DNA of 64,000 bases. Origin: Flavobacteriales bacterium (GTDB lineage Bacteria; Bacteroidota; Bacteroidia; Flavobacteriales_F; PHOS-HE28). The stretch spans positions 768,640 to 832,639 of the forward strand of contig CP129489.1 of assembly GCA_030584065.1 (NCBI GenBank). Reading direction: 5' to 3'. Each line of letters opens with the position of its first letter. Positions within the stretch are counted from its first letter, which is position 1. The position numbers and the translations under genes are program-made. The notes beneath the pieces were generated by a model, which worked only from the letters and a program-made list of their open reading frames with translations, made no database searches and was not told the DNA's origin. Positions 1 to 64,000 of this stretch are shown here, one piece after another.

Positions 1-175
1 GGTTGGCCTTCACCAGCTTCTCCAAGGCTTTGTTATCCCCTTCCTTGATGCGCCGCGCGAGCTCCACCTCCTGATCGGCGGTGATCAGGCCTTCCTTGCC
101 GATTTCCTGCAGGTATTTGTCCAGCGACTGGCTTTCCCTGTTGGTGATCGACTTGGTAATCTTGAGTTGACGCAT
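1..175 (-). CDS. rpoD: RNA polymerase primary sigma factor, N-terminal part (runs off window)
   Basis: The first 58 codons of a minus-strand gene are present; the rest lies outside the window. The protein opens [20 protein letters not shown], then carries a sigma-70 region 1.2 pattern ([22 protein letters not shown]). This short start without a region 1.1 acidic extension is typical of the Bacteroidota primary sigma factor. It would direct RNA polymerase to the TAnnTTTG-type promoters seen throughout this window. The ATG at 175 is preceded by a promoter-like element at 265-272, giving a leader of roughly 85-90 nt. Identity is confident from the N-terminus alone, but nothing downstream of region 1.2 can be checked. 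Confidence 0.93.
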
Positions 176-264
176 CCTTGATGCCACGGTCGTCTGGGTC
201 TTAGAGGGTTACAGTGCGCAATGCTCGCCCGGATTGACTTGGGGCGAACCAAGGAGCCGGGCTG

Positions 265-272
265 CGAAGGTA
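265..272 (-). promoter_or_regulatory. Putative -7 promoter element for rpoD
   Basis: Read on the minus strand this is TACCTTCG, a match to the Bacteroidota TAnnTTTG -7 element with C at the seventh position, a variant seen at many other genes here. It lies about 90 nt upstream of the rpoD ATG. No clear -33 TTTG was found. Confidence 0.5.
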
Positions 273-344
273 GCAGGCCCCGCCCTCATCGGACAAGGGC
301 CGCGCTCACCTTTTCCGGATGCGGCTGATTGCCTTGGGGTTGGC

Positions 345-1805
345 TCATAGGCCCAGCCCGTAATAGGCCTTCATGCCGTTGGGGTAGACCCCTTCCACCA
401 GCACGCCGCCGCGTTTGCCGTTGAGCGCCTTTTCCACGTCAGCCGGTGCCGCAATCACCGATTGGTCGATGCGGGTGATGATGAAGCCCTCGCGGATGCC
501 GCTGGCCCGGAACTTCCCGCCGTTCACCGCGGTCACCTTCACCCCGCTCTTGAGCTTCAGGGAGCGGAGTTCCTCGTCGGTCGCGGCCCTGAATTCGGCG
601 CCGAGGGCCTCCATGCGATCATTGCGCCCCCTCACCGCAGCGGTGGTGGCGCCCTCTCGTCCGCGAAGGGTCAGCTCCACCACGCTCTCCCGGCCATCGC
701 GCAGGATGGTGACCGGCACCCGGTCGCCGGGCTTGAACTTGCCCACCTGCTCCTGCAGCTGCGGCACGTTGTTCACTGCGATGTTGCCCACCCGCACGAT
801 CACATCTCCTTTCTCCAGGCCGGCGTCCTGCGCTGCACCGCCATCCGTCAGACCGTTCACGAACACCCCGCGAGGGCGGTCGAGTTGCAACTCCTGCGCC
901 AGGGCCTGGTCCATGTCGCGGATGCTCACGCCGAGGTAGGCGCGCTGCACGCTGCCGTACTCCACAAGGTCGCTGGTCACCTTCTTCACGATGTTCACCG
1001 GGATGGCGAAGGAGTAACCCGTGTAGGATCCGGTGGTGCTGGCGATGGCGCTGTTGATGCCCACCAGCTCGCCCTTGGCGTTCACCAGGGCGCCGCCGCT
1101 GTTGCCGGGGTTCACGGCGGCATCCGTCTGGATGAAGCTCTCGATGGGGAAGATGTCGCGCTCGGGGTTGTACTGGAGGATGTTGATGTTCCGGGCCTTG
1201 GCGCTCACGATGCCGGCCGTTACTGTGCTGGTGAGGTTCATGGGGTTGCCCACGGCTAGCACCCATTCGCCCACCCGAACCTCATCGCTGTTCCCGTACT
1301 CCAATGTGGCCAGGTCGGTGGCCTCCACCTTCAGCACGGCCAGGTCGGTGCTTGGGTCGCGGCCCACGATCCGCGCCTCGAAGTTGCGGCGGTCATTGAG
1401 GTGCACCACGATCTTGTCAGCGCCCTCCACCACGTGGTTGTTGGTGATGATGTAGCCATCGGGGCTGATGATCACGCCGGAGCCCGCACCCTGCTGCTGG
1501 CGCTGCTGGCTGGGCGCGCGGTAGCCCCAGAAGAAATCGGCGAAGGGGTCGCGCACGTTGACGGTGGTCTGCGTGGTCACGTGCACCACGGCATTCACCG
1601 TCCGCTCGGCTGCATCGGTGAAATCCACAGCCACCACCGGCGCGGAGCCGGTCGCGGGCAGTGACACGTACCGGACCGGAGCCGGCTCAGCGGCTGCCTC
1701 CGATGGCGCTGCAACCGTCTCCCGCTTGAGGAACCGCTCATTCACGCCCAGCGCCACCATGGCGCCGGCCATACCCACTGCGAAGTAGCCCAGTGCTCGT
1801 TTCAT
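345..1805 (-). CDS. htrA: Do/HtrA-family periplasmic serine protease
   Basis: A 486-residue protein with an N-terminal signal or membrane anchor (residues 4-20), a trypsin-like protease domain and two PDZ domains (about 280-375 and 395-480). The catalytic triad is intact: His124 in TNNHVV, Asp154 in STDLAV, and Ser236 in NPGNSGGAL. HtrA proteases degrade or refold damaged envelope proteins in the periplasm. A glutamine-rich stretch (QRQQQ) sits just before the protease core, in the LA-loop region. Length and order fit DegP/DegQ. It is convergent with nothing close by and has its own upstream region of about 350 bp shared with hisS. No SD sequence is visible. Assignment to DegP rather than DegQ or DegS cannot be made from sequence alone. 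Confidence 0.95.
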   Translation of the reverse strand: MKRALGYFAVGMAGAMVALGVNERFLKRETVAAPSEAAAEPAPVRYVSLPATGSAPVVAVDFTDAAERTVNAVVHVTTQTTVNVRDPFADFFWGYRAPSQQRQQQGAGSGVIISPDGYIITNNHVVEGADKIVVHLNDRRNFEARIVGRDPSTDLAVLKVEATDLATLEYGNSDEVRVGEWVLAVGNPMNLTSTVTAGIVSAKARNINILQYNPERDIFPIESFIQTDAAVNPGNSGGALVNAKGELVGINSAIASTTGSYTGYSFAIPVNIVKKVTSDLVEYGSVQRAYLGVSIRDMDQALAQELQLDRPRGVFVNGLTDGGAAQDAGLEKGDVIVRVGNIAVNNVPQLQEQVGKFKPGDRVPVTILRDGRESVVELTLRGREGATTAAVRGRNDRMEALGAEFRAATDEELRSLKLKSGVKVTAVNGGKFRASGIREGFIITRIDQSVIAAPADVEKALNGKRGGVLVEGVYPNGMKAYYGLGL

Positions 1806-2109
1806 TTCGTTCTGCTTGTTGTGGTCATGCGATCAAACGCCATGCCCTGTGATACCAAACAACGTTCTGGCAGGGGGGAGGTGACGCCCTGTCGCGTTAA
1901 GAAGTGTTGATCGGAGCGCTGGGAGCGCACCGGCTATCCCGTGCCGCAGGCCCAGGGCATCCTTACGGGATCATGGCCGAGGCGCATGGGGGCAGGCCAC
2001 TGATCAGGGCAGCCTGTGGCGAGGCAAGGTTCCGCGTGAACAGGTTCAAGCCCTTGTTGGCGGACCAGCCGTACATGAGGCGGCGGTCCCGCTGTTTCCG
2101 GGGGGCAGG
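1806..2109. other. Intergenic region between htrA and hisS
   Basis: This stretch separates two divergent genes and contains no convincing gene; the overlapping open frames lack homology-like features and run into hisS in another frame. It should hold the htrA promoter, but no clean TAnnTTTG match was found on the minus strand close to the htrA ATG, so that promoter may use a different sigma factor. Confidence 0.5.
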
Positions 2110-2117
2110 TACTTTCG
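2110..2117 (+). promoter_or_regulatory. Putative -7 promoter element for hisS
   Basis: TACTTTCG, ending 36 nt before the hisS ATG. It matches the recurrent [TC]AnnTT[TC]G element of this window. A -33 TTTG at the expected distance is not obvious. Confidence 0.5.
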
Positions 2118-2153
2118 CGGCCCGCGCCATTCCACAGCTCCGGCGCTCCACGC

Positions 2154-3494
2154 ATGGCCACCAAGCCCTCCATCCCCAAAGGCACACGCGACTTCGGTCC
2201 GCAGGAGATGCTGCGCCGGAAGTACATCTTCAACACCATCGAACGGGTCTTCCAGAAGTACGGCTATCTGCCGCTGGAGACGCCTGCCATGGAGCATCTG
2301 GAGACACTCACCGGCAAGTACGGCGAGGAGGGGGATCGGTTGATCTTCAAGGTCCTGAAGCGCGGTGCTGAACTGGAGCGCGCCTTGGAGGACCGTAGCA
2401 AGGGCTTCGCGGATGAAGCGCTGCGCTACGACCTCACCGTGCCCTTCGCCCGCTACGTGGTGCAACACCAGAACGACCTGGTCTTCCCCTTCAAGCGCTA
2501 CCAGATCCAGCCCGTGTGGCGCGCCGACCGTCCGCAGAAGGGCAGGTACCGCGAGTTCTACCAGTGCGATGCGGATGTGATCGGGAGCACGAGTCTGCTG
2601 AGCGAGGTGGAACTGGTCCAGCTCTTCGATGATGTCTTCACCCAGCTCGGTCTGAAGGTGGTGGTGAAGATCAACGACCGCAAGGTGCTCAGCGGCATCG
2701 CCGAAGTGTGCGGTCAGCCGGAGAAGGTGGTGGACATCGTCACCGCCATCGACAAGCTGGACAAGATCGGGCGCGAGAAGGTGGAGGAGGAGATGCGGGA
2801 GAAGGGCGTGAGCGAGTCCGCGATCAAGGGCATTGCGCCGCTGTTCGACCTCACCGGCAGCTGGGACGAACAACGGGCCAAGCTCGAGCAATGGCTGGCC
2901 CCTTCCACTGTGGCCCAGCAGGGGTTGAAGGACCTATCGTTCACCTTCGCGGCCGTGGGCCAGTTGAAGAGCGCGGTGCTCGAGTTCGATCCCACCCTCG
3001 CCCGCGGCCTCGACTACTACACCGGCGCCATCTTCGAGGTGAAGGCCAACGAAGGCACGCTGCAGAGCAGCATCTGTGGTGGCGGCCGCTACGACGACCT
3101 CACGGGCGTGTTCGGCCTGAAGGGCATGAGCGGTGTGGGCATCAGCTTCGGGGCCGACCGCATCTACGACGTGCTGCTGGAGACGAACAAGTTCCCCGCG
3201 GAGCTGGGCGGCAGCACGCAGCTGCTCTTCGCCAACTTCGGCGAGGTGGAGGCGATGCACTGTTTGAAGCTTCTGCGTCAGGTGCGTGAGGCCGGCATTT
3301 CGGCGGAGCTCTACCCCGATGCCACCAAGCTGCCCAAGCAGTTCACCTACGCCGAGAAGAAGGGCATCCCCTACGTGGCCATCGTGGGCGAAAGCGAGAT
3401 GCAGCAGGGCGTGGTGACGTTGAAGCGCATGGGTGCCAACGAGAAGGGCACGGCCATGTCCGTTGAGGCCGTGATCGGAATACTGACCACGTAA
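2154..3494 (+). CDS. hisS: Histidyl-tRNA synthetase
   Basis: A 446-residue class II aminoacyl-tRNA synthetase that charges tRNA-His in the cytoplasm. Class II motif 1 lies at about residues 22-48, motif 2 at about 112-143 (FKRYQIQPVWRADRPQKGRY), the histidine-specific motif LARGLDYYTGAIFEV at about 281-296, and motif 3 around 328-342 (GVGISFGADRIYDVL). The C-terminal 90 residues form the HisRS-type anticodon-binding domain. Length is normal for the bacterial enzyme, slightly long because of an insertion between motif 2 and the HisA motif that resembles the longer archaeal/eukaryote-like and Bacteroidota forms. It is followed after 19 nt by a small lipoprotein gene on the same strand. Confidence 0.97.
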   Translation: MATKPSIPKGTRDFGPQEMLRRKYIFNTIERVFQKYGYLPLETPAMEHLETLTGKYGEEGDRLIFKVLKRGAELERALEDRSKGFADEALRYDLTVPFARYVVQHQNDLVFPFKRYQIQPVWRADRPQKGRYREFYQCDADVIGSTSLLSEVELVQLFDDVFTQLGLKVVVKINDRKVLSGIAEVCGQPEKVVDIVTAIDKLDKIGREKVEEEMREKGVSESAIKGIAPLFDLTGSWDEQRAKLEQWLAPSTVAQQGLKDLSFTFAAVGQLKSAVLEFDPTLARGLDYYTGAIFEVKANEGTLQSSICGGGRYDDLTGVFGLKGMSGVGISFGADRIYDVLLETNKFPAELGGSTQLLFANFGEVEAMHCLKLLRQVREAGISAELYPDATKLPKQFTYAEKKGIPYVAIVGESEMQQGVVTLKRMGANEKGTAMSVEAVIGILTT

Positions 3495-3513
3495 CCCACA
3501 CTACACCCTGTCC

Positions 3514-4074
3514 ATGGATATCCGGAAGAGAATGGCGGTGGGCCACCAATGGCACGCTCCATTGCTGTTGGTAATCGCCTTGTTGGGCATGGTCGTCCTG
3601 CCTTCATGCGCACCCACATCCCCGGATACGCAGGTCGTGCCATCGGAGGAAGGTGCCCCGGGCAGCGTTGATCAGGGGGCGAGCACGCCCGGTGACGTGG
3701 ACACGGTCAGCGAGCCCGCTCTTGACGAAGAGGCGGGGTCCGAGGACGGGCACGTGGTGGGTGCTCTGGAGACCTTCCGCTACTGGGCAGGCCAGGAACC
3801 TGATGCGGACATGAAGGTGCTCAACGGGGAATACTGGGCCTCCGCACACTGGTCCAAGGAGTACACGCTCTATCTCGAGCTGCGCTTCCCGCGGGCCAAG
3901 GACTTTGTGATGGGCCGCAACTTCAAGCGGCTGGAGCACTGGCAGGAGTTGAAGGGGGGGGCGGACTGGTTCGATCCACCGAAGCACTACGAGGTGTGGG
4001 AGGGAAGCCTGGGCTCGCTCTACTACCTCCACCCGAAGAAGGGGCACATCTACATCTTTGAGCGACAGTTCTGA
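3514..4074 (+). CDS. Small predicted lipoprotein of unknown function
   Basis: A 186-residue protein not recognised from any family. An N-terminal hydrophobic segment (residues 16-31) ends in a lipobox-like LPSC at about residue 32, so it is probably a lipoprotein. A low-complexity, acidic and Ser/Gly-rich linker follows to about residue 80. The C-terminal half is a compact region rich in aromatics (FRYWAGQEPDADMKVLNGEY, YTLYLELRFPRAKDF, YEVWEGSLGSLYYLHP) that looks folded. It sits 19 nt after hisS and just before hutH, so it may be co-transcribed with either. No function is proposed. Confidence 0.75.
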   Translation: MDIRKRMAVGHQWHAPLLLVIALLGMVVLPSCAPTSPDTQVVPSEEGAPGSVDQGASTPGDVDTVSEPALDEEAGSEDGHVVGALETFRYWAGQEPDADMKVLNGEYWASAHWSKEYTLYLELRFPRAKDFVMGRNFKRLEHWQELKGGADWFDPPKHYEVWEGSLGSLYYLHPKKGHIYIFERQF

Positions 4075-4108
4075 CCCGGACGTCGGAACGAACATTCAGC
4101 GGACAGCC

Positions 4109-5626
4109 ATGAGCGGAACGAAGAAGCAACGGACCACGCAACCCCATCCCATCGGCACGGTAGGCCTTGAACTGGCCGAACTGGCGCATATCCTCCAAAG
4201 CGGGATCTCCATCAACCTCGCTGATGATGCCGTTGCCGCCATCAAGCGCAGTCACGCCTACCTCAGCGACCGCCTGAAGAAGAGCGATGCGCCGATCTAC
4301 GGAGTGAACACCGGCTTCGGTTCGCTCTACGACAAGTCCATCGCGAAGAAGGACCTGGCGCAGTTGCAGAAGAACCTGGTGATGAGCCACGCCTGTGGCA
4401 GCGGTGAGCCCGTGCCTGCGGAGATCGTGCGGGCCATGCTGGTGCTGAAGGTGCAGAACATGGCTTTTGGGCATAGCGCTGTGGCCCCGACCACCGTGCA
4501 GCGCCTGGTGGACATGTACAATGCTGACATGCTGCCCGTGGTATATGAGCGCGGATCACTGGGCGCCAGTGGCGACCTGGCCCCGCTCGCGCACCTGAGC
4601 CTGCCCCTGCTGGGCCTGGGCGAAGTGGTGTTGGCTGGCAAGCGCATGACCAGCGCACAGGCCCTGAAGAAGCTCGGGTGGAAGCCGCTGGAGCTGGGTC
4701 CGAAGGAAGGGCTCGCGCTCCTCAACGGCACGCAGTTCATGAACGCCTACGCGTCGTTGCTCACCTTGAAGGCCACACGCCTGGCCCAGCTCGCCGACAT
4801 CATCGGCGCCATCAGCCTGGAGGCCTACGACGGCCGCATCGAGCCCTTCCATCCCGCCGTGCATGCGGTGCGTCCGCATCCCGGACAGGCCGTGGTGGCC
4901 GGACATTTCCGAGAGCTGCTCAAGGGCAGCGAGCTCATCAAGCGGAAGAAGGCCCATGTGCAGGACCCGTACTCCTTCCGCTGCATCCCGCAGGTGCATG
5001 GGGCCAGCCGCGACGCCATCGCCTACGTGGAGCGCGTGGTGGAGCGCGAGCTGGAGAGCGTCACCGACAACCCCACGGTGTTCGACGATGATGAGCTGAT
5101 CATCAGTGCGGGTAACTTCCACGGGCAACCGCTGGCCCTGGCGCTGGACTTCCTCGCCATCGCCCTGGCCGAGCTGGGCAGCATCAGCGAGCGCCGCACC
5201 TACAAGCTGATCGGTGGTCAGCGTGGGCTGCCGGCCTTCCTGGTGGCCGAGCCGGGCCTCAACAGCGGGCTCATGATCCCGCAGTACACCGCGGCCTCGC
5301 TCGTGAGCGCCAACAAGCAGCGTTGCATGCCCAACAGCGTGGACACCATCGACAGCAGCAACGGCCAGGAGGACCATGTGAGCATGGGTGCTGCGGCCGC
5401 GATCAAGACCTGGCAGGTGGCTGCTGATGTGGAACGGATCCTCGCGATCGAGCTGTTCACCGCGGCCCAGGCCCTGGAGTTCCGCCGTCCGCAGCGGAGC
5501 TCGGCGAAGTTGGAGTCGCTGGTGGCGGCCTTCCGCGAGCAGGTACCCTTCGTGCGCACCGACGTGGTGATGCACGAGCCGATGGAGGCCGCACTGGCCT
5601 TCGTGCGCAGCTGTCCGCTGGATTGA
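4109..5626 (+). CDS. hutH: Histidine ammonia-lyase
   Basis: Converts L-histidine to trans-urocanate and ammonia using the autocatalytic MIO cofactor. The MIO triad Ala-Ser-Gly occurs in RGSLGASGDLAPLAHL at residues 153-155, and the catalytic tyrosine in YGVNTGFGSL near residue 64. The selectivity position reads MSHACGSGEP: Ser-His, as in histidine lyases, not the YH of tyrosine lyases or FL of phenylalanine lyases. Starting at 4109 gives 505 residues; an in-frame ATG at 4058 would overlap the previous gene and add 17 unconserved-looking residues. No hutU, hutI or hutG lies nearby, so the rest of the pathway must be elsewhere if it exists. The stop is 2 nt before the next gene's ATG. Confidence 0.93.
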   Translation: MSGTKKQRTTQPHPIGTVGLELAELAHILQSGISINLADDAVAAIKRSHAYLSDRLKKSDAPIYGVNTGFGSLYDKSIAKKDLAQLQKNLVMSHACGSGEPVPAEIVRAMLVLKVQNMAFGHSAVAPTTVQRLVDMYNADMLPVVYERGSLGASGDLAPLAHLSLPLLGLGEVVLAGKRMTSAQALKKLGWKPLELGPKEGLALLNGTQFMNAYASLLTLKATRLAQLADIIGAISLEAYDGRIEPFHPAVHAVRPHPGQAVVAGHFRELLKGSELIKRKKAHVQDPYSFRCIPQVHGASRDAIAYVERVVERELESVTDNPTVFDDDELIISAGNFHGQPLALALDFLAIALAELGSISERRTYKLIGGQRGLPAFLVAEPGLNSGLMIPQYTAASLVSANKQRCMPNSVDTIDSSNGQEDHVSMGAAAAIKTWQVAADVERILAIELFTAAQALEFRRPQRSSAKLESLVAAFREQVPFVRTDVVMHEPMEAALAFVRSCPLD

Positions 5627-5628
5627 CC

Positions 5629-6309
5629 ATGGACATCTATCTGGTGCCCGGTCTTGGCGCGGACCATCGCCTGTTCCAGCGGCTGGATCTCGCCCCGCAC
5701 CCGGTGCATCCGTTGAACTGGCCGGCGATGCCCGAAGGCAGTTCCTTGGCCGACTTTGCGCGCGTGCTGGCCGACCAGGTGGATCGGACGCGTCCACATG
5801 CCTTGGCGGGGGTGAGCATGGGCGGCATGGTGGTGCAGGAGATGGCCGCGCTCACCCGACCGGTGCGTACGGTGGTCATCTCGAGCTGGAAGGGCCCGCA
5901 GGAGATGCCGCCGCCCATCCGCGTGCTGCGTGGCACGCATGCCGAGCGCATCCTGACCCCGGCATTTATGAAGCGCACCTTGCCGTTGATACGCTGGCAG
6001 ATGGGCGTGGAGACGGAGGCGGACAAGGCCCTGTTCGATGCCTTCATCGCCGCCACGCCACTGGAGCAGGTGCGGGTGCAGATTGCCGCAGTGCTCGCAT
6101 GGGAGGGGCCATCACGCCCGGTGGAAGGGCTGGTCCACATTCACGGAAGTGGCGACCGATTGATGCCCATCTGGCATATCCAGCGGCCGCTCCGGGTGGA
6201 AGGCGGCGGGCATTTTATGGTGCACAACCGGGCGGAGGACGTGTCGCAGCTGGTGCTCCAGGCCTTGGAGGCGCAGGCAACGCCCTCCGGTAACGGCACG
6301 TCCTTATAA
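5629..6309 (+). CDS. Alpha/beta hydrolase
   Basis: A 226-residue cytoplasmic protein of the alpha/beta-hydrolase fold. It starts MDIYLVPGLGADHRLF, where PGLGAD is the oxyanion-hole strand-loop. The nucleophile elbow is GVSMGG with Ser63; a probable acid lies in IHGSGDRLMP and the histidine in GGGHFMVHN near residue 200. The ATG at 5629 is 2 nt after the hutH stop (a TTG two codons earlier overlaps it), so the two are almost certainly co-transcribed. The substrate is unknown; the small size without a large cap resembles generic esterases or thioesterases. A role linked to urocanate is not supported by anything in the sequence. Confidence 0.85.
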   Translation: MDIYLVPGLGADHRLFQRLDLAPHPVHPLNWPAMPEGSSLADFARVLADQVDRTRPHALAGVSMGGMVVQEMAALTRPVRTVVISSWKGPQEMPPPIRVLRGTHAERILTPAFMKRTLPLIRWQMGVETEADKALFDAFIAATPLEQVRVQIAAVLAWEGPSRPVEGLVHIHGSGDRLMPIWHIQRPLRVEGGGHFMVHNRAEDVSQLVLQALEAQATPSGNGTSL

Positions 6310-6365
6310 CAGGTTGGTGGTTGAAAACCAGATGGTTCGGATTGCATCGCGAACGGGGTGCCGGG

Positions 6366-6373
6366 TACTTTCG
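6366..6373 (+). promoter_or_regulatory. Putative -7 promoter element for the PKD-repeat protein
   Basis: TACTTTCG ending 23 nt before the ATG at 6397. A TTG at 6342-6344 lies 21 nt upstream and could be the -33 element. Confidence 0.5.
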
Positions 6374-6396
6374 TAAACGGTGAATTACCCCCTGAA

Positions 6397-9300
6397 ATGA
6401 GCCTGCTGTTTCGTTGGTCCTTCCTGTACCTGGCCCTGCTGGCCGCCATGGAGGTCCATGCGCAGCCCTGTTCGCTAACGGCCAATGCCGGTCCGAACAG
6501 CGTCACCATCTGTGAAGGTTCATCCCAACAACTGAACGGTACGGCGAGCAACGGGGATACGCCATACACCTTTTCGTGGAGCCCCGCGGCGGGGTTGAAC
6601 GACCCCAATGTGGCCAACCCGGTTGCCAGCCCGGGCGCCACCACCACGTACACGCTTACCGTTACGGATGATGATGGCTGCACGGCCACCGACGCCATCA
6701 CCGTGAACGTGACACCCGCATCGCCGGCGGCCCTCACCAGTGCCGGTCCCGAGCAGGTGACCACCTTCAACAACCTGACCACCTTCAGCATCTGCGATCC
6801 ATCGGCGACCTGGAACTTCAGCTTCACGGACCAGAGCGCCAACGTGCCGGGCGCGGTGCGCACCATCAACTGGGGCGATGGCTCGCCCATCGAGAACCCC
6901 GCACAGGGCTGGAGCCTGAACCACGCTTATGCGCCGGGGCTCTGGACGATGACCTACACCATCGCCTACCCGAACGGATGCACCCGCAGCCAGCAGTACC
7001 AGGTCTTCCTCGGCACCAATCCGGGCGGAGGCATCAGCACCGATCCCAACACGAACATCTGCACGGGCGGCACACTGCCGTTCTATATCAATTCGGTCGC
7101 AGGCAATTCACCGGGCACCACGTACATCATCAATTTCGGCGATGGCAACAGCGTAACGCTCAGCCACCCGCCACCGCCAGTGGTGAACCATACATACAGC
7201 ACCAGCACTTGCGGTCTTCCCGGTGGCCAGCTGAACGTGACCTTCACCGCACAGAACCCCTGCGACCAGACGCAGGGGCAAATCGGCCCCATTCGCGTGA
7301 GCGAAACGCCGCAAGCCCAGTTCACCGCCAGCGCCGATACCGCCTGCGTGAACAGCACGGTCACGTTCACGGACCAGAGCATCGGCCTGCAAGCGCCGGG
7401 CTGCGCTACGGCTCCACGGAACATCTGGTCCGTGACACCGGCAGCGGGCTGGGTCATCGCAAGCGGCACATTGGGCGGCGATAACGGCAATCCGGGGAAT
7501 CCTGGTCTATGGACGGACGGCAGTTCGAGCCTCGGCATCCAGTTCACGGCGGCAGGCACCTACACGGTTACCGATCGCACGGGGAACAGTTGCGGCACGC
7601 ATACCCTGTCCCGTACGATCTGCGTGGAGGAGCCGCCTGCGCCATCGTTCACGCTCACCCCGGCCATGGGCTGCGCCCCCCTGCAACCGGTGAATGCCAA
7701 CACCAGCGCCTTCGGGCAGAATTGCCTGCTGACCCATGCCTGGACCGTGAACGGGGTGGCCTCGCCGTGCGGTGGACCCAACTGGAGCTTTGCCAGCGGG
7801 AATGCGCAGAGCCAGCAGCCGCAATTCCTGTTCAGCGAGCCGGGCACCTACACGGTGCAATACCGCGCCATCAACTCCTGCAACGTCCCGCCCGTGCAGC
7901 AGGTCATTACGGTGAACGCCCCGCCGCAGGTGAGCCTGAGCCCGTTATCGGGGATCTGCGCAGGCCAATGCGTCACCCCGTCGGCCACCATTCAGGCCTG
8001 CGGCGATCCCAACCTCACCTATTCCTGGACCTTTCCCGGCGGCGCTCCGGCCAGTTCGAATTCCGCTGCGCCTGGTTCGGTGTGCTTTGCCAGTGCGGGG
8101 AGTCCCACGGTATCGCTTACGGTGGGCAACGCTTGCGGCACCGCCACCGCGAACGCCAATCTTGCCGTGGGCTCGGCACCGCCGCAACCGGTGGTGGCCA
8201 GCAACAGCCCCATCTGCGCCGGGCAGACGCTTTCGCTCTCCGCTGCGCCGATACCCGGCGCTTCGTTCCAATGGACCAATCCTCAGGGCACGGTGATCAG
8301 CACCCAACCGTCGGTGACGATCAGCAACGTTTCCGCTGCGAATGCCGGCATCTACTCCGTGGTGGCCATCAGCGGGGGCTGCGCCGGGCAGCCCGCCACC
8401 GTTGATGTGCAGGTGATTGCGGCGCCGGTGGTGACGGTGACTCCGCCCAGTGCCGCCATCTGCAATGGGCAGAGCGCCACGCTCACGGCCAACGGCGCCA
8501 GCAACTACCAATGGTTCATCGGCGCCACCCTCATCGGTACGGGGCCAACCATCACCACCAGTCCGGCGCTGACCACCACCTACACCGTCTCCGGGGACCT
8601 GGGCGGATGTCCGGGCAGCGCTACCGTGAACGTGACCGTTTATCCCTTGCCAATCGTAAATGCCGGCGCTGACCAGGCGGTCTGCGACCAAGCCATCCCG
8701 GTGAGCCTCGCCGGCGCTCCAGGGCCGGGAACATGGACCGGACCGGGCGTCACCGGGGCCGGGGTCTTCACCCCCACGCCCGGGCAGCTGGGAACCGTAA
8801 CGCTCACCTATTCGCACACCAACGCGAATGGCTGCACCAACACCGATCAGGTGGATATCACGGTGGGCCCCGTGCCCCAGTTCGCCGATGCCGGCCCGGA
8901 TACCGTGCTCTGCCAAGGCTCTACGCCGGTGCAGTTGGGTGGATGGGGCCCGGCGGGCGGCAGTTGGGTGGGGGCGGCCCCAGGGGGCTGGTTCACACCC
9001 GGCACCGCGGGCAACTTCACCGTCACCTACAACTATGGCAGCGGCACCTGCGCAACGAGCGACCAGTTGACGGTGAGCGTTGTGCCTGCCACGGTGCTCA
9101 ATGTGATGCCCGCGTTCAGCCAATGCGCCGATGATGCTCCCGTGGCCTTGGTGGGTACCCCTGTTGGCGGAACCTGGGCCGGAGCGGGAGTCAGCGGACC
9201 GCCATGGACCTTCGATCCAGGCGCAGCGGGTACGGGAGCGCATACGCTCACCTACGCCTTCAGCAACGCCAATGGCTGCCTGAGCTCGGCCACTGTGTCC

Positions 9301-12300
9301 GCTGCGGTGAATGCACTACCGGTGGTGGATGCGGGGCCCGATGCCGTGCTCTGCGACCAGCCGATTCCATACGCACTGGTCGGTAGCCCTGCCGGCGGAA
9401 CATGGTCGGGTACCACGGTGAATGTGACGCCGGCGGGCGTGGTGACTCCCGGGGGCGTGGCGACGGATGTGCTCACCTACACCTTCACCGATGGCAATGG
9501 TTGCACCGGCAGCGATCAGCTCACGGTGGACATCCAGCCCATCACCACCCCCGCATTCGCGGGGAATGATACCGCGGTATGCGCAGGCTCAGGCGCTCTG
9601 CAGCTGGTGGGCACCCCGGCAGGCGGCACATGGGCGGGCACGCAGGTGACAACTGGCGGTTCGCTCAGCACGGATGTTCCGGGCACCTACACGCTCACCT
9701 ATTCCTTCGGCACGGCCACATGCCTGCTGCAGGACCAGGTGACCGTGGTGGTGAATGCGCTGCCAGCTGTGAATGCCGGAGGCGATATCAGCGTATGCCT
9801 CGATGGGGGCATGCAGCAGCTCACGGCTGATCCGCCCGGGGGGGTATGGGCCGGCACAGGCGTGGATGCCAACGGGAGCTTCGACCCGCTCCTCGCACTG
9901 CCCGGAGGCAATCCCGTCACCTATCAGTACACCGACCCTGCTACCGGCTGCTCAAGCAGCGACGATGCCACCGTCACCGTGCAGCCGTTGCCGGTGGCGG
10001 GCTTCACGCACGATCCGGTGGCCTGCGCCAACGTGCCCTTCCTGTTCACCAACGTCAGCGCCGGCTTCACCGCATCGGAGTGGACCTTCGGTGATGGCGG
10101 TGCTTCGAATTCAACCTCGCCGAGCCATGCCTTCGGCGCCACTGGCGACTACGATGTGACGCTGGTGGTGAGCACCGGCGCTGGCTGCACGGATACCATC
10201 ACCAGCACGGTGACCGTATGGGATGTGCCGGTGGCCGATCCGCAGCTGAGCACCGTGAGCGGCTGCGGCCCTTTGACGGTCGATTTCGACAACCTGTCGG
10301 TGGGAGATGGTCTGCTCTATGCCTGGGACTTCGGAGGGCTGGGGGCTAGCGGACAGCAGTGGCCGCCGCCCTTCACCTTCCCGATGGATCCGGAGGATGC
10401 CGTGGTCTATCCGGTGACGCTCACCGCCACCAATGCCTGCGGATCGGATGCCGCCACCGTGGACGTGACCGTGCTGCCCGCGCCTACGGCCGTCTTCGGG
10501 CCTAACGTGGATGAGCACTGCGCTTTCGCTCAGGTGCCCTTCGCCAACGTGAGCTATGGCTTGCCCGATGCGTTCAGCTGGGATTTCGGTGACGGCGCCA
10601 CCAGTGCATCGGGTTCGCCCATCGTGACGCACACCTATGCCGCCGATACGGTCGGTACGCCCTACACCATCACCCTCGTCGCTTCCAACGCCTGCGGATC
10701 GGATACAGCCACCTACACCATCACCGTGCTGCCCAATGAGGTCACGGCCTTCTTCAATGCCGATCCCGTGCAAGGCTGCGCGCCGCTGACCGTCGAGCTG
10801 ACCCACTACACATTGGGGGACACCGCGCTCTATTGGGACCTCGGCGATGGCAACACCAGCCTGCTGGCCGATCCGGTGCACACCTATACCGTTCCCGGTA
10901 CGTATACCATCGAGCTATCCGCGTTCGGCTGCGGATTCGACCAGTACAGCCAGCAGGTGACCGTGCTGCCCGCGCCGGAGCCCTCGTTCACCATCAGCCC
11001 GCAAGGCGTTTGCGTGGGCGGCGAGCTCACCTTCACCAACACCACCCCAGGCGTGAGCGGAGCGCAATGGACCTTCGGTGATGGCGGTACCAGCACGCTC
11101 GCCTCGCCTGCGCACAGCTATGCCGGCAGCGGCTCCTATCCGGTCACGCTAACGGTGACGAGCGCCGTGAACGGCTGCACCGCTTCCGTCACGCAGAATG
11201 CCTTGGTGAGCATCACCCCGGTGGCGGCCTTCACCCCGACGCCAGGTGACGGGTGCATCGATCTGGATGTGGCCTTCGCCAACGCTTCAACCGGAGCGGG
11301 CTTCTACCAATGGGATTTCGGTGACGGGAACAGTTCGGCTCTCGCCGAGCCTTTCCATACCTATACGGCCCCCGGCGCCTATACGGTCACGCTCATCGCA
11401 GAGAATGTGAACGGCTGCTCCGACACGCTCTCCGCGCAAATCGTGGCGCATCCGCTGCCGGTCGCCGCCTTCAGCCTCTCGGCTTCGCAGAGCTGCACTT
11501 CGCCGGTCACCGTGCAGACGCTGAATGCCTCGCAGGGCGCCATCGGGTATCAATGGGACCTGGGCAACGGCCAGTCCTCCCTGCTGAATCAGCCGACCGT
11601 CACCTTTGATGCACCCGGCACCTACACCGTCACCTTGACCGCCGAGAACCAGTTCGGCTGCACCGATGAGCATCAGGAGACCTTCACGGTGCATCCCACG
11701 CCGGAAGCCTCCTTCACTGCGCTTCCGCAGCCGGCCTGTGCGGGTCGGCCGATCGCATTCACCAATACCTCCATCAACGCCTATGCATACCGCTGGCGCT
11801 TCGGCGACGGCACGGGTGCGGTGGCCGATGCGCCGCTGCACAGCTATGCGCAACCGGGCACCTATTCCATCACGCTCATCGCAACCGGGGCGGGCGGGTG
11901 CACCGATACGCTGGTGGCGCCGGCTGCCATTGTGGTTAATCCCACCCCCATGGCCGACTTCACTTCCGACACGCTGGTGAGCGTGCGCAACGCCCTCCAG
12001 TTCAGCAACCTCAGCCAGGGCGCTGTCCAGTATGCCTGGGACTTCGGTGATGGCGAGTCATCGTCGGAGACGCACCCCCTCCATCTCTTTCCTGCCGACG
12101 GCGGCGGCTATACCGTATGCCTGGTGTCGGTCAACCAGTTCGCCTGCCCCGATACCATCTGCAAGTTCCAACTCGTGGGCAGCGACCCGGTGGTCTTCGT
12201 CCCCAATACCTTCACGCCCAACGGCGACGACCGCAACGAGACCTTCCGGCCCATCATCAACGGATACGAGGGCTGGCGCTACAAACTGATGATCTTCGAC

Positions 12301-12462
12301 CGCTGGGGATTGGAGGTCTGGACCACCGAGGACCGGAATACGGGCTGGGACGGCACGGTCGGTGGCCGACCGCCGGTCGTTGACGTCTACGTGTGGAAGG
12401 TGCTGGTGGAACGCGATGGCGATGCCCGCGATTTCATCGGTCACGTCACGTTGCTCGATTGA
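6397..12462 (+). CDS. Giant secreted PKD-repeat protein with type B T9SS sorting domain
   Basis: A 2021-residue surface or secreted protein. The ATG at 6397 gives a good signal peptide (residues 1-20, ending HAQ); an upstream GTG at 6358 would spoil it. After a Cys-containing Ig-like region come about six related units of the pattern DAGPD..LC...LVG.P.GGTW.G at nt 8659, 8884, 9085, 9328, 9550 and 9775. Nine PKD units follow, each marked by WDFGDG-like motifs at nt 10081, 10324, 10579, 10836, 11068, 11310, 11554, 11791 and 12037. The last 90 residues (from VPNTFTPNGDDRNETF) form a gliding-motility type B C-terminal domain that directs export through T9SS. Such proteins are usually adhesins or polymer-binding surface proteins; the ligand is unknown. 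Confidence 0.93.
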   Translation: MSLLFRWSFLYLALLAAMEVHAQPCSLTANAGPNSVTICEGSSQQLNGTASNGDTPYTFSWSPAAGLNDPNVANPVASPGATTTYTLTVTDDDGCTATDAITVNVTPASPAALTSAGPEQVTTFNNLTTFSICDPSATWNFSFTDQSANVPGAVRTINWGDGSPIENPAQGWSLNHAYAPGLWTMTYTIAYPNGCTRSQQYQVFLGTNPGGGISTDPNTNICTGGTLPFYINSVAGNSPGTTYIINFGDGNSVTLSHPPPPVVNHTYSTSTCGLPGGQLNVTFTAQNPCDQTQGQIGPIRVSETPQAQFTASADTACVNSTVTFTDQSIGLQAPGCATAPRNIWSVTPAAGWVIASGTLGGDNGNPGNPGLWTDGSSSLGIQFTAAGTYTVTDRTGNSCGTHTLSRTICVEEPPAPSFTLTPAMGCAPLQPVNANTSAFGQNCLLTHAWTVNGVASPCGGPNWSFASGNAQSQQPQFLFSEPGTYTVQYRAINSCNVPPVQQVITVNAPPQVSLSPLSGICAGQCVTPSATIQACGDPNLTYSWTFPGGAPASSNSAAPGSVCFASAGSPTVSLTVGNACGTATANANLAVGSAPPQPVVASNSPICAGQTLSLSAAPIPGASFQWTNPQGTVISTQPSVTISNVSAANAGIYSVVAISGGCAGQPATVDVQVIAAPVVTVTPPSAAICNGQSATLTANGASNYQWFIGATLIGTGPTITTSPALTTTYTVSGDLGGCPGSATVNVTVYPLPIVNAGADQAVCDQAIPVSLAGAPGPGTWTGPGVTGAGVFTPTPGQLGTVTLTYSHTNANGCTNTDQVDITVGPVPQFADAGPDTVLCQGSTPVQLGGWGPAGGSWVGAAPGGWFTPGTAGNFTVTYNYGSGTCATSDQLTVSVVPATVLNVMPAFSQCADDAPVALVGTPVGGTWAGAGVSGPPWTFDPGAAGTGAHTLTYAFSNANGCLSSATVSAAVNALPVVDAGPDAVLCDQPIPYALVGSPAGGTWSGTTVNVTPAGVVTPGGVATDVLTYTFTDGNGCTGSDQLTVDIQPITTPAFAGNDTAVCAGSGALQLVGTPAGGTWAGTQVTTGGSLSTDVPGTYTLTYSFGTATCLLQDQVTVVVNALPAVNAGGDISVCLDGGMQQLTADPPGGVWAGTGVDANGSFDPLLALPGGNPVTYQYTDPATGCSSSDDATVTVQPLPVAGFTHDPVACANVPFLFTNVSAGFTASEWTFGDGGASNSTSPSHAFGATGDYDVTLVVSTGAGCTDTITSTVTVWDVPVADPQLSTVSGCGPLTVDFDNLSVGDGLLYAWDFGGLGASGQQWPPPFTFPMDPEDAVVYPVTLTATNACGSDAATVDVTVLPAPTAVFGPNVDEHCAFAQVPFANVSYGLPDAFSWDFGDGATSASGSPIVTHTYAADTVGTPYTITLVASNACGSDTATYTITVLPNEVTAFFNADPVQGCAPLTVELTHYTLGDTALYWDLGDGNTSLLADPVHTYTVPGTYTIELSAFGCGFDQYSQQVTVLPAPEPSFTISPQGVCVGGELTFTNTTPGVSGAQWTFGDGGTSTLASPAHSYAGSGSYPVTLTVTSAVNGCTASVTQNALVSITPVAAFTPTPGDGCIDLDVAFANASTGAGFYQWDFGDGNSSALAEPFHTYTAPGAYTVTLIAENVNGCSDTLSAQIVAHPLPVAAFSLSASQSCTSPVTVQTLNASQGAIGYQWDLGNGQSSLLNQPTVTFDAPGTYTVTLTAENQFGCTDEHQETFTVHPTPEASFTALPQPACAGRPIAFTNTSINAYAYRWRFGDGTGAVADAPLHSYAQPGTYSITLIATGAGGCTDTLVAPAAIVVNPTPMADFTSDTLVSVRNALQFSNLSQGAVQYAWDFGDGESSSETHPLHLFPADGGGYTVCLVSVNQFACPDTICKFQLVGSDPVVFVPNTFTPNGDDRNETFRPIINGYEGWRYKLMIFDRWGLEVWTTEDRNTGWDGTVGGRPPVVDVYVWKVLVERDGDARDFIGHVTLLD

Positions 12463-12464
12463 GC

Positions 12465-13274
12465 TCAGAGCGCCTTTCCGCAGTGCGGGCAGAAGCGCGC
12501 ATCCGCGAGCTTCACGTCCTTGCCGCAGCTTGCGCAGTGGCGCTGCTTCAACCGCTCCGTCTGCCGGGCGATCTCCACGCTGACGATGCCGGTGGGGATG
12601 GCGATGATCGCATAGCCTAGGATCATGATGCCGGCGGCGATGGCTTGGCCTAACGGGGTAACCGGCGCGATGTCACCGTAGCCGACCGTGGTGAGGGTGA
12701 CGATTGCCCAGTAGATGCTCCGGGGCACGCTGGTGAAACCGGCATCGTGCGGCTCCACCAGGTACATGATGGCCCCGAACACGGTGACCATCGCCAGCAC
12801 CGCCAGCATGAAGACGATGATGCGGTGGCGGCTCGCGTAGAGCGCCACGAGCAGCAGCCTCGCCTCGGCCACGTACTCCAGCATGCGCAGGACCCTGAAG
12901 ATGCGGGTGAGGCGAAGCGCGCGCACCACGGCCAAGGCCTGCGATCCCGGCACGAGCAGGCTCAGGTAGGTGGGGACGATGGCAAGCAGGTCCACCAGGC
13001 CATAGAAGCTGACGGCGTAGGCCAACCGCCGCTCGCTGATCCAGAGGCGGATCAGGTATTCCACCGTGAACAGCCCGGTGATGGTGAACTCGGCGATCCG
13101 AAGCGCCAGCCCGTGCCGTTCGCGCACCTCGGAAACGCTCTCCAGGAAGACCAGTGCCACGCTGATCAGGATCAGCGCGAGCAGCACCAGATCGAAGAGC
13201 CGTCCGCTGGGCGTGCTCGCACCGAACACGATGACGCGCAATTGCTGCTTGAGCTTCCCGGTGGCGATGGGCAT
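12465..13274 (-). CDS. Voltage-gated-type potassium channel with C-terminal zinc ribbon
   Basis: A 269-residue inner-membrane protein with six predicted helices. S4 carries arginines at every third position (R118, R121, R124, R127, R130), and the selectivity filter TVGYGD is at 196-201, so K+ selectivity is expected. The C-terminus is unusual: CASC (247-250) and CPHC (262-265) make a four-cysteine zinc-ribbon motif. The start at 13274 is preferred over ATGs at 13304 and 13367 because a CATCTTTG element ends 4 nt upstream and the longer forms add unstructured residues overlapping the divergent gene. It is convergent with the PKD gene, with 2 nt between stops. Confidence 0.9.
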   Translation of the reverse strand: MPIATGKLKQQLRVIVFGASTPSGRLFDLVLLALILISVALVFLESVSEVRERHGLALRIAEFTITGLFTVEYLIRLWISERRLAYAVSFYGLVDLLAIVPTYLSLLVPGSQALAVVRALRLTRIFRVLRMLEYVAEARLLLVALYASRHRIIVFMLAVLAMVTVFGAIMYLVEPHDAGFTSVPRSIYWAIVTLTTVGYGDIAPVTPLGQAIAAGIMILGYAIIAIPTGIVSVEIARQTERLKQRHCASCGKDVKLADARFCPHCGKAL

Positions 13275-13278
13275 AGGG

Positions 13279-13286
13279 CAAAGATG
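13279..13286 (-). promoter_or_regulatory. Putative -7 promoter element for the potassium channel gene
   Basis: Minus-strand CATCTTTG, 4 nt before the ATG at 13274. The first base is C instead of T, a variant that recurs upstream of 37174 and 47704. The spacing implies a leaderless transcript. Confidence 0.4.
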
Positions 13287-13365
13287 CGCCCCGGACGTTT
13301 CCATGGCAGCGGAATCCGTGAGGGCTTGGCGTGCGGAGCAGGCCCGTGGTGCGCAACTTCGCGCC

Positions 13366-14769
13366 ATGACTTACCACGAGGTGCCCGAATCGGCATATGC
13401 CGCCTTGATGGCCGTGCTCGGCCCCGAGGGGCTTTCACGCGAGGAGGATGCACGATTGGCCTATGGGCATGACGAGACCGAGGACCTGAGCTACCCGCCT
13501 GCGGTGGTGGCGCGGCCATTGACCACCGCCCAGGTGGCCGAAACGGTGCGGATCTGCGCCCGGCATGCGCTGCCCGTCACCCCGATCGGCGGCCGCACCG
13601 GCCTCAGTGGCGGGGCGCTCTCCGTGCATGGCGGCGTAGGCCTTGCGGTTGACCGCATGAATGCCATCGAGGCCATCGATGAGCGGAATCTGCAGGTGGT
13701 GGTGCAGCCCGGGGTGATCACCCAGGTGCTGCAGGATGCCGTGGCTGCCGCAGGGCTGTATTACCCGCCCGACCCCAGCAGCCGGGGCAGCTGCACCATC
13801 GGCGGGAATATCGCGGAGAACGCCGGCGGCCCGAGGGCGGTGAAATACGGCGTCACCCGCGATTTCGTGCTCAACCTGGAAGTGGTGCTCCCGGGCGGCG
13901 AGGTCATCTGGACCGGGGCGAACACGCTGAAGAACGCTACGGGATACGATCTCACCCGGCTCGTCGTAGGCAGCGAGGGCACCCTCGGCATCATCACCAA
14001 GGCCGTGCTCAAGCTGGTTCCGCTGCCCAAGGAAACGCGGCTGATGCTGGTCCCATTCGCCAGTGCCGAGCGGGCGTGCGAGGCAGTGAGCGCGACCTTC
14101 AGGGCCGGCGTCACTCCCAGTGCCATGGAATTCATGGAGCGCGACGCCATCGCCTGGACGCTTCGCTACACAGAGGGCCTGCCGGCGCAGGTGACCGCCG
14201 ATCCAGGGGCCTATCTGCTGATCGAGGTGGACGGCGACCATGCCGATGCCGTGATGCGGGATTGCGAGACCGTGCTCGGCGTGATGGAAGGGCATGGGGC
14301 CGGGGAGGTGCTCTTCGCGGAGACCAGCGCTGAGAAGGATGCCCTGTGGCGCATGCGACGGAGCGTGCCGGTGAGCGTGAAGGCCCACAGCGTGTACAAG
14401 GAGGAGGATACCGTGGTTCCGCGCTTCGCGCTTCCCCGGCTGCTGGCCGGGGTGAAGGAGATCGGCCGCCGGCATGGATTCACCAGTGTGTGCTACGGAC
14501 ATGCCGGGGATGGGAACCTGCACGTGAACATCATCAAGGGCGACCTCCCCGATGCGTTCTGGGAGCAGGAGCTGCCGAAGGCCATCCGCGAGATCTTCGA
14601 GCTCACCGTATCCCTGGGAGGCACCCTGAGCGGCGAGCATGGCATCGGCCTGGTGCAGCGGCCCTATATGGACATCGCCTTCAGCGATGTGCAGATCGCG
14701 CTCATGCGCGGCATCAAGGCCGCCTTCGATCCCCAGGGAATCATGAATCCCGGCAAGGTGCTGCCTTAG
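13366..14769 (+). CDS. FAD-linked oxidase, GlcD / D-lactate dehydrogenase type
   Basis: A 467-residue flavoprotein oxidising a 2-hydroxy acid such as glycolate or D-lactate. The N-terminal PCMH-type FAD-binding domain (about 40-220) includes PIGGRTGLSGGA, PDPSSRGSCTIGGNIAENAG and VGSEGTLGII. The C-terminal FAD oxidase domain carries YGHAGDGNLHVNII and GTLSGEHGIGLVQRP, which supply flavin- and substrate-binding residues. Length and motifs fit GlcD or Dld2-like enzymes. No GlcE/GlcF subunits are adjacent, so it may act alone. Its ATG is 91 nt from the divergent potassium-channel start. The stop codon overlaps the stop of the convergent MerR gene by 2 nt. Confidence 0.92.
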   Translation: MTYHEVPESAYAALMAVLGPEGLSREEDARLAYGHDETEDLSYPPAVVARPLTTAQVAETVRICARHALPVTPIGGRTGLSGGALSVHGGVGLAVDRMNAIEAIDERNLQVVVQPGVITQVLQDAVAAAGLYYPPDPSSRGSCTIGGNIAENAGGPRAVKYGVTRDFVLNLEVVLPGGEVIWTGANTLKNATGYDLTRLVVGSEGTLGIITKAVLKLVPLPKETRLMLVPFASAERACEAVSATFRAGVTPSAMEFMERDAIAWTLRYTEGLPAQVTADPGAYLLIEVDGDHADAVMRDCETVLGVMEGHGAGEVLFAETSAEKDALWRMRRSVPVSVKAHSVYKEEDTVVPRFALPRLLAGVKEIGRRHGFTSVCYGHAGDGNLHVNIIKGDLPDAFWEQELPKAIREIFELTVSLGGTLSGEHGIGLVQRPYMDIAFSDVQIALMRGIKAAFDPQGIMNPGKVLP

Positions 14770-15656
14770 CGCGGACCGACCAACTCGGCGATCACGGCAT
14801 TCAGGTCGGGCAGCAGCAGCACGCCGCGTGGGGCCTCCTTCTGCGGGATGTGGCGCACGGTGAGCCCGGCGGCAACAAAGCTCACCCGGTCCTCTGGCAT
14901 CGCCTCGCGGAGCTGGGCCAGGTAGGCCTTGGCATCCTCCGGCGCAGGGCGGACCACGAGCAAGGTGATGAACCGGATCGCGCTTCCGTAGAGGGTTACC
15001 ACCTGCCGGAGGTCGCTCTGCGGCACGCTCTGGCCCAAGTAGATGGTCCGTTGGCCATTCGCACGGAGCAGGTAGTTCAGGTACAGCAGCCCCAGTTCAT
15101 GGATCTCGTCCTCTGGAAGATAGAGCACATTGAGGGCTCCTGTGCCCGAAGCCGGCTGCAGCCGCGCGGTATTCACGATGAGGCGCTGCCGCATCAGGTT
15201 GCTCACGAAGTGCTCCTGCGCAGGGCAAATGGCACTGCTCTGCCAGAGGATGCCGATGCGCTCCATGAGCTTCACCAGCACATCCTCTACCAGTGAGCGG
15301 AAGCCATTCTGCTGCTCGTGCTCATCGCAGGTGCGCTCGAAGACCGTCTCATCGAATCCGAGCATGGCCACTACGAGCGTATTGAGGATTCCTTCCGGCG
15401 TGGGCTCACCTTGGGCCGTTTCCCGCACCATGCGCTCCCGCTCTTCAGGGCTCATAGCCGCGATGCGGGAGATCTTGTGACCGTGCTGGTTGAGGAAGGC
15501 GACGTTCAGGATGGTCTTCAGCTCATCCAGGTCATAGGTCCTGATGTTCGTGTCCGTACGGTCCGGTTTCAACAGGCCATAGCGGCGCTCCCAGACCCGG
15601 ATGGTGTGGGCCTTCACGCCGGTGAATTGCTCAAGGTCGCGGATGTGGAACCGCAT
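14766..15656 (-). CDS. CarH/LitR-like MerR-family regulator with B12-binding domain
   Basis: A 296-residue transcription factor. Residues 3-70 are a MerR winged helix (HIRDLEQFTGVKAHTIRVWE, then RRYGLLKPDRTDTNIRTYD). The C-terminal part carries the hallmarks of the light-sensing cobalamin proteins: Trp138, then nine residues, then Glu148-His149 (the W-x9-EH motif capping adenosylcobalamin), and a likely lower cobalt ligand His186 in EIHELG, close to the DxHxxG consensus. Family members repress carotenoid or stress genes in the dark. The start at 15656 matches the usual N-terminus; 15671 is possible. No carotenoid or photolyase gene is adjacent, so targets are unknown. Confidence 0.88.
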   Translation of the reverse strand: MRFHIRDLEQFTGVKAHTIRVWERRYGLLKPDRTDTNIRTYDLDELKTILNVAFLNQHGHKISRIAAMSPEERERMVRETAQGEPTPEGILNTLVVAMLGFDETVFERTCDEHEQQNGFRSLVEDVLVKLMERIGILWQSSAICPAQEHFVSNLMRQRLIVNTARLQPASGTGALNVLYLPEDEIHELGLLYLNYLLRANGQRTIYLGQSVPQSDLRQVVTLYGSAIRFITLLVVRPAPEDAKAYLAQLREAMPEDRVSFVAAGLTVRHIPQKEAPRGVLLLPDLNAVIAELVGPR

Positions 15657-15681
15657 CAGATAAGGACCCATGGGAGTGCGT

Positions 15682-15689
15682 CGAAAGTA
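15682..15689 (-). promoter_or_regulatory. Putative -7 promoter element for the MerR/B12 regulator
   Basis: Minus-strand TACTTTCG, 25 nt before the ATG at 15656. Confidence 0.5.
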
Positions 15690-15750
15690 GCCGGTTGCGT
15701 TACAATTCCGTGACTAAACAGCGAGGGGCGGTGATGGTTCGCAGAAATAG

Positions 15751-15785
15751 GAAGGGGCCCCCTCCAAACCATCGGGGGCCCCTTC
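15751..15785 (-). terminator. Intrinsic terminator of the DUF4397 gene
   Basis: A perfect 12-bp inverted repeat (GAAGGGGCCCCC and its complement) around an 11-nt loop lies just past the stop of the minus-strand gene at 15809. The following T-tract is short (CCTATTTCTGC), so it is a strong hairpin with a weak U-run. Confidence 0.75.
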
Positions 15786-15808
15786 GCGACAGACGTCGCC
15801 ACGAGGAA

Positions 15809-17566
15809 TCAGCGGGCGATCATCAGCGGGATGCTGCGCACGAGGTTCTCACCGCGGAGCGCCACCGTGTAGGTGCCGTTGGCCAGACCGCTGGTCTCGA
15901 TGGCGAGCTGGGTGGAGCCTTGGGCGAATTGGCGGGTACCGAGGGACTGCACCGTGCGGCCGGCGGCATCCAGGATGCTCACCTCGGCCACGGTGCCCTC
16001 CATCGCCACGGCATTCAGCAGGGCGCCGTCGTTTGCAGGATTCGGCCACACGCTCAGTTCGCTGACCGAGCCATTCAGCTCGCTGACGCTGGTGACGACG
16101 GGCAGTTGCAGCAGATCACCACCCAGGGGCGAAGCCACCCAGAGCCCGAAGGCAGGACCGTTGCTGTTGTTGGCAGGAGCGAGGAATCCGCTCGCCAGCA
16201 CGGTGAGAGCAGCGCCTTCAAGGTTCAGCGTCTGCAGCGGAGCCGAGTAGGTGGCCACGGTGGTGGCGCCATCTGCGGTGCGGATCTGCACAGTGAAGTC
16301 GAGCGTCGGGAGCTCCAGGTAGCCATTGAATTCAGCATAGGCGAGATCGTCCACGATCGTGGTGTTCACCACAGCGCTCTCGAACACATCCACGGTGGGG
16401 GCATCGGTGGCGCCATGGAACACCAGCACATCGGTTCCAGGGCCCTGTGCAGCTTCCCGGGCGCCAGCGAACACATGGAGGTCGAAGGGCACGGCCGGAT
16501 CGTATCCGCTTGGGCTCACGATACCGTTGGCCACGAGCACATAGGTCTCCCCATCGGCCAGGTTGTAGGTGAAGGTGAGGCCTGGGATGATGTCCTGCGG
16601 CCCGGTGCTGTTGCCCGGAGCGATGCCGATCTCCAGGTCAACGCCGGCGGGCAGGTCGATGAAGGGGGTGGCGGTGCGGAAGGCGAAGTCGTTGATGGCC
16701 GGCTCAGCACCGCCATTGATGTACACGTCCACCACGGCAGCGGCGGCATCGGCGCAGTTGTGGATCACCTGCACACGGGCGGTGGGGTCGGCACCGGCGA
16801 GGGGCAGTTCAACGAGGGGGCCGCCGCTGGGCAGGGCCACCCATACGCCGAAGGCGGGTCCGTTGCTGTTGTTGGCGGGGTTGAGGAAACCGCTGGCCAC
16901 GGCCACGAGCGCGGCATCGGCGAGGCCGAGGGTGGCCAGGGGGGCGTCATAGGCCACCACGGGCGTGCCGTCGGGCAATTGGATCTCCAGGGTCAGGTCC
17001 ACGGCGGGCACTTCCAGGTAGTCGGCGGTGAACTCGCCGAAGCTGAAGGGAGGCACCACCACGGCGCCGCCGAGCACGGCGGTCTCGGCCACCTGCACGG
17101 TGGGGGCATCGGTGCTGCCGTGGATCACCAGGATGTCGGTGTTGCCGGCGACAGCGGCGGCCTCGCGGCCGGGGGCGAAGACGTCAAGGCCGAAGGCCGG
17201 GGCCGGATTGTATCCGCTTGGGCTCACGATACCGTTGGCCACGAGCACATAGGTCTCCCCATCGGCCAGGTTGTAGGTGAAGGTGAGGCCTGGGATGATG
17301 TCCTGCGGCCCGGTGCTGTTGCCCGGAGCGATGCCGATCTCCAGGTCAACGCCGGCGGGCAGGTCGATGAAGGGGGTGGCGGTGCGGAAGGCGAAGTCGT
17401 TGATGGCCGGCACTGCACCGCCGTTCACGTACACATCCACCACACCAGCAGCGGCGTCAGCGGAATTATGGATGACCTGCACACGCGCAGTCTGGGCAGC
17501 AGCGGTCAGGCAGAGGGCCGCTGCCATTCCGGTAGCGGCTGATCGAAGAGTAGGGCTTGGGAACAT
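15809..17566 (-). CDS. Secreted protein with tandem DUF4397 domains and T9SS type A sorting domain
   Basis: A 585-residue protein. The ATG at 17566 gives a signal peptide ending AAAQT; an upstream ATG at 17605 would extend it. Two long homologous halves follow, each beginning ARVQVIHNSADAA or ARVQVIHNCADAA and each with a DUF4397 signature (VDVYVNGG, INDFAFRTATPF, DLEIGIAPGN). The DNA of the two halves shares a 201-bp perfect repeat. The last 80 residues (SVWPNPANDGALL to the C-terminus) are a type A T9SS sorting domain. DUF4397 proteins are extracellular, with no settled function. A strong terminator follows, and an inverted repeat lies just before the start codon. Confidence 0.9.
   Translation of the reverse strand: MFPSPTLRSAATGMAAALCLTAAAQTARVQVIHNSADAAAGVVDVYVNGGAVPAINDFAFRTATPFIDLPAGVDLEIGIAPGNSTGPQDIIPGLTFTYNLADGETYVLVANGIVSPSGYNPAPAFGLDVFAPGREAAAVAGNTDILVIHGSTDAPTVQVAETAVLGGAVVVPPFSFGEFTADYLEVPAVDLTLEIQLPDGTPVVAYDAPLATLGLADAALVAVASGFLNPANNSNGPAFGVWVALPSGGPLVELPLAGADPTARVQVIHNCADAAAAVVDVYINGGAEPAINDFAFRTATPFIDLPAGVDLEIGIAPGNSTGPQDIIPGLTFTYNLADGETYVLVANGIVSPSGYDPAVPFDLHVFAGAREAAQGPGTDVLVFHGATDAPTVDVFESAVVNTTIVDDLAYAEFNGYLELPTLDFTVQIRTADGATTVATYSAPLQTLNLEGAALTVLASGFLAPANNSNGPAFGLWVASPLGGDLLQLPVVTSVSELNGSVSELSVWPNPANDGALLNAVAMEGTVAEVSILDAAGRTVQSLGTRQFAQGSTQLAIETSGLANGTYTVALRGENLVRSIPLMIAR
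16503..16703. repeat. 201-bp perfect direct repeat, copy 1
   Basis: Identical base for base to 17211-17411, 708 bp away, inside the same gene. It encodes the stretch from INDFAFRTATPF to IVSPSGY. Flanking sequence on both sides is clearly diverged. Confidence 0.95.
17211..17411. repeat. 201-bp perfect direct repeat, copy 2
   Basis: Second copy of the repeat at 16503-16703, same orientation and same reading frame, in the N-terminal DUF4397 half. Confidence 0.95.
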
Positions 17567-17567
17567 G

Positions 17568-17597
17568 GGTGTTGTGTTTTTAGTGACAACACCTCCT
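17568..17597 (-). promoter_or_regulatory. 5'-UTR hairpin and SD-like sequence before the DUF4397 gene
   Basis: On the mRNA strand an 8-bp inverted repeat GGTGTTGT / ACAACACC (17586-17593 and 17568-17575, 10-nt loop) ends one base before the ATG. The upstream arm overlaps AGGAGGTG (17590-17597), a full anti-16S match that is rare in this genome and too far (23 nt) from the ATG unless the hairpin folds. Confidence 0.4.
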
Positions 17598-17675
17598 GAA
17601 CACATCCCATCAGCCTTTGTTCATCGACCAGGCTTAAATGTTGGACATTTTAACAAATCTGCAGCGTGGGCTCGA

Positions 17676-20438
17676 CTACCTCACGATGGTCAGGTGTCCG
17701 AAGAGCTCGTAGACGTCCTTCTTGACCGCATCCACGGCGTAGGCCCTGAAGGCATAAACGCCGTTGGGCACCTCCCGGCCTCCAGCCGTTCCATCCCACT
17801 CGGCCCAAGGGTCATTGGTGCCATAGAGCACGCCTCCCCAGCGGTCGAAAACCTGCATTTCGAAGGATTCCAGTTCCACCACATTGATGATGGGCTTGAA
17901 GGTGTCATTGAATCCGTCGCCGTTCGGAGAGAAGGCGTTGGCCACATAGAAGACATACTCCTGAGGCTTCAGGTGGGCCACGATGGTGTCCGTGGTGTAG
18001 AACCGGGCCGTTTGGGCGCGCTCCAGAGTATCACCCGGCAGGTATTCGTTCACCGTGACGTTCTTGAAGTCCCAGTGGAGGAAATCGTAGTAGAGCGTGG
18101 GGTTGATGTGGAAGGGGACGTCCACATCCTCGCCAGCGGAGGCGATGGCCGGGAACGAGCTGTAAGTGACGCCGTCGAAGGTGATGGTTCCGGCCCCCCT
18201 GGGCACCACATCGAGCATCACATCGTAGCGGATGGGCGGGATGAAATGGGCCACGATGCTGTCTGCGCCGATGAAGTCGACCCGAACGATGGAATCGGTG
18301 AGCGTGGGCGTGAGGGTGTTGCCTTGGAACACCTCCCAATGGCTGAAGACGTAGCCATCGGCCGCGCGGGCTTCCAAGGTGGTGTTGATGCCGCCGTAAT
18401 AGGTGCCGCTGAAGGGGTAGGCCTCCGGGGTGATGCTGTTGATCTGGATCTCGCCGCTCAGCGGCGGATTCACGTTGAAGACGACCTCCCAAGGACCGGC
18501 CAAGGTGTAGCAGTCGATGAGGCCCTGCTGGATGGTGACGCAGCGGGCTTCGATGAAGTCGCGCAAGTTCTGCACGTTGGCTTGCCAGCCGGCCATGCTG
18601 CCGCCCCATCGCGCGATCTGCGCCGGCATCTCGGGTTCGATGTTGTTGATCAGGCTGTCGAGGAAGGGGACCATGAAATCGCAGTGGAACAGCGTATTCC
18701 CTAGGTCGATATAGCGATTGATGTACCAATCATGCACGGTGGGGTTCTCGTTCAGCAGCTTCTGGAGGATGTCCGTATGGCCTTGGCCGCCCGGGTTGGG
18801 CAGGTTCTCCACATTGCACGGGTCCGCATTCGCCGTCTGGTCAGGGATGCCGGTGAAATTGGTGTAGTGGCCGAAGGTGGCATCCATGTCCCAGAGGATG
18901 TAGCCCCATTTCTTGTGCTCCCCGGCCGGATTGAAGCCGCGCCACCAGCCGGTGTTCCAATTGAGCCAGTCGGCGCATACGGTGTAGCTGTTCAGGCAGA
19001 AGTAGTCGATCAGGCTCTTCCAGTTCAACTGGCTGTCCACATAGGCGAAGGCAGCGGGGTCGCCCATGTTGTTGGACATGATGTAGTTGACGAGCGCATC
19101 CCAGTCCGTTTGCGCCTGCGGGCCGCCGTATTCGCTCCAGGTTCCGCCCCAGGTCTTGATGAACTGGATGTCGAACTCATCCTGGTCATAATAGTACTTG
19201 GTGAAGTCGTGGTCATCGACCTTCTCGCGCATGTCGTAGACCCCCCAGTACTGTCCGTTGACATACAGCACGGCCGGTTCGTAGCTGCGCTCATCCAGCC
19301 GCAGATTGCCCACCTGGCTGAGCGCCTGCACGTAGGCATCGCGGATATGGGCGGGCTGCCCGGGGCCGGAGTCGTAGTTGTCGCCGGCCGCGGCCTTCAC
19401 GATGAGCCGCTGGTAGGAATCGCGGTCCGATGTGCGGAAGATGGGGTAATCGATGGCGTTGCCCTGCCCGAATTGGTCGCGTGTCACGTAATCGAAGCCG
19501 CGTTGCGGATAGGCCCAGCTATCCTGGCCATGCTCGTCGAAGGTGCCTTCCGCTTCATCGCGGAGCGCGCCATCGGCTCCGAAGTACTCGAAGCAGCCCA
19601 CGGGCTCGATGCCGCCGTTCCCGTTCAGCAGTGCGAGGAGGTCGTCGCCGCTCACGCTCAGCACGGCCACGCCATGAGTGGCATTGATGAAGTAGGTATT
19701 GGTCTCCACGAAGCTGGGCGGCACGCCCGGTGTCCCGCTGAAGGCCCTTGCGCGAAGCACGGTGGTGGCGTTGATGGCGATGGGGCCGGCGTATGCGGCG
19801 CTTGCGGGAGTGGGGGTGCTGCCATCCGTGGTGTACCGTATGGTGACGCCTGCGGTGGCTGAGGCCAAGGTGACGCTGATGGGACCGCCATGATAACCCG
19901 GGGGCTGGCTCATCGTGGGCTTGGCAGGGTAGTACGGCCCCGCACCTGCATTGGCGGCATTCGGGGTGGGGGCGGTGAACAGCGCCCACGTGCCGGCGCC
20001 ATCCGTGGTGCGCCCCCAGCTATGGTCGGCTTGGGTCTGTTCGCCGAACTGGAAGTTGTCCACGATTGCACCGCCGGCATCGCTCAGCACCGCACGCTCG
20101 CCTTGCGATTGGCTGATGTTGAAGCTCGTGTGGAAGGGGGGCGCAGTTGTGTTGCGACCGCTGCAGAAGATCAGCAGCCGACCTCCTCCCGCGATGGTTG
20201 TGCCGCCCGGGAATTGCCACTTCAGGTTGTTGTTCTGGCTGTCGCTGAGGTACCAGCCGCTGATGTCCGCCGCCGCCCCGCCTGTGTTGTAGAGTTCGAT
20301 CCAGTCCTCCCGCTTCCCGAAGCCGTCCACAATGCCGGTCCAGTTGGCCGCGCACACTTCATTGATCACCACCTGCGCGCAGGCGGGTGCGATGCTGAGC
20401 AGGCCGGCGAATGGCAGGGTTCGATAACGGAGCTTCAT
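17676..20438 (-). CDS. Secreted CotH-kinase-family protein with lamin-tail domain and T9SS type B sorting domain
   Basis: A 920-residue exported protein. The start at 20438 gives a signal peptide (ending ACAQ); the frame's upstream extension has none. Order of domains: lamin-tail-like (about 20-145, VVINEVCAANWTG, WIELYNTGG), a chitobiase-like beta domain (about 170-240, ITIRYTTDGSTPTP pattern), a CotH kinase core (about 250-640) with a DxD-type metal site in YILWDMDATFGHY, InlB/bacterial repeat-like segments (GYVFSHWEVFQGN), and a type B gliding C-terminal domain from VANAFSPNGDGFNDTF. CotH proteins are atypical kinases that phosphorylate secreted or spore-coat proteins; the substrate here is unknown. 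Confidence 0.88.
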   Translation of the reverse strand: MKLRYRTLPFAGLLSIAPACAQVVINEVCAANWTGIVDGFGKREDWIELYNTGGAAADISGWYLSDSQNNNLKWQFPGGTTIAGGGRLLIFCSGRNTTAPPFHTSFNISQSQGERAVLSDAGGAIVDNFQFGEQTQADHSWGRTTDGAGTWALFTAPTPNAANAGAGPYYPAKPTMSQPPGYHGGPISVTLASATAGVTIRYTTDGSTPTPASAAYAGPIAINATTVLRARAFSGTPGVPPSFVETNTYFINATHGVAVLSVSGDDLLALLNGNGGIEPVGCFEYFGADGALRDEAEGTFDEHGQDSWAYPQRGFDYVTRDQFGQGNAIDYPIFRTSDRDSYQRLIVKAAAGDNYDSGPGQPAHIRDAYVQALSQVGNLRLDERSYEPAVLYVNGQYWGVYDMREKVDDHDFTKYYYDQDEFDIQFIKTWGGTWSEYGGPQAQTDWDALVNYIMSNNMGDPAAFAYVDSQLNWKSLIDYFCLNSYTVCADWLNWNTGWWRGFNPAGEHKKWGYILWDMDATFGHYTNFTGIPDQTANADPCNVENLPNPGGQGHTDILQKLLNENPTVHDWYINRYIDLGNTLFHCDFMVPFLDSLINNIEPEMPAQIARWGGSMAGWQANVQNLRDFIEARCVTIQQGLIDCYTLAGPWEVVFNVNPPLSGEIQINSITPEAYPFSGTYYGGINTTLEARAADGYVFSHWEVFQGNTLTPTLTDSIVRVDFIGADSIVAHFIPPIRYDVMLDVVPRGAGTITFDGVTYSSFPAIASAGEDVDVPFHINPTLYYDFLHWDFKNVTVNEYLPGDTLERAQTARFYTTDTIVAHLKPQEYVFYVANAFSPNGDGFNDTFKPIINVVELESFEMQVFDRWGGVLYGTNDPWAEWDGTAGGREVPNGVYAFRAYAVDAVKKDVYELFGHLTIVR

Positions 20439-20463
20439 GGACAGGGGGCGTGGGCAAGGTGCG

Positions 20464-20471
20464 GAAAGGTA
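20464..20471 (-). promoter_or_regulatory. Putative -7 promoter element for the CotH-kinase gene
   Basis: Minus-strand TACCTTTC, a near match to TAnnTTTG, 25 nt before the ATG at 20438. It supports the choice of that ATG. Confidence 0.35.
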
Positions 20472-20633
20472 GCAGGTTGATGGATGGCTTGACCTGCCGG
20501 AAACGTGGGATTCACCGTAAAGGACGACCGCCAGGGACGGTTCGTTGCCCTTGGTCAAGAAGCGTGGGAATCCAATCCTGGAGCCTTTTGTCCTAGGCGC
20601 GTCGAATCGGGTCGTCCGGAAAGGGGAAGAACG

Positions 20634-20665
20634 ACCGAGCCCGGACTAGGCGGTCCGGGCTCGGT
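20634..20665 (-). terminator. Intrinsic terminator of the S9 peptidase gene
   Basis: A 13-bp perfect stem (ACCGAGCCCGGAC) with a 6-nt loop, 20 nt past the stop of the minus-strand gene. No long T-tract follows. Confidence 0.7.
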
Positions 20666-20685
20666 GATGCTAGGGGAGGGGCGCG

Positions 20686-22641
20686 TCAGGCCGCCTTGGC
20701 AACCGCCTTGCCACCAGCTCCGATGTGCTGGTCGAGGAACTTCTCCATGGCCTCATAGAACTCGAACCGGTTCTCCTCATTGCGGAAACCGTGGCCCTCA
20801 TTGTCCTTCACCAGGTATTGCACTTCCACGCCGCGGGCCTTGAGGGCCTCCACCACCTGATCGCTCTCGGCCTTGTTCACCCGCGGGTCGGTGGCGCCCT
20901 GTGCGATGAACAGCGGCACCTTGATGCGGTCGACGAAGAAGACCGGGCTGGCATCGCGCAGGAGCAGGCTGTCGGCCTTGGGGTCGCCCACCATCTCGTA
21001 CATCATCTTCTTGAAGGGCTCCCAGTAGGGCGGCACCGTGTTCATGAAGGTGAACATGTTGCTCACGCCCACATAGTCCACCGCGCAGGCGTAGAGGTCG
21101 GGTGTGAATGTGATGCCGGCCAGCGTGGCATAGCCGCCGTAGCTGCCGCCGTAGATGGCGATGCGGGTGCTGTCGGCGATGCCCTGCTGCTTCAGCCACT
21201 CCACGCCATCGGTGATGTCGTCCTGCATGGTCTTGCCCCACTGCTTGAAGCTCTTCATCCAGAACTCGCGGCCATAGCCGGTGCTGCCGCGGAAGTTCAT
21301 CTGGAGCACGGCATAGCCGCGGTTCGCCAGGAACTGCACCTCGGGGTTGAAGCCCCACTCGTCGCGGGCCCAGGGGCCGCCGTGCGGGTTGATCACCACG
21401 GGCAGGTTCTTCGGTTCACGGCCTGCCGGCAAGGTCAGGTAGCCATGGATGGTGAGCCCATCGCGGCTGGTGTAGGTGATGGGCTTCATCTCGGCCATCT
21501 GGGCGGGGTCGATCCAGGGACGCAGCACGGCCAGCTTCTCCAGCTTGTCTGCCGCGGCATCATAGAAGTGGTACTCGCCGGGATGCCGGTCGCTGCCGGC
21601 CCATACCATGAACTTGGTCTCGCTGTCATCGGCGCCATAGACCCAGCACTCCAGGCCGGGGAATTTGGCCTCCATCTTGGCGTACATGGCCTTGGTCTCC
21701 TCATCGAGGAAATGACGCTCCTCCTTGGCGCCGGTCCAGGTCACCATGGTCAGCACCTTGCGTTTCCGGCTGTAGTCCACGTTGCTCACGTCGTAATCGG
21801 CGCTCTCGAAGATGAGCTTGGTCTCCTTCTTTCCGACGAGGTCCCATTCCACCACGGCGGTCTTATCGCGGCCGTTGAGGTTGTGGCTCACGATCAGGTT
21901 GGCGTTGTCGAAGGTGAACATCAGCGGGTTCCAGCTGTCCTTGAAGCCCGTGCGCATGTACTCCAGGAAGGGGTCCTGCTCCGAGCCGCGATAGTATATC
22001 ACTTGGTCGGTGCCATCGGTCTTGGTGGCCATGCGGATCACGCCGTTGTGGTCGGTGACCCAGCCTTCGAAGTTGTCCTTGCTGTTGTCGTAGAGCGGCT
22101 TCAGCTCGCCGGTGGCCACGTTGCAGAGGTAGGGGTCGAAGACCTGCGGGTTGCGCTGGTTCATCTGGATGATGATGTGCTGCTCCATGCCCGCAACGCC
22201 GTGGAGATCGTCCAATGTGCCGGCACGCACACCTTGCTGGGGGGTGAGGGCCTTGGCATCGGTGCCATCGATGCTGGCACTGAACACGATGAAGTTCTCA
22301 TCGCCGTTGATGTCGCGGCTATACACGATACGGTCGCCTTTCCAGAAGTAGCCGCCGATGTCGCGGATGGTGTCATGCGTCACCTGCGTGGCCGTGCTGT
22401 CGCCGATGCGCTGGACGAATAGGTTCATCCTGCTCTTCCATGGCGCGCGGTAGCTGATGTATCTCCCGTCCGGGCTGATGCGGAAGCTGGCCTTCTCCGG
22501 GTTCTTGAAGAAGTCCTTCATGGGAAGCTGCGGCGGCGGGGCGACGACCGAGGCAGCCTGATCGCGCTCGCCGCAGGCGGAGAACAGGGCCAGGCCGGCG
22601 ACCAGGGGGGCGGCCTTCAGGCCACGGAGGATGTGGAGCAT
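20686..22641 (-). CDS. S9 family prolyl-oligopeptidase-like peptidase, probable lipoprotein
   Basis: A 651-residue exported peptidase of the S9 (acylaminoacyl / dipeptidyl peptidase) family. Residues 1-22 form a signal ending LFSAC, a plausible lipobox. A seven-bladed-propeller-like region with TolB-like strands spans about 40-370. The C-terminal alpha/beta-hydrolase domain holds the triad: Ser in IYGGSYGGYAT, Asp in GATDPRVN, His in DNEGHGF. These enzymes cleave short peptides, often after Pro or Ala, and would feed peptide uptake alongside the secreted proteases of this window. The start at 22641 was chosen for the signal peptide. Confidence 0.93.
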   Translation of the reverse strand: MLHILRGLKAAPLVAGLALFSACGERDQAASVVAPPPQLPMKDFFKNPEKASFRISPDGRYISYRAPWKSRMNLFVQRIGDSTATQVTHDTIRDIGGYFWKGDRIVYSRDINGDENFIVFSASIDGTDAKALTPQQGVRAGTLDDLHGVAGMEQHIIIQMNQRNPQVFDPYLCNVATGELKPLYDNSKDNFEGWVTDHNGVIRMATKTDGTDQVIYYRGSEQDPFLEYMRTGFKDSWNPLMFTFDNANLIVSHNLNGRDKTAVVEWDLVGKKETKLIFESADYDVSNVDYSRKRKVLTMVTWTGAKEERHFLDEETKAMYAKMEAKFPGLECWVYGADDSETKFMVWAGSDRHPGEYHFYDAAADKLEKLAVLRPWIDPAQMAEMKPITYTSRDGLTIHGYLTLPAGREPKNLPVVINPHGGPWARDEWGFNPEVQFLANRGYAVLQMNFRGSTGYGREFWMKSFKQWGKTMQDDITDGVEWLKQQGIADSTRIAIYGGSYGGYATLAGITFTPDLYACAVDYVGVSNMFTFMNTVPPYWEPFKKMMYEMVGDPKADSLLLRDASPVFFVDRIKVPLFIAQGATDPRVNKAESDQVVEALKARGVEVQYLVKDNEGHGFRNEENRFEFYEAMEKFLDQHIGAGGKAVAKAA

Positions 22642-22673
22642 GCGTTGGTGGTTGGGGTGGGTTGTTGGACCGG

Positions 22674-22681
22674 CAAAGGTG
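22674..22681 (-). promoter_or_regulatory. Putative -7 promoter element for the S9 peptidase gene
   Basis: Minus-strand CACCTTTG, 32 nt before the ATG at 22641; C replaces the first T. Confidence 0.3.
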
Positions 22682-22751
22682 GTCCGCAGCAGCGTCGGAT
22701 AAGGCACCGATCCACGAGCGGTGCATCCGTGTGATGAACCGTTGGGCCGGC

Positions 22752-24158
22752 TCAATGGTGGAAGCGGTACACCCGCACCTTGCGATCCGCTTCCACGGAA
22801 TCCACCTTGGCATAGATGGCGCGCAGGTGCTGGTACCATGGGCGCCCAGGGTCTGACAGGTGGGCGCCGGCATCAATCACCACTGCGGCAAGGGACGTAT
22901 CGAGCGGTGGCGAAGGGTGCCGCGCCCCCAGCACCGGGGCGGTGGCCGGGTCTGCTTGGCCGAGGTGACTGCGCAAGTCGCGCTTCAGGTTGCGGATGTC
23001 CTTGGCCGCGAGGTGGGTGAGCCAGTACCATTGCGGCAGCACCTCCACGGAACAACCGTCACTGCACCATTCCTGTTCCACCTGCACCACCCGACTGGGG
23101 TGCGCCCCGGTGTCCTTCCACGGGGTGAAGGTGGATGCCATGCCCAGGCCAAGACCGGCCATCACGCTGCGTTGTGCCACCCTTCGCTGGAACAGGGACT
23201 CTGCGGACAGGGCCACCAGCAGCGCGAATCCGGGGGCTGCATACACCAGGTAGCGGTCCAGGAACATGGGCACGGTGAAGCTCACTGCGAACATGCCCAG
23301 CAGCGGCACGAAGCACCAGAGCGCGGCGAACCGCAGGCCGGACGAACGCAGGCGGTCCTTCCAGCCGGCGGCCACAATGAGCGCCAGGAAGGCCACGGTG
23401 AGCACTGGTGCATTGCTCCATCGCCACAGCATGTTGTAGAGTTCCTCGGGCATGGGCGGGCTGAGCCAGGTGCCCTTACCCACGCTCTGCGTGATGCGCT
23501 CCAGGAAGATGAGGGCGTAGGGCAGGAATGCGCCCATGGTCACCGCTGCGCCAAGCAGGAAGCCGCGCCGCAGGGAGCGCAGCTCGGGCAGAATGAGCAC
23601 CAGCAGCCCTTGGAGTCCGACCACCAGCCAGCCGAAGAAGTGCGTGTATACAAGCACCACGTTGAGCATGGAGAGGGGTAGCATCGACCGTATTCCATCG
23701 TCCGGTCGGTCCGCAGCACGCACCAGCAGCCACATGCCGGTGATGGTAAGCAGGGTGAAGAGGCTGTAGGCCCGCACTTCGTGGGCAAAGCCATAGTGGT
23801 AGTTGCTGCAGGTGAAGAGCGCGGCAGCGAGAATGGCCGCGCCGCGCTCGCCGTATCGGCGCGCCAGCAGGAACAGCGGCCATACGGCCAATGCGCTGAA
23901 CAGGGCAGAAGGGATGCGCAGCCAAGCGGCTTCAAAGGGAACCCCTGCGCTCCAGGCCTTTATCAGCAGGAAGTACAGCGGCGGGTTGTTCTCGGTGCGG
24001 AACATGGCCCAGAGCTCGGTCAAGGGCCGTTGCGACCAGTGAACCGTGAAGGGTTCGTCGTGCGCCAGCTCATTCACCCCTAGCCACAGCAGCTTCAGCA
24101 GCAGGTTGAGCGCCAGCAGCGCGAGGAGGAGCAGCCTGTCGGCGCGCGCAGGGGGCAT
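22752..24158 (-). CDS. GT39-like membrane glycosyltransferase
   Basis: A 468-residue polytopic membrane protein with about 8-10 hydrophobic segments. An acidic loop motif ELAHDEPFTVHW follows the first helix, the position of the catalytic Asp in ArnT/PMT-type glycosyltransferases, and RTENNPPLYFLLIKAW and VPMFLDRYLVYAAP are family-like. Such enzymes transfer a sugar from a lipid-phosphate carrier to lipids, polysaccharides or proteins on the outer face of the inner membrane. A soluble C-terminal segment of about 120 residues follows. Two other proteins of this class lie at 37790-39316 and at the right edge. Donor and acceptor are unknown. Confidence 0.82.
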   Translation of the reverse strand: MPPARADRLLLLALLALNLLLKLLWLGVNELAHDEPFTVHWSQRPLTELWAMFRTENNPPLYFLLIKAWSAGVPFEAAWLRIPSALFSALAVWPLFLLARRYGERGAAILAAALFTCSNYHYGFAHEVRAYSLFTLLTITGMWLLVRAADRPDDGIRSMLPLSMLNVVLVYTHFFGWLVVGLQGLLVLILPELRSLRRGFLLGAAVTMGAFLPYALIFLERITQSVGKGTWLSPPMPEELYNMLWRWSNAPVLTVAFLALIVAAGWKDRLRSSGLRFAALWCFVPLLGMFAVSFTVPMFLDRYLVYAAPGFALLVALSAESLFQRRVAQRSVMAGLGLGMASTFTPWKDTGAHPSRVVQVEQEWCSDGCSVEVLPQWYWLTHLAAKDIRNLKRDLRSHLGQADPATAPVLGARHPSPPLDTSLAAVVIDAGAHLSDPGRPWYQHLRAIYAKVDSVEADRKVRVYRFHH

Positions 24159-24162
24159 GGGG

Positions 24163-24170
24163 CGAAGCTA
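24163..24170 (-). promoter_or_regulatory. Putative -7 promoter element directly before the GT39-like gene
   Basis: Minus-strand TAGCTTCG, ending 4 nt before the ATG at 24158. The transcript would start at or next to the start codon. Confidence 0.45.
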
Positions 24171-24181
24171 CCCGCCATCGC

Positions 24182-24616
24182 TCAAATCGACCTCCACATC
24201 ACGTGGTGCGGCCCGATGCCCGGAATGTCGAACAACGCTCCTTCGATGCGGAAGCCCAGCCGCTGATAGAAAGGGACGGCCGCCAGCCTGGCATTGCACC
24301 ATAGGACATCGGCGCCGGCCCGCTCCAGCCGCTCAAGAGCCGCAGCCATGAGCAGCGTGCCGGCTCCCTGTCCGCGATGGCCGGGGTGGGTGGCCATGCC
24401 GCGCAGCTGCCAGGGGCGAAGCGCCGGAAGGGCTCCGTGCGCGGCGGGCTGGAAGGAGGCCACGCAGATCCGGTCGTTGCCATCGTCAACTGCCAGGTGG
24501 AAGGCCTCGGGCGTGGCGTCGATCGGCCAGCGGCAATCCTCCAGCCTGCCGCCCGGCCTCAGCACCAGCAGGCGCAGCGGGTGTGTCTCCTCGGCAGCGA
24601 TCGCATGCACTTGCAT
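24182..24616 (-). CDS. GNAT family N-acetyltransferase
   Basis: A 144-residue acetyl-CoA-dependent acyltransferase. The CoA pyrophosphate-binding motif A is LRGMATHPGHRGQGAGTLLM at about residues 69-88, and motif B ends with FYQRLGFRIEGALFDIPGIG. The chosen ATG at 24616 opens MQVHAIAAEETHPLRLLVLR, the usual N-terminus for this GNAT subgroup. A GTG at 24655 overlaps the upstream aminopeptidase stop and would add 13 residues by translational coupling. It is transcribed with the aminopeptidase gene. The substrate is unknown. Confidence 0.87.
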   Translation of the reverse strand: MQVHAIAAEETHPLRLLVLRPGGRLEDCRWPIDATPEAFHLAVDDGNDRICVASFQPAAHGALPALRPWQLRGMATHPGHRGQGAGTLLMAAALERLERAGADVLWCNARLAAVPFYQRLGFRIEGALFDIPGIGPHHVMWRSI

Positions 24617-24651
24617 CGGTTGGCGGCCGGCTTCGTCGCCGACCGGGGCAA

Positions 24652-25764
24652 TCACCGGAAGTACCGCATGTCCTGCCCGGCCTTCAGGGCTTTCACGCTG
24701 GCATAGATCAGGCGTATGACGTTCTCCACGTCGTGCCGGTGGACGGTCTCCACCGTGGTGTGCATGTACCGCAGCGGAAGGCTGATGAGGGCGCTGGGAA
24801 CACCAGCGGCTCCATAGGCGAAGGCATCGGTGTCCGTGCCCGTGGCGCGGCTGGCTGCCAGGCGCTGGAAAGGCAGCCGCTCCTTCTGGGCCACTCCCAC
24901 GATGTGCTTGAGCACGTTGTTGTGCACGGCCGGGGCATAGCTGAGCACCGGCCCCTTGCCGCAGGCGATGTCACCGCTCTGCACCTTGTTCATCATGGGG
25001 GTCTGGGTGTCGTGCGTCACATCCGTCACGATCGCCAGGTCGGGGCGGATGCGCTCCACGATCATCTCCGCACCGCGCAGACCCACCTCCTCCTGCACGC
25101 TGTTGGTGATGTAAAGGCCGAAGGGGAGGCGCACACGGTTCTCCTTCATCAGGCGGGCCACTTCGGCGATCATGAACCCGCCGATGCGGTTATCCAATGC
25201 GCGGCCGGTGAAGTGGCGGCCGTTAAGTACCATGAACTCATCCTCGAAGGTGACGACGCAGCCGACGTGCACGCCGAGCTTCTCCACCTCCTCCTTGCTG
25301 TCGCATCCGCAATCGAGGAAGATGTTGTCCGTGGTCGGCACCAGTTCGGTCTTGCCGTTGCGCACGTGGATCGCCGGCCAGCCGAACACGGCCTTCACCA
25401 GGCCCTTCTCGGTGTGGATGTTCACGCGCTTGCTGGGGGCGATCATGTGGTCGCTGCCGCCGTTCCTCCGTACGTAGATGAAGCCCTCTTTGGTGATGTA
25501 GTGGACGAACCAGCTGATCTCATCGGCATGGGCCTCGATCACCACCTTGTACTTCGCCTCCGGGTTGATCACGCCCACCACGGTACCATAGGGGTCTACG
25601 AGGTGGGTGTCCACATAGGGGCGTACATAGTCCAGCCAGAGCTTCTGGCCCTCGCTCTCGAAGCCGGTGGGCGATGGGTTGTTGAGGTACCGTTCGAGGA
25701 AGGTGAGGGAATCCTTGGTGAGGATGCTCTTGGGCTCCTTTGCCCGTTGCTGCTTCTTGGCCAT
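24652..25764 (-). CDS. M42 family metallo-aminopeptidase
   Basis: A 370-residue cytoplasmic peptidase of the M42 glutamyl-aminopeptidase / TET family, which trims peptides produced by larger proteases. Metal-site regions are visible: EAHADEISWFV (first His/Asp), GRALDNRIGG (bridging Asp), and NSVQEEVGLRG (catalytic Glu-Glu). A further metal ligand is in IVTDVTHD and the last His in PLRYMHTTVETVH. The N-terminal lysine-rich tail (MAKKQQRAKEPKS) is unusual but short. M42 enzymes usually form dodecameric tetrahedra. The 3' end touches the GNAT gene, suggesting an operon. Confidence 0.93.
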   Translation of the reverse strand: MAKKQQRAKEPKSILTKDSLTFLERYLNNPSPTGFESEGQKLWLDYVRPYVDTHLVDPYGTVVGVINPEAKYKVVIEAHADEISWFVHYITKEGFIYVRRNGGSDHMIAPSKRVNIHTEKGLVKAVFGWPAIHVRNGKTELVPTTDNIFLDCGCDSKEEVEKLGVHVGCVVTFEDEFMVLNGRHFTGRALDNRIGGFMIAEVARLMKENRVRLPFGLYITNSVQEEVGLRGAEMIVERIRPDLAIVTDVTHDTQTPMMNKVQSGDIACGKGPVLSYAPAVHNNVLKHIVGVAQKERLPFQRLAASRATGTDTDAFAYGAAGVPSALISLPLRYMHTTVETVHRHDVENVIRLIYASVKALKAGQDMRYFR

Positions 25765-25796
25765 GCGGGGTTCGTTTCATGCCGTGGGTCGGCGGG

Positions 25797-25804
25797 CAAA
25801 CATA
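25797..25804 (-). promoter_or_regulatory. Putative -7 promoter element for the M42 aminopeptidase
   Basis: Minus-strand TATGTTTG, a perfect TAnnTTTG match, 32 nt before the ATG at 25764. Confidence 0.55.
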
Positions 25805-25876
25805 GCCCAGGGCCCAGGGCCCCGAACCTTGAGGCGGGAATGACGTATGAACAGCGCTTTTCAACGACCCCGAGCC

Positions 25877-27856
25877 ATGAACATGCGCGGATACCTCTAC
25901 TCGGCCTTGGCCGTGCTGGCTGCTGCCGGCGCGCAAGCCCAGGAACAGCCCGGCGACAAGCGTATGCAGGACCTGCTCAAGCGCGCGGAGCGGGCGGAGC
26001 GCGAGGGCAGTGCCCAATTCGTGCATGCCGAGACGCTCTACGAGGCGGCGCTCGCCCTGGCCCCTGATGACGCCGAGGCCAACATGCGCATGGGCCTATG
26101 CCAGCTCAACGGCCCGCACCGCCACAAGGCACTGCCGTTCCTGGAGAAGGCCGCTCAAGTGAATCCGGGCATCCCCCGGCTCCAGTTCCTGCTTGGCTAC
26201 GCGCTCCAGCTGAATGCGCGGTGGGACGATGCCGTGGCCGCATTCCAGCGCCACAAGGCACAGAATCCGTTTCAAGACCCCGACCCGCTGTACAACACGG
26301 CCGATAAGCATATCGCCGAATGCCGGAACGGCAAGGCCCTTATGGCTGCTCCGGTAAGGGCTGAGGTAACCAATATGGGGGAGGCCATCAATACGGAGCA
26401 GGCCGACTACGGGGCGGTGATGACGGCCGATGGCAGCTTGCTCCTGTTCACTTCGCGCCGGCCATCGGAGCCCGCCGCCAAGGTGAACAAGGTGAACGGG
26501 GATTACTTCGAGGATGTCTACGTCACGCGCCGTGGCGACATGGGCTGGGGGCCTGCACAGCGCCTGCCCGAGCCGGTTAACACCCCCGGAAACGATGCGA
26601 GCGTGGGCCTGTTCAACGACGGGCGCACCATGCTCATCTACCGCGACCAGGACGGCACGGGAGACCTGTACGAATGCACGCGCCGTGGCGATGCGTGGTC
26701 GGCGCCGCAGCCCCTGGGGGATAATATCAATACGCCTCACCACGAGAGCAGCGCCTGGTACAGTTTCGATCGCCAGTGGCTCTATTTCGTGAGCGAGCGG
26801 CCCGACGACAACGTGGGCGGCCAGGACATCTATCGCAGCCGCTGGGATGCCGCAGCGGGCCAGTGGGGCCCTGCCGAGAACCTAGGCCCTACCGTGAATA
26901 CCATCCACGACGAGGAGGGGGTGTTCGTTCATCCGGATGGCCGAACGCTGTACTTCAGCAGCAAGGGCCACAGCACCATGGGCGGTTACGATGTCTTCCG
27001 GACGCGCCTCGAGAACGGCCGCTGGACCAAGCCCGAGAACATGGGTTGGCCGGTGAACTCGCCAGATGATGACCTCTTCTTCGTGCTGACCGCCGATAAC
27101 AGGCATGGCTACCTGAGTTCCTTCCGTTCATCGGGGCATGGGGAGGACGACCTTTATCAGGTCGAGTTCCTGCCCGATGCGCCCATGGGCGAGCCCGTGG
27201 CGAGCGCGGGCGGAGCGCCGGTCATGACCGCTGCGCCTACCACGGTGCTCGTCAAGGGGCGCATCCGCTCGCTCCAGTTCATCAATGGCATGGAAGCCGA
27301 TGTGGAGCTCATGGACCTCACGGACGCTTCGCTGGTGGCCCGGTTCCGGAGTGATGCAGCCACCGGAGAGTACATGGCGGCTGTGCCGGGCGGCAGGGAT
27401 TATGCGCTCTTCATCAAGGCCGAGGGCCACCTGGTGCACAGCGAGCGAATCACCGTGCCCGAAGGCGGCGGCGCCTTGCGGATGGACATGGATGTGGAGC
27501 TCGAGCCCCTGAAGTCAGGCAGCAGCACCACCCTGCGGAATCTGTTCTTCGCCACAGCCAGCGCTGAGCTCGAGGCCGCCTCCAAGGCGGAACTCGATCA
27601 GCTCGTGCAGCTGATGCGGGCCAACGGTGCGCTCCGGCTCCAGATCGCTGGGCATACGGACAGCGACGGTGCCGAGGCGTTCAACCAGAAGCTGTCGGAG
27701 GCGCGTGCGCAGGCCGTCCGCGACCACCTTGTTGCGCAAGGCGTGGATGCTGCCCGCCTGGTGGCCGTTGGTTACGGCGCGACGAGCCCCGTTGCGCCCA
27801 ACGATACCGATGCCAACAAGGCCTTGAATCGCCGGACGGAGCTCACCGTGCTCTAG
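25877..27856 (+). CDS. PorE-like TPR / WD40-like propeller / CRD / OmpA protein
   Basis: A 659-residue periplasmic or outer-membrane-associated protein. Signal peptide residues 1-22 (ending AQAQ; M3 is an alternative start). Then come TPR-like helices (about 25-150, LYEAALALAPDDAEANMRMG), five or so PD40/WD40-like strands (about 165-440, with DIYRSRWD, TLYFSSKGHSTMGGYDVFRT), a carboxypeptidase-regulatory-like beta domain (about 455-545), and an OmpA C-terminal peptidoglycan-binding domain (about 550-659, IAGHTDSDG, LSEARAQAVRDHL). This is the domain order of PorE, a T9SS component that anchors the complex to peptidoglycan. Paralogs with the same order exist, so orthology is not proven. Confidence 0.85.
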   Translation: MNMRGYLYSALAVLAAAGAQAQEQPGDKRMQDLLKRAERAEREGSAQFVHAETLYEAALALAPDDAEANMRMGLCQLNGPHRHKALPFLEKAAQVNPGIPRLQFLLGYALQLNARWDDAVAAFQRHKAQNPFQDPDPLYNTADKHIAECRNGKALMAAPVRAEVTNMGEAINTEQADYGAVMTADGSLLLFTSRRPSEPAAKVNKVNGDYFEDVYVTRRGDMGWGPAQRLPEPVNTPGNDASVGLFNDGRTMLIYRDQDGTGDLYECTRRGDAWSAPQPLGDNINTPHHESSAWYSFDRQWLYFVSERPDDNVGGQDIYRSRWDAAAGQWGPAENLGPTVNTIHDEEGVFVHPDGRTLYFSSKGHSTMGGYDVFRTRLENGRWTKPENMGWPVNSPDDDLFFVLTADNRHGYLSSFRSSGHGEDDLYQVEFLPDAPMGEPVASAGGAPVMTAAPTTVLVKGRIRSLQFINGMEADVELMDLTDASLVARFRSDAATGEYMAAVPGGRDYALFIKAEGHLVHSERITVPEGGGALRMDMDVELEPLKSGSSTTLRNLFFATASAELEAASKAELDQLVQLMRANGALRLQIAGHTDSDGAEAFNQKLSEARAQAVRDHLVAQGVDAARLVAVGYGATSPVAPNDTDANKALNRRTELTVL

Positions 27857-27860
27857 GCGC

Positions 27861-30380
27861 TCAGCGCACCACGCGCCGGCACCAAGTGCCCTGCTCGAAG
27901 GTGCCCTGCACGAGATAGGCGCCGGCACGCGCGCCCCGCAGGTCGATTTCCGAGAGGTCGGCGGAGCGCCCTTCCATAAGCACTGCGCGGCCGGTGGCAT
28001 CGAATACGCGCACGCTCTGCAACCGTCCGGCATCACTGCCGGCCTGGATGGCGAACCGTCCCTCCGCATCCAAGGGGATGACCCGGAAGGCAGCCTCGCG
28101 CGGTCGGCCGTCCATGCCTGCGAAGGGGGAGATGAACAGGTCGGCCTCCCAGATGCCCCGGCCATACGTGGCCGCGCGCAGCTTGCCGCTGCTCATGTTG
28201 ATCTCCAGTTCGCTCACCACGACGTTTGGCATGCCCGTTCCGTAGGGCTCCCATGCACCGGTGTAATCATCGCGGTAGAAGACGCCGAGGTCGGTGCCGG
28301 CATAGAGCCCGTTGGGCGAACCGGGCTGCGCCACCACGGAGTTCACCGGCGTGTTGGGCAGCCCGCTGCTGCGGTTGGCCCAGGTGAGTCCGCCATCGGT
28401 GCTCTCGAACACCTTGTTCCCATTGCTCGTGCCGGAGAAGGAGACCCACACATGCAGCGGATCGTCATGGTCCACGGCGAAGGAGGTGGGGCTGAGGTTG
28501 GGAAGTCCAGGCCGGATGTCGGTCACCTCCCAGCCGGCATCGGTGAGGCGCTCCATGCGGTCGTTGCGGGCAACGTACCACACATCGCTGTTGCTGGGGG
28601 CGAAAGCGAGGCAGCGCACGAACTGGTCCGTGGGCCAACTGGTCATGGCGATCCAATTGTCGCCCTGGTCCTCGGAGTAGAGCAGGTTGTTGAAGCCGGA
28701 GAGCATGCGTCCCGGCACGGTGGGGTCGAGCGCGAACGGGGTCACCCAGGCCCCCTCCTCGAACATGTCGTCCGTGAGCGAGGTCCAATCCTCGCCTGAA
28801 TTGTCCGATCGGCGAAGGCCGCCGTTCTGCGAGGAGCTGAACACCACGTTGGCATTGAAGGGGTCCACGGCGGCCTCCATCCCATCAGCGCCGAATACGT
28901 GCGTCCATGCGCCGTTGAGCAGGCGGTTGCTGCCATTGTCCTGCGCGCCGGCCATGACGAGCTGCGGAAGGAGCTCGCTGCTCCCCATGCGGTAGAACTG
29001 CATGATGTCGAGGCCGGCGCTCAGGTCGGTCCAGTTGGTCGCGCCGTCATCGCTGACGTGCACGCCGCCGTCCGAACCGCAGTAGAGCTTGCCATTGCGG
29101 ATGTCGAGGGAATGGATGTCGGCGTGCGTGTAGCCGATTTCGGAGGGGAACACCCAATGCGATTTGATCTGCCAGGTGGCGCCGCCATCGGTGCTCTTCC
29201 ACACATTGATGCCTCCCACATAGACCACCTCCGGATCGAGGGGGTCGACGGCGAGCGCCATATCGTACCAGGCCTGGCCGCCGCTGTCGTTGCCGCTCTC
29301 ACCGTAGCCGAAGAGGTTGGGGGAGTCGGACCGCAGGCTGAAGGTGAGGCCGCCATCGGTGCTTCGGTAGAGCCCGAGGAAGCCGCTGTCGTCCTCGCGG
29401 CTGCAGAGCGCATAGACCATCTCCGGGGCAGCCGCTGAGACCGCGATGGCCATCCGTCCCACCTCCTCGGGAGCGGGAAGGCCCGTCACGTTCGATGGCG
29501 TGAACGAAGTGCCTTCCGCAACGCTCCGGAAGAAGCGGTCGGTGCAGGCATAGAGCTGGGTCGGGTCACCGGGCTTGAATTCCACATCGCGGAAACTGCC
29601 GTTGATGGTCATCTGCCAGGTGTCACCGCCATCCACCGTGCGGAACAGGCCGTTGCTGGCGGCGCAATACAGCCTGGCCGGATCGCTGGGATCCATGCGC
29701 AGCGCCCGGGTGGTGCGCGATTGGGCGATGCTCCAGTTGAGGCCCGTTGGGGACCAAGTGGCGCCGTTGTCGGTGCTCTTCAGTACACCGGCGCTGTACG
29801 TGTCGGCGCCATCGCCATCGCCCGTGGCGATGTAGATGAGGCCCGGCTCGGTGGGATGCACGGCGATGCCCGAAACGCCCATCGAAGGCAGGTCCGTGAA
29901 GAGCGGCTGCCAGCTGCCGCCGTGGTCCTCGCTGCGCCAGAGCCCGCTGCTCGGCGTGCCCGCATAGAGCACCGAGGGGTTGTTCGGGTCGGTCTCAATG
30001 ATGTTGACGCGGCCGTTGCCCGGATTGTACGAGATGCTGGTCCAGTTCGTGGGTCCGAGCGGCGCCCATACGGCGGCGTCGCGCACCGCGCTGCGCTGGG
30101 CGCGTGCAGCACGGACCTCGGCTGCGGCCTGCAGGTGGATGGCGGGGTCGAGGCGCTCGCCGGTGGGGTAGGTGCGCTGTTCCATGAACCAGTACCAGCG
30201 CTGGAACTGCTTCCAGCCCTTGCCGCGCGCCACCGTCCGCCCCTGCCAGTGCGCATCGAATGCCGCTTTCACCTCCTGGACATTGGTCTGCTCATCCAGC
30301 ATCAGGTCAACCCAGTGCTGGGCTGCTGAGCAGAAGGGGAGAACGGTGAGCGGAAGGAGAAGGCCGCGGATCGAGCGCAT
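27861..30380 (-). CDS. Large secreted BNR/Asp-box repeat protein with T9SS type A sorting domain
   Basis: An 839-residue exported protein. The ATG at 30380 gives a signal peptide ending CSAAQ. After an N-terminal helical segment it has at least ten Asp-box-like turns of the form S.DGG.TW (for example SEDHGGSW, STDNGATW, TVDGGDTW, STDGGATW, STDGGLTW), as in sortilin/VPS10-like and xyloglucanase-type beta-propellers. The final 75 residues (FRVIPLDAEGRF on) match a type A T9SS domain. These propellers occur in both glycoside hydrolases and non-enzymatic adhesins; no catalytic residues can be picked out. Its stop lies 4 nt from the convergent PorE-like stop. Confidence 0.88.
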   Translation of the reverse strand: MRSIRGLLLPLTVLPFCSAAQHWVDLMLDEQTNVQEVKAAFDAHWQGRTVARGKGWKQFQRWYWFMEQRTYPTGERLDPAIHLQAAAEVRAARAQRSAVRDAAVWAPLGPTNWTSISYNPGNGRVNIIETDPNNPSVLYAGTPSSGLWRSEDHGGSWQPLFTDLPSMGVSGIAVHPTEPGLIYIATGDGDGADTYSAGVLKSTDNGATWSPTGLNWSIAQSRTTRALRMDPSDPARLYCAASNGLFRTVDGGDTWQMTINGSFRDVEFKPGDPTQLYACTDRFFRSVAEGTSFTPSNVTGLPAPEEVGRMAIAVSAAAPEMVYALCSREDDSGFLGLYRSTDGGLTFSLRSDSPNLFGYGESGNDSGGQAWYDMALAVDPLDPEVVYVGGINVWKSTDGGATWQIKSHWVFPSEIGYTHADIHSLDIRNGKLYCGSDGGVHVSDDGATNWTDLSAGLDIMQFYRMGSSELLPQLVMAGAQDNGSNRLLNGAWTHVFGADGMEAAVDPFNANVVFSSSQNGGLRRSDNSGEDWTSLTDDMFEEGAWVTPFALDPTVPGRMLSGFNNLLYSEDQGDNWIAMTSWPTDQFVRCLAFAPSNSDVWYVARNDRMERLTDAGWEVTDIRPGLPNLSPTSFAVDHDDPLHVWVSFSGTSNGNKVFESTDGGLTWANRSSGLPNTPVNSVVAQPGSPNGLYAGTDLGVFYRDDYTGAWEPYGTGMPNVVVSELEINMSSGKLRAATYGRGIWEADLFISPFAGMDGRPREAAFRVIPLDAEGRFAIQAGSDAGRLQSVRVFDATGRAVLMEGRSADLSEIDLRGARAGAYLVQGTFEQGTWCRRVVR

Positions 30381-30400
30381 GGGAAGGAAAAGTAGGTTTG

Positions 30401-30408
30401 CGAAAGTA
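30401..30408 (-). promoter_or_regulatory. Putative -7 promoter element for the BNR-repeat protein
   Basis: Minus-strand TACTTTCG, 20 nt before the ATG at 30380. Confidence 0.5.
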
Positions 30409-30450
30409 GGGGCGGTGACGAACCGTTGGCGACCGCTCCCTGGCCGAGGT

Positions 30451-31140
30451 ATGCCGAATGGCGAAGGAGCAGGAGCGAAGCGCATCACCGCCGTGCGGAC
30501 GGGCGATGGCTCGCGCACGCTGACCTGGGGCGGTGAGCACTACCACAGCATCCATGGGGCGGTAGTGGAGAGCACGCACGTCTACATCCGCAGTGGCCTG
30601 GAGCATGCGGGCCGTGCGCATGCGGATGTGCTGGAGGTGGGACTGGGCACCGGCTTGAACCTCCTGCTCACATGGGTGCGCTGTTTGGAAGGCAAGCTCT
30701 CGGTGGATTACACGGCCTTGGAGCCCCATCCGGTTCCGGCTTCGGTGCTGGAAGGGCTCGGGCATTGCACCGACCTTGGATGGCCAGGCCTTCATGAGCA
30801 GTTCATGGCGCGCATGACCGATCCCTCGGCCGGATGGCAGGAGGCCTTCGGCGGGCTGCGCTTCCGAAAGCTTGAACTGCCGGTGCAGCAGTTCGAGGAG
30901 CCAGGGAGCTATGATGTCGTGTACTTCGACGCCTTCGCACCCGGGCACCAGCCGGAGATGTGGACGCTGGAGGTGTTCGAGCGGATGCACCGCGCGCTTC
31001 GGCCAGGCGGCCTGCTGGTGACCTATTGCGCGAAGGGAGAGGTGCGCCGCACGCTTGAGCGGGCTGGCTTCCGGGTGGAGCGCCTGACGGGCCCGCCAGG
31101 CAAGCGGGAGATGCTCAGGGCGGTCAAACCGGAAGCCTGA
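30451..31140 (+). CDS. mnmD: tRNA 5-(aminomethyl)-2-thiouridine methyltransferase, MnmD type
   Basis: A 229-residue SAM-dependent methyltransferase of the stand-alone MnmD (DUF752) family, which makes the last methylation of mnm5s2U at the tRNA wobble position. Family motifs read HYHSIHGAVVESTHVYI, then the SAM site VLEVGLGTGLNLLL (about 50-63), YDVVYFDAFAPGHQPEMW, and the C-terminal TYCAKGEVRRTLERAGF and TGPPGKREMLRA. No MnmC-like FAD oxidase domain is fused. The start MPNGEG at 30451 lies 70 nt from the divergent BNR gene. The long upstream extension of the frame has no homology-like features. Confidence 0.93.
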   Translation: MPNGEGAGAKRITAVRTGDGSRTLTWGGEHYHSIHGAVVESTHVYIRSGLEHAGRAHADVLEVGLGTGLNLLLTWVRCLEGKLSVDYTALEPHPVPASVLEGLGHCTDLGWPGLHEQFMARMTDPSAGWQEAFGGLRFRKLELPVQQFEEPGSYDVVYFDAFAPGHQPEMWTLEVFERMHRALRPGGLLVTYCAKGEVRRTLERAGFRVERLTGPPGKREMLRAVKPEA

Positions 31141-31517
31141 ATGGAGCTGTCGGTGGGCCAGCGGCGTTACGCAGAACGCCCCCATCCGCTCGCCGATGCA
31201 GCCGATTCACGGTCATCGATGGCGGTGACATCACCACTTGCTTGCATTCCATCCGTTGCTGGACGTGTTGCTCGGCGTGCTGGCCCAGTTGGGGCAGGAG
31301 TTGGACGTTGCGTTATGGATTGAGCGGTTAGTTGCCAGAGGTGGGGCCCAGCAGCGCCCTGCGCCAAGCCTCCTCGAACTTCTCCTTCAGCACCGCGATC
31401 AGTTCAGGCGATGTAGCAGGAAATGTCCTCGATGTAGAGACTCACGATCGGCTCCGGCTCGAAGCATGTGGCGCGCGGGCGATCTTCGGCTTGAACTTGG
31501 GTCGGAGAACGGCCTTG
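31141..31517. other. 377-bp stretch without an intact gene, possible decayed coding sequence
   Basis: No full-length gene is visible. On the minus strand two short frames look protein-like and would join with one frameshift: PEPIVSLYIEDISCYIA, then PELIAVLKEKFEEAWRRALL ending in a stop near 31331. This could be the 3' remnant of a gene that once followed the DUF4241 gene. The base composition is more mixed than in neighbouring genes. Confidence 0.35.
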
Positions 31518-32252
31518 TCAGGTGCATCTGCAACGGACCACCAACAGGTCGATGATAAGCTGGCAGGGCTCGCCCTGCTCGTTGAATCCCCAGTAGGCCG
31601 GGAATCGCCCATCGCCGTTGGTGGAGAAGGAGAAGACATCCGGGTTCACGTTCGTGGAGTCGGTCCAAAGCCTGTCGAAGTCCAGATCCAGCAGGCGTTT
31701 CTGATGTCTAGCGTCGAAAAGCAGGGCCGATCCGGCATCGACGCTGAAGCCATGGAAGTTATCCGATCGAACGTCCGCCGTGTCCATCAATAGGCTGTCA
31801 GTGCTCGCGAACTTCCAATTCTCCGGAGGGTCATCGTTCAGGCGCAGCCTGATCAATGCGTTCATGCGATGACCAATGTGCTTCGGGTTCACCAACTGAA
31901 CGAGGTCGATTGGGTGATCTCCATTGGGTATCGGCAATGCCAAAGGGGCCAGATCGTGCAGGATCACCGGGTCCCCGACCATGAGCCGCTGCGAGCGGAT
32001 CTCCAAGTGGCCGATGGTGCTTGTTATCAATGCGAACCGACCCAGGGATTCCAAGTCAACGGAGTCCGCGCGGAACAGGTCCTGATAGAGCATGAAGCAG
32101 TCGGGAAGGGATGCCTGGTTCGAGGCATCCGTATGGTATCGCTTCGGGGGCACTGGTCGCTGGTTGCAACCGATGAGCAAGGTGCCCAGAAGGATGAAGA
32201 GCGTCTGGCGAGGGCCTTTGGTCCAAGAGGGGCGGGCCATACCAGCGTTCAT
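31518..32252 (-). CDS. DUF4241-domain predicted lipoprotein
   Basis: A 244-residue protein. The N-terminal hydrophobic segment ends LLIGCN, a good lipobox at about residue 29, so it is probably lipid-anchored. The body resembles DUF4241: a mid-region with GHLEIRSQRLMVGDPV and the C-terminal DGRFPAYWGFNEQGEPCQLI. Members occur singly or in toxin/immunity-like clusters, with no known biochemical role. Codon use is less GC-skewed than that of its neighbours and the downstream 377 bp look decayed, so this may be an acquired segment. Start could also be the ATG at 32240. Confidence in the family is moderate. Confidence 0.72.
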   Translation of the reverse strand: MNAGMARPSWTKGPRQTLFILLGTLLIGCNQRPVPPKRYHTDASNQASLPDCFMLYQDLFRADSVDLESLGRFALITSTIGHLEIRSQRLMVGDPVILHDLAPLALPIPNGDHPIDLVQLVNPKHIGHRMNALIRLRLNDDPPENWKFASTDSLLMDTADVRSDNFHGFSVDAGSALLFDARHQKRLLDLDFDRLWTDSTNVNPDVFSFSTNGDGRFPAYWGFNEQGEPCQLIIDLLVVRCRCT

Positions 32253-32306
32253 TGCGCGGCGATCAAAGGCTGAACCGGATTGGTACGCCCTCGATATCCA
32301 CCTGGA

Positions 32307-33530
32307 TCAAGTCATCATTCCCTCCACCACCTCCGCCGGATCCCGGACGCCCTCCACAAAGCCCAGCACCTTCAGCATCACCCGGTCCAGCAGGGTATCC
32401 GGGCAGCTGGCGCCGCTGGTGAGGATGATCGTGAGCGGCCGCTTCGCGGGGAGCCAGCCTTCCGTGCTCTGCAGCTTGTGTGCCGGGTAGTTGAAGTGCT
32501 GGATGGTCTCCGCGCTCAGGATCTCGCCCTCGTCCTTGATGAAGTAGGTGGGAAACCTGTGCTCGAGCAGTTCCACCAGGTGGCTGGTGTTGCTGCTGTT
32601 GTAACCACCCACCACCAGCGCCAGGTCGGCCTCGGCCTTCAGCAGTTCGTTGGTGGCGTCCTGATTGTCGTTGGTGGCGTAGCAGAGCGTATCGCGCGTG
32701 TCGGCGAAGTGGGCCTTGAACTCGGCCTCTCCGTGTTTGCCGATCATCACCTGCTTCAGGTGGTCGGCGATGGCCTGGGTCTCGGTGGCCAGCATGGTGG
32801 TCTGGTTCACCACGCCGATGCGCTGGAGGTCCCTGGCGGGGTCGAAGCCCGGTGTGCACCGCGTGCCGAACAGCTCGTGGAAGCGCGATGCAGGCAGTTC
32901 CCCGGAGATGATGCGGCCCAGCTCCTGCGCCTCGGCCATGTCCTTGATGATCACGGCGGGCGCGCCGGCAGCGGTGTGGCTGAAGGTGGCTCGCGTCTCC
33001 TCGTGCTTCGCCTTCCCGTGGATCACAACGGTGTAGTCCTTCTGGCCCAGCTGCGCGCTGCGGTTCCACACCTTCTCCACGAAGGGGCAAGTGGTGTTGT
33101 ACTTCAGCGGGTCGATGCCGATGGCCTTGAGCTTCTCCTCGGTCTCCAAGGTGGTGCCGAAGGCGGGGATGATCACGATATCGTCGGCCGTGAGCTCGTT
33201 CCAATCCATCAGCGGTTGGCCGTTGGTGTCCTGGATGAAGCGCATGCCCCGGCTGGTGAGGTCGTCGTTCACGGCCGGGTTGTGGATCATCTGGCTCAGC
33301 AGGAAGATCCTCTTACCGGGGTTCTCCTCCAGGGCCTTGTAGCTGATCTCGATGGCGTTCTCCACGCCGTAGCAGAAACCGAAGTGCCGGGCGAATACGA
33401 AGCGCACCGCACCAAGGTCCAACACCGTGGGGCTCAGGTCCTTCTTCTTGGGGTCCTGCGCCTTGCGGAAGGCCTTGAGGCGGCCGATGAGGTCGCTGCG
33501 GTAGTGGGAGGGGATGGTGAAGGAGCGCAT
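32307..33530 (-). CDS. ispH: 4-hydroxy-3-methylbut-2-enyl diphosphate reductase, long form
   Basis: A 407-residue [4Fe-4S] enzyme that makes IPP and DMAPP in the last step of the MEP pathway. The three cluster cysteines are Cys53 in GFCYGVENA, Cys147 in NTTCPFV and Cys282 in DTLCYATNDNQ. The protein is about 90 residues longer than the E. coli enzyme (about 316), with an N-terminal extension and a C-terminal extension including SGASCPDTLLDRVM, like the plant and cyanobacterial type. The start at 33530 has a perfect TACCTTTG element 67 nt upstream. It diverges from the Omp28-like gene. Confidence 0.95.
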   Translation of the reverse strand: MRSFTIPSHYRSDLIGRLKAFRKAQDPKKKDLSPTVLDLGAVRFVFARHFGFCYGVENAIEISYKALEENPGKRIFLLSQMIHNPAVNDDLTSRGMRFIQDTNGQPLMDWNELTADDIVIIPAFGTTLETEEKLKAIGIDPLKYNTTCPFVEKVWNRSAQLGQKDYTVVIHGKAKHEETRATFSHTAAGAPAVIIKDMAEAQELGRIISGELPASRFHELFGTRCTPGFDPARDLQRIGVVNQTTMLATETQAIADHLKQVMIGKHGEAEFKAHFADTRDTLCYATNDNQDATNELLKAEADLALVVGGYNSSNTSHLVELLEHRFPTYFIKDEGEILSAETIQHFNYPAHKLQSTEGWLPAKRPLTIILTSGASCPDTLLDRVMLKVLGFVEGVRDPAEVVEGMMT

Positions 33531-33597
33531 ATCGATCGGCTGGTCGGATGGTCATTCGATCCGGTGATCGAATGCAGGTCTGGCTTGTCGCGAACGC

Positions 33598-33605
33598 CAA
33601 AGGTA
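33598..33605 (-). promoter_or_regulatory. Putative -7 promoter element for ispH
   Basis: Minus-strand TACCTTTG, a perfect match to TAnnTTTG, 67 nt before the ispH ATG. Confidence 0.5.
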
Positions 33606-33652
33606 CCCGCCCGGTTCGTGCCGAGCCGAAACTCGGGCGCCCGGCAGGCGGT

Positions 33653-33660
33653 TACTTTCG
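33653..33660 (+). promoter_or_regulatory. Putative -7 promoter element for the Omp28-like gene
   Basis: TACTTTCG ending 18 nt before the ATG at 33679. Confidence 0.5.
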
Positions 33661-33678
33661 CACCTCAACCCTTCCCGT

Positions 33679-35004
33679 ATGCGCCTGTTCCCGATCGCTG
33701 TCGGACTGCTGCTGTCCGCCGAAGCCGTTTCCCAGAACGCCTACCTTACGAATTGCTACGTGCCCCGCTACTGGAAGGCGAACACCGCCTGGGAGATCTC
33801 CGCACGGGTGCGCAACCTCACTTCAGGGGCGCCCTTGGTCACCTTCCGGGTGGACTGGCGATTCAATGGCGGTCCCGTGCAGCAGGGAGGCTGGCAGAGC
33901 ACCACGGGTATCAATCCCGGCCAGTACTGGCCATACGTCCACCCGATTCCGTTCAATGTGCCGGCCGGTAGCGGCACGTTGAAGATCTGGGTGGTGGGGG
34001 TGGGGGAGACCGACCCATCCAACGATACGCTCTTCTTCCCGGTGAACGTCCTCGAAGCATGGGCCACGAAGAGCGTGCTCCTGGAGCAGTACACGGGCAC
34101 CTGGTGCCAATTCTGCCCGGCCCCCAATGCCACCACCAATACGATGGATGCCGATCCGCTCATCGTCGTCGCCAAGCACCACAACGGCGATGAACTGAGC
34201 AATGCCAACAGCACGGCCTATTGGGCGCAGTTCAATGCCGAGTATTCGCCGGCCGGGGTGATGGAGCAGGAAGAGTTCGGCACGCTGCCCGATGACGCCC
34301 AGTACGATCAGTGGCCGGCGCGTGCCGACCAGCGCAAGCTTGGCGTATCGCCCGCTTCCATCGCCATCGTCCCTGCCTTCAATGCCTGGCAGCGGCAGCT
34401 GACGGTGGATGTGGACGTGACCTTCGCCGCGGCACAGACCGGTGAGTTCGTGGTGAATGCCTACCTCCTGGAGGACAATGTGGCCGGCTCACAGACCGGT
34501 GCCCTGCCGGGATACATCCACCAGCAGGTCGTGCGCGATGTCCTCGGCGGGCCGGCCGGCACCACGGGCGTCATCCCAGCGAGCTCTGCAGCAGGCGCCA
34601 CCTACGCGCATCAGTACACCTATGCCGTGCCGGTGGAGTGGAACGCCTCCAACCTACGGGTGGCGGTGACGGTGACCGAGAAGCGCAATGGCGCATCATG
34701 GACGGTGAACGTGGCGGATGCCGGACTGGTCCTGGTGGGCATTGAGGAGCAGCAATCGCTCCTCTTCAGCGTTCATCCGAACCCGAGCGCCGGTGACCTG
34801 CAGCTGACCGTGGGCGGACGGTCTGGCCCTGTGCGCATCCAGGTGCTGTCCATGGACGGCAGGGTCGTCGCTGATCGCACCGAGCAAACCGGGGCTCCGG
34901 AACTGCGAGTGCCCGGCTTCGAGCAGCTGCCGGCCGGGAATTACCTGCTGCGGGTGGAGTGTGCCGGCCGCACCGGTCAGCAGCGCGTAGTGCGGATGCC
35001 TTGA
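33679..35004 (+). CDS. Secreted Omp28-like protein with thioredoxin-type CxxC and T9SS type A domain
   Basis: A 441-residue exported protein with a signal peptide (residues 1-18, ending VSQ). After an N-terminal beta domain (about 20-125) comes an Omp28-related region with YTGTWCQFCPAP: a thioredoxin-fold CxxC (CQFC) at about residue 145, followed by VVAKHHNGDE. Next is a further beta domain (about 240-350) and a type A sorting domain from VHPNPSAGDLQL to the C-terminus. Omp28-like proteins are surface proteins of the Bacteroidota; the CxxC suggests thiol chemistry or simply a structural disulfide. A hairpin terminator follows within 10 nt of the stop. Confidence 0.87.
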   Translation: MRLFPIAVGLLLSAEAVSQNAYLTNCYVPRYWKANTAWEISARVRNLTSGAPLVTFRVDWRFNGGPVQQGGWQSTTGINPGQYWPYVHPIPFNVPAGSGTLKIWVVGVGETDPSNDTLFFPVNVLEAWATKSVLLEQYTGTWCQFCPAPNATTNTMDADPLIVVAKHHNGDELSNANSTAYWAQFNAEYSPAGVMEQEEFGTLPDDAQYDQWPARADQRKLGVSPASIAIVPAFNAWQRQLTVDVDVTFAAAQTGEFVVNAYLLEDNVAGSQTGALPGYIHQQVVRDVLGGPAGTTGVIPASSAAGATYAHQYTYAVPVEWNASNLRVAVTVTEKRNGASWTVNVADAGLVLVGIEEQQSLLFSVHPNPSAGDLQLTVGGRSGPVRIQVLSMDGRVVADRTEQTGAPELRVPGFEQLPAGNYLLRVECAGRTGQQRVVRMP

Positions 35005-35009
35005 ACGGA

Positions 35010-35038
35010 AAGCGCCCCGGCTTTCGGCCAGGGCGCTT
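35010..35038. terminator. Hairpin terminator after the Omp28-like gene
   Basis: An 8-bp stem AAGCGCCC / GGGCGCTT with a 13-nt loop that itself can pair (GGC..GCC). It lies between the stop of the plus-strand gene and the convergent PspC gene and may serve both. Confidence 0.6.
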
Positions 35039-35086
35039 GGCGGTGCGACGGTCCAACCCCTCGTTGCGACCCTCTTTCCACCGCAA

Positions 35087-36817
35087 TCAGATCCGCAGTC
35101 GCAGCAGGCTGAGGAGGGAGGGGAGCTGCACATGGGCCTGGCTCACCACGGTCTTCTGGCCCTCCTCGTCGGGCGTGGGCCCGCTCTTGGGCTTCCCTTT
35201 GGGGAGCGCTGGCGGAGCAGGAATCTCCTGCATGGCCGGCGGCTCCGGCACCAGCTGCCCGGGCCGGCCTTCCTCCAGGCCTGCGGGCGTCATCCGCCAG
35301 GTCTTGCCGATCATGTCGCGGTCCAGCGTGTTGGTCACATTGTCCACGTCATGGATCACCTCCTCGCAGCCGCTGCGGAAGAAGATGCCCTTGCCCACCG
35401 GCACCTGCAGCGTGAAGCGTGCATCCTGGGCGCGGATCTTGTCCGCCGCCGGGAACCGGATCACCGGCGACACCTGCAGCACCTCGCCCTCCTGGCGGTG
35501 ATCCACCGCGATGGCCGAGGCGCGGGCCAGGGCGGCTTTCGCGTTGCGGCCATGGGCCTCGCGCACCACCACCAGGCGGTAGACGCTATCGGGGCTTGCG
35601 GCGACATCCAGGCGGCCCCAGCCGCCGGCGATCATGCCATCCGCCACGTGCAGGCCGTCGAGGTCGACATCCAGTTCGCCTTCCTTGAAGCGGAAGCTCC
35701 AATCCCCTGCGGTCTCTGCCGGCATCAGCGCATCGAGGTAGAGGATGTCGCCGGCGGGAGGGGCCAGGTCAATCGATTCCCGCACGCTGTTGCTGCGGTG
35801 GAACTCGCGGCCGAGCTCGATGCCGACGAGGGTGACCGGGACGAAGGCGGCGATCCACAGGGCGGTGAGGGAAACGCCGAGCCAGCGCGGCGTTTCCGTG
35901 TCGAGCAGAAGCTTGAATCCCGCAAGCAGCAGCCCCACCACGGGAATCAGGCACAGGAGTGCCAGGCCCACCATCAGCCAGATGGTCTGTTCATGCGAAT
36001 TGAACAGGAGACCTGCGAAGTCGAGCAGGCCCATGTCATCGCTCGACCAGGTGGCATGCCAAAGGCCCCAGGTGCCGCCGATGGCCGTGGTGACGAGGCC
36101 CAGCAGGAGGCTGAAGGCGAAAAGGACGATCCCTGCGCCAAGCAGCTTTACGATCACCTGGCCGGCGGCGGAAGAGCGCCTTGAGGCACCGCTGCTCCAG
36201 CGCTTGCCGATCTCGTTGGCCTCATGCGCCACCCGTCGGCCGCCCTCCTCGAAGGCGCGCTTCAGATTGTCCACGGTCACCGGCTCGCCCTCCATGCGCA
36301 GGCGGTCGGCCGGGGTATCAGCCAGGGGCACCAGGATCCACAGCAGGATGTACAGCAGGATGGGCGTGCCGCTCCCGAGCAGGATGAAGACGATCATGAT
36401 GATGCGCAGCCACAACGGGTCCATTCCGATGTAAGCCGCCAGGCCCCCGATGACGCCGCCCACCCACTTGTCGTCAGGGTCGCGGTAGAGGCGCTTGTAC
36501 CCTTTTCCGCCGGCCTCCTGGGCCGTCTGCCCGGCTGTGGCCTGTTCAGCTTGTCCGTCGCCGTAGTCCTCGGGCTGCCCCATCACCGCGATGACGTGGT
36601 CGACATCCTCGATGGAGACCACTTGGCGCTGGCCGGCCATCCGCTCCTGGAAGAGCTCGGCGATGCGCGCTTCGATGTCGGCCATGATCTCCTGCCGGCC
36701 GGCGGTGCCTTCAAGCCGGGCCTTGATGCCCTCGAGGTAGCCCTGCAGGCGCTCATAGGCATCCTCCTCGATGTGGAACACGGTGCCGCTGACATTGGCG
36801 GTGACGGTCTTCTTCAT
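35087..36817 (-). CDS. PspC-domain membrane protein
   Basis: A 576-residue inner-membrane protein. Residues 1-80 are a conserved N-terminal helical domain (TANVSGTVFHIEEDAYERLQ, then IEARIAELFQERM), followed by a linker and a PspC domain with KRLYRDPDDKWVGGVIGGLA and one helix at about 150-175. Four or so further membrane helices lie between about 225 and 340, and the C-terminal 230 residues are a beta-rich extramembrane domain. PspC proteins act in envelope-stress sensing. The gene starts 21 nt after the PadR gene, an arrangement typical of Bacteroidota PadR-PspC pairs in which the regulator controls its own operon. Confidence 0.88.
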   Translation of the reverse strand: MKKTVTANVSGTVFHIEEDAYERLQGYLEGIKARLEGTAGRQEIMADIEARIAELFQERMAGQRQVVSIEDVDHVIAVMGQPEDYGDGQAEQATAGQTAQEAGGKGYKRLYRDPDDKWVGGVIGGLAAYIGMDPLWLRIIMIVFILLGSGTPILLYILLWILVPLADTPADRLRMEGEPVTVDNLKRAFEEGGRRVAHEANEIGKRWSSGASRRSSAAGQVIVKLLGAGIVLFAFSLLLGLVTTAIGGTWGLWHATWSSDDMGLLDFAGLLFNSHEQTIWLMVGLALLCLIPVVGLLLAGFKLLLDTETPRWLGVSLTALWIAAFVPVTLVGIELGREFHRSNSVRESIDLAPPAGDILYLDALMPAETAGDWSFRFKEGELDVDLDGLHVADGMIAGGWGRLDVAASPDSVYRLVVVREAHGRNAKAALARASAIAVDHRQEGEVLQVSPVIRFPAADKIRAQDARFTLQVPVGKGIFFRSGCEEVIHDVDNVTNTLDRDMIGKTWRMTPAGLEEGRPGQLVPEPPAMQEIPAPPALPKGKPKSGPTPDEEGQKTVVSQAHVQLPSLLSLLRLRI

Positions 36818-36838
36818 GGTGGCTGGGGTTGGATCGGC

Positions 36839-37174
36839 CTAGTTGGTGGTCTTGCGGGTGGTCTTCTTCACGGCCTGCACCAGCTCGTCCCAGGTCTGGT
36901 CGAGCTCGGTGAGGAATCGCTCGCCCTCGGTGGTGAGCTTGTAGTACTTGCGCGGCGGCCCGGAGCGTGACTCCTCCCATCGGTAGGTGAGCAGGCCGCT
37001 GTCCTTCAATCGGGTGAGCAGGGGGTAGAGCGTGCCCTCCACCACGATCAGCCGCGCATCCTTCAGGTCCGACAGGATGTCCGACGGGTATCGTTCCCCT
37101 TTGGCCAGCACGCCGAGGATGCAATACTCCAGGACGCCCTTGCGCATCTGCGCCTTTGTGTTGTCGACCTTCAT
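36839..37174 (-). CDS. PadR-family transcriptional regulator
   Basis: A 111-residue winged-helix repressor. The core reads LEYCILGVLAKGERYPSDIL, EGTLYPLLTRLKDSGLL and RKYYKLTTEGERFL, the classic PadR helix-turn-helix and wing, with a short C-terminal dimerisation helix. The ATG at 37174 (MKVDNTKAQMRKGVLEY) is the family-typical start; the frame's TTG at 37204 is unlikely. It heads the operon with the PspC gene. A CATCTTTG element lies 27 nt upstream at 37202-37209 and could be its promoter. The ligand or signal is unknown. Confidence 0.93.
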   Translation of the reverse strand: MKVDNTKAQMRKGVLEYCILGVLAKGERYPSDILSDLKDARLIVVEGTLYPLLTRLKDSGLLTYRWEESRSGPPRKYYKLTTEGERFLTELDQTWDELVQAVKKTTRKTTN

Positions 37175-37201
37175 GATGTGCGGCTTTGGTCCTTGACGTG
37201 G

Positions 37202-37209
37202 CAAAGATG
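37202..37209 (-). promoter_or_regulatory. Putative -7 promoter element for padR-pspC
   Basis: Minus-strand CATCTTTG, 27 nt before the ATG at 37174. First base deviates from TAnnTTTG. Confidence 0.3.
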
Positions 37210-37332
37210 CATGTTTGGTTTGGTACTATGCAAGGCATGGTACCTGTTTATGATGAGCGGTTATCCGGCCGGGGTGAATGGCAGTCCGTCGAATTCCCAT
37301 GGCCGCCTTAGCTTGCGGACCAAGTCCTTACC

Positions 37333-37707
37333 ATGCGCAAGCACCTGTGGAAGATCGTGGTCGTCCTGCTGGCCGCTGCGGCCGTGTTCGCCTACTTCAG
37401 GTACTTCTGGGTCTTTGGCACCGGCGTTAAAGCCGGGGAACTGAATTACGTGGTGCACAAGGGCGTGCTGTTCAAGACCTATGAGGGGAAGATGGTGCAG
37501 ACCGGCATCCGCAGCCAGGCCGGCACCATGCAGAGCTTCGAGTTCCTGTTCTCGGTGGAGGATGAGCGCGTCGCGCAGAAACTGATGGCCAACAGCGGCA
37601 AGCAGTTCAATCTGCACTACCGGGAGTATGTGGCGGCCATACCCTGGCGCGGCCATAGCAGGTATGTGGTGGATAGCATCGTCAGCATGCAGGATGTGAA
37701 CCGCTGA
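37333..37707 (+). CDS. Conserved small membrane-anchored protein of unknown function
   Basis: A 124-residue protein with one N-terminal membrane helix (residues 7-24) and a folded periplasmic domain. The pattern GTGVKAGELNYVVHKGVLFK, then TYEGKMVQTGI, then VEDERVAQKLM and LHYREY belongs to a small conserved Bacteroidota family that is often misnamed 6-phosphogluconate dehydrogenase in databases; it has no such motif. Length is normal for the family. It is divergent from padR and precedes a GT39-like gene by about 80 nt. Confidence 0.82.
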   Translation: MRKHLWKIVVVLLAAAAVFAYFRYFWVFGTGVKAGELNYVVHKGVLFKTYEGKMVQTGIRSQAGTMQSFEFLFSVEDERVAQKLMANSGKQFNLHYREYVAAIPWRGHSRYVVDSIVSMQDVNR

Positions 37708-37789
37708 GCCTGCTCAAGCCTCCTCAGACCAGTCCGTCAGCCACGTGCCAGCCGATCGCCCCCCCCGAAGAGCTTCGAGCGAGGAGCCC

Positions 37790-39316
37790 ATGGAGCGCCG
37801 ATCCCAGCGGCGGCGCTCGGCTGAGCGTGCGCAGGGCAGCGCCTGGCACTGGTTCAAGCACGACCTGGCCGATGCCCGCGAACGGTACGTGAAGCGCACC
37901 TCGGCGGCGCACAAGCGCGTGGTGCTCCTCCTTCTCCTTATCGGTGCGGCACTTCGTCTCTGGTTGGTACTGGAGCCGATTACGGCATCCGAGGCCACGG
38001 CGTATATGGCCTTCGCCGTGCAGCCGTTCGGCGAGGCCGTCTCGGACTATTCATTGCCGGTCAATCACATCCTGCACACCCTGCTCACGAAGTGGAGCAC
38101 GGCACTGCTGGGCGTCAATGCGGTGGGCCTCCGCATGCCGGCCTTCCTGGCCGGTCTGGCTGCGCTGCCGCTCTTCTACCTCTTCGCACGGTCGCTATTC
38201 AACCGGTACATCGCCCTCATGGCCCTGGCCATGGCCGCCGGATACCCTGCCCTGGCCGAACTCAGCGCCATTGCGCACGGCTACAGCATCACTTGGTGTG
38301 CCATGCTGGCTGCCTTCCTGCTGGGCCGGCACCTGGTGCGCGAGAACAACCCGTGGTCCGCACTGTTCATGGGCCTTGCACTGGCCTTGGGGACCTGGGC
38401 CGTTCCATCCATGGTCTTCCCGGCCTTGATGGTGCTGCTCTGGACCCTCTTCAGCATCATGGCCAAGTACGAGCGCTCCTTGAATCAGCGGTTGGCCATG
38501 CTCGGGCTCTCCGCGGCGGTCTTCCTGGCCGGCTCCCTGCTGCTCTACCTGCCGGTGGCGGTGACCCATGGCGTGGACCAGCTCTTCCACCACGTCACGG
38601 AGGGCGATGCTTCGTGGAAGTCCTTCGCTGCGGGGTATGCCGACAAGGTGCTGGAGCTCTGGGTATGGGTGGTGGACCCCGCTTCCACCGGGGTGGCGCT
38701 GCTCGGATTCGCCGGCCTCCTGCATGCCACCTACATCTCGGCCAAGTACAGGGCCATCCTCTTCGCCCTGGTGCTGGGGGCGCTGCCGTTGACGCTGCTG
38801 CTGCGCGATGCGGGCGATCCCTGGCAATGGGCCTACATGCTCTTCTTCCTCCACCTGGGATCGGCCATCGCGCTGTTCTACCTCCTGAAGCTGGTCCAGG
38901 ACAGGGTCTTCCAGGGGTTCGGCAAGCGCACCCGCACGGGTTGGGCGTCCATTGCGCTGGTAGCCGGTTTCGCCAGCGGCACGGGGGTGGCACGCGACCG
39001 GGTGGATCATCTGCCGGAGGCTCCGGCCGCTGCGGAATTCCTGGCCGGTGCGCTGGCGCCCGCGGACAGGCTCTGCGTGGACCCGGCCTGGGAGGCGGCC
39101 ATCGCCTTCAGCCTCCAGCGCCACCGGATCGAAGCCGTGGGCCGGCGCGGGGACCCGCCTCCCGGTGCGCGGCTTTTCGTGGTCGTGGGGTCGCCCGGCG
39201 GCCCCGCTCCGGACGAGGCCGTCAGCCGATGCGGGCAGTCCATCCACGGATTCGAGGAGCCGGGGATGCTGAAGGATTGGCCGCGAATGGAGATCTTCGC
39301 GGCCCGCAAGCGGTAG
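37790..39316 (+). CDS. GT39-like polytopic membrane protein
   Basis: A 508-residue membrane protein with about 10 hydrophobic segments after a basic, soluble N-terminus of 42 residues. The first loop has ITASEATAYMAFAVQPF, where the Glu occupies the place of the catalytic Asp/Glu in GT39/ArnT-like enzymes, and the body shows the family's helix pattern (LRMPAFLAGLAALPLFYLFA). A soluble C-terminal domain of about 95 residues follows. The ATG at 37790 is preceded by GAGGAG at 37781-37786, one of the few SD-like sites in this window. Whether it is an active glycosyltransferase is uncertain because the second acidic residue is absent. Confidence 0.75.
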   Translation: MERRSQRRRSAERAQGSAWHWFKHDLADARERYVKRTSAAHKRVVLLLLLIGAALRLWLVLEPITASEATAYMAFAVQPFGEAVSDYSLPVNHILHTLLTKWSTALLGVNAVGLRMPAFLAGLAALPLFYLFARSLFNRYIALMALAMAAGYPALAELSAIAHGYSITWCAMLAAFLLGRHLVRENNPWSALFMGLALALGTWAVPSMVFPALMVLLWTLFSIMAKYERSLNQRLAMLGLSAAVFLAGSLLLYLPVAVTHGVDQLFHHVTEGDASWKSFAAGYADKVLELWVWVVDPASTGVALLGFAGLLHATYISAKYRAILFALVLGALPLTLLLRDAGDPWQWAYMLFFLHLGSAIALFYLLKLVQDRVFQGFGKRTRTGWASIALVAGFASGTGVARDRVDHLPEAPAAAEFLAGALAPADRLCVDPAWEAAIAFSLQRHRIEAVGRRGDPPPGARLFVVVGSPGGPAPDEAVSRCGQSIHGFEEPGMLKDWPRMEIFAARKR

Positions 39317-39363
39317 CCCGGTCACTCCGACCGTGCCGCGCGCATGCGGACAATCCAAGCGAC

Positions 39364-41058
39364 ATGGCAGAAGAAGGCCGCCAGATCATCTTCAACATGG
39401 TGAAGGTGGGGAAGACCCTCCCTTCCGGAAAGAAGATCCTCAACGACATCTACCTCGGCTTCTACTACGGGGCCAAGATCGGCGTGCTCGGCCTTAACGG
39501 CTCGGGCAAATCCACGCTGATGCGCATCATCGCCGGCAAGGAGAAGAGCTTCGAGGGCGATGTGCACCTCAGCCCCGGCTACTCCATCGGCCACCTCGAG
39601 CAGGAGCCCGAACTCGATGAGAGCAAGACCGTGATCGAGATCGTGCGCGAGGGCGTGCAGCCCATCATGGACCTGCTGAAGGAATACGAGGAGGTGAACA
39701 ACAAGTTCGCCGATGAGGATGTGCTGAACGATCCGGACAAGATGGACAAGCTCATCGCGCGCCAGGGCGTCCTGCAGGACAGAATCGAAGCGAGCGATGC
39801 CTGGAACATCGACCAGAAGCTGGAGGTGGCCATGGATGCGCTGCGCTGCCCCGAAGCCGATCAGCCCATCAAGGTGCTCTCCGGTGGTGAGCGCCGCCGC
39901 GTCGCGCTCTGCCGCTTGCTCCTGCAACAGCCCGACATCCTTCTCCTTGACGAACCGACCAACCACCTCGACGCCGAGAGCGTGGCCTGGCTGGAGCTGC
40001 ACCTGCAGCAGTACAAGGGCACGGTCATCGCCATCACCCACGACCGCTACTTCCTGGACAATGTGGCGGGCTGGATCCTGGAACTGGACCGCGGCGAGGG
40101 CATCCCCTTCAAGGGCAACTACACCAGCTGGCTCGAGCAGAAGACCGCCCGCCTGGCGCAGGAGGAGAAGACCGAGAGCAAGCGCCAGCGCGTGCTGAAG
40201 CAGGAGCTGGAGTGGGTGCGCAGCAACGCCAGCGCCCGCCGCACCAAGAGCAAGGCCCGTCTGCAGAACTATGAGAAGATGCAGAGCGAGAGCGTGAAGG
40301 AGAAGGAGGCCAAGCTCGAGATCTTCATCCCCAACGGCCCGCGCCTCGGCGACAAGGTGATCGAGTTCAAGAACGTGAGCAAGGGCTTCGGCGACCGCCT
40401 GCTCATCGACAACCTCAGCTTCGCGCTGCCACCGGCCGGCATCGTGGGCATCATCGGCCCCAACGGCGCCGGTAAGACCACGCTGTTCCGCATGGCGATG
40501 GGCGCGGAGAAGCCCGATAGCGGCACCATCACCATCGGCGAGACCGTGCAGATCGCCTACGTGGACCAGAGCCACAAGGACCTAGTGGCCGACAAGACCG
40601 TGTACGAGGTCATCAGCGGAGGCCTGGAGAACATCACCTTCGGCAACGTGGTGATGAACACCCGCGCCTACCTGTCGCGCTTCAACTTCAGCGGAACGGA
40701 CCAGAACAAGAAGGTGGGCGTGCTCTCCGGCGGCGAGCGCAACCGCCTGCACCTGGCCATGACCGTGAAGCAGAGCAGCAACGTGCTGCTGCTCGACGAG
40801 CCGACGAACGACCTGGACGTGAACACGCTGCGCGCGCTGGAAGAGGCCATTCAGGACTATTCAGGCTGCGCGGTGATCATCAGTCACGACCGTTGGTTCC
40901 TCGACCGTGTATGCACGCACATCCTCGCCTTCGAGGGCGACAGCCAGGTGTACTGGTTCGAGGGCGGCTTCACCGATTACGAGGAGAACCGCAAGAAGCG
41001 CCTGGGCGGGGACATCGTGCCGCACCGGATCAAGTACCGGAAGCTGGTGCGGGGGTGA
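39364..41058 (+). CDS. ettA: Energy-dependent translational throttle protein EttA (ABC-F)
   Basis: A 564-residue cytoplasmic ABC-F ATPase that binds the ribosomal E site and gates translation according to ATP/ADP. Two nucleotide-binding domains: Walker A GLNGSGKST (about 39) and GPNGAGKTT (about 363); signature LSGGERRRVALC and LSGGERNRLHLA; Walker B LLLDEPTNHLD and LLLDEPTNDLD. The arm and linker region (PTIM) includes ARRTKSKARLQNYEKM. Length and motif pattern match EttA, not Uup or YheS. The in-frame extension upstream to 38092 runs through the previous gene in another frame and is rejected. Confidence 0.96.
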   Translation: MAEEGRQIIFNMVKVGKTLPSGKKILNDIYLGFYYGAKIGVLGLNGSGKSTLMRIIAGKEKSFEGDVHLSPGYSIGHLEQEPELDESKTVIEIVREGVQPIMDLLKEYEEVNNKFADEDVLNDPDKMDKLIARQGVLQDRIEASDAWNIDQKLEVAMDALRCPEADQPIKVLSGGERRRVALCRLLLQQPDILLLDEPTNHLDAESVAWLELHLQQYKGTVIAITHDRYFLDNVAGWILELDRGEGIPFKGNYTSWLEQKTARLAQEEKTESKRQRVLKQELEWVRSNASARRTKSKARLQNYEKMQSESVKEKEAKLEIFIPNGPRLGDKVIEFKNVSKGFGDRLLIDNLSFALPPAGIVGIIGPNGAGKTTLFRMAMGAEKPDSGTITIGETVQIAYVDQSHKDLVADKTVYEVISGGLENITFGNVVMNTRAYLSRFNFSGTDQNKKVGVLSGGERNRLHLAMTVKQSSNVLLLDEPTNDLDVNTLRALEEAIQDYSGCAVIISHDRWFLDRVCTHILAFEGDSQVYWFEGGFTDYEENRKKRLGGDIVPHRIKYRKLVRG

Positions 41059-41081
41059 GCATTGGCCGCCACTTCATCCGA

Positions 41082-41110
41082 AAGGAGCCCGGTGCAGCGC
41101 CGGGCTCCTT
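41082..41110 (+). terminator. Intrinsic terminator after ettA
   Basis: A perfect 11-bp stem AAGGAGCCCGG / CCGGGCTCCTT with a 7-nt loop, followed by GCTTGAT. It is 24 nt past the ettA stop. Confidence 0.8.
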
Positions 41111-41161
41111 GCTTGATGGCCATTCGGGTACTTATTGAGCGTTTGCCTTCAATGGGCCGCC

Positions 41162-41581
41162 TTATTCCTCGCCGAACACATCCACGGTTCCCTGCCGCTC
41201 CACCAGCTTGGTGAACCGGCCATCGTAGTGCGTGGCGCGCACGATGTGGTTGTCGATCCAGTGGTAGTTCCCGCCGCGCGGCTTGCCGAAGAGGATCGCG
41301 TGGTACTTGAAGCCGTGGCGGTCAAGCCATTCGGTGGTCACCGCGCGGTGCTCCTCCAAGCGGCTGGTGAAGAAGGTGATGATGTGCCCTTCGCCGAACC
41401 AGCCGTTGCAGATCTCCAGCGCACCCTCGTAGATGGCGGCTGTTACCATGCGCTCAGGCTCCTCGTTGGGGATGTCCTCGCAGATGGTGCCGTCGATATC
41501 GATGAGGAAGTTCTTCTTCCCCTCGGGCAGCTTCGGGCTGATGCGCTTGCCGTTCTCGTAGGTCTCGTTGAGTTGTGCCAT
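41162..41581 (-). CDS. HAD-superfamily phosphatase-like protein
   Basis: A 139-residue cytoplasmic protein. HAD motif I is FLIDIDGTICED (two Asp, nucleophile and acid) at about residues 25-36; motif II is ITFFTSRLEEHR (Thr/Ser); a late KPRGGNYHWIDNH supplies the motif III Lys and acidic or metal-binding residues. It lacks a cap domain, as in small C0-type polynucleotide or sugar-phosphate phosphatases. The substrate is unknown. The ATG at 41581 is chosen because the longer frame upstream runs across the divergent gene's start. Confidence 0.85.
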   Translation of the reverse strand: MAQLNETYENGKRISPKLPEGKKNFLIDIDGTICEDIPNEEPERMVTAAIYEGALEICNGWFGEGHIITFFTSRLEEHRAVTTEWLDRHGFKYHAILFGKPRGGNYHWIDNHIVRATHYDGRFTKLVERQGTVDVFGEE

Positions 41582-41680
41582 GCTGTGTTCACCGCAGCCA
41601 TGTGGCGAGGGCGAGGAACGAAGTTCGCGCTTGTGGCCCTTCGGCCGAGGGTCCCGCAGGTTCGGCCATGCGTGGAGCGC

Positions 41681-41688
41681 TACATTCG
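41681..41688 (+). promoter_or_regulatory. Putative -7 promoter element directly before the haem-domain gene
   Basis: TACATTCG ending 4 nt before the ATG at 41693, implying a leaderless mRNA. Confidence 0.45.
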
Positions 41689-41692
41689 TCCT

Positions 41693-42268
41693 ATGCGCCA
41701 TCATTTGGTCATTGCATTCGCTATGCTGAGTGCTTGGTCCTGCTCCCCGTCGGTCCCGCCATTCGATGAAGGCGCAGCGATCGAGCACGGGCGGGGCATC
41801 GCAGGGACCACCTTCCAGCAGCTTTCCGCTCGTCTGCAAGCAGCCATGGCCAGCGAGGGACCTTCGGGTGCGTTGCAGTACTGCTCGGTGGCCGCGCTGC
41901 CCTTGGTCGACTCACTTTCCGTTGCGCAGGGCATCCGCATCAAGCGCACCAGCGACCGGATCCGCGCGCCGCATGATGCCCCCGATGCCGATGAAGAGCG
42001 TCGCCTGAACGAAGTGCTCGCCCTGCTATCCGCTGGCACTGCCCCGGCGGACATCCCTCCGCAGGCCGTGGCGCTGGGCGACAGTGTGGCCTACTACCAG
42101 CCCATCCTCATCGCCATGCCCACCTGCCTGAAGTGCCACGGCACGGCCGTCACCGATGTGGACAGTCTGACGCTGGCCGCGATCCGCGAACGGTACCCGC
42201 AGGACGCGGCGATGGGGTATCGAGTGGGCGACTTCCGCGGGTTGTGGACCATCAGGTGGAAGCGGTGA
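41693..42268 (+). CDS. Tll0287-like (DUF3365) haem-binding protein, probable lipoprotein
   Basis: A 191-residue exported protein. The N-terminus MRHHLVIAFAMLSAWSCSPS is a signal with a possible but imperfect lipobox. The domain pattern, with a conserved Cys in ALQYCSVAALPL and a C-terminal CxxCH (CLKCH) at about residue 144, matches DUF3365/Tll0287-like c-type haem proteins, thought to be redox or gas sensors. No sensor kinase domain is fused, so it would be a free periplasmic haem protein. Haem attachment needs the cytochrome c maturation system, which is not in this window. Confidence 0.82.
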   Translation: MRHHLVIAFAMLSAWSCSPSVPPFDEGAAIEHGRGIAGTTFQQLSARLQAAMASEGPSGALQYCSVAALPLVDSLSVAQGIRIKRTSDRIRAPHDAPDADEERRLNEVLALLSAGTAPADIPPQAVALGDSVAYYQPILIAMPTCLKCHGTAVTDVDSLTLAAIRERYPQDAAMGYRVGDFRGLWTIRWKR

Positions 42269-42274
42269 AAGTGG

Positions 42275-42460
42275 TCACCCCCTTCCCTCCTTGATCTCCT
42301 CCACTACCGCCGGATCCAAGAGGGTGGAGGTATCTCCCAGGCTCCCCAATTCATTCTCCGCCACCTTCCTTAAGATCCGCCGCATGATCTTGCCGCTGCG
42401 CGTCTTGGGCGGGCCGTTCACGAACTGGATCTTGTCCGGCTTGGCGATACGGCCGGTCAT
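42275..42460 (-). pseudogene. Remnant copy of the acs 3' end
   Basis: Encodes [20 protein letters not shown], then [20 protein letters not shown] and onward to the usual acs C-terminus. It is a diverged copy (mid-80s percent identity by eye, not computed) of the last 60 codons of acs at 42947-43132. It begins immediately at the toxin stop codon and lacks everything upstream, so it cannot form an enzyme. An in-frame ATG at 42460 overlaps the toxin stop, but translation would give only an AMP-binding C-terminal fragment. Confidence 0.88.
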
Positions 42461-42714
42461 CGATACGCGTCCTTCCGGTCAGATACCTTTTCGACACGCA
42501 CCAGCCTGATGGCATCGCCGATGAAATAAATGACGCGGTAGCTGCCTATCCGGATGCGCCATAGATCGTCATGGCCTTTCAGCTTCTTACACCCGGCAGG
42601 TCGCGGGTCCTCTGCCAAGCGACCGACCGCCTCAACAATGCGGACCGCAGTTCGTGCTGGTATGGCGTCGATTTCTTTCCGGGCACTCCGGAGCCACTCG
42701 ATCGAGTAGCTCAC
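42457..42714 (-). CDS. RelE/ParE-family toxin
   Basis: An 85-residue predicted toxin. The fold pattern is RelE-like: [20 protein letters not shown] (first helix), [20 protein letters not shown] (loop and strand), [20 protein letters not shown] and the C-terminal DRKDAYR, where basic residues and the terminal Tyr-Arg fit ribosome-dependent mRNA interferases. The start is GTG at 42714, overlapping the antitoxin stop (GTGA), a sign of translational coupling. The stop abuts the acs remnant. Activity would be neutralised by the upstream gene product. Confidence 0.88.
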
Positions 42715-42926
42715 TTGCGCTTGGCGCGTTTGTACACGGCCTTCATCACCTGCTCATGGGGGATGCTCGGTTCATTGCGCCGTGCTAGCGCCACAAGCCC
42801 ATCAAGGTACTCTTCGACCGCCTCGGGTTCCTTGGCCAACGTGACCAGATCGATCTGGACATAGCGCCGGTTCTCGGTCTCGTCAGTGATCAGCTTCACG
42901 CCTTTGATGGGGCTTGCGGCTTTCAT
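42711..42926 (-). CDS. Antitoxin partner of the RelE-like toxin
   Basis: A 71-residue protein encoded first in the pair, as is usual for type II antitoxins. The N-terminal half (GVKLITDETENRRYVQIDLV) predicts a beta strand segment, and the C-terminal half is helical and basic (EEYLDGLVALARRNEPSIPH, then KRAKRK). No obvious DNA-binding fold of a named antitoxin family can be assigned. A perfect TACCTTTG promoter element ends 5 nt before the ATG, so the mRNA is probably leaderless. A longer frame to 42950 is not needed. Confidence 0.8.
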   Translation of the reverse strand: MKAASPIKGVKLITDETENRRYVQIDLVTLAKEPEAVEEYLDGLVALARRNEPSIPHEQVMKAVYKRAKRK

Positions 42927-42931
42927 GCTAA

Positions 42932-42939
42932 CAAAGGTA
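42932..42939 (-). promoter_or_regulatory. Putative -7 promoter element for the toxin-antitoxin operon
   Basis: Minus-strand TACCTTTG, perfect TAnnTTTG, 5 nt before the antitoxin ATG and just past the acs stop codon. Confidence 0.5.
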
Positions 42940-42946
42940 ATTCCTG

Positions 42947-44860
<1,914 letters not shown>

Positions 44861-44923
44861 GGTGCGGACGAAGTTGGCGGTTCGGATTAAGGAACCCAAG
44901 GGGGCGCTGTCAAGCGATTTCGT

Positions 44924-44931
44924 CGAAAGTA
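44924..44931 (-). promoter_or_regulatory. Putative -7 promoter element for acs
   Basis: Minus-strand TACTTTCG, 63 nt before the acs ATG at 44860. Confidence 0.45.
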
Positions 44932-45025
44932 TTTCGCGATTCGTCTTGACTTCCGGTGGCTCCGCCTGAAATCTTGCGGCACTCTTCACGCTGACAGCAC
45001 CCACTCAACACCTCCCGCGCAACCC

Positions 45026-45193
45026 ATGTGGCCTGTTCAGACCCTTACGCTCCTGCTCTGCCTCACCGACGAAGAACAGCTGTTCGCCCAGAGCCTTCCC
45101 CGAGAGAAGGAAATGCCGGCCGTGGAGGCCGACGTCCCGGAGCAGGTGCCGCTTGAGCGGTCGGTGGAGCTCTGCATCGAGCCGGCCGCCTGA
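45026..45193 (+). CDS. Possible small protein of 55 residues
   Basis: An ATG-started frame in the acs / beta-helix intergenic region. The product has a short hydrophobic N-terminus (MWPVQTLTLLLCLTDEEQLF) and an acidic remainder (VEADVPEQVPLERSVELC). It is unknown. Support is circumstantial: a terminator-like hairpin with five Ts starts 40 nt after its stop, and a weak TTG-N20-AAATCTTG promoter-like pair lies at 44946-44976. A short antisense frame covers the same region, so coding is not certain. Confidence 0.3.
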   Translation: MWPVQTLTLLLCLTDEEQLFAQSLPREKEMPAVEADVPEQVPLERSVELCIEPAA

Positions 45194-45232
45194 TTGCAAC
45201 CCCGGACCCGGCCCGCGAGGGCCGAGTACGAC

Positions 45233-45273
45233 GACCCCGGTGCCGCCTGCCCAGGTGCCGGGGTCAACTTTTT
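45233..45273 (+). terminator. Terminator-like hairpin with T-tract before the beta-helix gene
   Basis: Outer stem GACCCCGG / CCGGGGTC (45233-45240, 45258-45265), a further CC/GG pair inside, then AACTTTTT. It is the only hairpin in this window with a clear T-run and it reads on the plus strand, where no confirmed gene precedes it. Confidence 0.65.
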
Positions 45274-45297
45274 CCGGTCGCGCGGCTCCGGACAGGG

Positions 45298-45305
45298 TAG
45301 CTTCG
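45298..45305 (+). promoter_or_regulatory. Putative -7 promoter element for the beta-helix gene
   Basis: TAGCTTCG ending 23 nt before the ATG at 45329. Confidence 0.45.
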
Positions 45306-45328
45306 CGGGCTAATCAACCCGCAAGGAC

Positions 45329-46564
45329 ATGAAGCAGCTGCTCTCGCTCGCGCTAGCGTTCACCGCTGTCAGCGCATCGGCCGTCGACCGGATCGTGGAG
45401 GAGTTCGGCGTTTCGCCGACCTATCCGAGCATCACCGCCGCGGTGGCCGCTGCCGTGGACGGTGACCGCATCATCGTGAAGAACCGTGCCGGCGATATCC
45501 CGTGGATCGAGAACATCACGGTGGACAAGAGCCTGCAGTTCCTGAGCTATGCGGACAATGGATTCTTCGTGGTGCAGGGCAACTACAGCATCGCGCCGGC
45601 TGCGGGCCGCGAGGTCACCATCATCGGCATGCGCAACACCTCCGGGAACATTCAGGCAGGAGCCGGCACCGGCACCGTTCGGGGTACGCGTGTGCGGGTG
45701 GTCGACAGCTTCTTGGTGAGCGGCGGGGTGCAGCTGGCCAGCCAGTATTTCGAGGCGGAGGTGGTTGGCAACACCCTGCAGAATGGCACGGTGGGTATCT
45801 GGTACGGCGATGTGATCGGCAACGACATCGATGGCAGCAACCTTACGGATGAAGGCATCAGCGTGACGCCCAACGTCGCCGGCCTTCCCCTGGACACCTG
45901 CTCCATCATCGGCAACAAGGTGAAGGGCCGGGTGAGCTATGAGGGGATCTTCGTGAACACGCAGTACCAGGTCGTGCACATCCGCAACAATTACGTGCAG
46001 CACGGGTGGATGGGCATTGAGGTGTACGGCGGCAACACGGGCGCGGTGCCCAACCTCATCTGGAACAATACGGTGATCGCCTACACCGGCCAGTTCACCA
46101 CCTATGGCATCAGTCTCGCCAACACGAACGCCGGGTCCATCTGGGAGATCATGAACAATGCCGTCACCCGCACGTGGAGCGGTGAGAGCCGGGGCATAAA
46201 CAGGGATAGCGGGAACAGCGGCCAGATCAACGTGTACTTCAATCATGTGCATGCGGGCATGAGCTTCCCGATCAGCGCCGGCTTCACCTTCGAGGGGAGC
46301 AATACCACGAATCAATCCATCACGCTCAATGCCGATGGCACATTCGCTAACGCCGTGGCGGCCGTTGATGGCGGCAACCCGGCCGCGCCCTTCTACGACC
46401 TGGACCTCACGGCAGGCGATGCGGGCGCTTACGGAGGCAGCTATACGCTGAGCAACTTCCATCCGCTGCACACGGGTGCCGCTCGGGTGTACATGACCGG
46501 CCACCCCTTCAACGTGCGGCAGGGCAGCACCCTGCGCGTTCGTGCCACGGCCTTCGACCGCTGA
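45329..46564 (+). CDS. Secreted right-handed beta-helix protein
   Basis: A 411-residue exported protein. Signal peptide residues 1-18 (ending SASA). The body opens like a pectate-lyase-type parallel beta-helix (PSITAAVAAAVDGDRIIVKN), then shows regular short beta turns such as VVGNTLQNG, IIGNKVKG, IRNNYVQHG, IWNNTVIAY and MNNAVTRT. No catalytic residues of a known polysaccharide lyase can be named and no T9SS domain is present at the C-terminus (it ends STLRVRATAFDR), unlike neighbouring cargo. The following gene starts 4 nt after its stop, so the two form an operon. Confidence 0.82.
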   Translation: MKQLLSLALAFTAVSASAVDRIVEEFGVSPTYPSITAAVAAAVDGDRIIVKNRAGDIPWIENITVDKSLQFLSYADNGFFVVQGNYSIAPAAGREVTIIGMRNTSGNIQAGAGTGTVRGTRVRVVDSFLVSGGVQLASQYFEAEVVGNTLQNGTVGIWYGDVIGNDIDGSNLTDEGISVTPNVAGLPLDTCSIIGNKVKGRVSYEGIFVNTQYQVVHIRNNYVQHGWMGIEVYGGNTGAVPNLIWNNTVIAYTGQFTTYGISLANTNAGSIWEIMNNAVTRTWSGESRGINRDSGNSGQINVYFNHVHAGMSFPISAGFTFEGSNTTNQSITLNADGTFANAVAAVDGGNPAAPFYDLDLTAGDAGAYGGSYTLSNFHPLHTGAARVYMTGHPFNVRQGSTLRVRATAFDR

Positions 46565-46568
46565 TCCC

Positions 46569-47636
46569 ATGGCCACCACCCGCATGAATGCGCGAACCAT
46601 CCTGTGCGTTGCGCTGCTGCTTTGCTCCGGCATCGCTGCGGCCCAGCGCGTTGACAATGCCGAGTACTTCTGGGACACGGACCCGGGGGCCGGCAACGCA
46701 CTGCCCATGAGCGCCCAGGATGGCGCCTTCGATGAAGCCGTGGAGGCGGTCTTCCAGGAGACATCCTCGCTCCCCGGCCAAGGGGCGCACACGCTGGGGA
46801 TCCGCGTGAAGGACCAGAACAGCAACTGGGGGGCCACGTTCACCACGGTCGTGGTGATCGAGCCGCCGGTGGTGACCGCTCCCGAGATCAGCGTCACGCA
46901 AGCGGAGTACTTCTGGGACAATGACCCGGGTGCTGGCAGCGGCACGCCCATGCTGGCCTTCGATGGCGATTTCAGCAGCGCATTGGAGGCCATCGCCCTG
47001 GAGACCTCGGCGCTGCCGACTGAGGGCGTGCATGTGCTGTATGTCCGTTCGCGGGATGCGAATGATGCCTGGAGCCTGCCATTCAGCGTGGTGGTGGAGG
47101 TGATGGGCGGCGTGGTCACCTTCCCGGAGATCCGTGTCTCTGCCGCAGAGTACTTCGTGAACGACGACCCAGGGTTAGGCCTCGGTATGCCCATGCTCGC
47201 GGTGGATGGCGATTTCAGCGCGGCCTTCGAGGCGATCAAGGGCGGAGGCATCCCCGCGCCGGTCACCGCGGGCGTGAATGTGCTCTGGCTGCGTGCGCGT
47301 GATGCCAACGCGGCATGGGGGCCATCCTTCGGCGTTGTGGTGAACATCGATACCACCATCACCGGCACGGTGGGCCTTGCCGAGGCCGCCACGCCCGGGA
47401 TTCTGGTCGCCCCCAATCCAACGAGCGCTGATGCTGGCTTCGCCGTGGTCTTCGACCGGCACATAGGCGTTGCGCTCATCCATGTCCGGGACGCCTCGGG
47501 GCGCTTGGTGCTGGAGCGCCGCGTACTGAACGAGCGTCGTGTGGAGGTGCGGCTGCCCGGCACCGCCCCAGGCGTCTACACCATCGGCGTCGTCATGGAC
47601 GGTACGCACCGATGGCAGCGACTGGTGGTCCAGTGA
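46569..47636 (+). CDS. Secreted protein with three AEYFWDNDPG repeats and T9SS type A domain
   Basis: A 355-residue exported protein with a signal peptide ending IAAAQ. Three homologous units of about 90 residues follow, beginning DNAEYFWDTDPGAGNALPM, QAEYFWDNDPGAGSGTPM and AAEYFVNDDPGLGLGMPM; each then has a DG.F..A.EA segment and closes with a V.D.N..W turn. A type A sorting domain (VAPNPTSADAGFAV onward) ends the protein. The repeat family is known from Bacteroidota surface proteins but has no assigned function that I can name. The gene is 4 nt from the beta-helix gene. Confidence 0.83.
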   Translation: MATTRMNARTILCVALLLCSGIAAAQRVDNAEYFWDTDPGAGNALPMSAQDGAFDEAVEAVFQETSSLPGQGAHTLGIRVKDQNSNWGATFTTVVVIEPPVVTAPEISVTQAEYFWDNDPGAGSGTPMLAFDGDFSSALEAIALETSALPTEGVHVLYVRSRDANDAWSLPFSVVVEVMGGVVTFPEIRVSAAEYFVNDDPGLGLGMPMLAVDGDFSAAFEAIKGGGIPAPVTAGVNVLWLRARDANAAWGPSFGVVVNIDTTITGTVGLAEAATPGILVAPNPTSADAGFAVVFDRHIGVALIHVRDASGRLVLERRVLNERRVEVRLPGTAPGVYTIGVVMDGTHRWQRLVVQ

Positions 47637-47703
47637 CGGCCGGCCATTGAACGGGCCGCCCCCGGCAGCGGTAGGTGGTCATCTTGTTGCGCATCTTCGG
47701 GCC

Positions 47704-49419
47704 ATGCGCTTCAGGTTGCTATTGGGATTCCTGTTCGCTGCCTGCGCTGCCTTGGGGCAATGGCGCTTCGAGGGCGACTCCACGGTCACCTGGCAGCAGG
47801 CTGTTGCGCGCTATCAGGCGCTCGATGAGCGGCATCGGGGCGCCCGACTGTTCGAGATCGGGGCCGATGACGATGGCTCGCCCATCCACCTGTTCGTGAT
47901 CGGCGATGGCAGCGGCTTCACGCCGGACAGCATCCGCTCAGCCGGGAAGAGCATCCTCTGGGTCACCAACGGCATCCACCCCGGAGAGCCCGACGGCATC
48001 GATGCCAGCCTGCTGCTGGCGCAAGCGCTGCTCGAGAGCGACCAGTACATGGGGCTGCTGGCGAATACCGCCGTGTGCATCGTGCCGGTGTACAACGTCA
48101 GCGGCGCGAAGCAGCGCAGCGCTACGAGCCGTGCCAACCAGAACGGCCCCGCCGAGTACGGCTTCCGGGGCAACGCGCGCAACCTGGACCTCAATCGCGA
48201 TTTCATGAAGATGGATTCGCGCGCAACATGGTCCATGGTGGAGGCGCTCCAGGCCTGGGACCCCGACATCTATTTCGAGACCCATGTGAGCAATGGCGCG
48301 GACCACCAGTACGTGATGGAACTCCTCACCACGCAGAAAGACAGGCTCAGCGGAGGACTCAGCGCCTTCATGACCCATACCATGGCGCCAGAGCTGCACG
48401 CCTGGATGGAGCGCAGGGGCTTCCCCATGTGCCCGTACTTCGAAACGCGCGGCGCAGTGCCGGAAGATGGGCTTTACGGATTCTACGACGGCCCACGCTA
48501 CAGCTCGGGCTTCAACGCACTCTTCGACCGCATCGCGATCCTCAGCGAGAGCCACATGCTCAAGCCCTATGATGAGCGGGTGAATGCCACCTTTCAGCTG
48601 ATGCTCGCCATGCTCGCGGTGATGGACGGCCATGGCGATGAGCTGCTGCGCCGTCGCGCGGAGGCCAGGCACTTCACGGCATCCATGACCGAGCTGGGGA
48701 TGAACTGGCGCCTGGATACAACAGCATGGACCGAGCTGCCATGGAAAGGGTATCAAGCAAAGCGCGTCGCCAGCGCCGTGAGCGGATTGGAGCGTGTGTT
48801 CTATGATCATGACCGGCCGACGGATACGGTGGTCCCCTGGAACGATACCTACCGTGCCTCGATGGTGAAGCGGAAGCCGGCGGGTTACATCGTGCCCGCC
48901 GCTTGGCGTGAGGTGGTGGCCAGGTTGAAGGCGAACGGAGTGCCCATGCGCGAGCTGCTGCGCGACTCGCTGCTCCGGGTCGAGCAGGACAGCATCGCCG
49001 AGTTCGCCACGGTGCGCTCGCCCTACGAGGGCCGCTACCTCCATCATGGCATCCGAACCCGTCCGTTGGAACTGCCCCTCACGGTGGCCAAGGGCAGCTG
49101 GCTTCTCCCCATGGGTCCCCCCACGGACCGCTATGTGATGGAGGTGCTGGAACCTGAAGGGGAGGACAGCTTCTTCGCATGGGGCTTCTTCGACGGTGTG
49201 CTGCAGCAGAAGGAGTGGTTCAGCGATTACGTCTTCGAGGACATAGCCGCGGAGCTGCTGCGCAAGGATGCTGCGCTCAAGCAGGAGCTTGATGCCAGAC
49301 GCGCGACGGACCCGGTGTTCGCTGCCGATGCCTGGGCGCAGCTCTACTTCATCTATCAGCGGTCACCGCATTTCGAGCGGGGCTTCAGGCGGTATCCGGT
49401 GCTCCGCTTGGTGCGGTGA
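47704..49419 (+). CDS. Secreted M14-family zinc carboxypeptidase
   Basis: A 571-residue exported protease with a signal peptide ending ALGQ. The zinc site is HxxE in TNGIHPGEPDG, with the third ligand His in FETHVSNGADHQY. Arg and Asn of the substrate pocket lie in ARNLDLNRDFMK, and the general-base Glu may be in ILSESHMLK. M14 enzymes remove C-terminal residues from peptides. The C-terminal 200 residues are a beta-rich extra domain; no T9SS domain is evident. The ATG at 47704 is preceded by a CATCTTCG element 4 nt upstream. Confidence 0.9.
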   Translation: MRFRLLLGFLFAACAALGQWRFEGDSTVTWQQAVARYQALDERHRGARLFEIGADDDGSPIHLFVIGDGSGFTPDSIRSAGKSILWVTNGIHPGEPDGIDASLLLAQALLESDQYMGLLANTAVCIVPVYNVSGAKQRSATSRANQNGPAEYGFRGNARNLDLNRDFMKMDSRATWSMVEALQAWDPDIYFETHVSNGADHQYVMELLTTQKDRLSGGLSAFMTHTMAPELHAWMERRGFPMCPYFETRGAVPEDGLYGFYDGPRYSSGFNALFDRIAILSESHMLKPYDERVNATFQLMLAMLAVMDGHGDELLRRRAEARHFTASMTELGMNWRLDTTAWTELPWKGYQAKRVASAVSGLERVFYDHDRPTDTVVPWNDTYRASMVKRKPAGYIVPAAWREVVARLKANGVPMRELLRDSLLRVEQDSIAEFATVRSPYEGRYLHHGIRTRPLELPLTVAKGSWLLPMGPPTDRYVMEVLEPEGEDSFFAWGFFDGVLQQKEWFSDYVFEDIAAELLRKDAALKQELDARRATDPVFAADAWAQLYFIYQRSPHFERGFRRYPVLRLVR

Positions 49420-49495
49420 ACGGGTAGGGGCTGACGTTTGTCTGCTCCGGTGCCCCGATGCGGCCTCTACCTTGTGGCCTCAATCCAATTGAACC

Positions 49496-49954
49496 ATGGA
49501 CCGTATCGCCACGAAGAAGGCCGTGCTGAAGGCAGCCCGAGCCCGGATGGAGAACACCGCCGCTGAGATCAAGGCGCGCATCCAGGAGCTGAGGGCCGTG
49601 ACCATCGGCGACGACAATGCAGAGACCGCCAGCCAGACCGAGAGCACGCGCGGCGGTGATGTGGACCTCATGAACTCGCTCGCGGCTCAGCTCGAGCACG
49701 TCCTGCTCGACCTCGACCGGCTGAGCATCGTTGCTCCGGAGGCGCCGATGGACAGCGTTCAATTCGGCGCCGTGGTGCACACCTCGGTCCGCAACCTGCT
49801 GATCGGCTTCAGCCTTGAGGAGTTCGACGCTGGCGGGCGGCGCTACCTCGGCGTCACCCCCAAGGCGCCTCTGGTGCAGGCGCTCTATGGCCGGAAAGCG
49901 GGCGAGGTGGTTACGGTGAACGGCCAGGAGTACCGGGTGCAGGAGATCTGCTGA
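49496..49954 (+). CDS. GreA/GreB-like small protein
   Basis: A 152-residue cytoplasmic protein. Residues 1-75 form a long coiled coil (KAVLKAARARMENTAAEIKA, then LAAQLEHVLLDLDRL), and the C-terminal 60 residues resemble the FKBP-like Gre domain (YLGVTPKAPLVQALYGRKAG, VVTVNGQEYRVQEI). Related Flavobacteria proteins are often mislabelled 3-oxoacyl-ACP synthase. The coiled-coil tip lacks the two adjacent acidic residues in the usual context, so transcript-cleavage activity is uncertain. It heads a plus-strand run with 50001 and fabG. Confidence 0.8.
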   Translation: MDRIATKKAVLKAARARMENTAAEIKARIQELRAVTIGDDNAETASQTESTRGGDVDLMNSLAAQLEHVLLDLDRLSIVAPEAPMDSVQFGAVVHTSVRNLLIGFSLEEFDAGGRRYLGVTPKAPLVQALYGRKAGEVVTVNGQEYRVQEIC

Positions 49955-50000
49955 GGCCGCTTTTCTTTGGCCCCGGGGTGCATCAACGCCCCCTTCAGCC

Positions 50001-50540
50001 ATGGAACTATACGATATCGCCATCGGCGCCCGGGTGAAGCACCCGACCCTCGGCGTGGGCGTGGTCTACGACCTGGATCCGCGCACCGTTCATGTCTTCT
50101 TCAAGGAACACGGCGAGCAGCCCGTGAGCCGGAGCTTCGAGGGCCTGGTGACCATTGCGCCCGGCGTGGAGCTCGGCCAGGAGCCGCTCGACCTTGACGC
50201 GGTGCGCGATTGCCTGCGAGAGGTGCTCGAGGAGATGCAGGTGCCGCAGCGGCCAGTGGACATGGCCCGGAAATTCGAAGGCGGCACCTTGGCGCTGCGG
50301 CCCAAGGACCCCGGCCTGCAGGGCAAGGAAATGCCCATCGACGACTTCTTCCACAAGATCGTGATGATCCGCGACCGCTTCAGGGTGCTGGAGCAGAAGA
50401 TCAACGCGCACGAGCGGCTCAGCGAGCAGGACAAGGTGGAGCTGCAGCAGTACATCACCCGCTGCTACGGCTCGCTCACCACCTTCAACATCCTCTTCGC
50501 CGACAAGGACGATCATTTCGTGGGTCAGAAAGGGGAGTAG
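50001..50540 (+). CDS. Conserved protein with N-terminal Tudor/CarD-like domain
   Basis: A 179-residue cytoplasmic protein. The first 45 residues (YDIAIGARVKHPTLGVGVVY, then VHVFFKEHGE) have the short five-strand barrel pattern seen in CarD/Tudor-like or UvrD C-terminal domains. The rest is mainly helical, ending with RFRVLEQKINAHERLSEQDK and a segment YITRCYGSLTTFNILFADK. It is a conserved Bacteroidota protein family of unknown function. It sits between a Gre-like gene and fabG, but its spacing (46 nt and 31 nt, with a promoter before fabG) does not prove an operon. Confidence 0.75.
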   Translation: MELYDIAIGARVKHPTLGVGVVYDLDPRTVHVFFKEHGEQPVSRSFEGLVTIAPGVELGQEPLDLDAVRDCLREVLEEMQVPQRPVDMARKFEGGTLALRPKDPGLQGKEMPIDDFFHKIVMIRDRFRVLEQKINAHERLSEQDKVELQQYITRCYGSLTTFNILFADKDDHFVGQKGE

Positions 50541-50559
50541 GCCTTCCCTCGCGCGCCCG

Positions 50560-50567
50560 TACTTTCG
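50560..50567 (+). promoter_or_regulatory. Putative -7 promoter element directly before fabG
   Basis: TACTTTCG ending 4 nt before the ATG at 50572. Predicts a leaderless fabG mRNA. Confidence 0.5.
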
Positions 50568-50571
50568 CCGC

Positions 50572-51321
50572 ATGGCACTATTGAACGGAAAGGCCGCCCT
50601 GGTGACGGGCGGATCGCGCGGCATCGGCCGTGGCATCGTGGAGCGCTTCCTCGAGGAGGGAGCGGACGTGGCGTTCACCTACGTGTCCAGCCCCGAAAAG
50701 GCGAATGCCCTTGCGGCTGAACTGGCCGCCAAGCATGGCCGCAGGGTGATGGCCATCCAGAGCGACGCCGGGAGCTTCGACGGCGCCCAGGCGGCGGTGG
50801 ACCGAATGGTGGGCGATTGGGGGCGCCTCGATGTGCTCGTGAACAACGCCGGCATCACCAAGGACCAGCTCCTCATGCGCATGAGCGAGGCGGATTGGGA
50901 TGCGGTGATCGCGACGAACCTGAAGAGCGTTTTCAACATGACGAAGGCGGTGATGCGCACCATGCTCAAGCAGCGCAGCGGCAGCATCATCAACATGAGC
51001 AGCGTGGTGGGCGTGAAGGGGAATGCGGGCCAGGCCAACTACGCTGCCAGCAAGGCCGGCATCATCGGTTTCACCAAGAGCGTCGCCCTTGAGCTGGGCA
51101 GCCGCAACATCCGCAGCAATGCGATCGCCCCCGGCTTCATCGAGACCGAGATGACCGGCGCGCTCGATCCCAAGGTGGTGGAGCAGTGGCGCGAGGGCAT
51201 CCCCCTGAAGCGCGGCGGCACGCCCACCGATGTGGCCAATGCCTGCGTTTTCCTGGGCAGTGACCTCAGCGCCTACATCACCGGGCAGACCCTGCACGTC
51301 TGCGGCGGGATGCTGACGTGA
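50572..51321 (+). CDS. fabG: 3-oxoacyl-ACP reductase
   Basis: A 249-residue short-chain dehydrogenase that reduces 3-oxoacyl-ACP with NADPH in fatty-acid synthesis. The dinucleotide-binding glycine motif is VTGGSRGIGRG (about 10-20), NNAG at about 90, catalytic Ser in MSSVVG, Tyr-x-x-x-Lys in YAASKAG, and the FabG-typical C-terminus ITGQTLHVCGGM with PGFIETEM. Length and motifs match FabG closely. Its apparent own promoter separates it from the upstream genes. Confidence 0.95.
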   Translation: MALLNGKAALVTGGSRGIGRGIVERFLEEGADVAFTYVSSPEKANALAAELAAKHGRRVMAIQSDAGSFDGAQAAVDRMVGDWGRLDVLVNNAGITKDQLLMRMSEADWDAVIATNLKSVFNMTKAVMRTMLKQRSGSIINMSSVVGVKGNAGQANYAASKAGIIGFTKSVALELGSRNIRSNAIAPGFIETEMTGALDPKVVEQWREGIPLKRGGTPTDVANACVFLGSDLSAYITGQTLHVCGGMLT

Positions 51322-51439
51322 TCCTACGGCCCGGCCGCGAGAGGGTCAACCCGGCACTGGAGCCGCGCAGGCATTGCACCTGCAGGCATCGGCACCCTGC
51401 TCCGGCAGCCTCCGCCTCCCATCTGCACTGCGACTCCCG

Positions 51440-53524
51440 ATGAACCTCACCACCGCCCACACCCTCTGGATGGCTCCTTTGTGCCTGGCGCTGGGCGCTG
51501 GCGTGGCCTGGTGGCTCTACCGCCGGCAGCGCGGCAAAGAGGGCTTCACCCGGCGCATGGCCTGGGTGATGGCGCTCCTGCGCGCGGTGGCGGTCTCGCT
51601 CATCGCCTTCTTCCTGCTCGAGCCCATGCTGCGGTTGATGGTGAGGGAGGTGCGCAAGCCCGTGGTGGCCATCCTGCACGATGGATCCTCCTCGTTGGTG
51701 GCCGCCGGTGATACCGCTGCCCTGCGCACCGCGTATGCTGAGGAGCTGAGGCAGCTGGAGAAGGACTTGGGCGACCGTTACCAGGTAAGGGCCTTCACTT
51801 ATGGGGCGGGGCTGCGTGAGGGCCTGCTGTTCGACCAGGACGAGCAGTCGACCGATATCTCCGGTGCGCTCCGCGCGGTTCACGACCGACTGAGCGGACC
51901 GGACCTCGGCGCCGTGATCATCGATGGCGATGGCATCCAGAATCGCGGGCGGGACCCCCGGCTCGATGCCGACCGCTTGGGCGTCCCGGTATTCGCCATT
52001 GCCTTGGGGGATACCACCGTGAAGCCCGACCTGGCCGTGCGCGGCGTGGAGCACAACCGCATCAGCTTCCTGGGCAACGAGTTCCCGGTTCGCGTGCGGC
52101 TATCGGCGCATCACCTGCGCGGCGCTCGCACATGGGTGACGGTGAGCCATGCCGGGGCGGACCTGGCCTCGCAGGAGCTGGAAGTGCGCGGCGATCCCTT
52201 CCATCAGGAACTCACCTTCCTGATGAAGGCGGACAAGCCGGGTACACGTCGCTTCACGGTGGAGGCACGCCTCATCGACGGGGAGGCGTCAACCGCCAAC
52301 AACCGGCTGGACTTCTTCGTGGAGGTCCTGGATGCGCGGCAGAAGGTGCTCCTGCTCGGCGCAGCACCGCATCCGGACCTGGGGGCTCTACGCAGCGCCC
52401 TGGGCGGCCTGGAGGGCTATGTGACAGAGGTCGCCTATGGGGGCGATTTCAGCGGCGCCCCCGAGGCCTATGACCTCATCGTGCTGCACCAGCTGCCCAA
52501 CGGCCGGGGCGATGGGCGCGCCGTGATCGATCGGGCGCGCGCCAAGGGGATTCCCCTGCTCTTCGTGCTCGGGCAGGTCACGGATATGGCGGCCTTCAAT
52601 GGGATGTCCGCGGGGGTCCGGGTGACGGGGACCAGGACAGCCATCACCGATGCGCAAGCCGCCATTGCGCCGGAATTCGCGCTGTTCAGCCTGGAGCAGG
52701 ACCTGGCCCAGGCCATGGAGCGCTTTCCGCCGCTTCAGGTGCCATTCGGGCAGTACGAGCTGCAGCGCGGTGCATCGGCCTTGGCCCGCCAGCGAGTGGG
52801 CGCCATCCGCACCGAGGCGCCCCTTATCGCCGTCACCCAGCAGCAAGGCCAGCGGGCCGCTGTCGTCTGCGGCGAGGGGCTCTGGCGCTGGCGGCTCGCC
52901 GATCACCAGGCTTCGGGCTCGCATGGGCGATTCGATCGCCTGGCCCACAAGCTCGTCCAATTCCTAGCGCTGAAGGCGGACAAGGAGCGGTTCAGGGTGG
53001 AGCATGCCCCCGTGGTGCTTGGCAACGAACCGGTGCTCTTCACGGCGGAGTACTACAATGCCGCCTATGAGCCCGTGGCCGATGCGGAGGTGACCGCGGT
53101 CCTCACGTCGGATTCCGGCGAGGAGTATGCCTTCACTTTCCGCCCTTCCGACCAGGGCTATCGCCTCAATGCCGGGCAGCTGCCGGTGGGGCGCTACCGT
53201 TGGAAGGCGTTTGCCGCGCACAAGGGAGAGCGCCTCCAGGATGAGGGCGAGGTGTACGTGCAGGCACTCTATCTGGAGCAGGTGACCACGGTGGCCGATC
53301 ACGCCCTGCTGGCCGACCTTGCAGCACGCACCGGTGGGCGTTTACTGAAGCCTGGCGCCCTTGCCGGCATCGCGGAATCCATGGAGCAGGAGCGCGTGGC
53401 CGTGGCCCGTTCATTCGCCCAACCCCGCTTCTCTGACCTCATTGAATGGCGGTGGCTGTTCTTCCTCATCGCACTGCTCCTGGTGGCAGAATGGAGCCTC
53501 CGGCGGTGGAACGGCGCCTACTGA
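51440..53524 (+). CDS. Large membrane protein, VWA/glutamine-amidotransferase-like fold
   Basis: A 694-residue membrane-anchored protein. Two helices lie at the N-terminus (about 11-28 and 43-65) and one at the C-terminus (about 669-686), so most of the protein is extracytoplasmic or peripheral between them. The region after helix 2 (VVAILHDGSSSLVAAGD, then AVIIDGDGIQNR) resembles a VWA-like fold whose metal site is degenerate, and the middle (KVLLLGAAPHPDLGALRSAL) resembles a class I glutamine-amidotransferase-like domain without the catalytic Cys. Such proteins appear near Bat/aerotolerance genes in Bacteroidota, but those genes are absent here. Its stop overlaps the next ATG by one base. 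Confidence 0.78.
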   Translation: MNLTTAHTLWMAPLCLALGAGVAWWLYRRQRGKEGFTRRMAWVMALLRAVAVSLIAFFLLEPMLRLMVREVRKPVVAILHDGSSSLVAAGDTAALRTAYAEELRQLEKDLGDRYQVRAFTYGAGLREGLLFDQDEQSTDISGALRAVHDRLSGPDLGAVIIDGDGIQNRGRDPRLDADRLGVPVFAIALGDTTVKPDLAVRGVEHNRISFLGNEFPVRVRLSAHHLRGARTWVTVSHAGADLASQELEVRGDPFHQELTFLMKADKPGTRRFTVEARLIDGEASTANNRLDFFVEVLDARQKVLLLGAAPHPDLGALRSALGGLEGYVTEVAYGGDFSGAPEAYDLIVLHQLPNGRGDGRAVIDRARAKGIPLLFVLGQVTDMAAFNGMSAGVRVTGTRTAITDAQAAIAPEFALFSLEQDLAQAMERFPPLQVPFGQYELQRGASALARQRVGAIRTEAPLIAVTQQQGQRAAVVCGEGLWRWRLADHQASGSHGRFDRLAHKLVQFLALKADKERFRVEHAPVVLGNEPVLFTAEYYNAAYEPVADAEVTAVLTSDSGEEYAFTFRPSDQGYRLNAGQLPVGRYRWKAFAAHKGERLQDEGEVYVQALYLEQVTTVADHALLADLAARTGGRLLKPGALAGIAESMEQERVAVARSFAQPRFSDLIEWRWLFFLIALLLVAEWSLRRWNGAY

Positions 53525-54159
53525 TGGCCAAGGGCATGCACCGCGCCGCCTCGCGCCGCTTCGCCATCCTGGTTGCGCTGACGGCCCTGTTGGTGGCCGG
53601 GTGGCTTGGCAGGACAACCTTGTTGCGCGCCACTGGCCATTTCCTGGTCCGCGAGGATGCGTTGGTGCCGGCCGATGCGATCTACGTGCTGGGCGGTTCT
53701 CCGGAGGATCGCTCCATGGAGGCAATGCGCCTTCAGCGGGAGGGCTGGGCCCCGCGCATCATCTGCACCGGTGAGACGGTGAACGAACTGCTCCTGCTCC
53801 ACGGCATCGCGCGCAGTGAGGCCGCGCTAGGCAGGGATGTGGCCCGTCGCGAAGGATTCCCCATGGACCGGATCGAGCTGGTCGAACGGGGCACCAGCAC
53901 CTTCGAGGAGGCCTTGGCTGTGCTCGGGCATGCCCATGGCAGGGGCTACGATACGGTGATGGTGGTGACCACCGATTTCCACACGCGCCGTGTGGGCCAG
54001 GTCTTCCGCAAGCGGCTGGAACCGGCCGGAATCACCGTGGTGGTGAGGGCTGCACGCTCCACGCGCTACGATGCCGAGCGGTGGTGGGCCAGCGAGGATG
54101 GGCTGATCATGGTCAACAACGAGATCATGAAACTGGGCTGGTACGCCCTGCACCACTGA
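53524..54159 (+). CDS. YdcF/SanA-type (DUF218) membrane protein
   Basis: A 211-residue protein with one N-terminal membrane helix (about 15-32) and a Rossmann-like DUF218 domain. Motifs: ADAIYVLGGSPEDRSMEAM, APRIICTGE, then RGTSTFEEALAVL and VVTTDFHTRRVGQVF. SanA and ElyC, members of this family, affect envelope permeability and peptidoglycan-carrier metabolism; YdcF binds SAM. The start ATG shares its A with the TGA of the previous gene (TGATG), so they are translationally coupled. Its stop abuts the convergent protease stop with no bases between. Confidence 0.88.
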   Translation: MAKGMHRAASRRFAILVALTALLVAGWLGRTTLLRATGHFLVREDALVPADAIYVLGGSPEDRSMEAMRLQREGWAPRIICTGETVNELLLLHGIARSEAALGRDVARREGFPMDRIELVERGTSTFEEALAVLGHAHGRGYDTVMVVTTDFHTRRVGQVFRKRLEPAGITVVVRAARSTRYDAERWWASEDGLIMVNNEIMKLGWYALHH

Positions 54160-56409
54160 TCACCGCTGGATGGCCACCCGGGCCGCAGCCCGCCCCGCCG
54201 CATCCTCGGCCACCACCGTGTAGAGCCCTGACGCAAGGCCTCGCACGTCGATGACGGCCTCGCTTGCGCCATGGATTCCCGCCAGGGCGCCCGCAAGGCG
54301 TCCTGTGGCATCGAGCAGCAGCAGGCGCTCCACGCGGCCAAAGCCGCTGAACCGGATGCGGAGCCACTCGGCTGCCGGATTCGGGTAGGCGTATAGCGTG
54401 CGGCTGGCGACGATCTCGGCGATGCCCACCACTTCCACGCAGAAGGGGGGATCCGTCTGGAAGGACTCGCCGTACTGCCCATCGCTCTCGGCCAGCACGC
54501 TGCCGTCACCGTTGAGGATCACCAGGCTGCCATCGCCCTGCTCGCAGCAGATGCCGTCACCGAAGGCGTCGAGGATGGTGAAGACGTAGCAGTCGTTGGT
54601 GAGGCACCAGTGCACCGTATCGGCAGGCCCCTCATCGAAGTCGGGGTAGGGGCCGCCGCTGTAGAGCACGGTGCCTTGGCTGTTGGCCAGCTCCCAGGTC
54701 ACATCACTGCCGTAGTTGTCCAAAGTGAGCAGCAGCATCACATTGCCCCCCGGGTTGTTCACGGTGAAGGTGATCTCCCAAGGATCGTTCACCGGTACCT
54801 GGTCCGTATTGCCGTTGGGCAGGCTGCTGCTCACGGTCAGCGTGTGCGTCCCGGCGGGGGCGATGAATGCGGGAAGCGGCACGTTGACCGTCTGGAGCGG
54901 CAGCAGGGAGCCGGTCCAGGTGTGCACGAGGCCCGGCCCGCCGTCGATGGCGTAAGTGAAGGTGACCGATGTGAGCACTACGGTGCCGTTGTTCTTCAGG
55001 GTGATGATCGGCGCGATGATTGAATCGCCGCAGATGAGCTCCGGTATGTTGACGATGCTCGTGACGGCGGCATCGAAGTAGATCGGCTCCTCGATGGGGC
55101 CACCGTCGCCCAGGCCGGCCAACTGCTCGCCGCAATCGCCCAGGTAGGCCTCCAGCAGGGGCCAGCTCACATCGAGACGCCCGTAGTAGTCATTCACGCT
55201 GCTCGCGCAATCCGCCTGTCCGCCATAGAGCTGGCCGATGACGAGCTTGTCCTGGTTCCAGAGGCCGCTGCCGCTGCTGCCCGGCTCGGTGGTGCCCGCA
55301 TCCCAAACTGTCACCTGCCAGCAGTCGGCAGCACCGGTGCCCAGGTCGATGCTGGCCTGCTGCACGGTGCTGTAAGAGAGGCTGATCTTCTTGATGTCAC
55401 CGCTGGGATGGTGGATGCCGCACACGGTGTCAGGAGTGGCGCCGCTGCGGTCCCAGCCGCTGTAGAACACCTCATACGCGACGGGGGGGATGTTGTCGAG
55501 CTCCAGGAAGGCCATGTCCGTGGCGGAGTTGCTCACGAGCATCACGCACCCGCTCACCGTCTGGTCGATGGGTCCGTTCTCCGTGGGGTCGCAGGTGGGG
55601 CTGTCCCAATTGAAGCGGAACACCCAGTTCTCCACATCGGCATCGAGGCAGTGGTTGGCGGTGAGGAAGTAGGGCGTGCTGTCCTGGGCGCAGTTGTTGA
55701 GCAGGGTGCCGGTGCAGAAGCCGCTGCCGCCGGTGGTGATGATGGCCACGCTGCGGATCTGATCGCGCCAGTCGTCTCCCTCGGGGCAGATCACATTGAT
55801 GTTGCAGTCCTCGCTGTCACCGAAGTCCTTCATGTACCGGAACACATCACGGTAGGCGTGCGTCACGCGGTCGATGTGCAGCAGGCCCTGCCCGGCTGCG
55901 CTGCGCGGCTCATGATACTCGACGGTGATGCGCTCGCCGGGCACCTGGGTGACGCCGAGGCTGGTCCGCTTCGGTGCGCTGGCCTTGGTGAAGGCCCCGA
56001 TGTGCTGTCCGGCATCGTTGTACACGAAAACGCGGCCCCCATCGGGCAGTACGAACCGGTCGAAGCGGAAGTTGATGCTGTACGCGCCGGGGCATCGGAT
56101 GGCCAGGCGCCAGAGGCGGTCGCCGTTGCGCAGGGTTGTCCACGAGCCATGGGATTCGGTGCCGAGGTCCACGGCATGGTTGAAGCCGAAGCGCCACGGG
56201 CCCTTGACGCCCGCGGCCCGGTCGGTTTCGTCCTGTGCCATCAGCGCGGCGGCATCAACAGGCGGCAGCTCGACAACGGCCGGTGCCTGCAGCCGGGGGC
56301 CGTGGGGCAGCAGGCCGATCGGCCGGCCGCCGAAGGAGACCTGGCCAAAGCCGGTCAGCGAAGCCGCCGAGGCGATGGCGATGGCGAAGAGGCGTAGCGT
56401 TCCGCGCAT
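54160..56409 (-). CDS. Secreted lysyl-endopeptidase-like S1 protease with T9SS type A domain
   Basis: A 749-residue exported serine protease with a signal peptide ending GFGQ. An N-terminal propeptide-like domain (about 25-190) precedes the trypsin-fold domain. The triad is His in LTANHCLDAD, Asp in SATDMAFLEL, and Ser in TEPGSSGSGLWNQ, with paired cysteines as in Achromobacter lysyl endopeptidase. After it comes a CARDB-like beta domain (about 455-545), a further beta domain, and a type A sorting domain (YAYPNPAAEWLRI onward). It is a tandem paralog of the next gene upstream. Lys specificity is likely by family but not proven. Confidence 0.92.
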   Translation of the reverse strand: MRGTLRLFAIAIASAASLTGFGQVSFGGRPIGLLPHGPRLQAPAVVELPPVDAAALMAQDETDRAAGVKGPWRFGFNHAVDLGTESHGSWTTLRNGDRLWRLAIRCPGAYSINFRFDRFVLPDGGRVFVYNDAGQHIGAFTKASAPKRTSLGVTQVPGERITVEYHEPRSAAGQGLLHIDRVTHAYRDVFRYMKDFGDSEDCNINVICPEGDDWRDQIRSVAIITTGGSGFCTGTLLNNCAQDSTPYFLTANHCLDADVENWVFRFNWDSPTCDPTENGPIDQTVSGCVMLVSNSATDMAFLELDNIPPVAYEVFYSGWDRSGATPDTVCGIHHPSGDIKKISLSYSTVQQASIDLGTGAADCWQVTVWDAGTTEPGSSGSGLWNQDKLVIGQLYGGQADCASSVNDYYGRLDVSWPLLEAYLGDCGEQLAGLGDGGPIEEPIYFDAAVTSIVNIPELICGDSIIAPIITLKNNGTVVLTSVTFTYAIDGGPGLVHTWTGSLLPLQTVNVPLPAFIAPAGTHTLTVSSSLPNGNTDQVPVNDPWEITFTVNNPGGNVMLLLTLDNYGSDVTWELANSQGTVLYSGGPYPDFDEGPADTVHWCLTNDCYVFTILDAFGDGICCEQGDGSLVILNGDGSVLAESDGQYGESFQTDPPFCVEVVGIAEIVASRTLYAYPNPAAEWLRIRFSGFGRVERLLLLDATGRLAGALAGIHGASEAVIDVRGLASGLYTVVAEDAAGRAAARVAIQR

Positions 56410-56441
56410 GTGCGAAGGGATTGACCGTGTGAAGATAGACG

Positions 56442-56497
56442 AGGCGCCTAACGCAGAAGACCGCCGGTGGCCGGCGGTCTTCTGCGTCAGGCGCCTT
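56442..56497 (-). terminator. Long intrinsic terminator after the S1 protease gene at 56502
   Basis: A near-perfect stem of about 26 bp with a 3-nt loop (outer arm AGGCGCCT, inner arm GCAGAAGACCGCCGG). It starts 5 nt past the stop of the minus-strand gene and lies upstream of the paralog at 54160-56409. Confidence 0.85.
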
Positions 56498-56501
56498 GGG
56501 C

Positions 56502-58055
56502 TCAGCGGGTGCGGACGAGCCGCTCCACGGTGCGATAGCCATTCGCGGTGGCCTCCACGAAGTAGATGCCTTCGGCATGGCTGCTGAGGTCAAGGCTCAG
56601 CCGCTCGGTGCCCCGGCCGATCGTCCGTGCCATCACCTGCTGACCCACGGCATCGAACACCGTGAGCCGTCCTCCGGCATGGAGCGCGGCGGGCAGCGCC
56701 ACGCTGAACAGCCCTTGGGTAGGGTTGGGAGCAATGGTGAGCCCTTCGTCAACGGCGTTCTCGCTCATCCCCACGGAGGCGAGGGGATAGCCCTGCAGCG
56801 TGTTGCCGCAATTGCCCAGCCAGGTCTGCAGGAAGGGGTAGCTCGTGGAGAAGCGGCCGTAGTAGTCGTTGACGTTGTTGCCGCATGATGCCTGGCCGCC
56901 GAACAGCTGGCCGATCAGCAAACCGTTCTGGTTCCACAGGCCGCTTCCGCTGGATCCGCCTTCCGTGGTGCCGTCCTCCCAGTTGGCGATGCGCCAGCAG
57001 GCAGCACCGCCCCAGTTCGCCTGGGTGGCCGCGTCATCATCGAACGAGATCTTCTTGATGTCGCCGCTGGGGTGGTGGATGGCCGTGCTCGCGGTGGGGG
57101 CGGTGCCACTCTTGTCCCACCCGGTGTAGAACACGTTGTAGCTGGCCGGCGGTACGCTGTTGAGCTGCAGCAGGGCCACATCGCTGGCGGCATTGTTCGC
57201 GCGGAGCGAGCTGCCGCTAATGGTCTGGTTGGTGGGGCCGTTGGTGGTGGTGGCGCAGGTGGGGCTGTTCCAGTTGAACCGGAACACCCAGCTGTTGTTG
57301 CCGCCGAGGCAATGGTTGGCGGTGAGGAAATAGGGCGTGCCGTCGTTGTTGCAGTTGTTGATGAGCTGGCCGGTGCAGATGCCGCTGCCCCCGACGGTGA
57401 TCATGGCCACGCTGCGGATCTGGTCGCGCCAAGGATCGCCAACGGGGCAGATGACGTTGTTGTTGCACGAGCCGCTGTCCCCCAAGCCCTTCACGGAGCG
57501 GAACAGGTCGCGGTATGCGTGCGTCACCTGGCCGATCCGCAGGAAACCCTCGCCACGCACGGCGGCCGGCTCCACGTATTCGATGGTGATGCGGTCGCCG
57601 GGCAGTTGCGTGACGCCCAGGATGCTGTGCCCGGGGTTGCTTTCCGCCGTGAATGCGCCGAGGGTCTCGCCCAGGTCGTTGTAAACGAACACCTGCCCGC
57701 CATCGGGCACGATGTAGTCATTGAATTCGAAGTTGATGCTGAAGGCACCGGGGCACTCGATCGCCACCCGCCACACGGCATCGCCATTGGGCAGCGTGGT
57801 CCATATCCCGTTGCTGGCGCTGGTGATCTCGGGGTGGTGGTTGAAGCCGAACCGGTAGGGCCCTTTGATGCCCTGTTCGGCGCGCTGCGCGTCCTCTGCC
57901 ATCAGCGCTGCGGCATCCACAGCGGGCATCACGTGCAGCGGCGCTTCCGGCAGATAGGCCCGGCCGAGGCCATAAGGCTCTCCGCCGAAGGAGATCTGCC
58001 CGGCGGCCGAAAGAGAGAGGAAGAGGAGCGGAGCGTAGAGTGGGAGTCGAGTCAT
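56502..58055 (-). CDS. Secreted lysyl-endopeptidase-like S1 protease, shorter paralog
   Basis: A 517-residue exported protease with a signal peptide ending SAAGQ. The domain order is that of the neighbouring paralog, without the CARDB domain: propeptide-like region, then trypsin fold with His in LTANHCLGG, Asp in AASDVALLQL and Ser in TEGGSSGSGLWNQ, then directly a type A sorting domain (IAPNPTQGLFSVAL). Many stretches (FGFNHH, RDQIRSVA, GSGLWNQ) are shared with the paralog, so the pair arose by tandem duplication followed by insertion or loss of the middle domain. Confidence 0.92.
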   Translation of the reverse strand: MTRLPLYAPLLFLSLSAAGQISFGGEPYGLGRAYLPEAPLHVMPAVDAAALMAEDAQRAEQGIKGPYRFGFNHHPEITSASNGIWTTLPNGDAVWRVAIECPGAFSINFEFNDYIVPDGGQVFVYNDLGETLGAFTAESNPGHSILGVTQLPGDRITIEYVEPAAVRGEGFLRIGQVTHAYRDLFRSVKGLGDSGSCNNNVICPVGDPWRDQIRSVAMITVGGSGICTGQLINNCNNDGTPYFLTANHCLGGNNSWVFRFNWNSPTCATTTNGPTNQTISGSSLRANNAASDVALLQLNSVPPASYNVFYTGWDKSGTAPTASTAIHHPSGDIKKISFDDDAATQANWGGAACWRIANWEDGTTEGGSSGSGLWNQNGLLIGQLFGGQASCGNNVNDYYGRFSTSYPFLQTWLGNCGNTLQGYPLASVGMSENAVDEGLTIAPNPTQGLFSVALPAALHAGGRLTVFDAVGQQVMARTIGRGTERLSLDLSSHAEGIYFVEATANGYRTVERLVRTR

Positions 58056-58090
58056 GGGTGGAATGCTGGTTCTGGTTCCTTGGCTTGTTG

Positions 58091-58098
58091 CGAAAATA
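58091..58098 (-). promoter_or_regulatory. Putative -7 promoter element for the shorter S1 protease
   Basis: Minus-strand TATTTTCG, 35 nt before the ATG at 58055. Confidence 0.45.
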
Positions 58099-58246
58099 AA
58101 CCCCTCGTCACGCCGGCCGGCGGTTCATCACAGGCCAATCTGGGAAGCTCAATGTCGGCGGGCATGCGTCGCGGGGCCGTATGTGCCGCATGAGCGGGCG
58201 TCAGCCGTCGACGAGCGGGTCGCCATGTGCGATGAATGGCGGATGG

Positions 58247-60295
<2,049 letters not shown>

Positions 60296-60304
60296 GGGAA
60301 CGCG

Positions 60305-60312
60305 CAAAGGTA
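60305..60312 (-). promoter_or_regulatory. Putative -7 promoter element for uvrB
   Basis: Minus-strand TACCTTTG, a perfect TAnnTTTG match, 9 nt before the uvrB ATG and 6 bp from the opposing pyrD element. Confidence 0.55.
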
Positions 60313-60318
60313 CCGGCC

Positions 60319-60326
60319 TACCTTCG
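60319..60326 (+). promoter_or_regulatory. Putative -7 promoter element for pyrD
   Basis: TACCTTCG, 7 nt before the pyrD ATG at 60334. Confidence 0.5.
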
Positions 60327-60333
60327 CCCGCCG

Positions 60334-61359
60334 ATGTACGCGCTGCTCCGCCCGCTGCTCTTCCTGCTCCCGCCGGAGCGGGCGCACCACCTCACCTTCG
60401 GCCTGCTAGAGGCCGCCGCCCGCATCCCGGGGGCGTTGGCGCTGATGGGCGGCGCCAAGCCGCCCGCCGGGGCCGCTGTAGTCGCCATGGGGCTCAGGTT
60501 CCCTTCGCCCGTAGGCCTCGCCGCGGGCATGGATAAGGATGCCCGGCACGTGGATGCCCTGGCGGGCCTGGGCTTCGGCTTCATCGAGGTCGGCACCCTC
60601 ACGCCCAAGCCGCAACCGGGCAATCCGCAGCCCCGCCTGTTCCGGCTGAAGCAGGACCATGCGCTCATCAACCGCATGGGCTTCAATAACGGCGGGGTGG
60701 AGGCTGCGGTGGAACGCCTGCGCCACCGGCGGCCGGGCATCCTCCTGGGTGGCAACATCGGCAAGAACAAGGACACGCCCAACGAGCGTGCGCTCGATGA
60801 CTACCTCACCTGCTTCGATGCGCTCCACCCCGTGGTGGACTATTTCGTGGTGAACGTCAGCAGTCCCAATACGCCCGGGCTCCGTGCCTTGCAGGAGAAG
60901 GGGCCCTTGCTGGAGATACTCGCCATGCTGAAGCAGCGCGCCACCCAGCTAGGTGAGAAGCCCATCCTCCTCAAGATCGCGCCGGACCTGACGGAGGGCC
61001 AGCTCGAGGACATCGTCGCCGTGGTGAAGGAGAGCGGCATCGCCGGCGTGATCGCCACGAACACCACCGTCGCGCGCGAGGGCCTTCATGCGCCGAAGGC
61101 GGAACTGGAGGCCATCGGTGCCGGCGGCCTCAGCGGCGCACCGGTGCGGGTGCGCAGCACCGAGGTGGTCCGCTACCTGCGCCGGCGCCTGCCGCGCCCG
61201 TTGGTCATCATCGGCGTGGGCGGCATCGACTCGTGGGCGGCCGCTCGGGAGAAGCTGGAGGCGGGCGCCGACCTGGTGCAGGTCTACACCGGCCTTGTGT
61301 ATGAGGGCCCTTCGCTCGTGAAGCGCATCAATCAAGCATACGCCGTATGGAGAACGTGA
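60334..61359 (+). CDS. pyrD: Dihydroorotate dehydrogenase (quinone), class 2
   Basis: A 341-residue flavoenzyme that oxidises dihydroorotate to orotate in pyrimidine synthesis, passing electrons to quinone at the inner membrane. The N-terminal helix (residues 1-25, [20 protein letters not shown]) is the membrane-associating segment of class 2 enzymes. The active-site region has [25 protein letters not shown] (catalytic Ser), FMN-binding [20 protein letters not shown], and IIGVGGID. Its 3' end overlaps the HMG-CoA lyase gene by 13 bp. Confidence 0.96.
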
Positions 61360-62204
61360 AGCTCGTCGAATGCCCGCGCGACGCCATGCAAGGGCTGAAG
61401 GACCTCATCCCCACCGAGGTGAAGGTGCGCTACCTGGATGCGCTGCTCCGCGTCGGCTTCGACACCATCGACATCGGCAGCTTCGTGAGCGCGAAGGCCA
61501 TCCCGCAGATGGCGGACACCGCAGAGGTGCTCGCGCGCATCGATACGGCCGGGTCGCGCAGCAAGCTGCTGGTCATCATCGCCAACGAGCGTGGCGCGGA
61601 GGATGCGGTGAAGCAGGAGGGCGTGGCCTATCTCGGTTATCCGTTCAGCATCAGCGAGACCTTCCAGCAGCGCAATACCAACACGAGCATCGAGGGCTCG
61701 TGGGGTCGAATCGCGCGCATTGCCGAGATCGCCCGCGCGTCGGGGAAGGAACTCGTGGTCTACATCAGCATGGCCTTCGGCAATCCCTATGGCGATCCGT
61801 GGAACCCCGGAATCGCGCGCGATTGGGTGGATCGCCTGGTGAACGAGCTGGGCGTGCGCACCATCGCCCTCAGCGACACCGTGGGTGTTGCACGGCCCGA
61901 GGACATCGCATCCATGTTCTCCGCGCTCATCCCTGCGCTGCCGCATGTCGAGTTCGGCGCGCACCTGCATTGCCGCCCCGACAACTGGAAGGTGAAGACC
62001 GATGCTGCCTGGAATGCCGGCTGCCGTCGCTTCGATGGCGCCATCAAGGGCTACGGCGGCTGCCCCATGGCCGAGGATGAGCTGGTGGGCAACCTGCAGA
62101 TGGAGCTCTTCGTGCGCAGCCTGGAGGAGCGCGGCGTGCGCACCGGCATCGACCTCCACCAATTGGATCGGTGCGTGGCGGAAGCGGCCCGGGTGTTCCC
62201 TTAG
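61347..62204 (+). CDS. Hydroxymethylglutaryl-CoA lyase
   Basis: A 285-residue HMGL-like TIM-barrel enzyme that cleaves HMG-CoA into acetoacetate and acetyl-CoA, part of leucine degradation. The N-terminal VECPRDAMQGLK supplies the metal-binding Asp and active-site Arg, FGAHLHCRPDN the metal-binding HxH, and GYGGCPMA the catalytic-loop Cys. Length is typical of the family. It starts inside the last codons of pyrD, so the pair is translationally linked although the pathways differ. A related acyl-CoA lyase activity cannot be ruled out. Confidence 0.9.
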   Translation: MENVKLVECPRDAMQGLKDLIPTEVKVRYLDALLRVGFDTIDIGSFVSAKAIPQMADTAEVLARIDTAGSRSKLLVIIANERGAEDAVKQEGVAYLGYPFSISETFQQRNTNTSIEGSWGRIARIAEIARASGKELVVYISMAFGNPYGDPWNPGIARDWVDRLVNELGVRTIALSDTVGVARPEDIASMFSALIPALPHVEFGAHLHCRPDNWKVKTDAAWNAGCRRFDGAIKGYGGCPMAEDELVGNLQMELFVRSLEERGVRTGIDLHQLDRCVAEAARVFP

Positions 62205-62218
62205 CGCTTGCCGGCCGG

Positions 62219-63472
62219 TCAGGCCCGGCCGAGCTCCAGCACGGTGATCTCCGGTGGCATGCCCACGCGCCCCGGGAAGCCGATGAAGCCGAAGCCGCGG
62301 TTCACATAGAGCTGCTGGTCGCCCTCGGCGTAGAGGCCCGCCCAGTGCTTGTACACCCATTGCGCAGGGCTGTAGGTGGTGCCGCCCAGCTTCACGCCCA
62401 GTTGCGCGCCGTGCGTATGGCCGCTCAGCGTCAGGTCGATTCCCGTGCCTAGCACCTGGTGCTCCCAGTGCGTGGGGTCATGGCTCAGCAGGATGCGGAA
62501 GGGCAGGTTCTCGGTCCCGCGAAGGGTCTTCGCAAGGTCTCCGTACTGCTGGAAACGGTGCCCCCAGTTCTGGACGCCGAGCACGGCCAGCTGCTGCCCA
62601 TCCCGCTCCAGCACCGCGTGCTCGTCGAGCAGCAGCCGGAAGCCCATCTCCGCGTGGATGCGCTTGAGACGCTCGAGGTTGGCCACCTTGGCCTCAGGGC
62701 TGTCCCACTTCGGGTAGTCGCTGTAATCGTGATTCCCTAGGATGGAGAACTTGCCCAGCGGCGCCTGCAGTCGCGCGAGCTCCTCGATGAAGGGCTCGGC
62801 CTCCTCGGCGAAATCGTTCACCAGGTCGCCGGTGAAGACGATGATATCGGGTTGCTCCGCGTTGATGAGGTCCACGCCGTGGCGCACGATGCTCAGGTCG
62901 CCGCCATAACTGCCCAGGTGCATGTCGCTGATCTGGGCCACGCGCAGGCCGTTGAAGGCCTCCGGCAGTCGGCCACTCGTCACCGGCACGCGGGCCAGGT
63001 TGAAGTTGCGGCGGCCCTTGGTGACGCCGTAGAGCACGCCGGCGAAGGGCACCACGGAGATGACCAGGCCCAGTTGGCTCAGGAAGCGGGCGCGGCCGAT
63101 GCCTTCGCCGGGCGCATCCACCGGGCCGGGGGTGAGCTTGTCCCAGGCCCAGCGCACCAGGTGCAGGAGGTCATCGAGTGCATGGAAGACCACCATTACC
63201 AGCTTGGGCAGGAAGAAGAGCAGGAAGAGCGCCACCATGCTGAAGGCGAAGCTGTGGTCGCGGCGGGCCTCGGGGTCGCGGAAGTTGAAGCCCACATAGA
63301 GGACCATGCCCAGCAGGCCGATGCTGATGACCCAGTAGAGGAAGCGCACGATCCGCCGCAGCACGATGCTGTGCTGGGCGAGCGCCGTATTCACACCTTT
63401 GTAGGCATAGAGGTCGATGGCGATGAGCACCAGCAGGAAGACCAGGAAGTTGCGCAGGGCGGCGGGAGACAT
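62219..63472 (-). CDS. Membrane metallophosphoesterase, YkuE/YaeI type
   Basis: A 417-residue protein with four N-terminal membrane helices (about 5-25, 38-58, 70-92 and 130-150) and a calcineurin-like phosphoesterase domain. The metal motifs are complete: RVAQISDMHLGSY, VFTGDLVND, ILGNHDYSD, LLSHDPTHW and LSGHTHGAQLG. YkuE-like proteins act on the outer face of the inner membrane, and LpxG-like homologues process UDP-diacylglucosamine. The start at 63472 has a TACCTTCG element 5 nt upstream. It is convergent with the HMG-CoA lyase gene. Confidence 0.92.
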   Translation of the reverse strand: MSPAALRNFLVFLLVLIAIDLYAYKGVNTALAQHSIVLRRIVRFLYWVISIGLLGMVLYVGFNFRDPEARRDHSFAFSMVALFLLFFLPKLVMVVFHALDDLLHLVRWAWDKLTPGPVDAPGEGIGRARFLSQLGLVISVVPFAGVLYGVTKGRRNFNLARVPVTSGRLPEAFNGLRVAQISDMHLGSYGGDLSIVRHGVDLINAEQPDIIVFTGDLVNDFAEEAEPFIEELARLQAPLGKFSILGNHDYSDYPKWDSPEAKVANLERLKRIHAEMGFRLLLDEHAVLERDGQQLAVLGVQNWGHRFQQYGDLAKTLRGTENLPFRILLSHDPTHWEHQVLGTGIDLTLSGHTHGAQLGVKLGGTTYSPAQWVYKHWAGLYAEGDQQLYVNRGFGFIGFPGRVGMPPEITVLELGRA

Positions 63473-63477
63473 GGGGG

Positions 63478-63485
63478 CGAAGGTA
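63478..63485 (-). promoter_or_regulatory. Putative -7 promoter element directly before the phosphoesterase gene
   Basis: Minus-strand TACCTTCG, 5 nt before the ATG at 63472, implying a leaderless mRNA. Confidence 0.45.
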
Positions 63486-63500
63486 CCGGCGCGCGAAGGG

Positions 63501-64000
63501 CTACCGGCTCGGCGGGCGCAGCATCAGCTCGGACCATGCCGGGCCGCGCTCGAAGCGCTTGATGGTGCTGAAGCCTAGCGCCGCCAGTTCCGTGCGCCGC
63601 TCGCTGCCCGACGAGTAGTCCACGATGGCGTAGCGGGTATCCGCGTCGAGCTGATTGCTCACGTGGGTGAATGCGCGGCCTTGGCTGAGGTAGCCCGCCA
63701 ACGGGTCGGAGAGGTAGCTCACGTCCATGAACGAGCCATGGATCGATTCATCCTGCAGGCCCTCCGATTCCAGATAGGCCGCCATCTCCTGGTGCACAGC
63801 GATGGCTTCCCGATAGGCTAGCCGGCAATCGCCCACGGCGCCATCGCGGCCGATATGCAGGGCGATGACCAGCACGAACGGCAGCGGCAGCAGGGCTTCA
63901 AGCCTGGGCAGCCAGCCGCGCGCGGCGAGCGCGATGGCACCGGTGGCGCCGACCGCGATGAACGGCGTCATCGCCACCAGGTACCGGTCGGTGTAGAAGT
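63501..64000 (-). CDS. GT39-like membrane protein, C-terminal part (runs off window)
   Basis: Only the last 165 or so codons are in the window; the reading frame is open to position 64000. The visible N-terminal piece reads FYTDRYLVAMTPFIAVG, then a hydrophobic helix and a second one (LEALLPLPFVLVIALHI), followed by a soluble C-terminal domain (residues with SEGLQDESIHGSFMDVSYLS and FTHVSNQLDADTRYAIVDY). The DRYLVAMTP pattern recurs as DRYLVYAAP in the protein at 22752-24158, so this is probably the same class of glycosyltransferase. Function unknown. Confidence 0.72.
   Translation of the reverse strand, partial: FYTDRYLVAMTPFIAVGATGAIALAARGWLPRLEALLPLPFVLVIALHIGRDGAVGDCRLAYREAIAVHQEMAAYLESEGLQDESIHGSFMDVSYLSDPLAGYLSQGRAFTHVSNQLDADTRYAIVDYSSGSERRTELAALGFSTIKRFERGPAWSELMLRPPSR

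Follow-up and report, generated by a model that had tools for sequence, protein, structure and literature searches.

Introduction

In the portion of the study available to us, Periscope Proteins such as SasG, Rib, Sgo_0707 and CdrA are described as carrying long identical DNA repeats that are thought to drive intragenic recombination (PMC8201768). In these proteins a rod-like stalk made of the repeats presents a binding domain, and the scan reported there retained tandem repeats of more than 50 residues with an identity of at least 80% (PMC8201768). Gene conversion between homologous sequences of one chromosome has been described for tufA and tufB of Salmonella where, according to the accessible part of that report, a continuous tract is transferred non-reciprocally and large sequence differences block the process (PMC5485169).

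Here we describe an exact DNA repeat within a single gene of the window, by which we mean the whole 64-kb stretch of DNA that was analysed. We are confident, though short of certain, that it goes back to recent intragenic recombination, whether by conversion or by the gain of a unit and a later loss. The protein concerned has tandem domains and is predicted to be secreted.

Results

The gene is composed as follows, the two tract copies being those returned by the exact repeat search:

15809..17605, minus strand: 598-aa gene with a leader region, two units of two DUF4397 domains each and a T9SS type A sorting tail
16784..17488, minus strand: unit 1, 235 aa, two DUF4397 domains
17210..17411, minus strand: tract copy of unit 1, towards the 5' end of the gene
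16082..16780, minus strand: unit 2, 233 aa, two DUF4397 domains
16502..16703, minus strand: identical tract, copy in unit 2
15845..16051, minus strand: sorting tail, Por_Secre_tail, residues 519-587

DUF4397 (PF14344) matched four stretches of the product with 100.2 bits, against a Pfam gathering score of 30.6, and the two units shared 72% protein identity. The C-terminal sorting domain TIGR04183 scored 27.5 bits (curated cut-off 23). Because of this T9SS type A sorting tail, the 598-aa product is predicted to be secreted by the T9SS and to reside at the cell surface or in the medium. The genome holds 12 matches to PorP/SprF, a family linked to the T9SS. DUF4397 matches in the whole genome were confined to this one gene, and the other unit is therefore the only evident donor for either copy of the tract. 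A search of plasmid records gave no match. The adjoining gene at 14766-15671 encodes a MerR-type regulator; its best NCBIfam match was CarH with 94.4 bits, far below the cut-off of 400 bits.

A structure model of unit 1 alone, calculated from an alignment of 66 out of 82 complete units collected, was all-beta with a mean pLDDT of 94.5. It was closest to the extracellular domain of PepT2 and PepT1, two mammalian peptide transporters, with Z scores from 14.2 to 13.0 over 175-180 aligned residues at an rmsd of 3.0-3.4, after which the entries dropped to Z 7.4. The PepT extracellular domain is a pair of Ig-like domains. The modelled likeness may offer a clue to how DUF4397 folds and what it does, a shared fold being no proof of a shared function. 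A sequence search against solved structures found no match at E 0.1, and, to judge from titles and the opening lines of abstracts, none of the papers listed for DUF4397 seemed relevant here.

The exact direct repeat measured 202 bp, with a start-to-start distance of 708 bp or 236 codons that keeps the copies in register, and both copies lay wholly within the minus-strand gene. A preliminary description of this DNA had reported a perfect direct repeat in the DUF4397 gene; this was correct, but the length of 201 bp and the starts at 16503 and 17211 given there have to be replaced by 202 bp, 16502 and 17210. Its observation of identical copies between divergent flanks held as well, since the units differed at many positions outside the tract and the best registered 300-nt copy reached 91% identity. 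No other exact same-strand repeat of at least 30 bp in the window was as long, the runner-up measuring 38 bp. When the codon columns of the alignment of unit 1 and unit 2 were shuffled, none of 10,000 permutations reached a run of 202 nt (mean 23.6, maximum 59), and chance was rejected as the source of the repeat. As a sample of the same genome, 20 stretches of 20 kb each were taken at even intervals (400 kb of 3.92 Mb). They held a single locus, arrayed at a spacing of 42 bp, in which exact direct copies of at least 40 bp lay within 5 kb of each other.

Two repeats other than the tract were recorded in passing. The 38-bp exact direct repeat lies at 42354-42391 and 43026-43063 with a spacing of 672 bp, its second copy being inside a 685-aa frame (42947-45004, minus strand). 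Beyond the window, the same genome carries at L149:8127-8380 an array of exact repeats spaced by 42 bp or multiples thereof, where more than one frame is open.

Of the codons that encode the same residue in both units, 67/67 were identical inside the tract as opposed to 54/99 outside, the two sides of the tract giving 12/22 and 42/77. The protein segment encoded by the tract is well conserved across units, which would be compatible with a constraint on the DNA itself, be it on exact coding bases or on an embedded RNA element, that keeps the copies identical without any recombination. We hold this explanation to be next to negligible. Silent differences between species were observed in the tract, and when unit 1 of the window was compared with unit 1 of its close relative G043 over domain 1 (alignment columns 1 to 300), same-residue codons matched in only 59 of 91 cases, so that silent sites in domain 1 are free to change; moreover, no Rfam family reached its gathering score in 15000-18500.

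Within the tract, the two window units resembled each other more than they did the units of the nearest relative. Over this bounded stretch, paralogous units of one gene were thus closer to each other than to their orthologues. As the copies are identical over 202 bp, their divergence is bounded at about 1.5% (rule of three), which is of the same order as the difference between the two genomes of the species. As to the direction of transfer, one 30-codon stretch of the tract was nearer to unit 1 of G043 than to the other G043 unit (80 vs 66% third-position identity); other 30-codon stretches did not lean towards unit 1 in this way, and homogenisation has affected G043 as well.

A second genome of the species, the MAG G001, whose long aligned segments were 99.0 to 99.8% identical to the window, shows runs of N in place of 17213-17387 and 16517-16679, that is, inside both copies of the tract. 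A third N-run in the 12 kb examined is located elsewhere, and record DDRC01000241.1 (Flavobacteriales bacterium UBA2426) has the same N-runs as G001. A private error of the window's assembly is unlikely because these gaps sit inside exactly the two copies. That an assembler wrote one copy over the other in the consensus appears very improbable to us: gaps within both copies are expected of a true repeat that could not be resolved, and similar, older homogenised segments that have since acquired differences occur in three relatives, G009, G043 and G037. The N-runs of G001 might conceivably be due to masking by operators, but as they match both copies, an unresolved true repeat is the natural reading. 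Since the gaps fall inside the array, the G001 strain may have a third unit.

The repeat part of the gene had a strong match (E below 1e-30) in 32 of 45 genomes of the genus; in the other 13 the match was weak and mostly concerned the sorting tail. In a tree of domain 1, the two window units were sisters with a support of 0.98, and the last two units were sisters in G043 (0.84), G009 (0.86) and G037 (0.99) as well. In the tree of domain 2 each of these four pairs lost its exclusiveness, and the tree placed unit 1 of the window in a clade with unit 1 of G043 and units 1-2 of G009 (0.88). In 4 of 28 pairs of penultimate and last units, same-residue codon identity was far higher in domain 1 than in domain 2, namely in G009 (0.85/0.42), the window (0.89/0.53), G037 (0.83/0.51) and G043 (0.82/0.57, its two units sitting on two contigs); the window and G043 are close relatives and make up two of these four cases. 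Fitted high-identity segments ended at unit codons 82 to 107 in all four.

A general excess of domain 1 over domain 2 across all genes was discarded as not distinctive. Foreign control pairs picked by whole-unit identity showed it too (domain 1 above domain 2 in 63/82), and pairs picked by domain-2 identity leaned the opposite way (25/82). Because the foreign controls share the mean excess in domain 1, only the strong cases count. In domain 1, 24 of 75 units had a nearest neighbour from their own gene, and in domain 2 this held for 15 of 75. Most units of the genus cluster by position and not by gene, and homogenisation is therefore occasional.

In G043 the gene is split over contigs L044 and L045, whose ends share exactly 147 bp near a unit end. 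This suggests a branch in the assembly, perhaps with a further unit hidden in it.

The comparison of homologues for repeat number proposed in the preliminary description indeed revealed variation: the 26 complete arrays of the genus had 2 (10), 3 (12) or 4 units (4). This count leaves aside arrays with a contig end in them (G002, G010, G021, G031, G036 and G043), G044, where the frame runs to the contig end, and the gapped G001. G026a and G038a are second, divergent 2-unit copies in genomes that also hold a 3-unit gene, and in G005 the frame opens within the first unit, the longer reading containing a TAG. Among 78 loci of named relatives, a set that partially overlaps with that of the genus, complete frames holding one full unit or more had 1 (8), 2 (42), 3 (15), 4 (4) or 5 units (1); 7 frames cut by the end of the stretch and 3 without a full unit were left uncounted. 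The in-frame change of unit number that had been predicted was thus supported between species, with 2-4 units per array within the genus and 1 to 5 across the wider set.

Discussion

The data fit a scheme in which the two units would be old duplicates and homologous recombination between them would recently have overwritten about 202 bp in the first domain of one unit. We infer this mechanism from the sequence. The overwriting could have come about by non-reciprocal gene conversion or by unequal crossing-over in which a unit was gained and, at a different breakpoint, one was later lost. The same process recurs in the relatives and, together with unequal exchange, would account for in-frame differences in unit number between species. 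The preliminary description had proposed a recent gene conversion between the two halves of the gene. Its essential part, recent recombination, is supported by the codon counts inside and outside the tract, by the trees and by the recurrence in relatives; conversion proper is indistinguishable from gain then loss, since both leave the same product.

In the route by gain and loss, an unequal crossover would first have produced a third unit and a later crossover elsewhere would have removed one, with no conversion at all. Relatives with 3 and 4 units do exist, and in G009 units 1 and 2 resemble each other from end to end, as they would if a unit had been gained recently. This history nevertheless needs two events where conversion needs one, and no 3-unit form was seen in the species, whose second genome, G001, is gapped in the array. 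We regard it as possible but rather unlikely. As for the confinement to domain 1, selection might restrict homogenisation to this domain as a shared, recombination-friendly part and leave domain 2 diverse as a variable binding part, an idea to which we attach little probability. If it were true, unit number could change in frame while distinct second domains were retained, and the gene would illustrate how such proteins change length yet keep these domains. Novelty would lie in such selection or in a switching of domain number within a population, if either were true. What the locus offers is a clean case from an uncultured Flavobacteriales genus, in which the gene of a tandem-domain protein with predicted secretion recently recombined internally, and it flags a gene that may go wrong in fragmented assemblies.

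Compared with the Periscope Proteins as presented in the available part of their description, the gene shares tandem globular domains, a predicted surface or secreted location, a repeat number that differs between relatives and long identical DNA repeats (PMC8201768). Unlike there, identity is limited to one tract, a separate ligand-binding head is missing and the variation in repeat number is one between species, not strains. Whole units are 72% identical, which is below the 80% of the scan, although our figure is not a T-REKS value (PMC8201768). Because of this lower identity, and because variation is known here between species, we did not file the gene as a Periscope Protein. With tufA and tufB, as far as the accessible text of that report goes, it has in common that a continuous tract was probably transferred between homologous sequences of one chromosome (PMC5485169); it differs in that donor and recipient lie within one gene at a distance of 708 bp, and in that the event was deduced from sequence. 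All in all, the repeat illustrates a known kind of process well.
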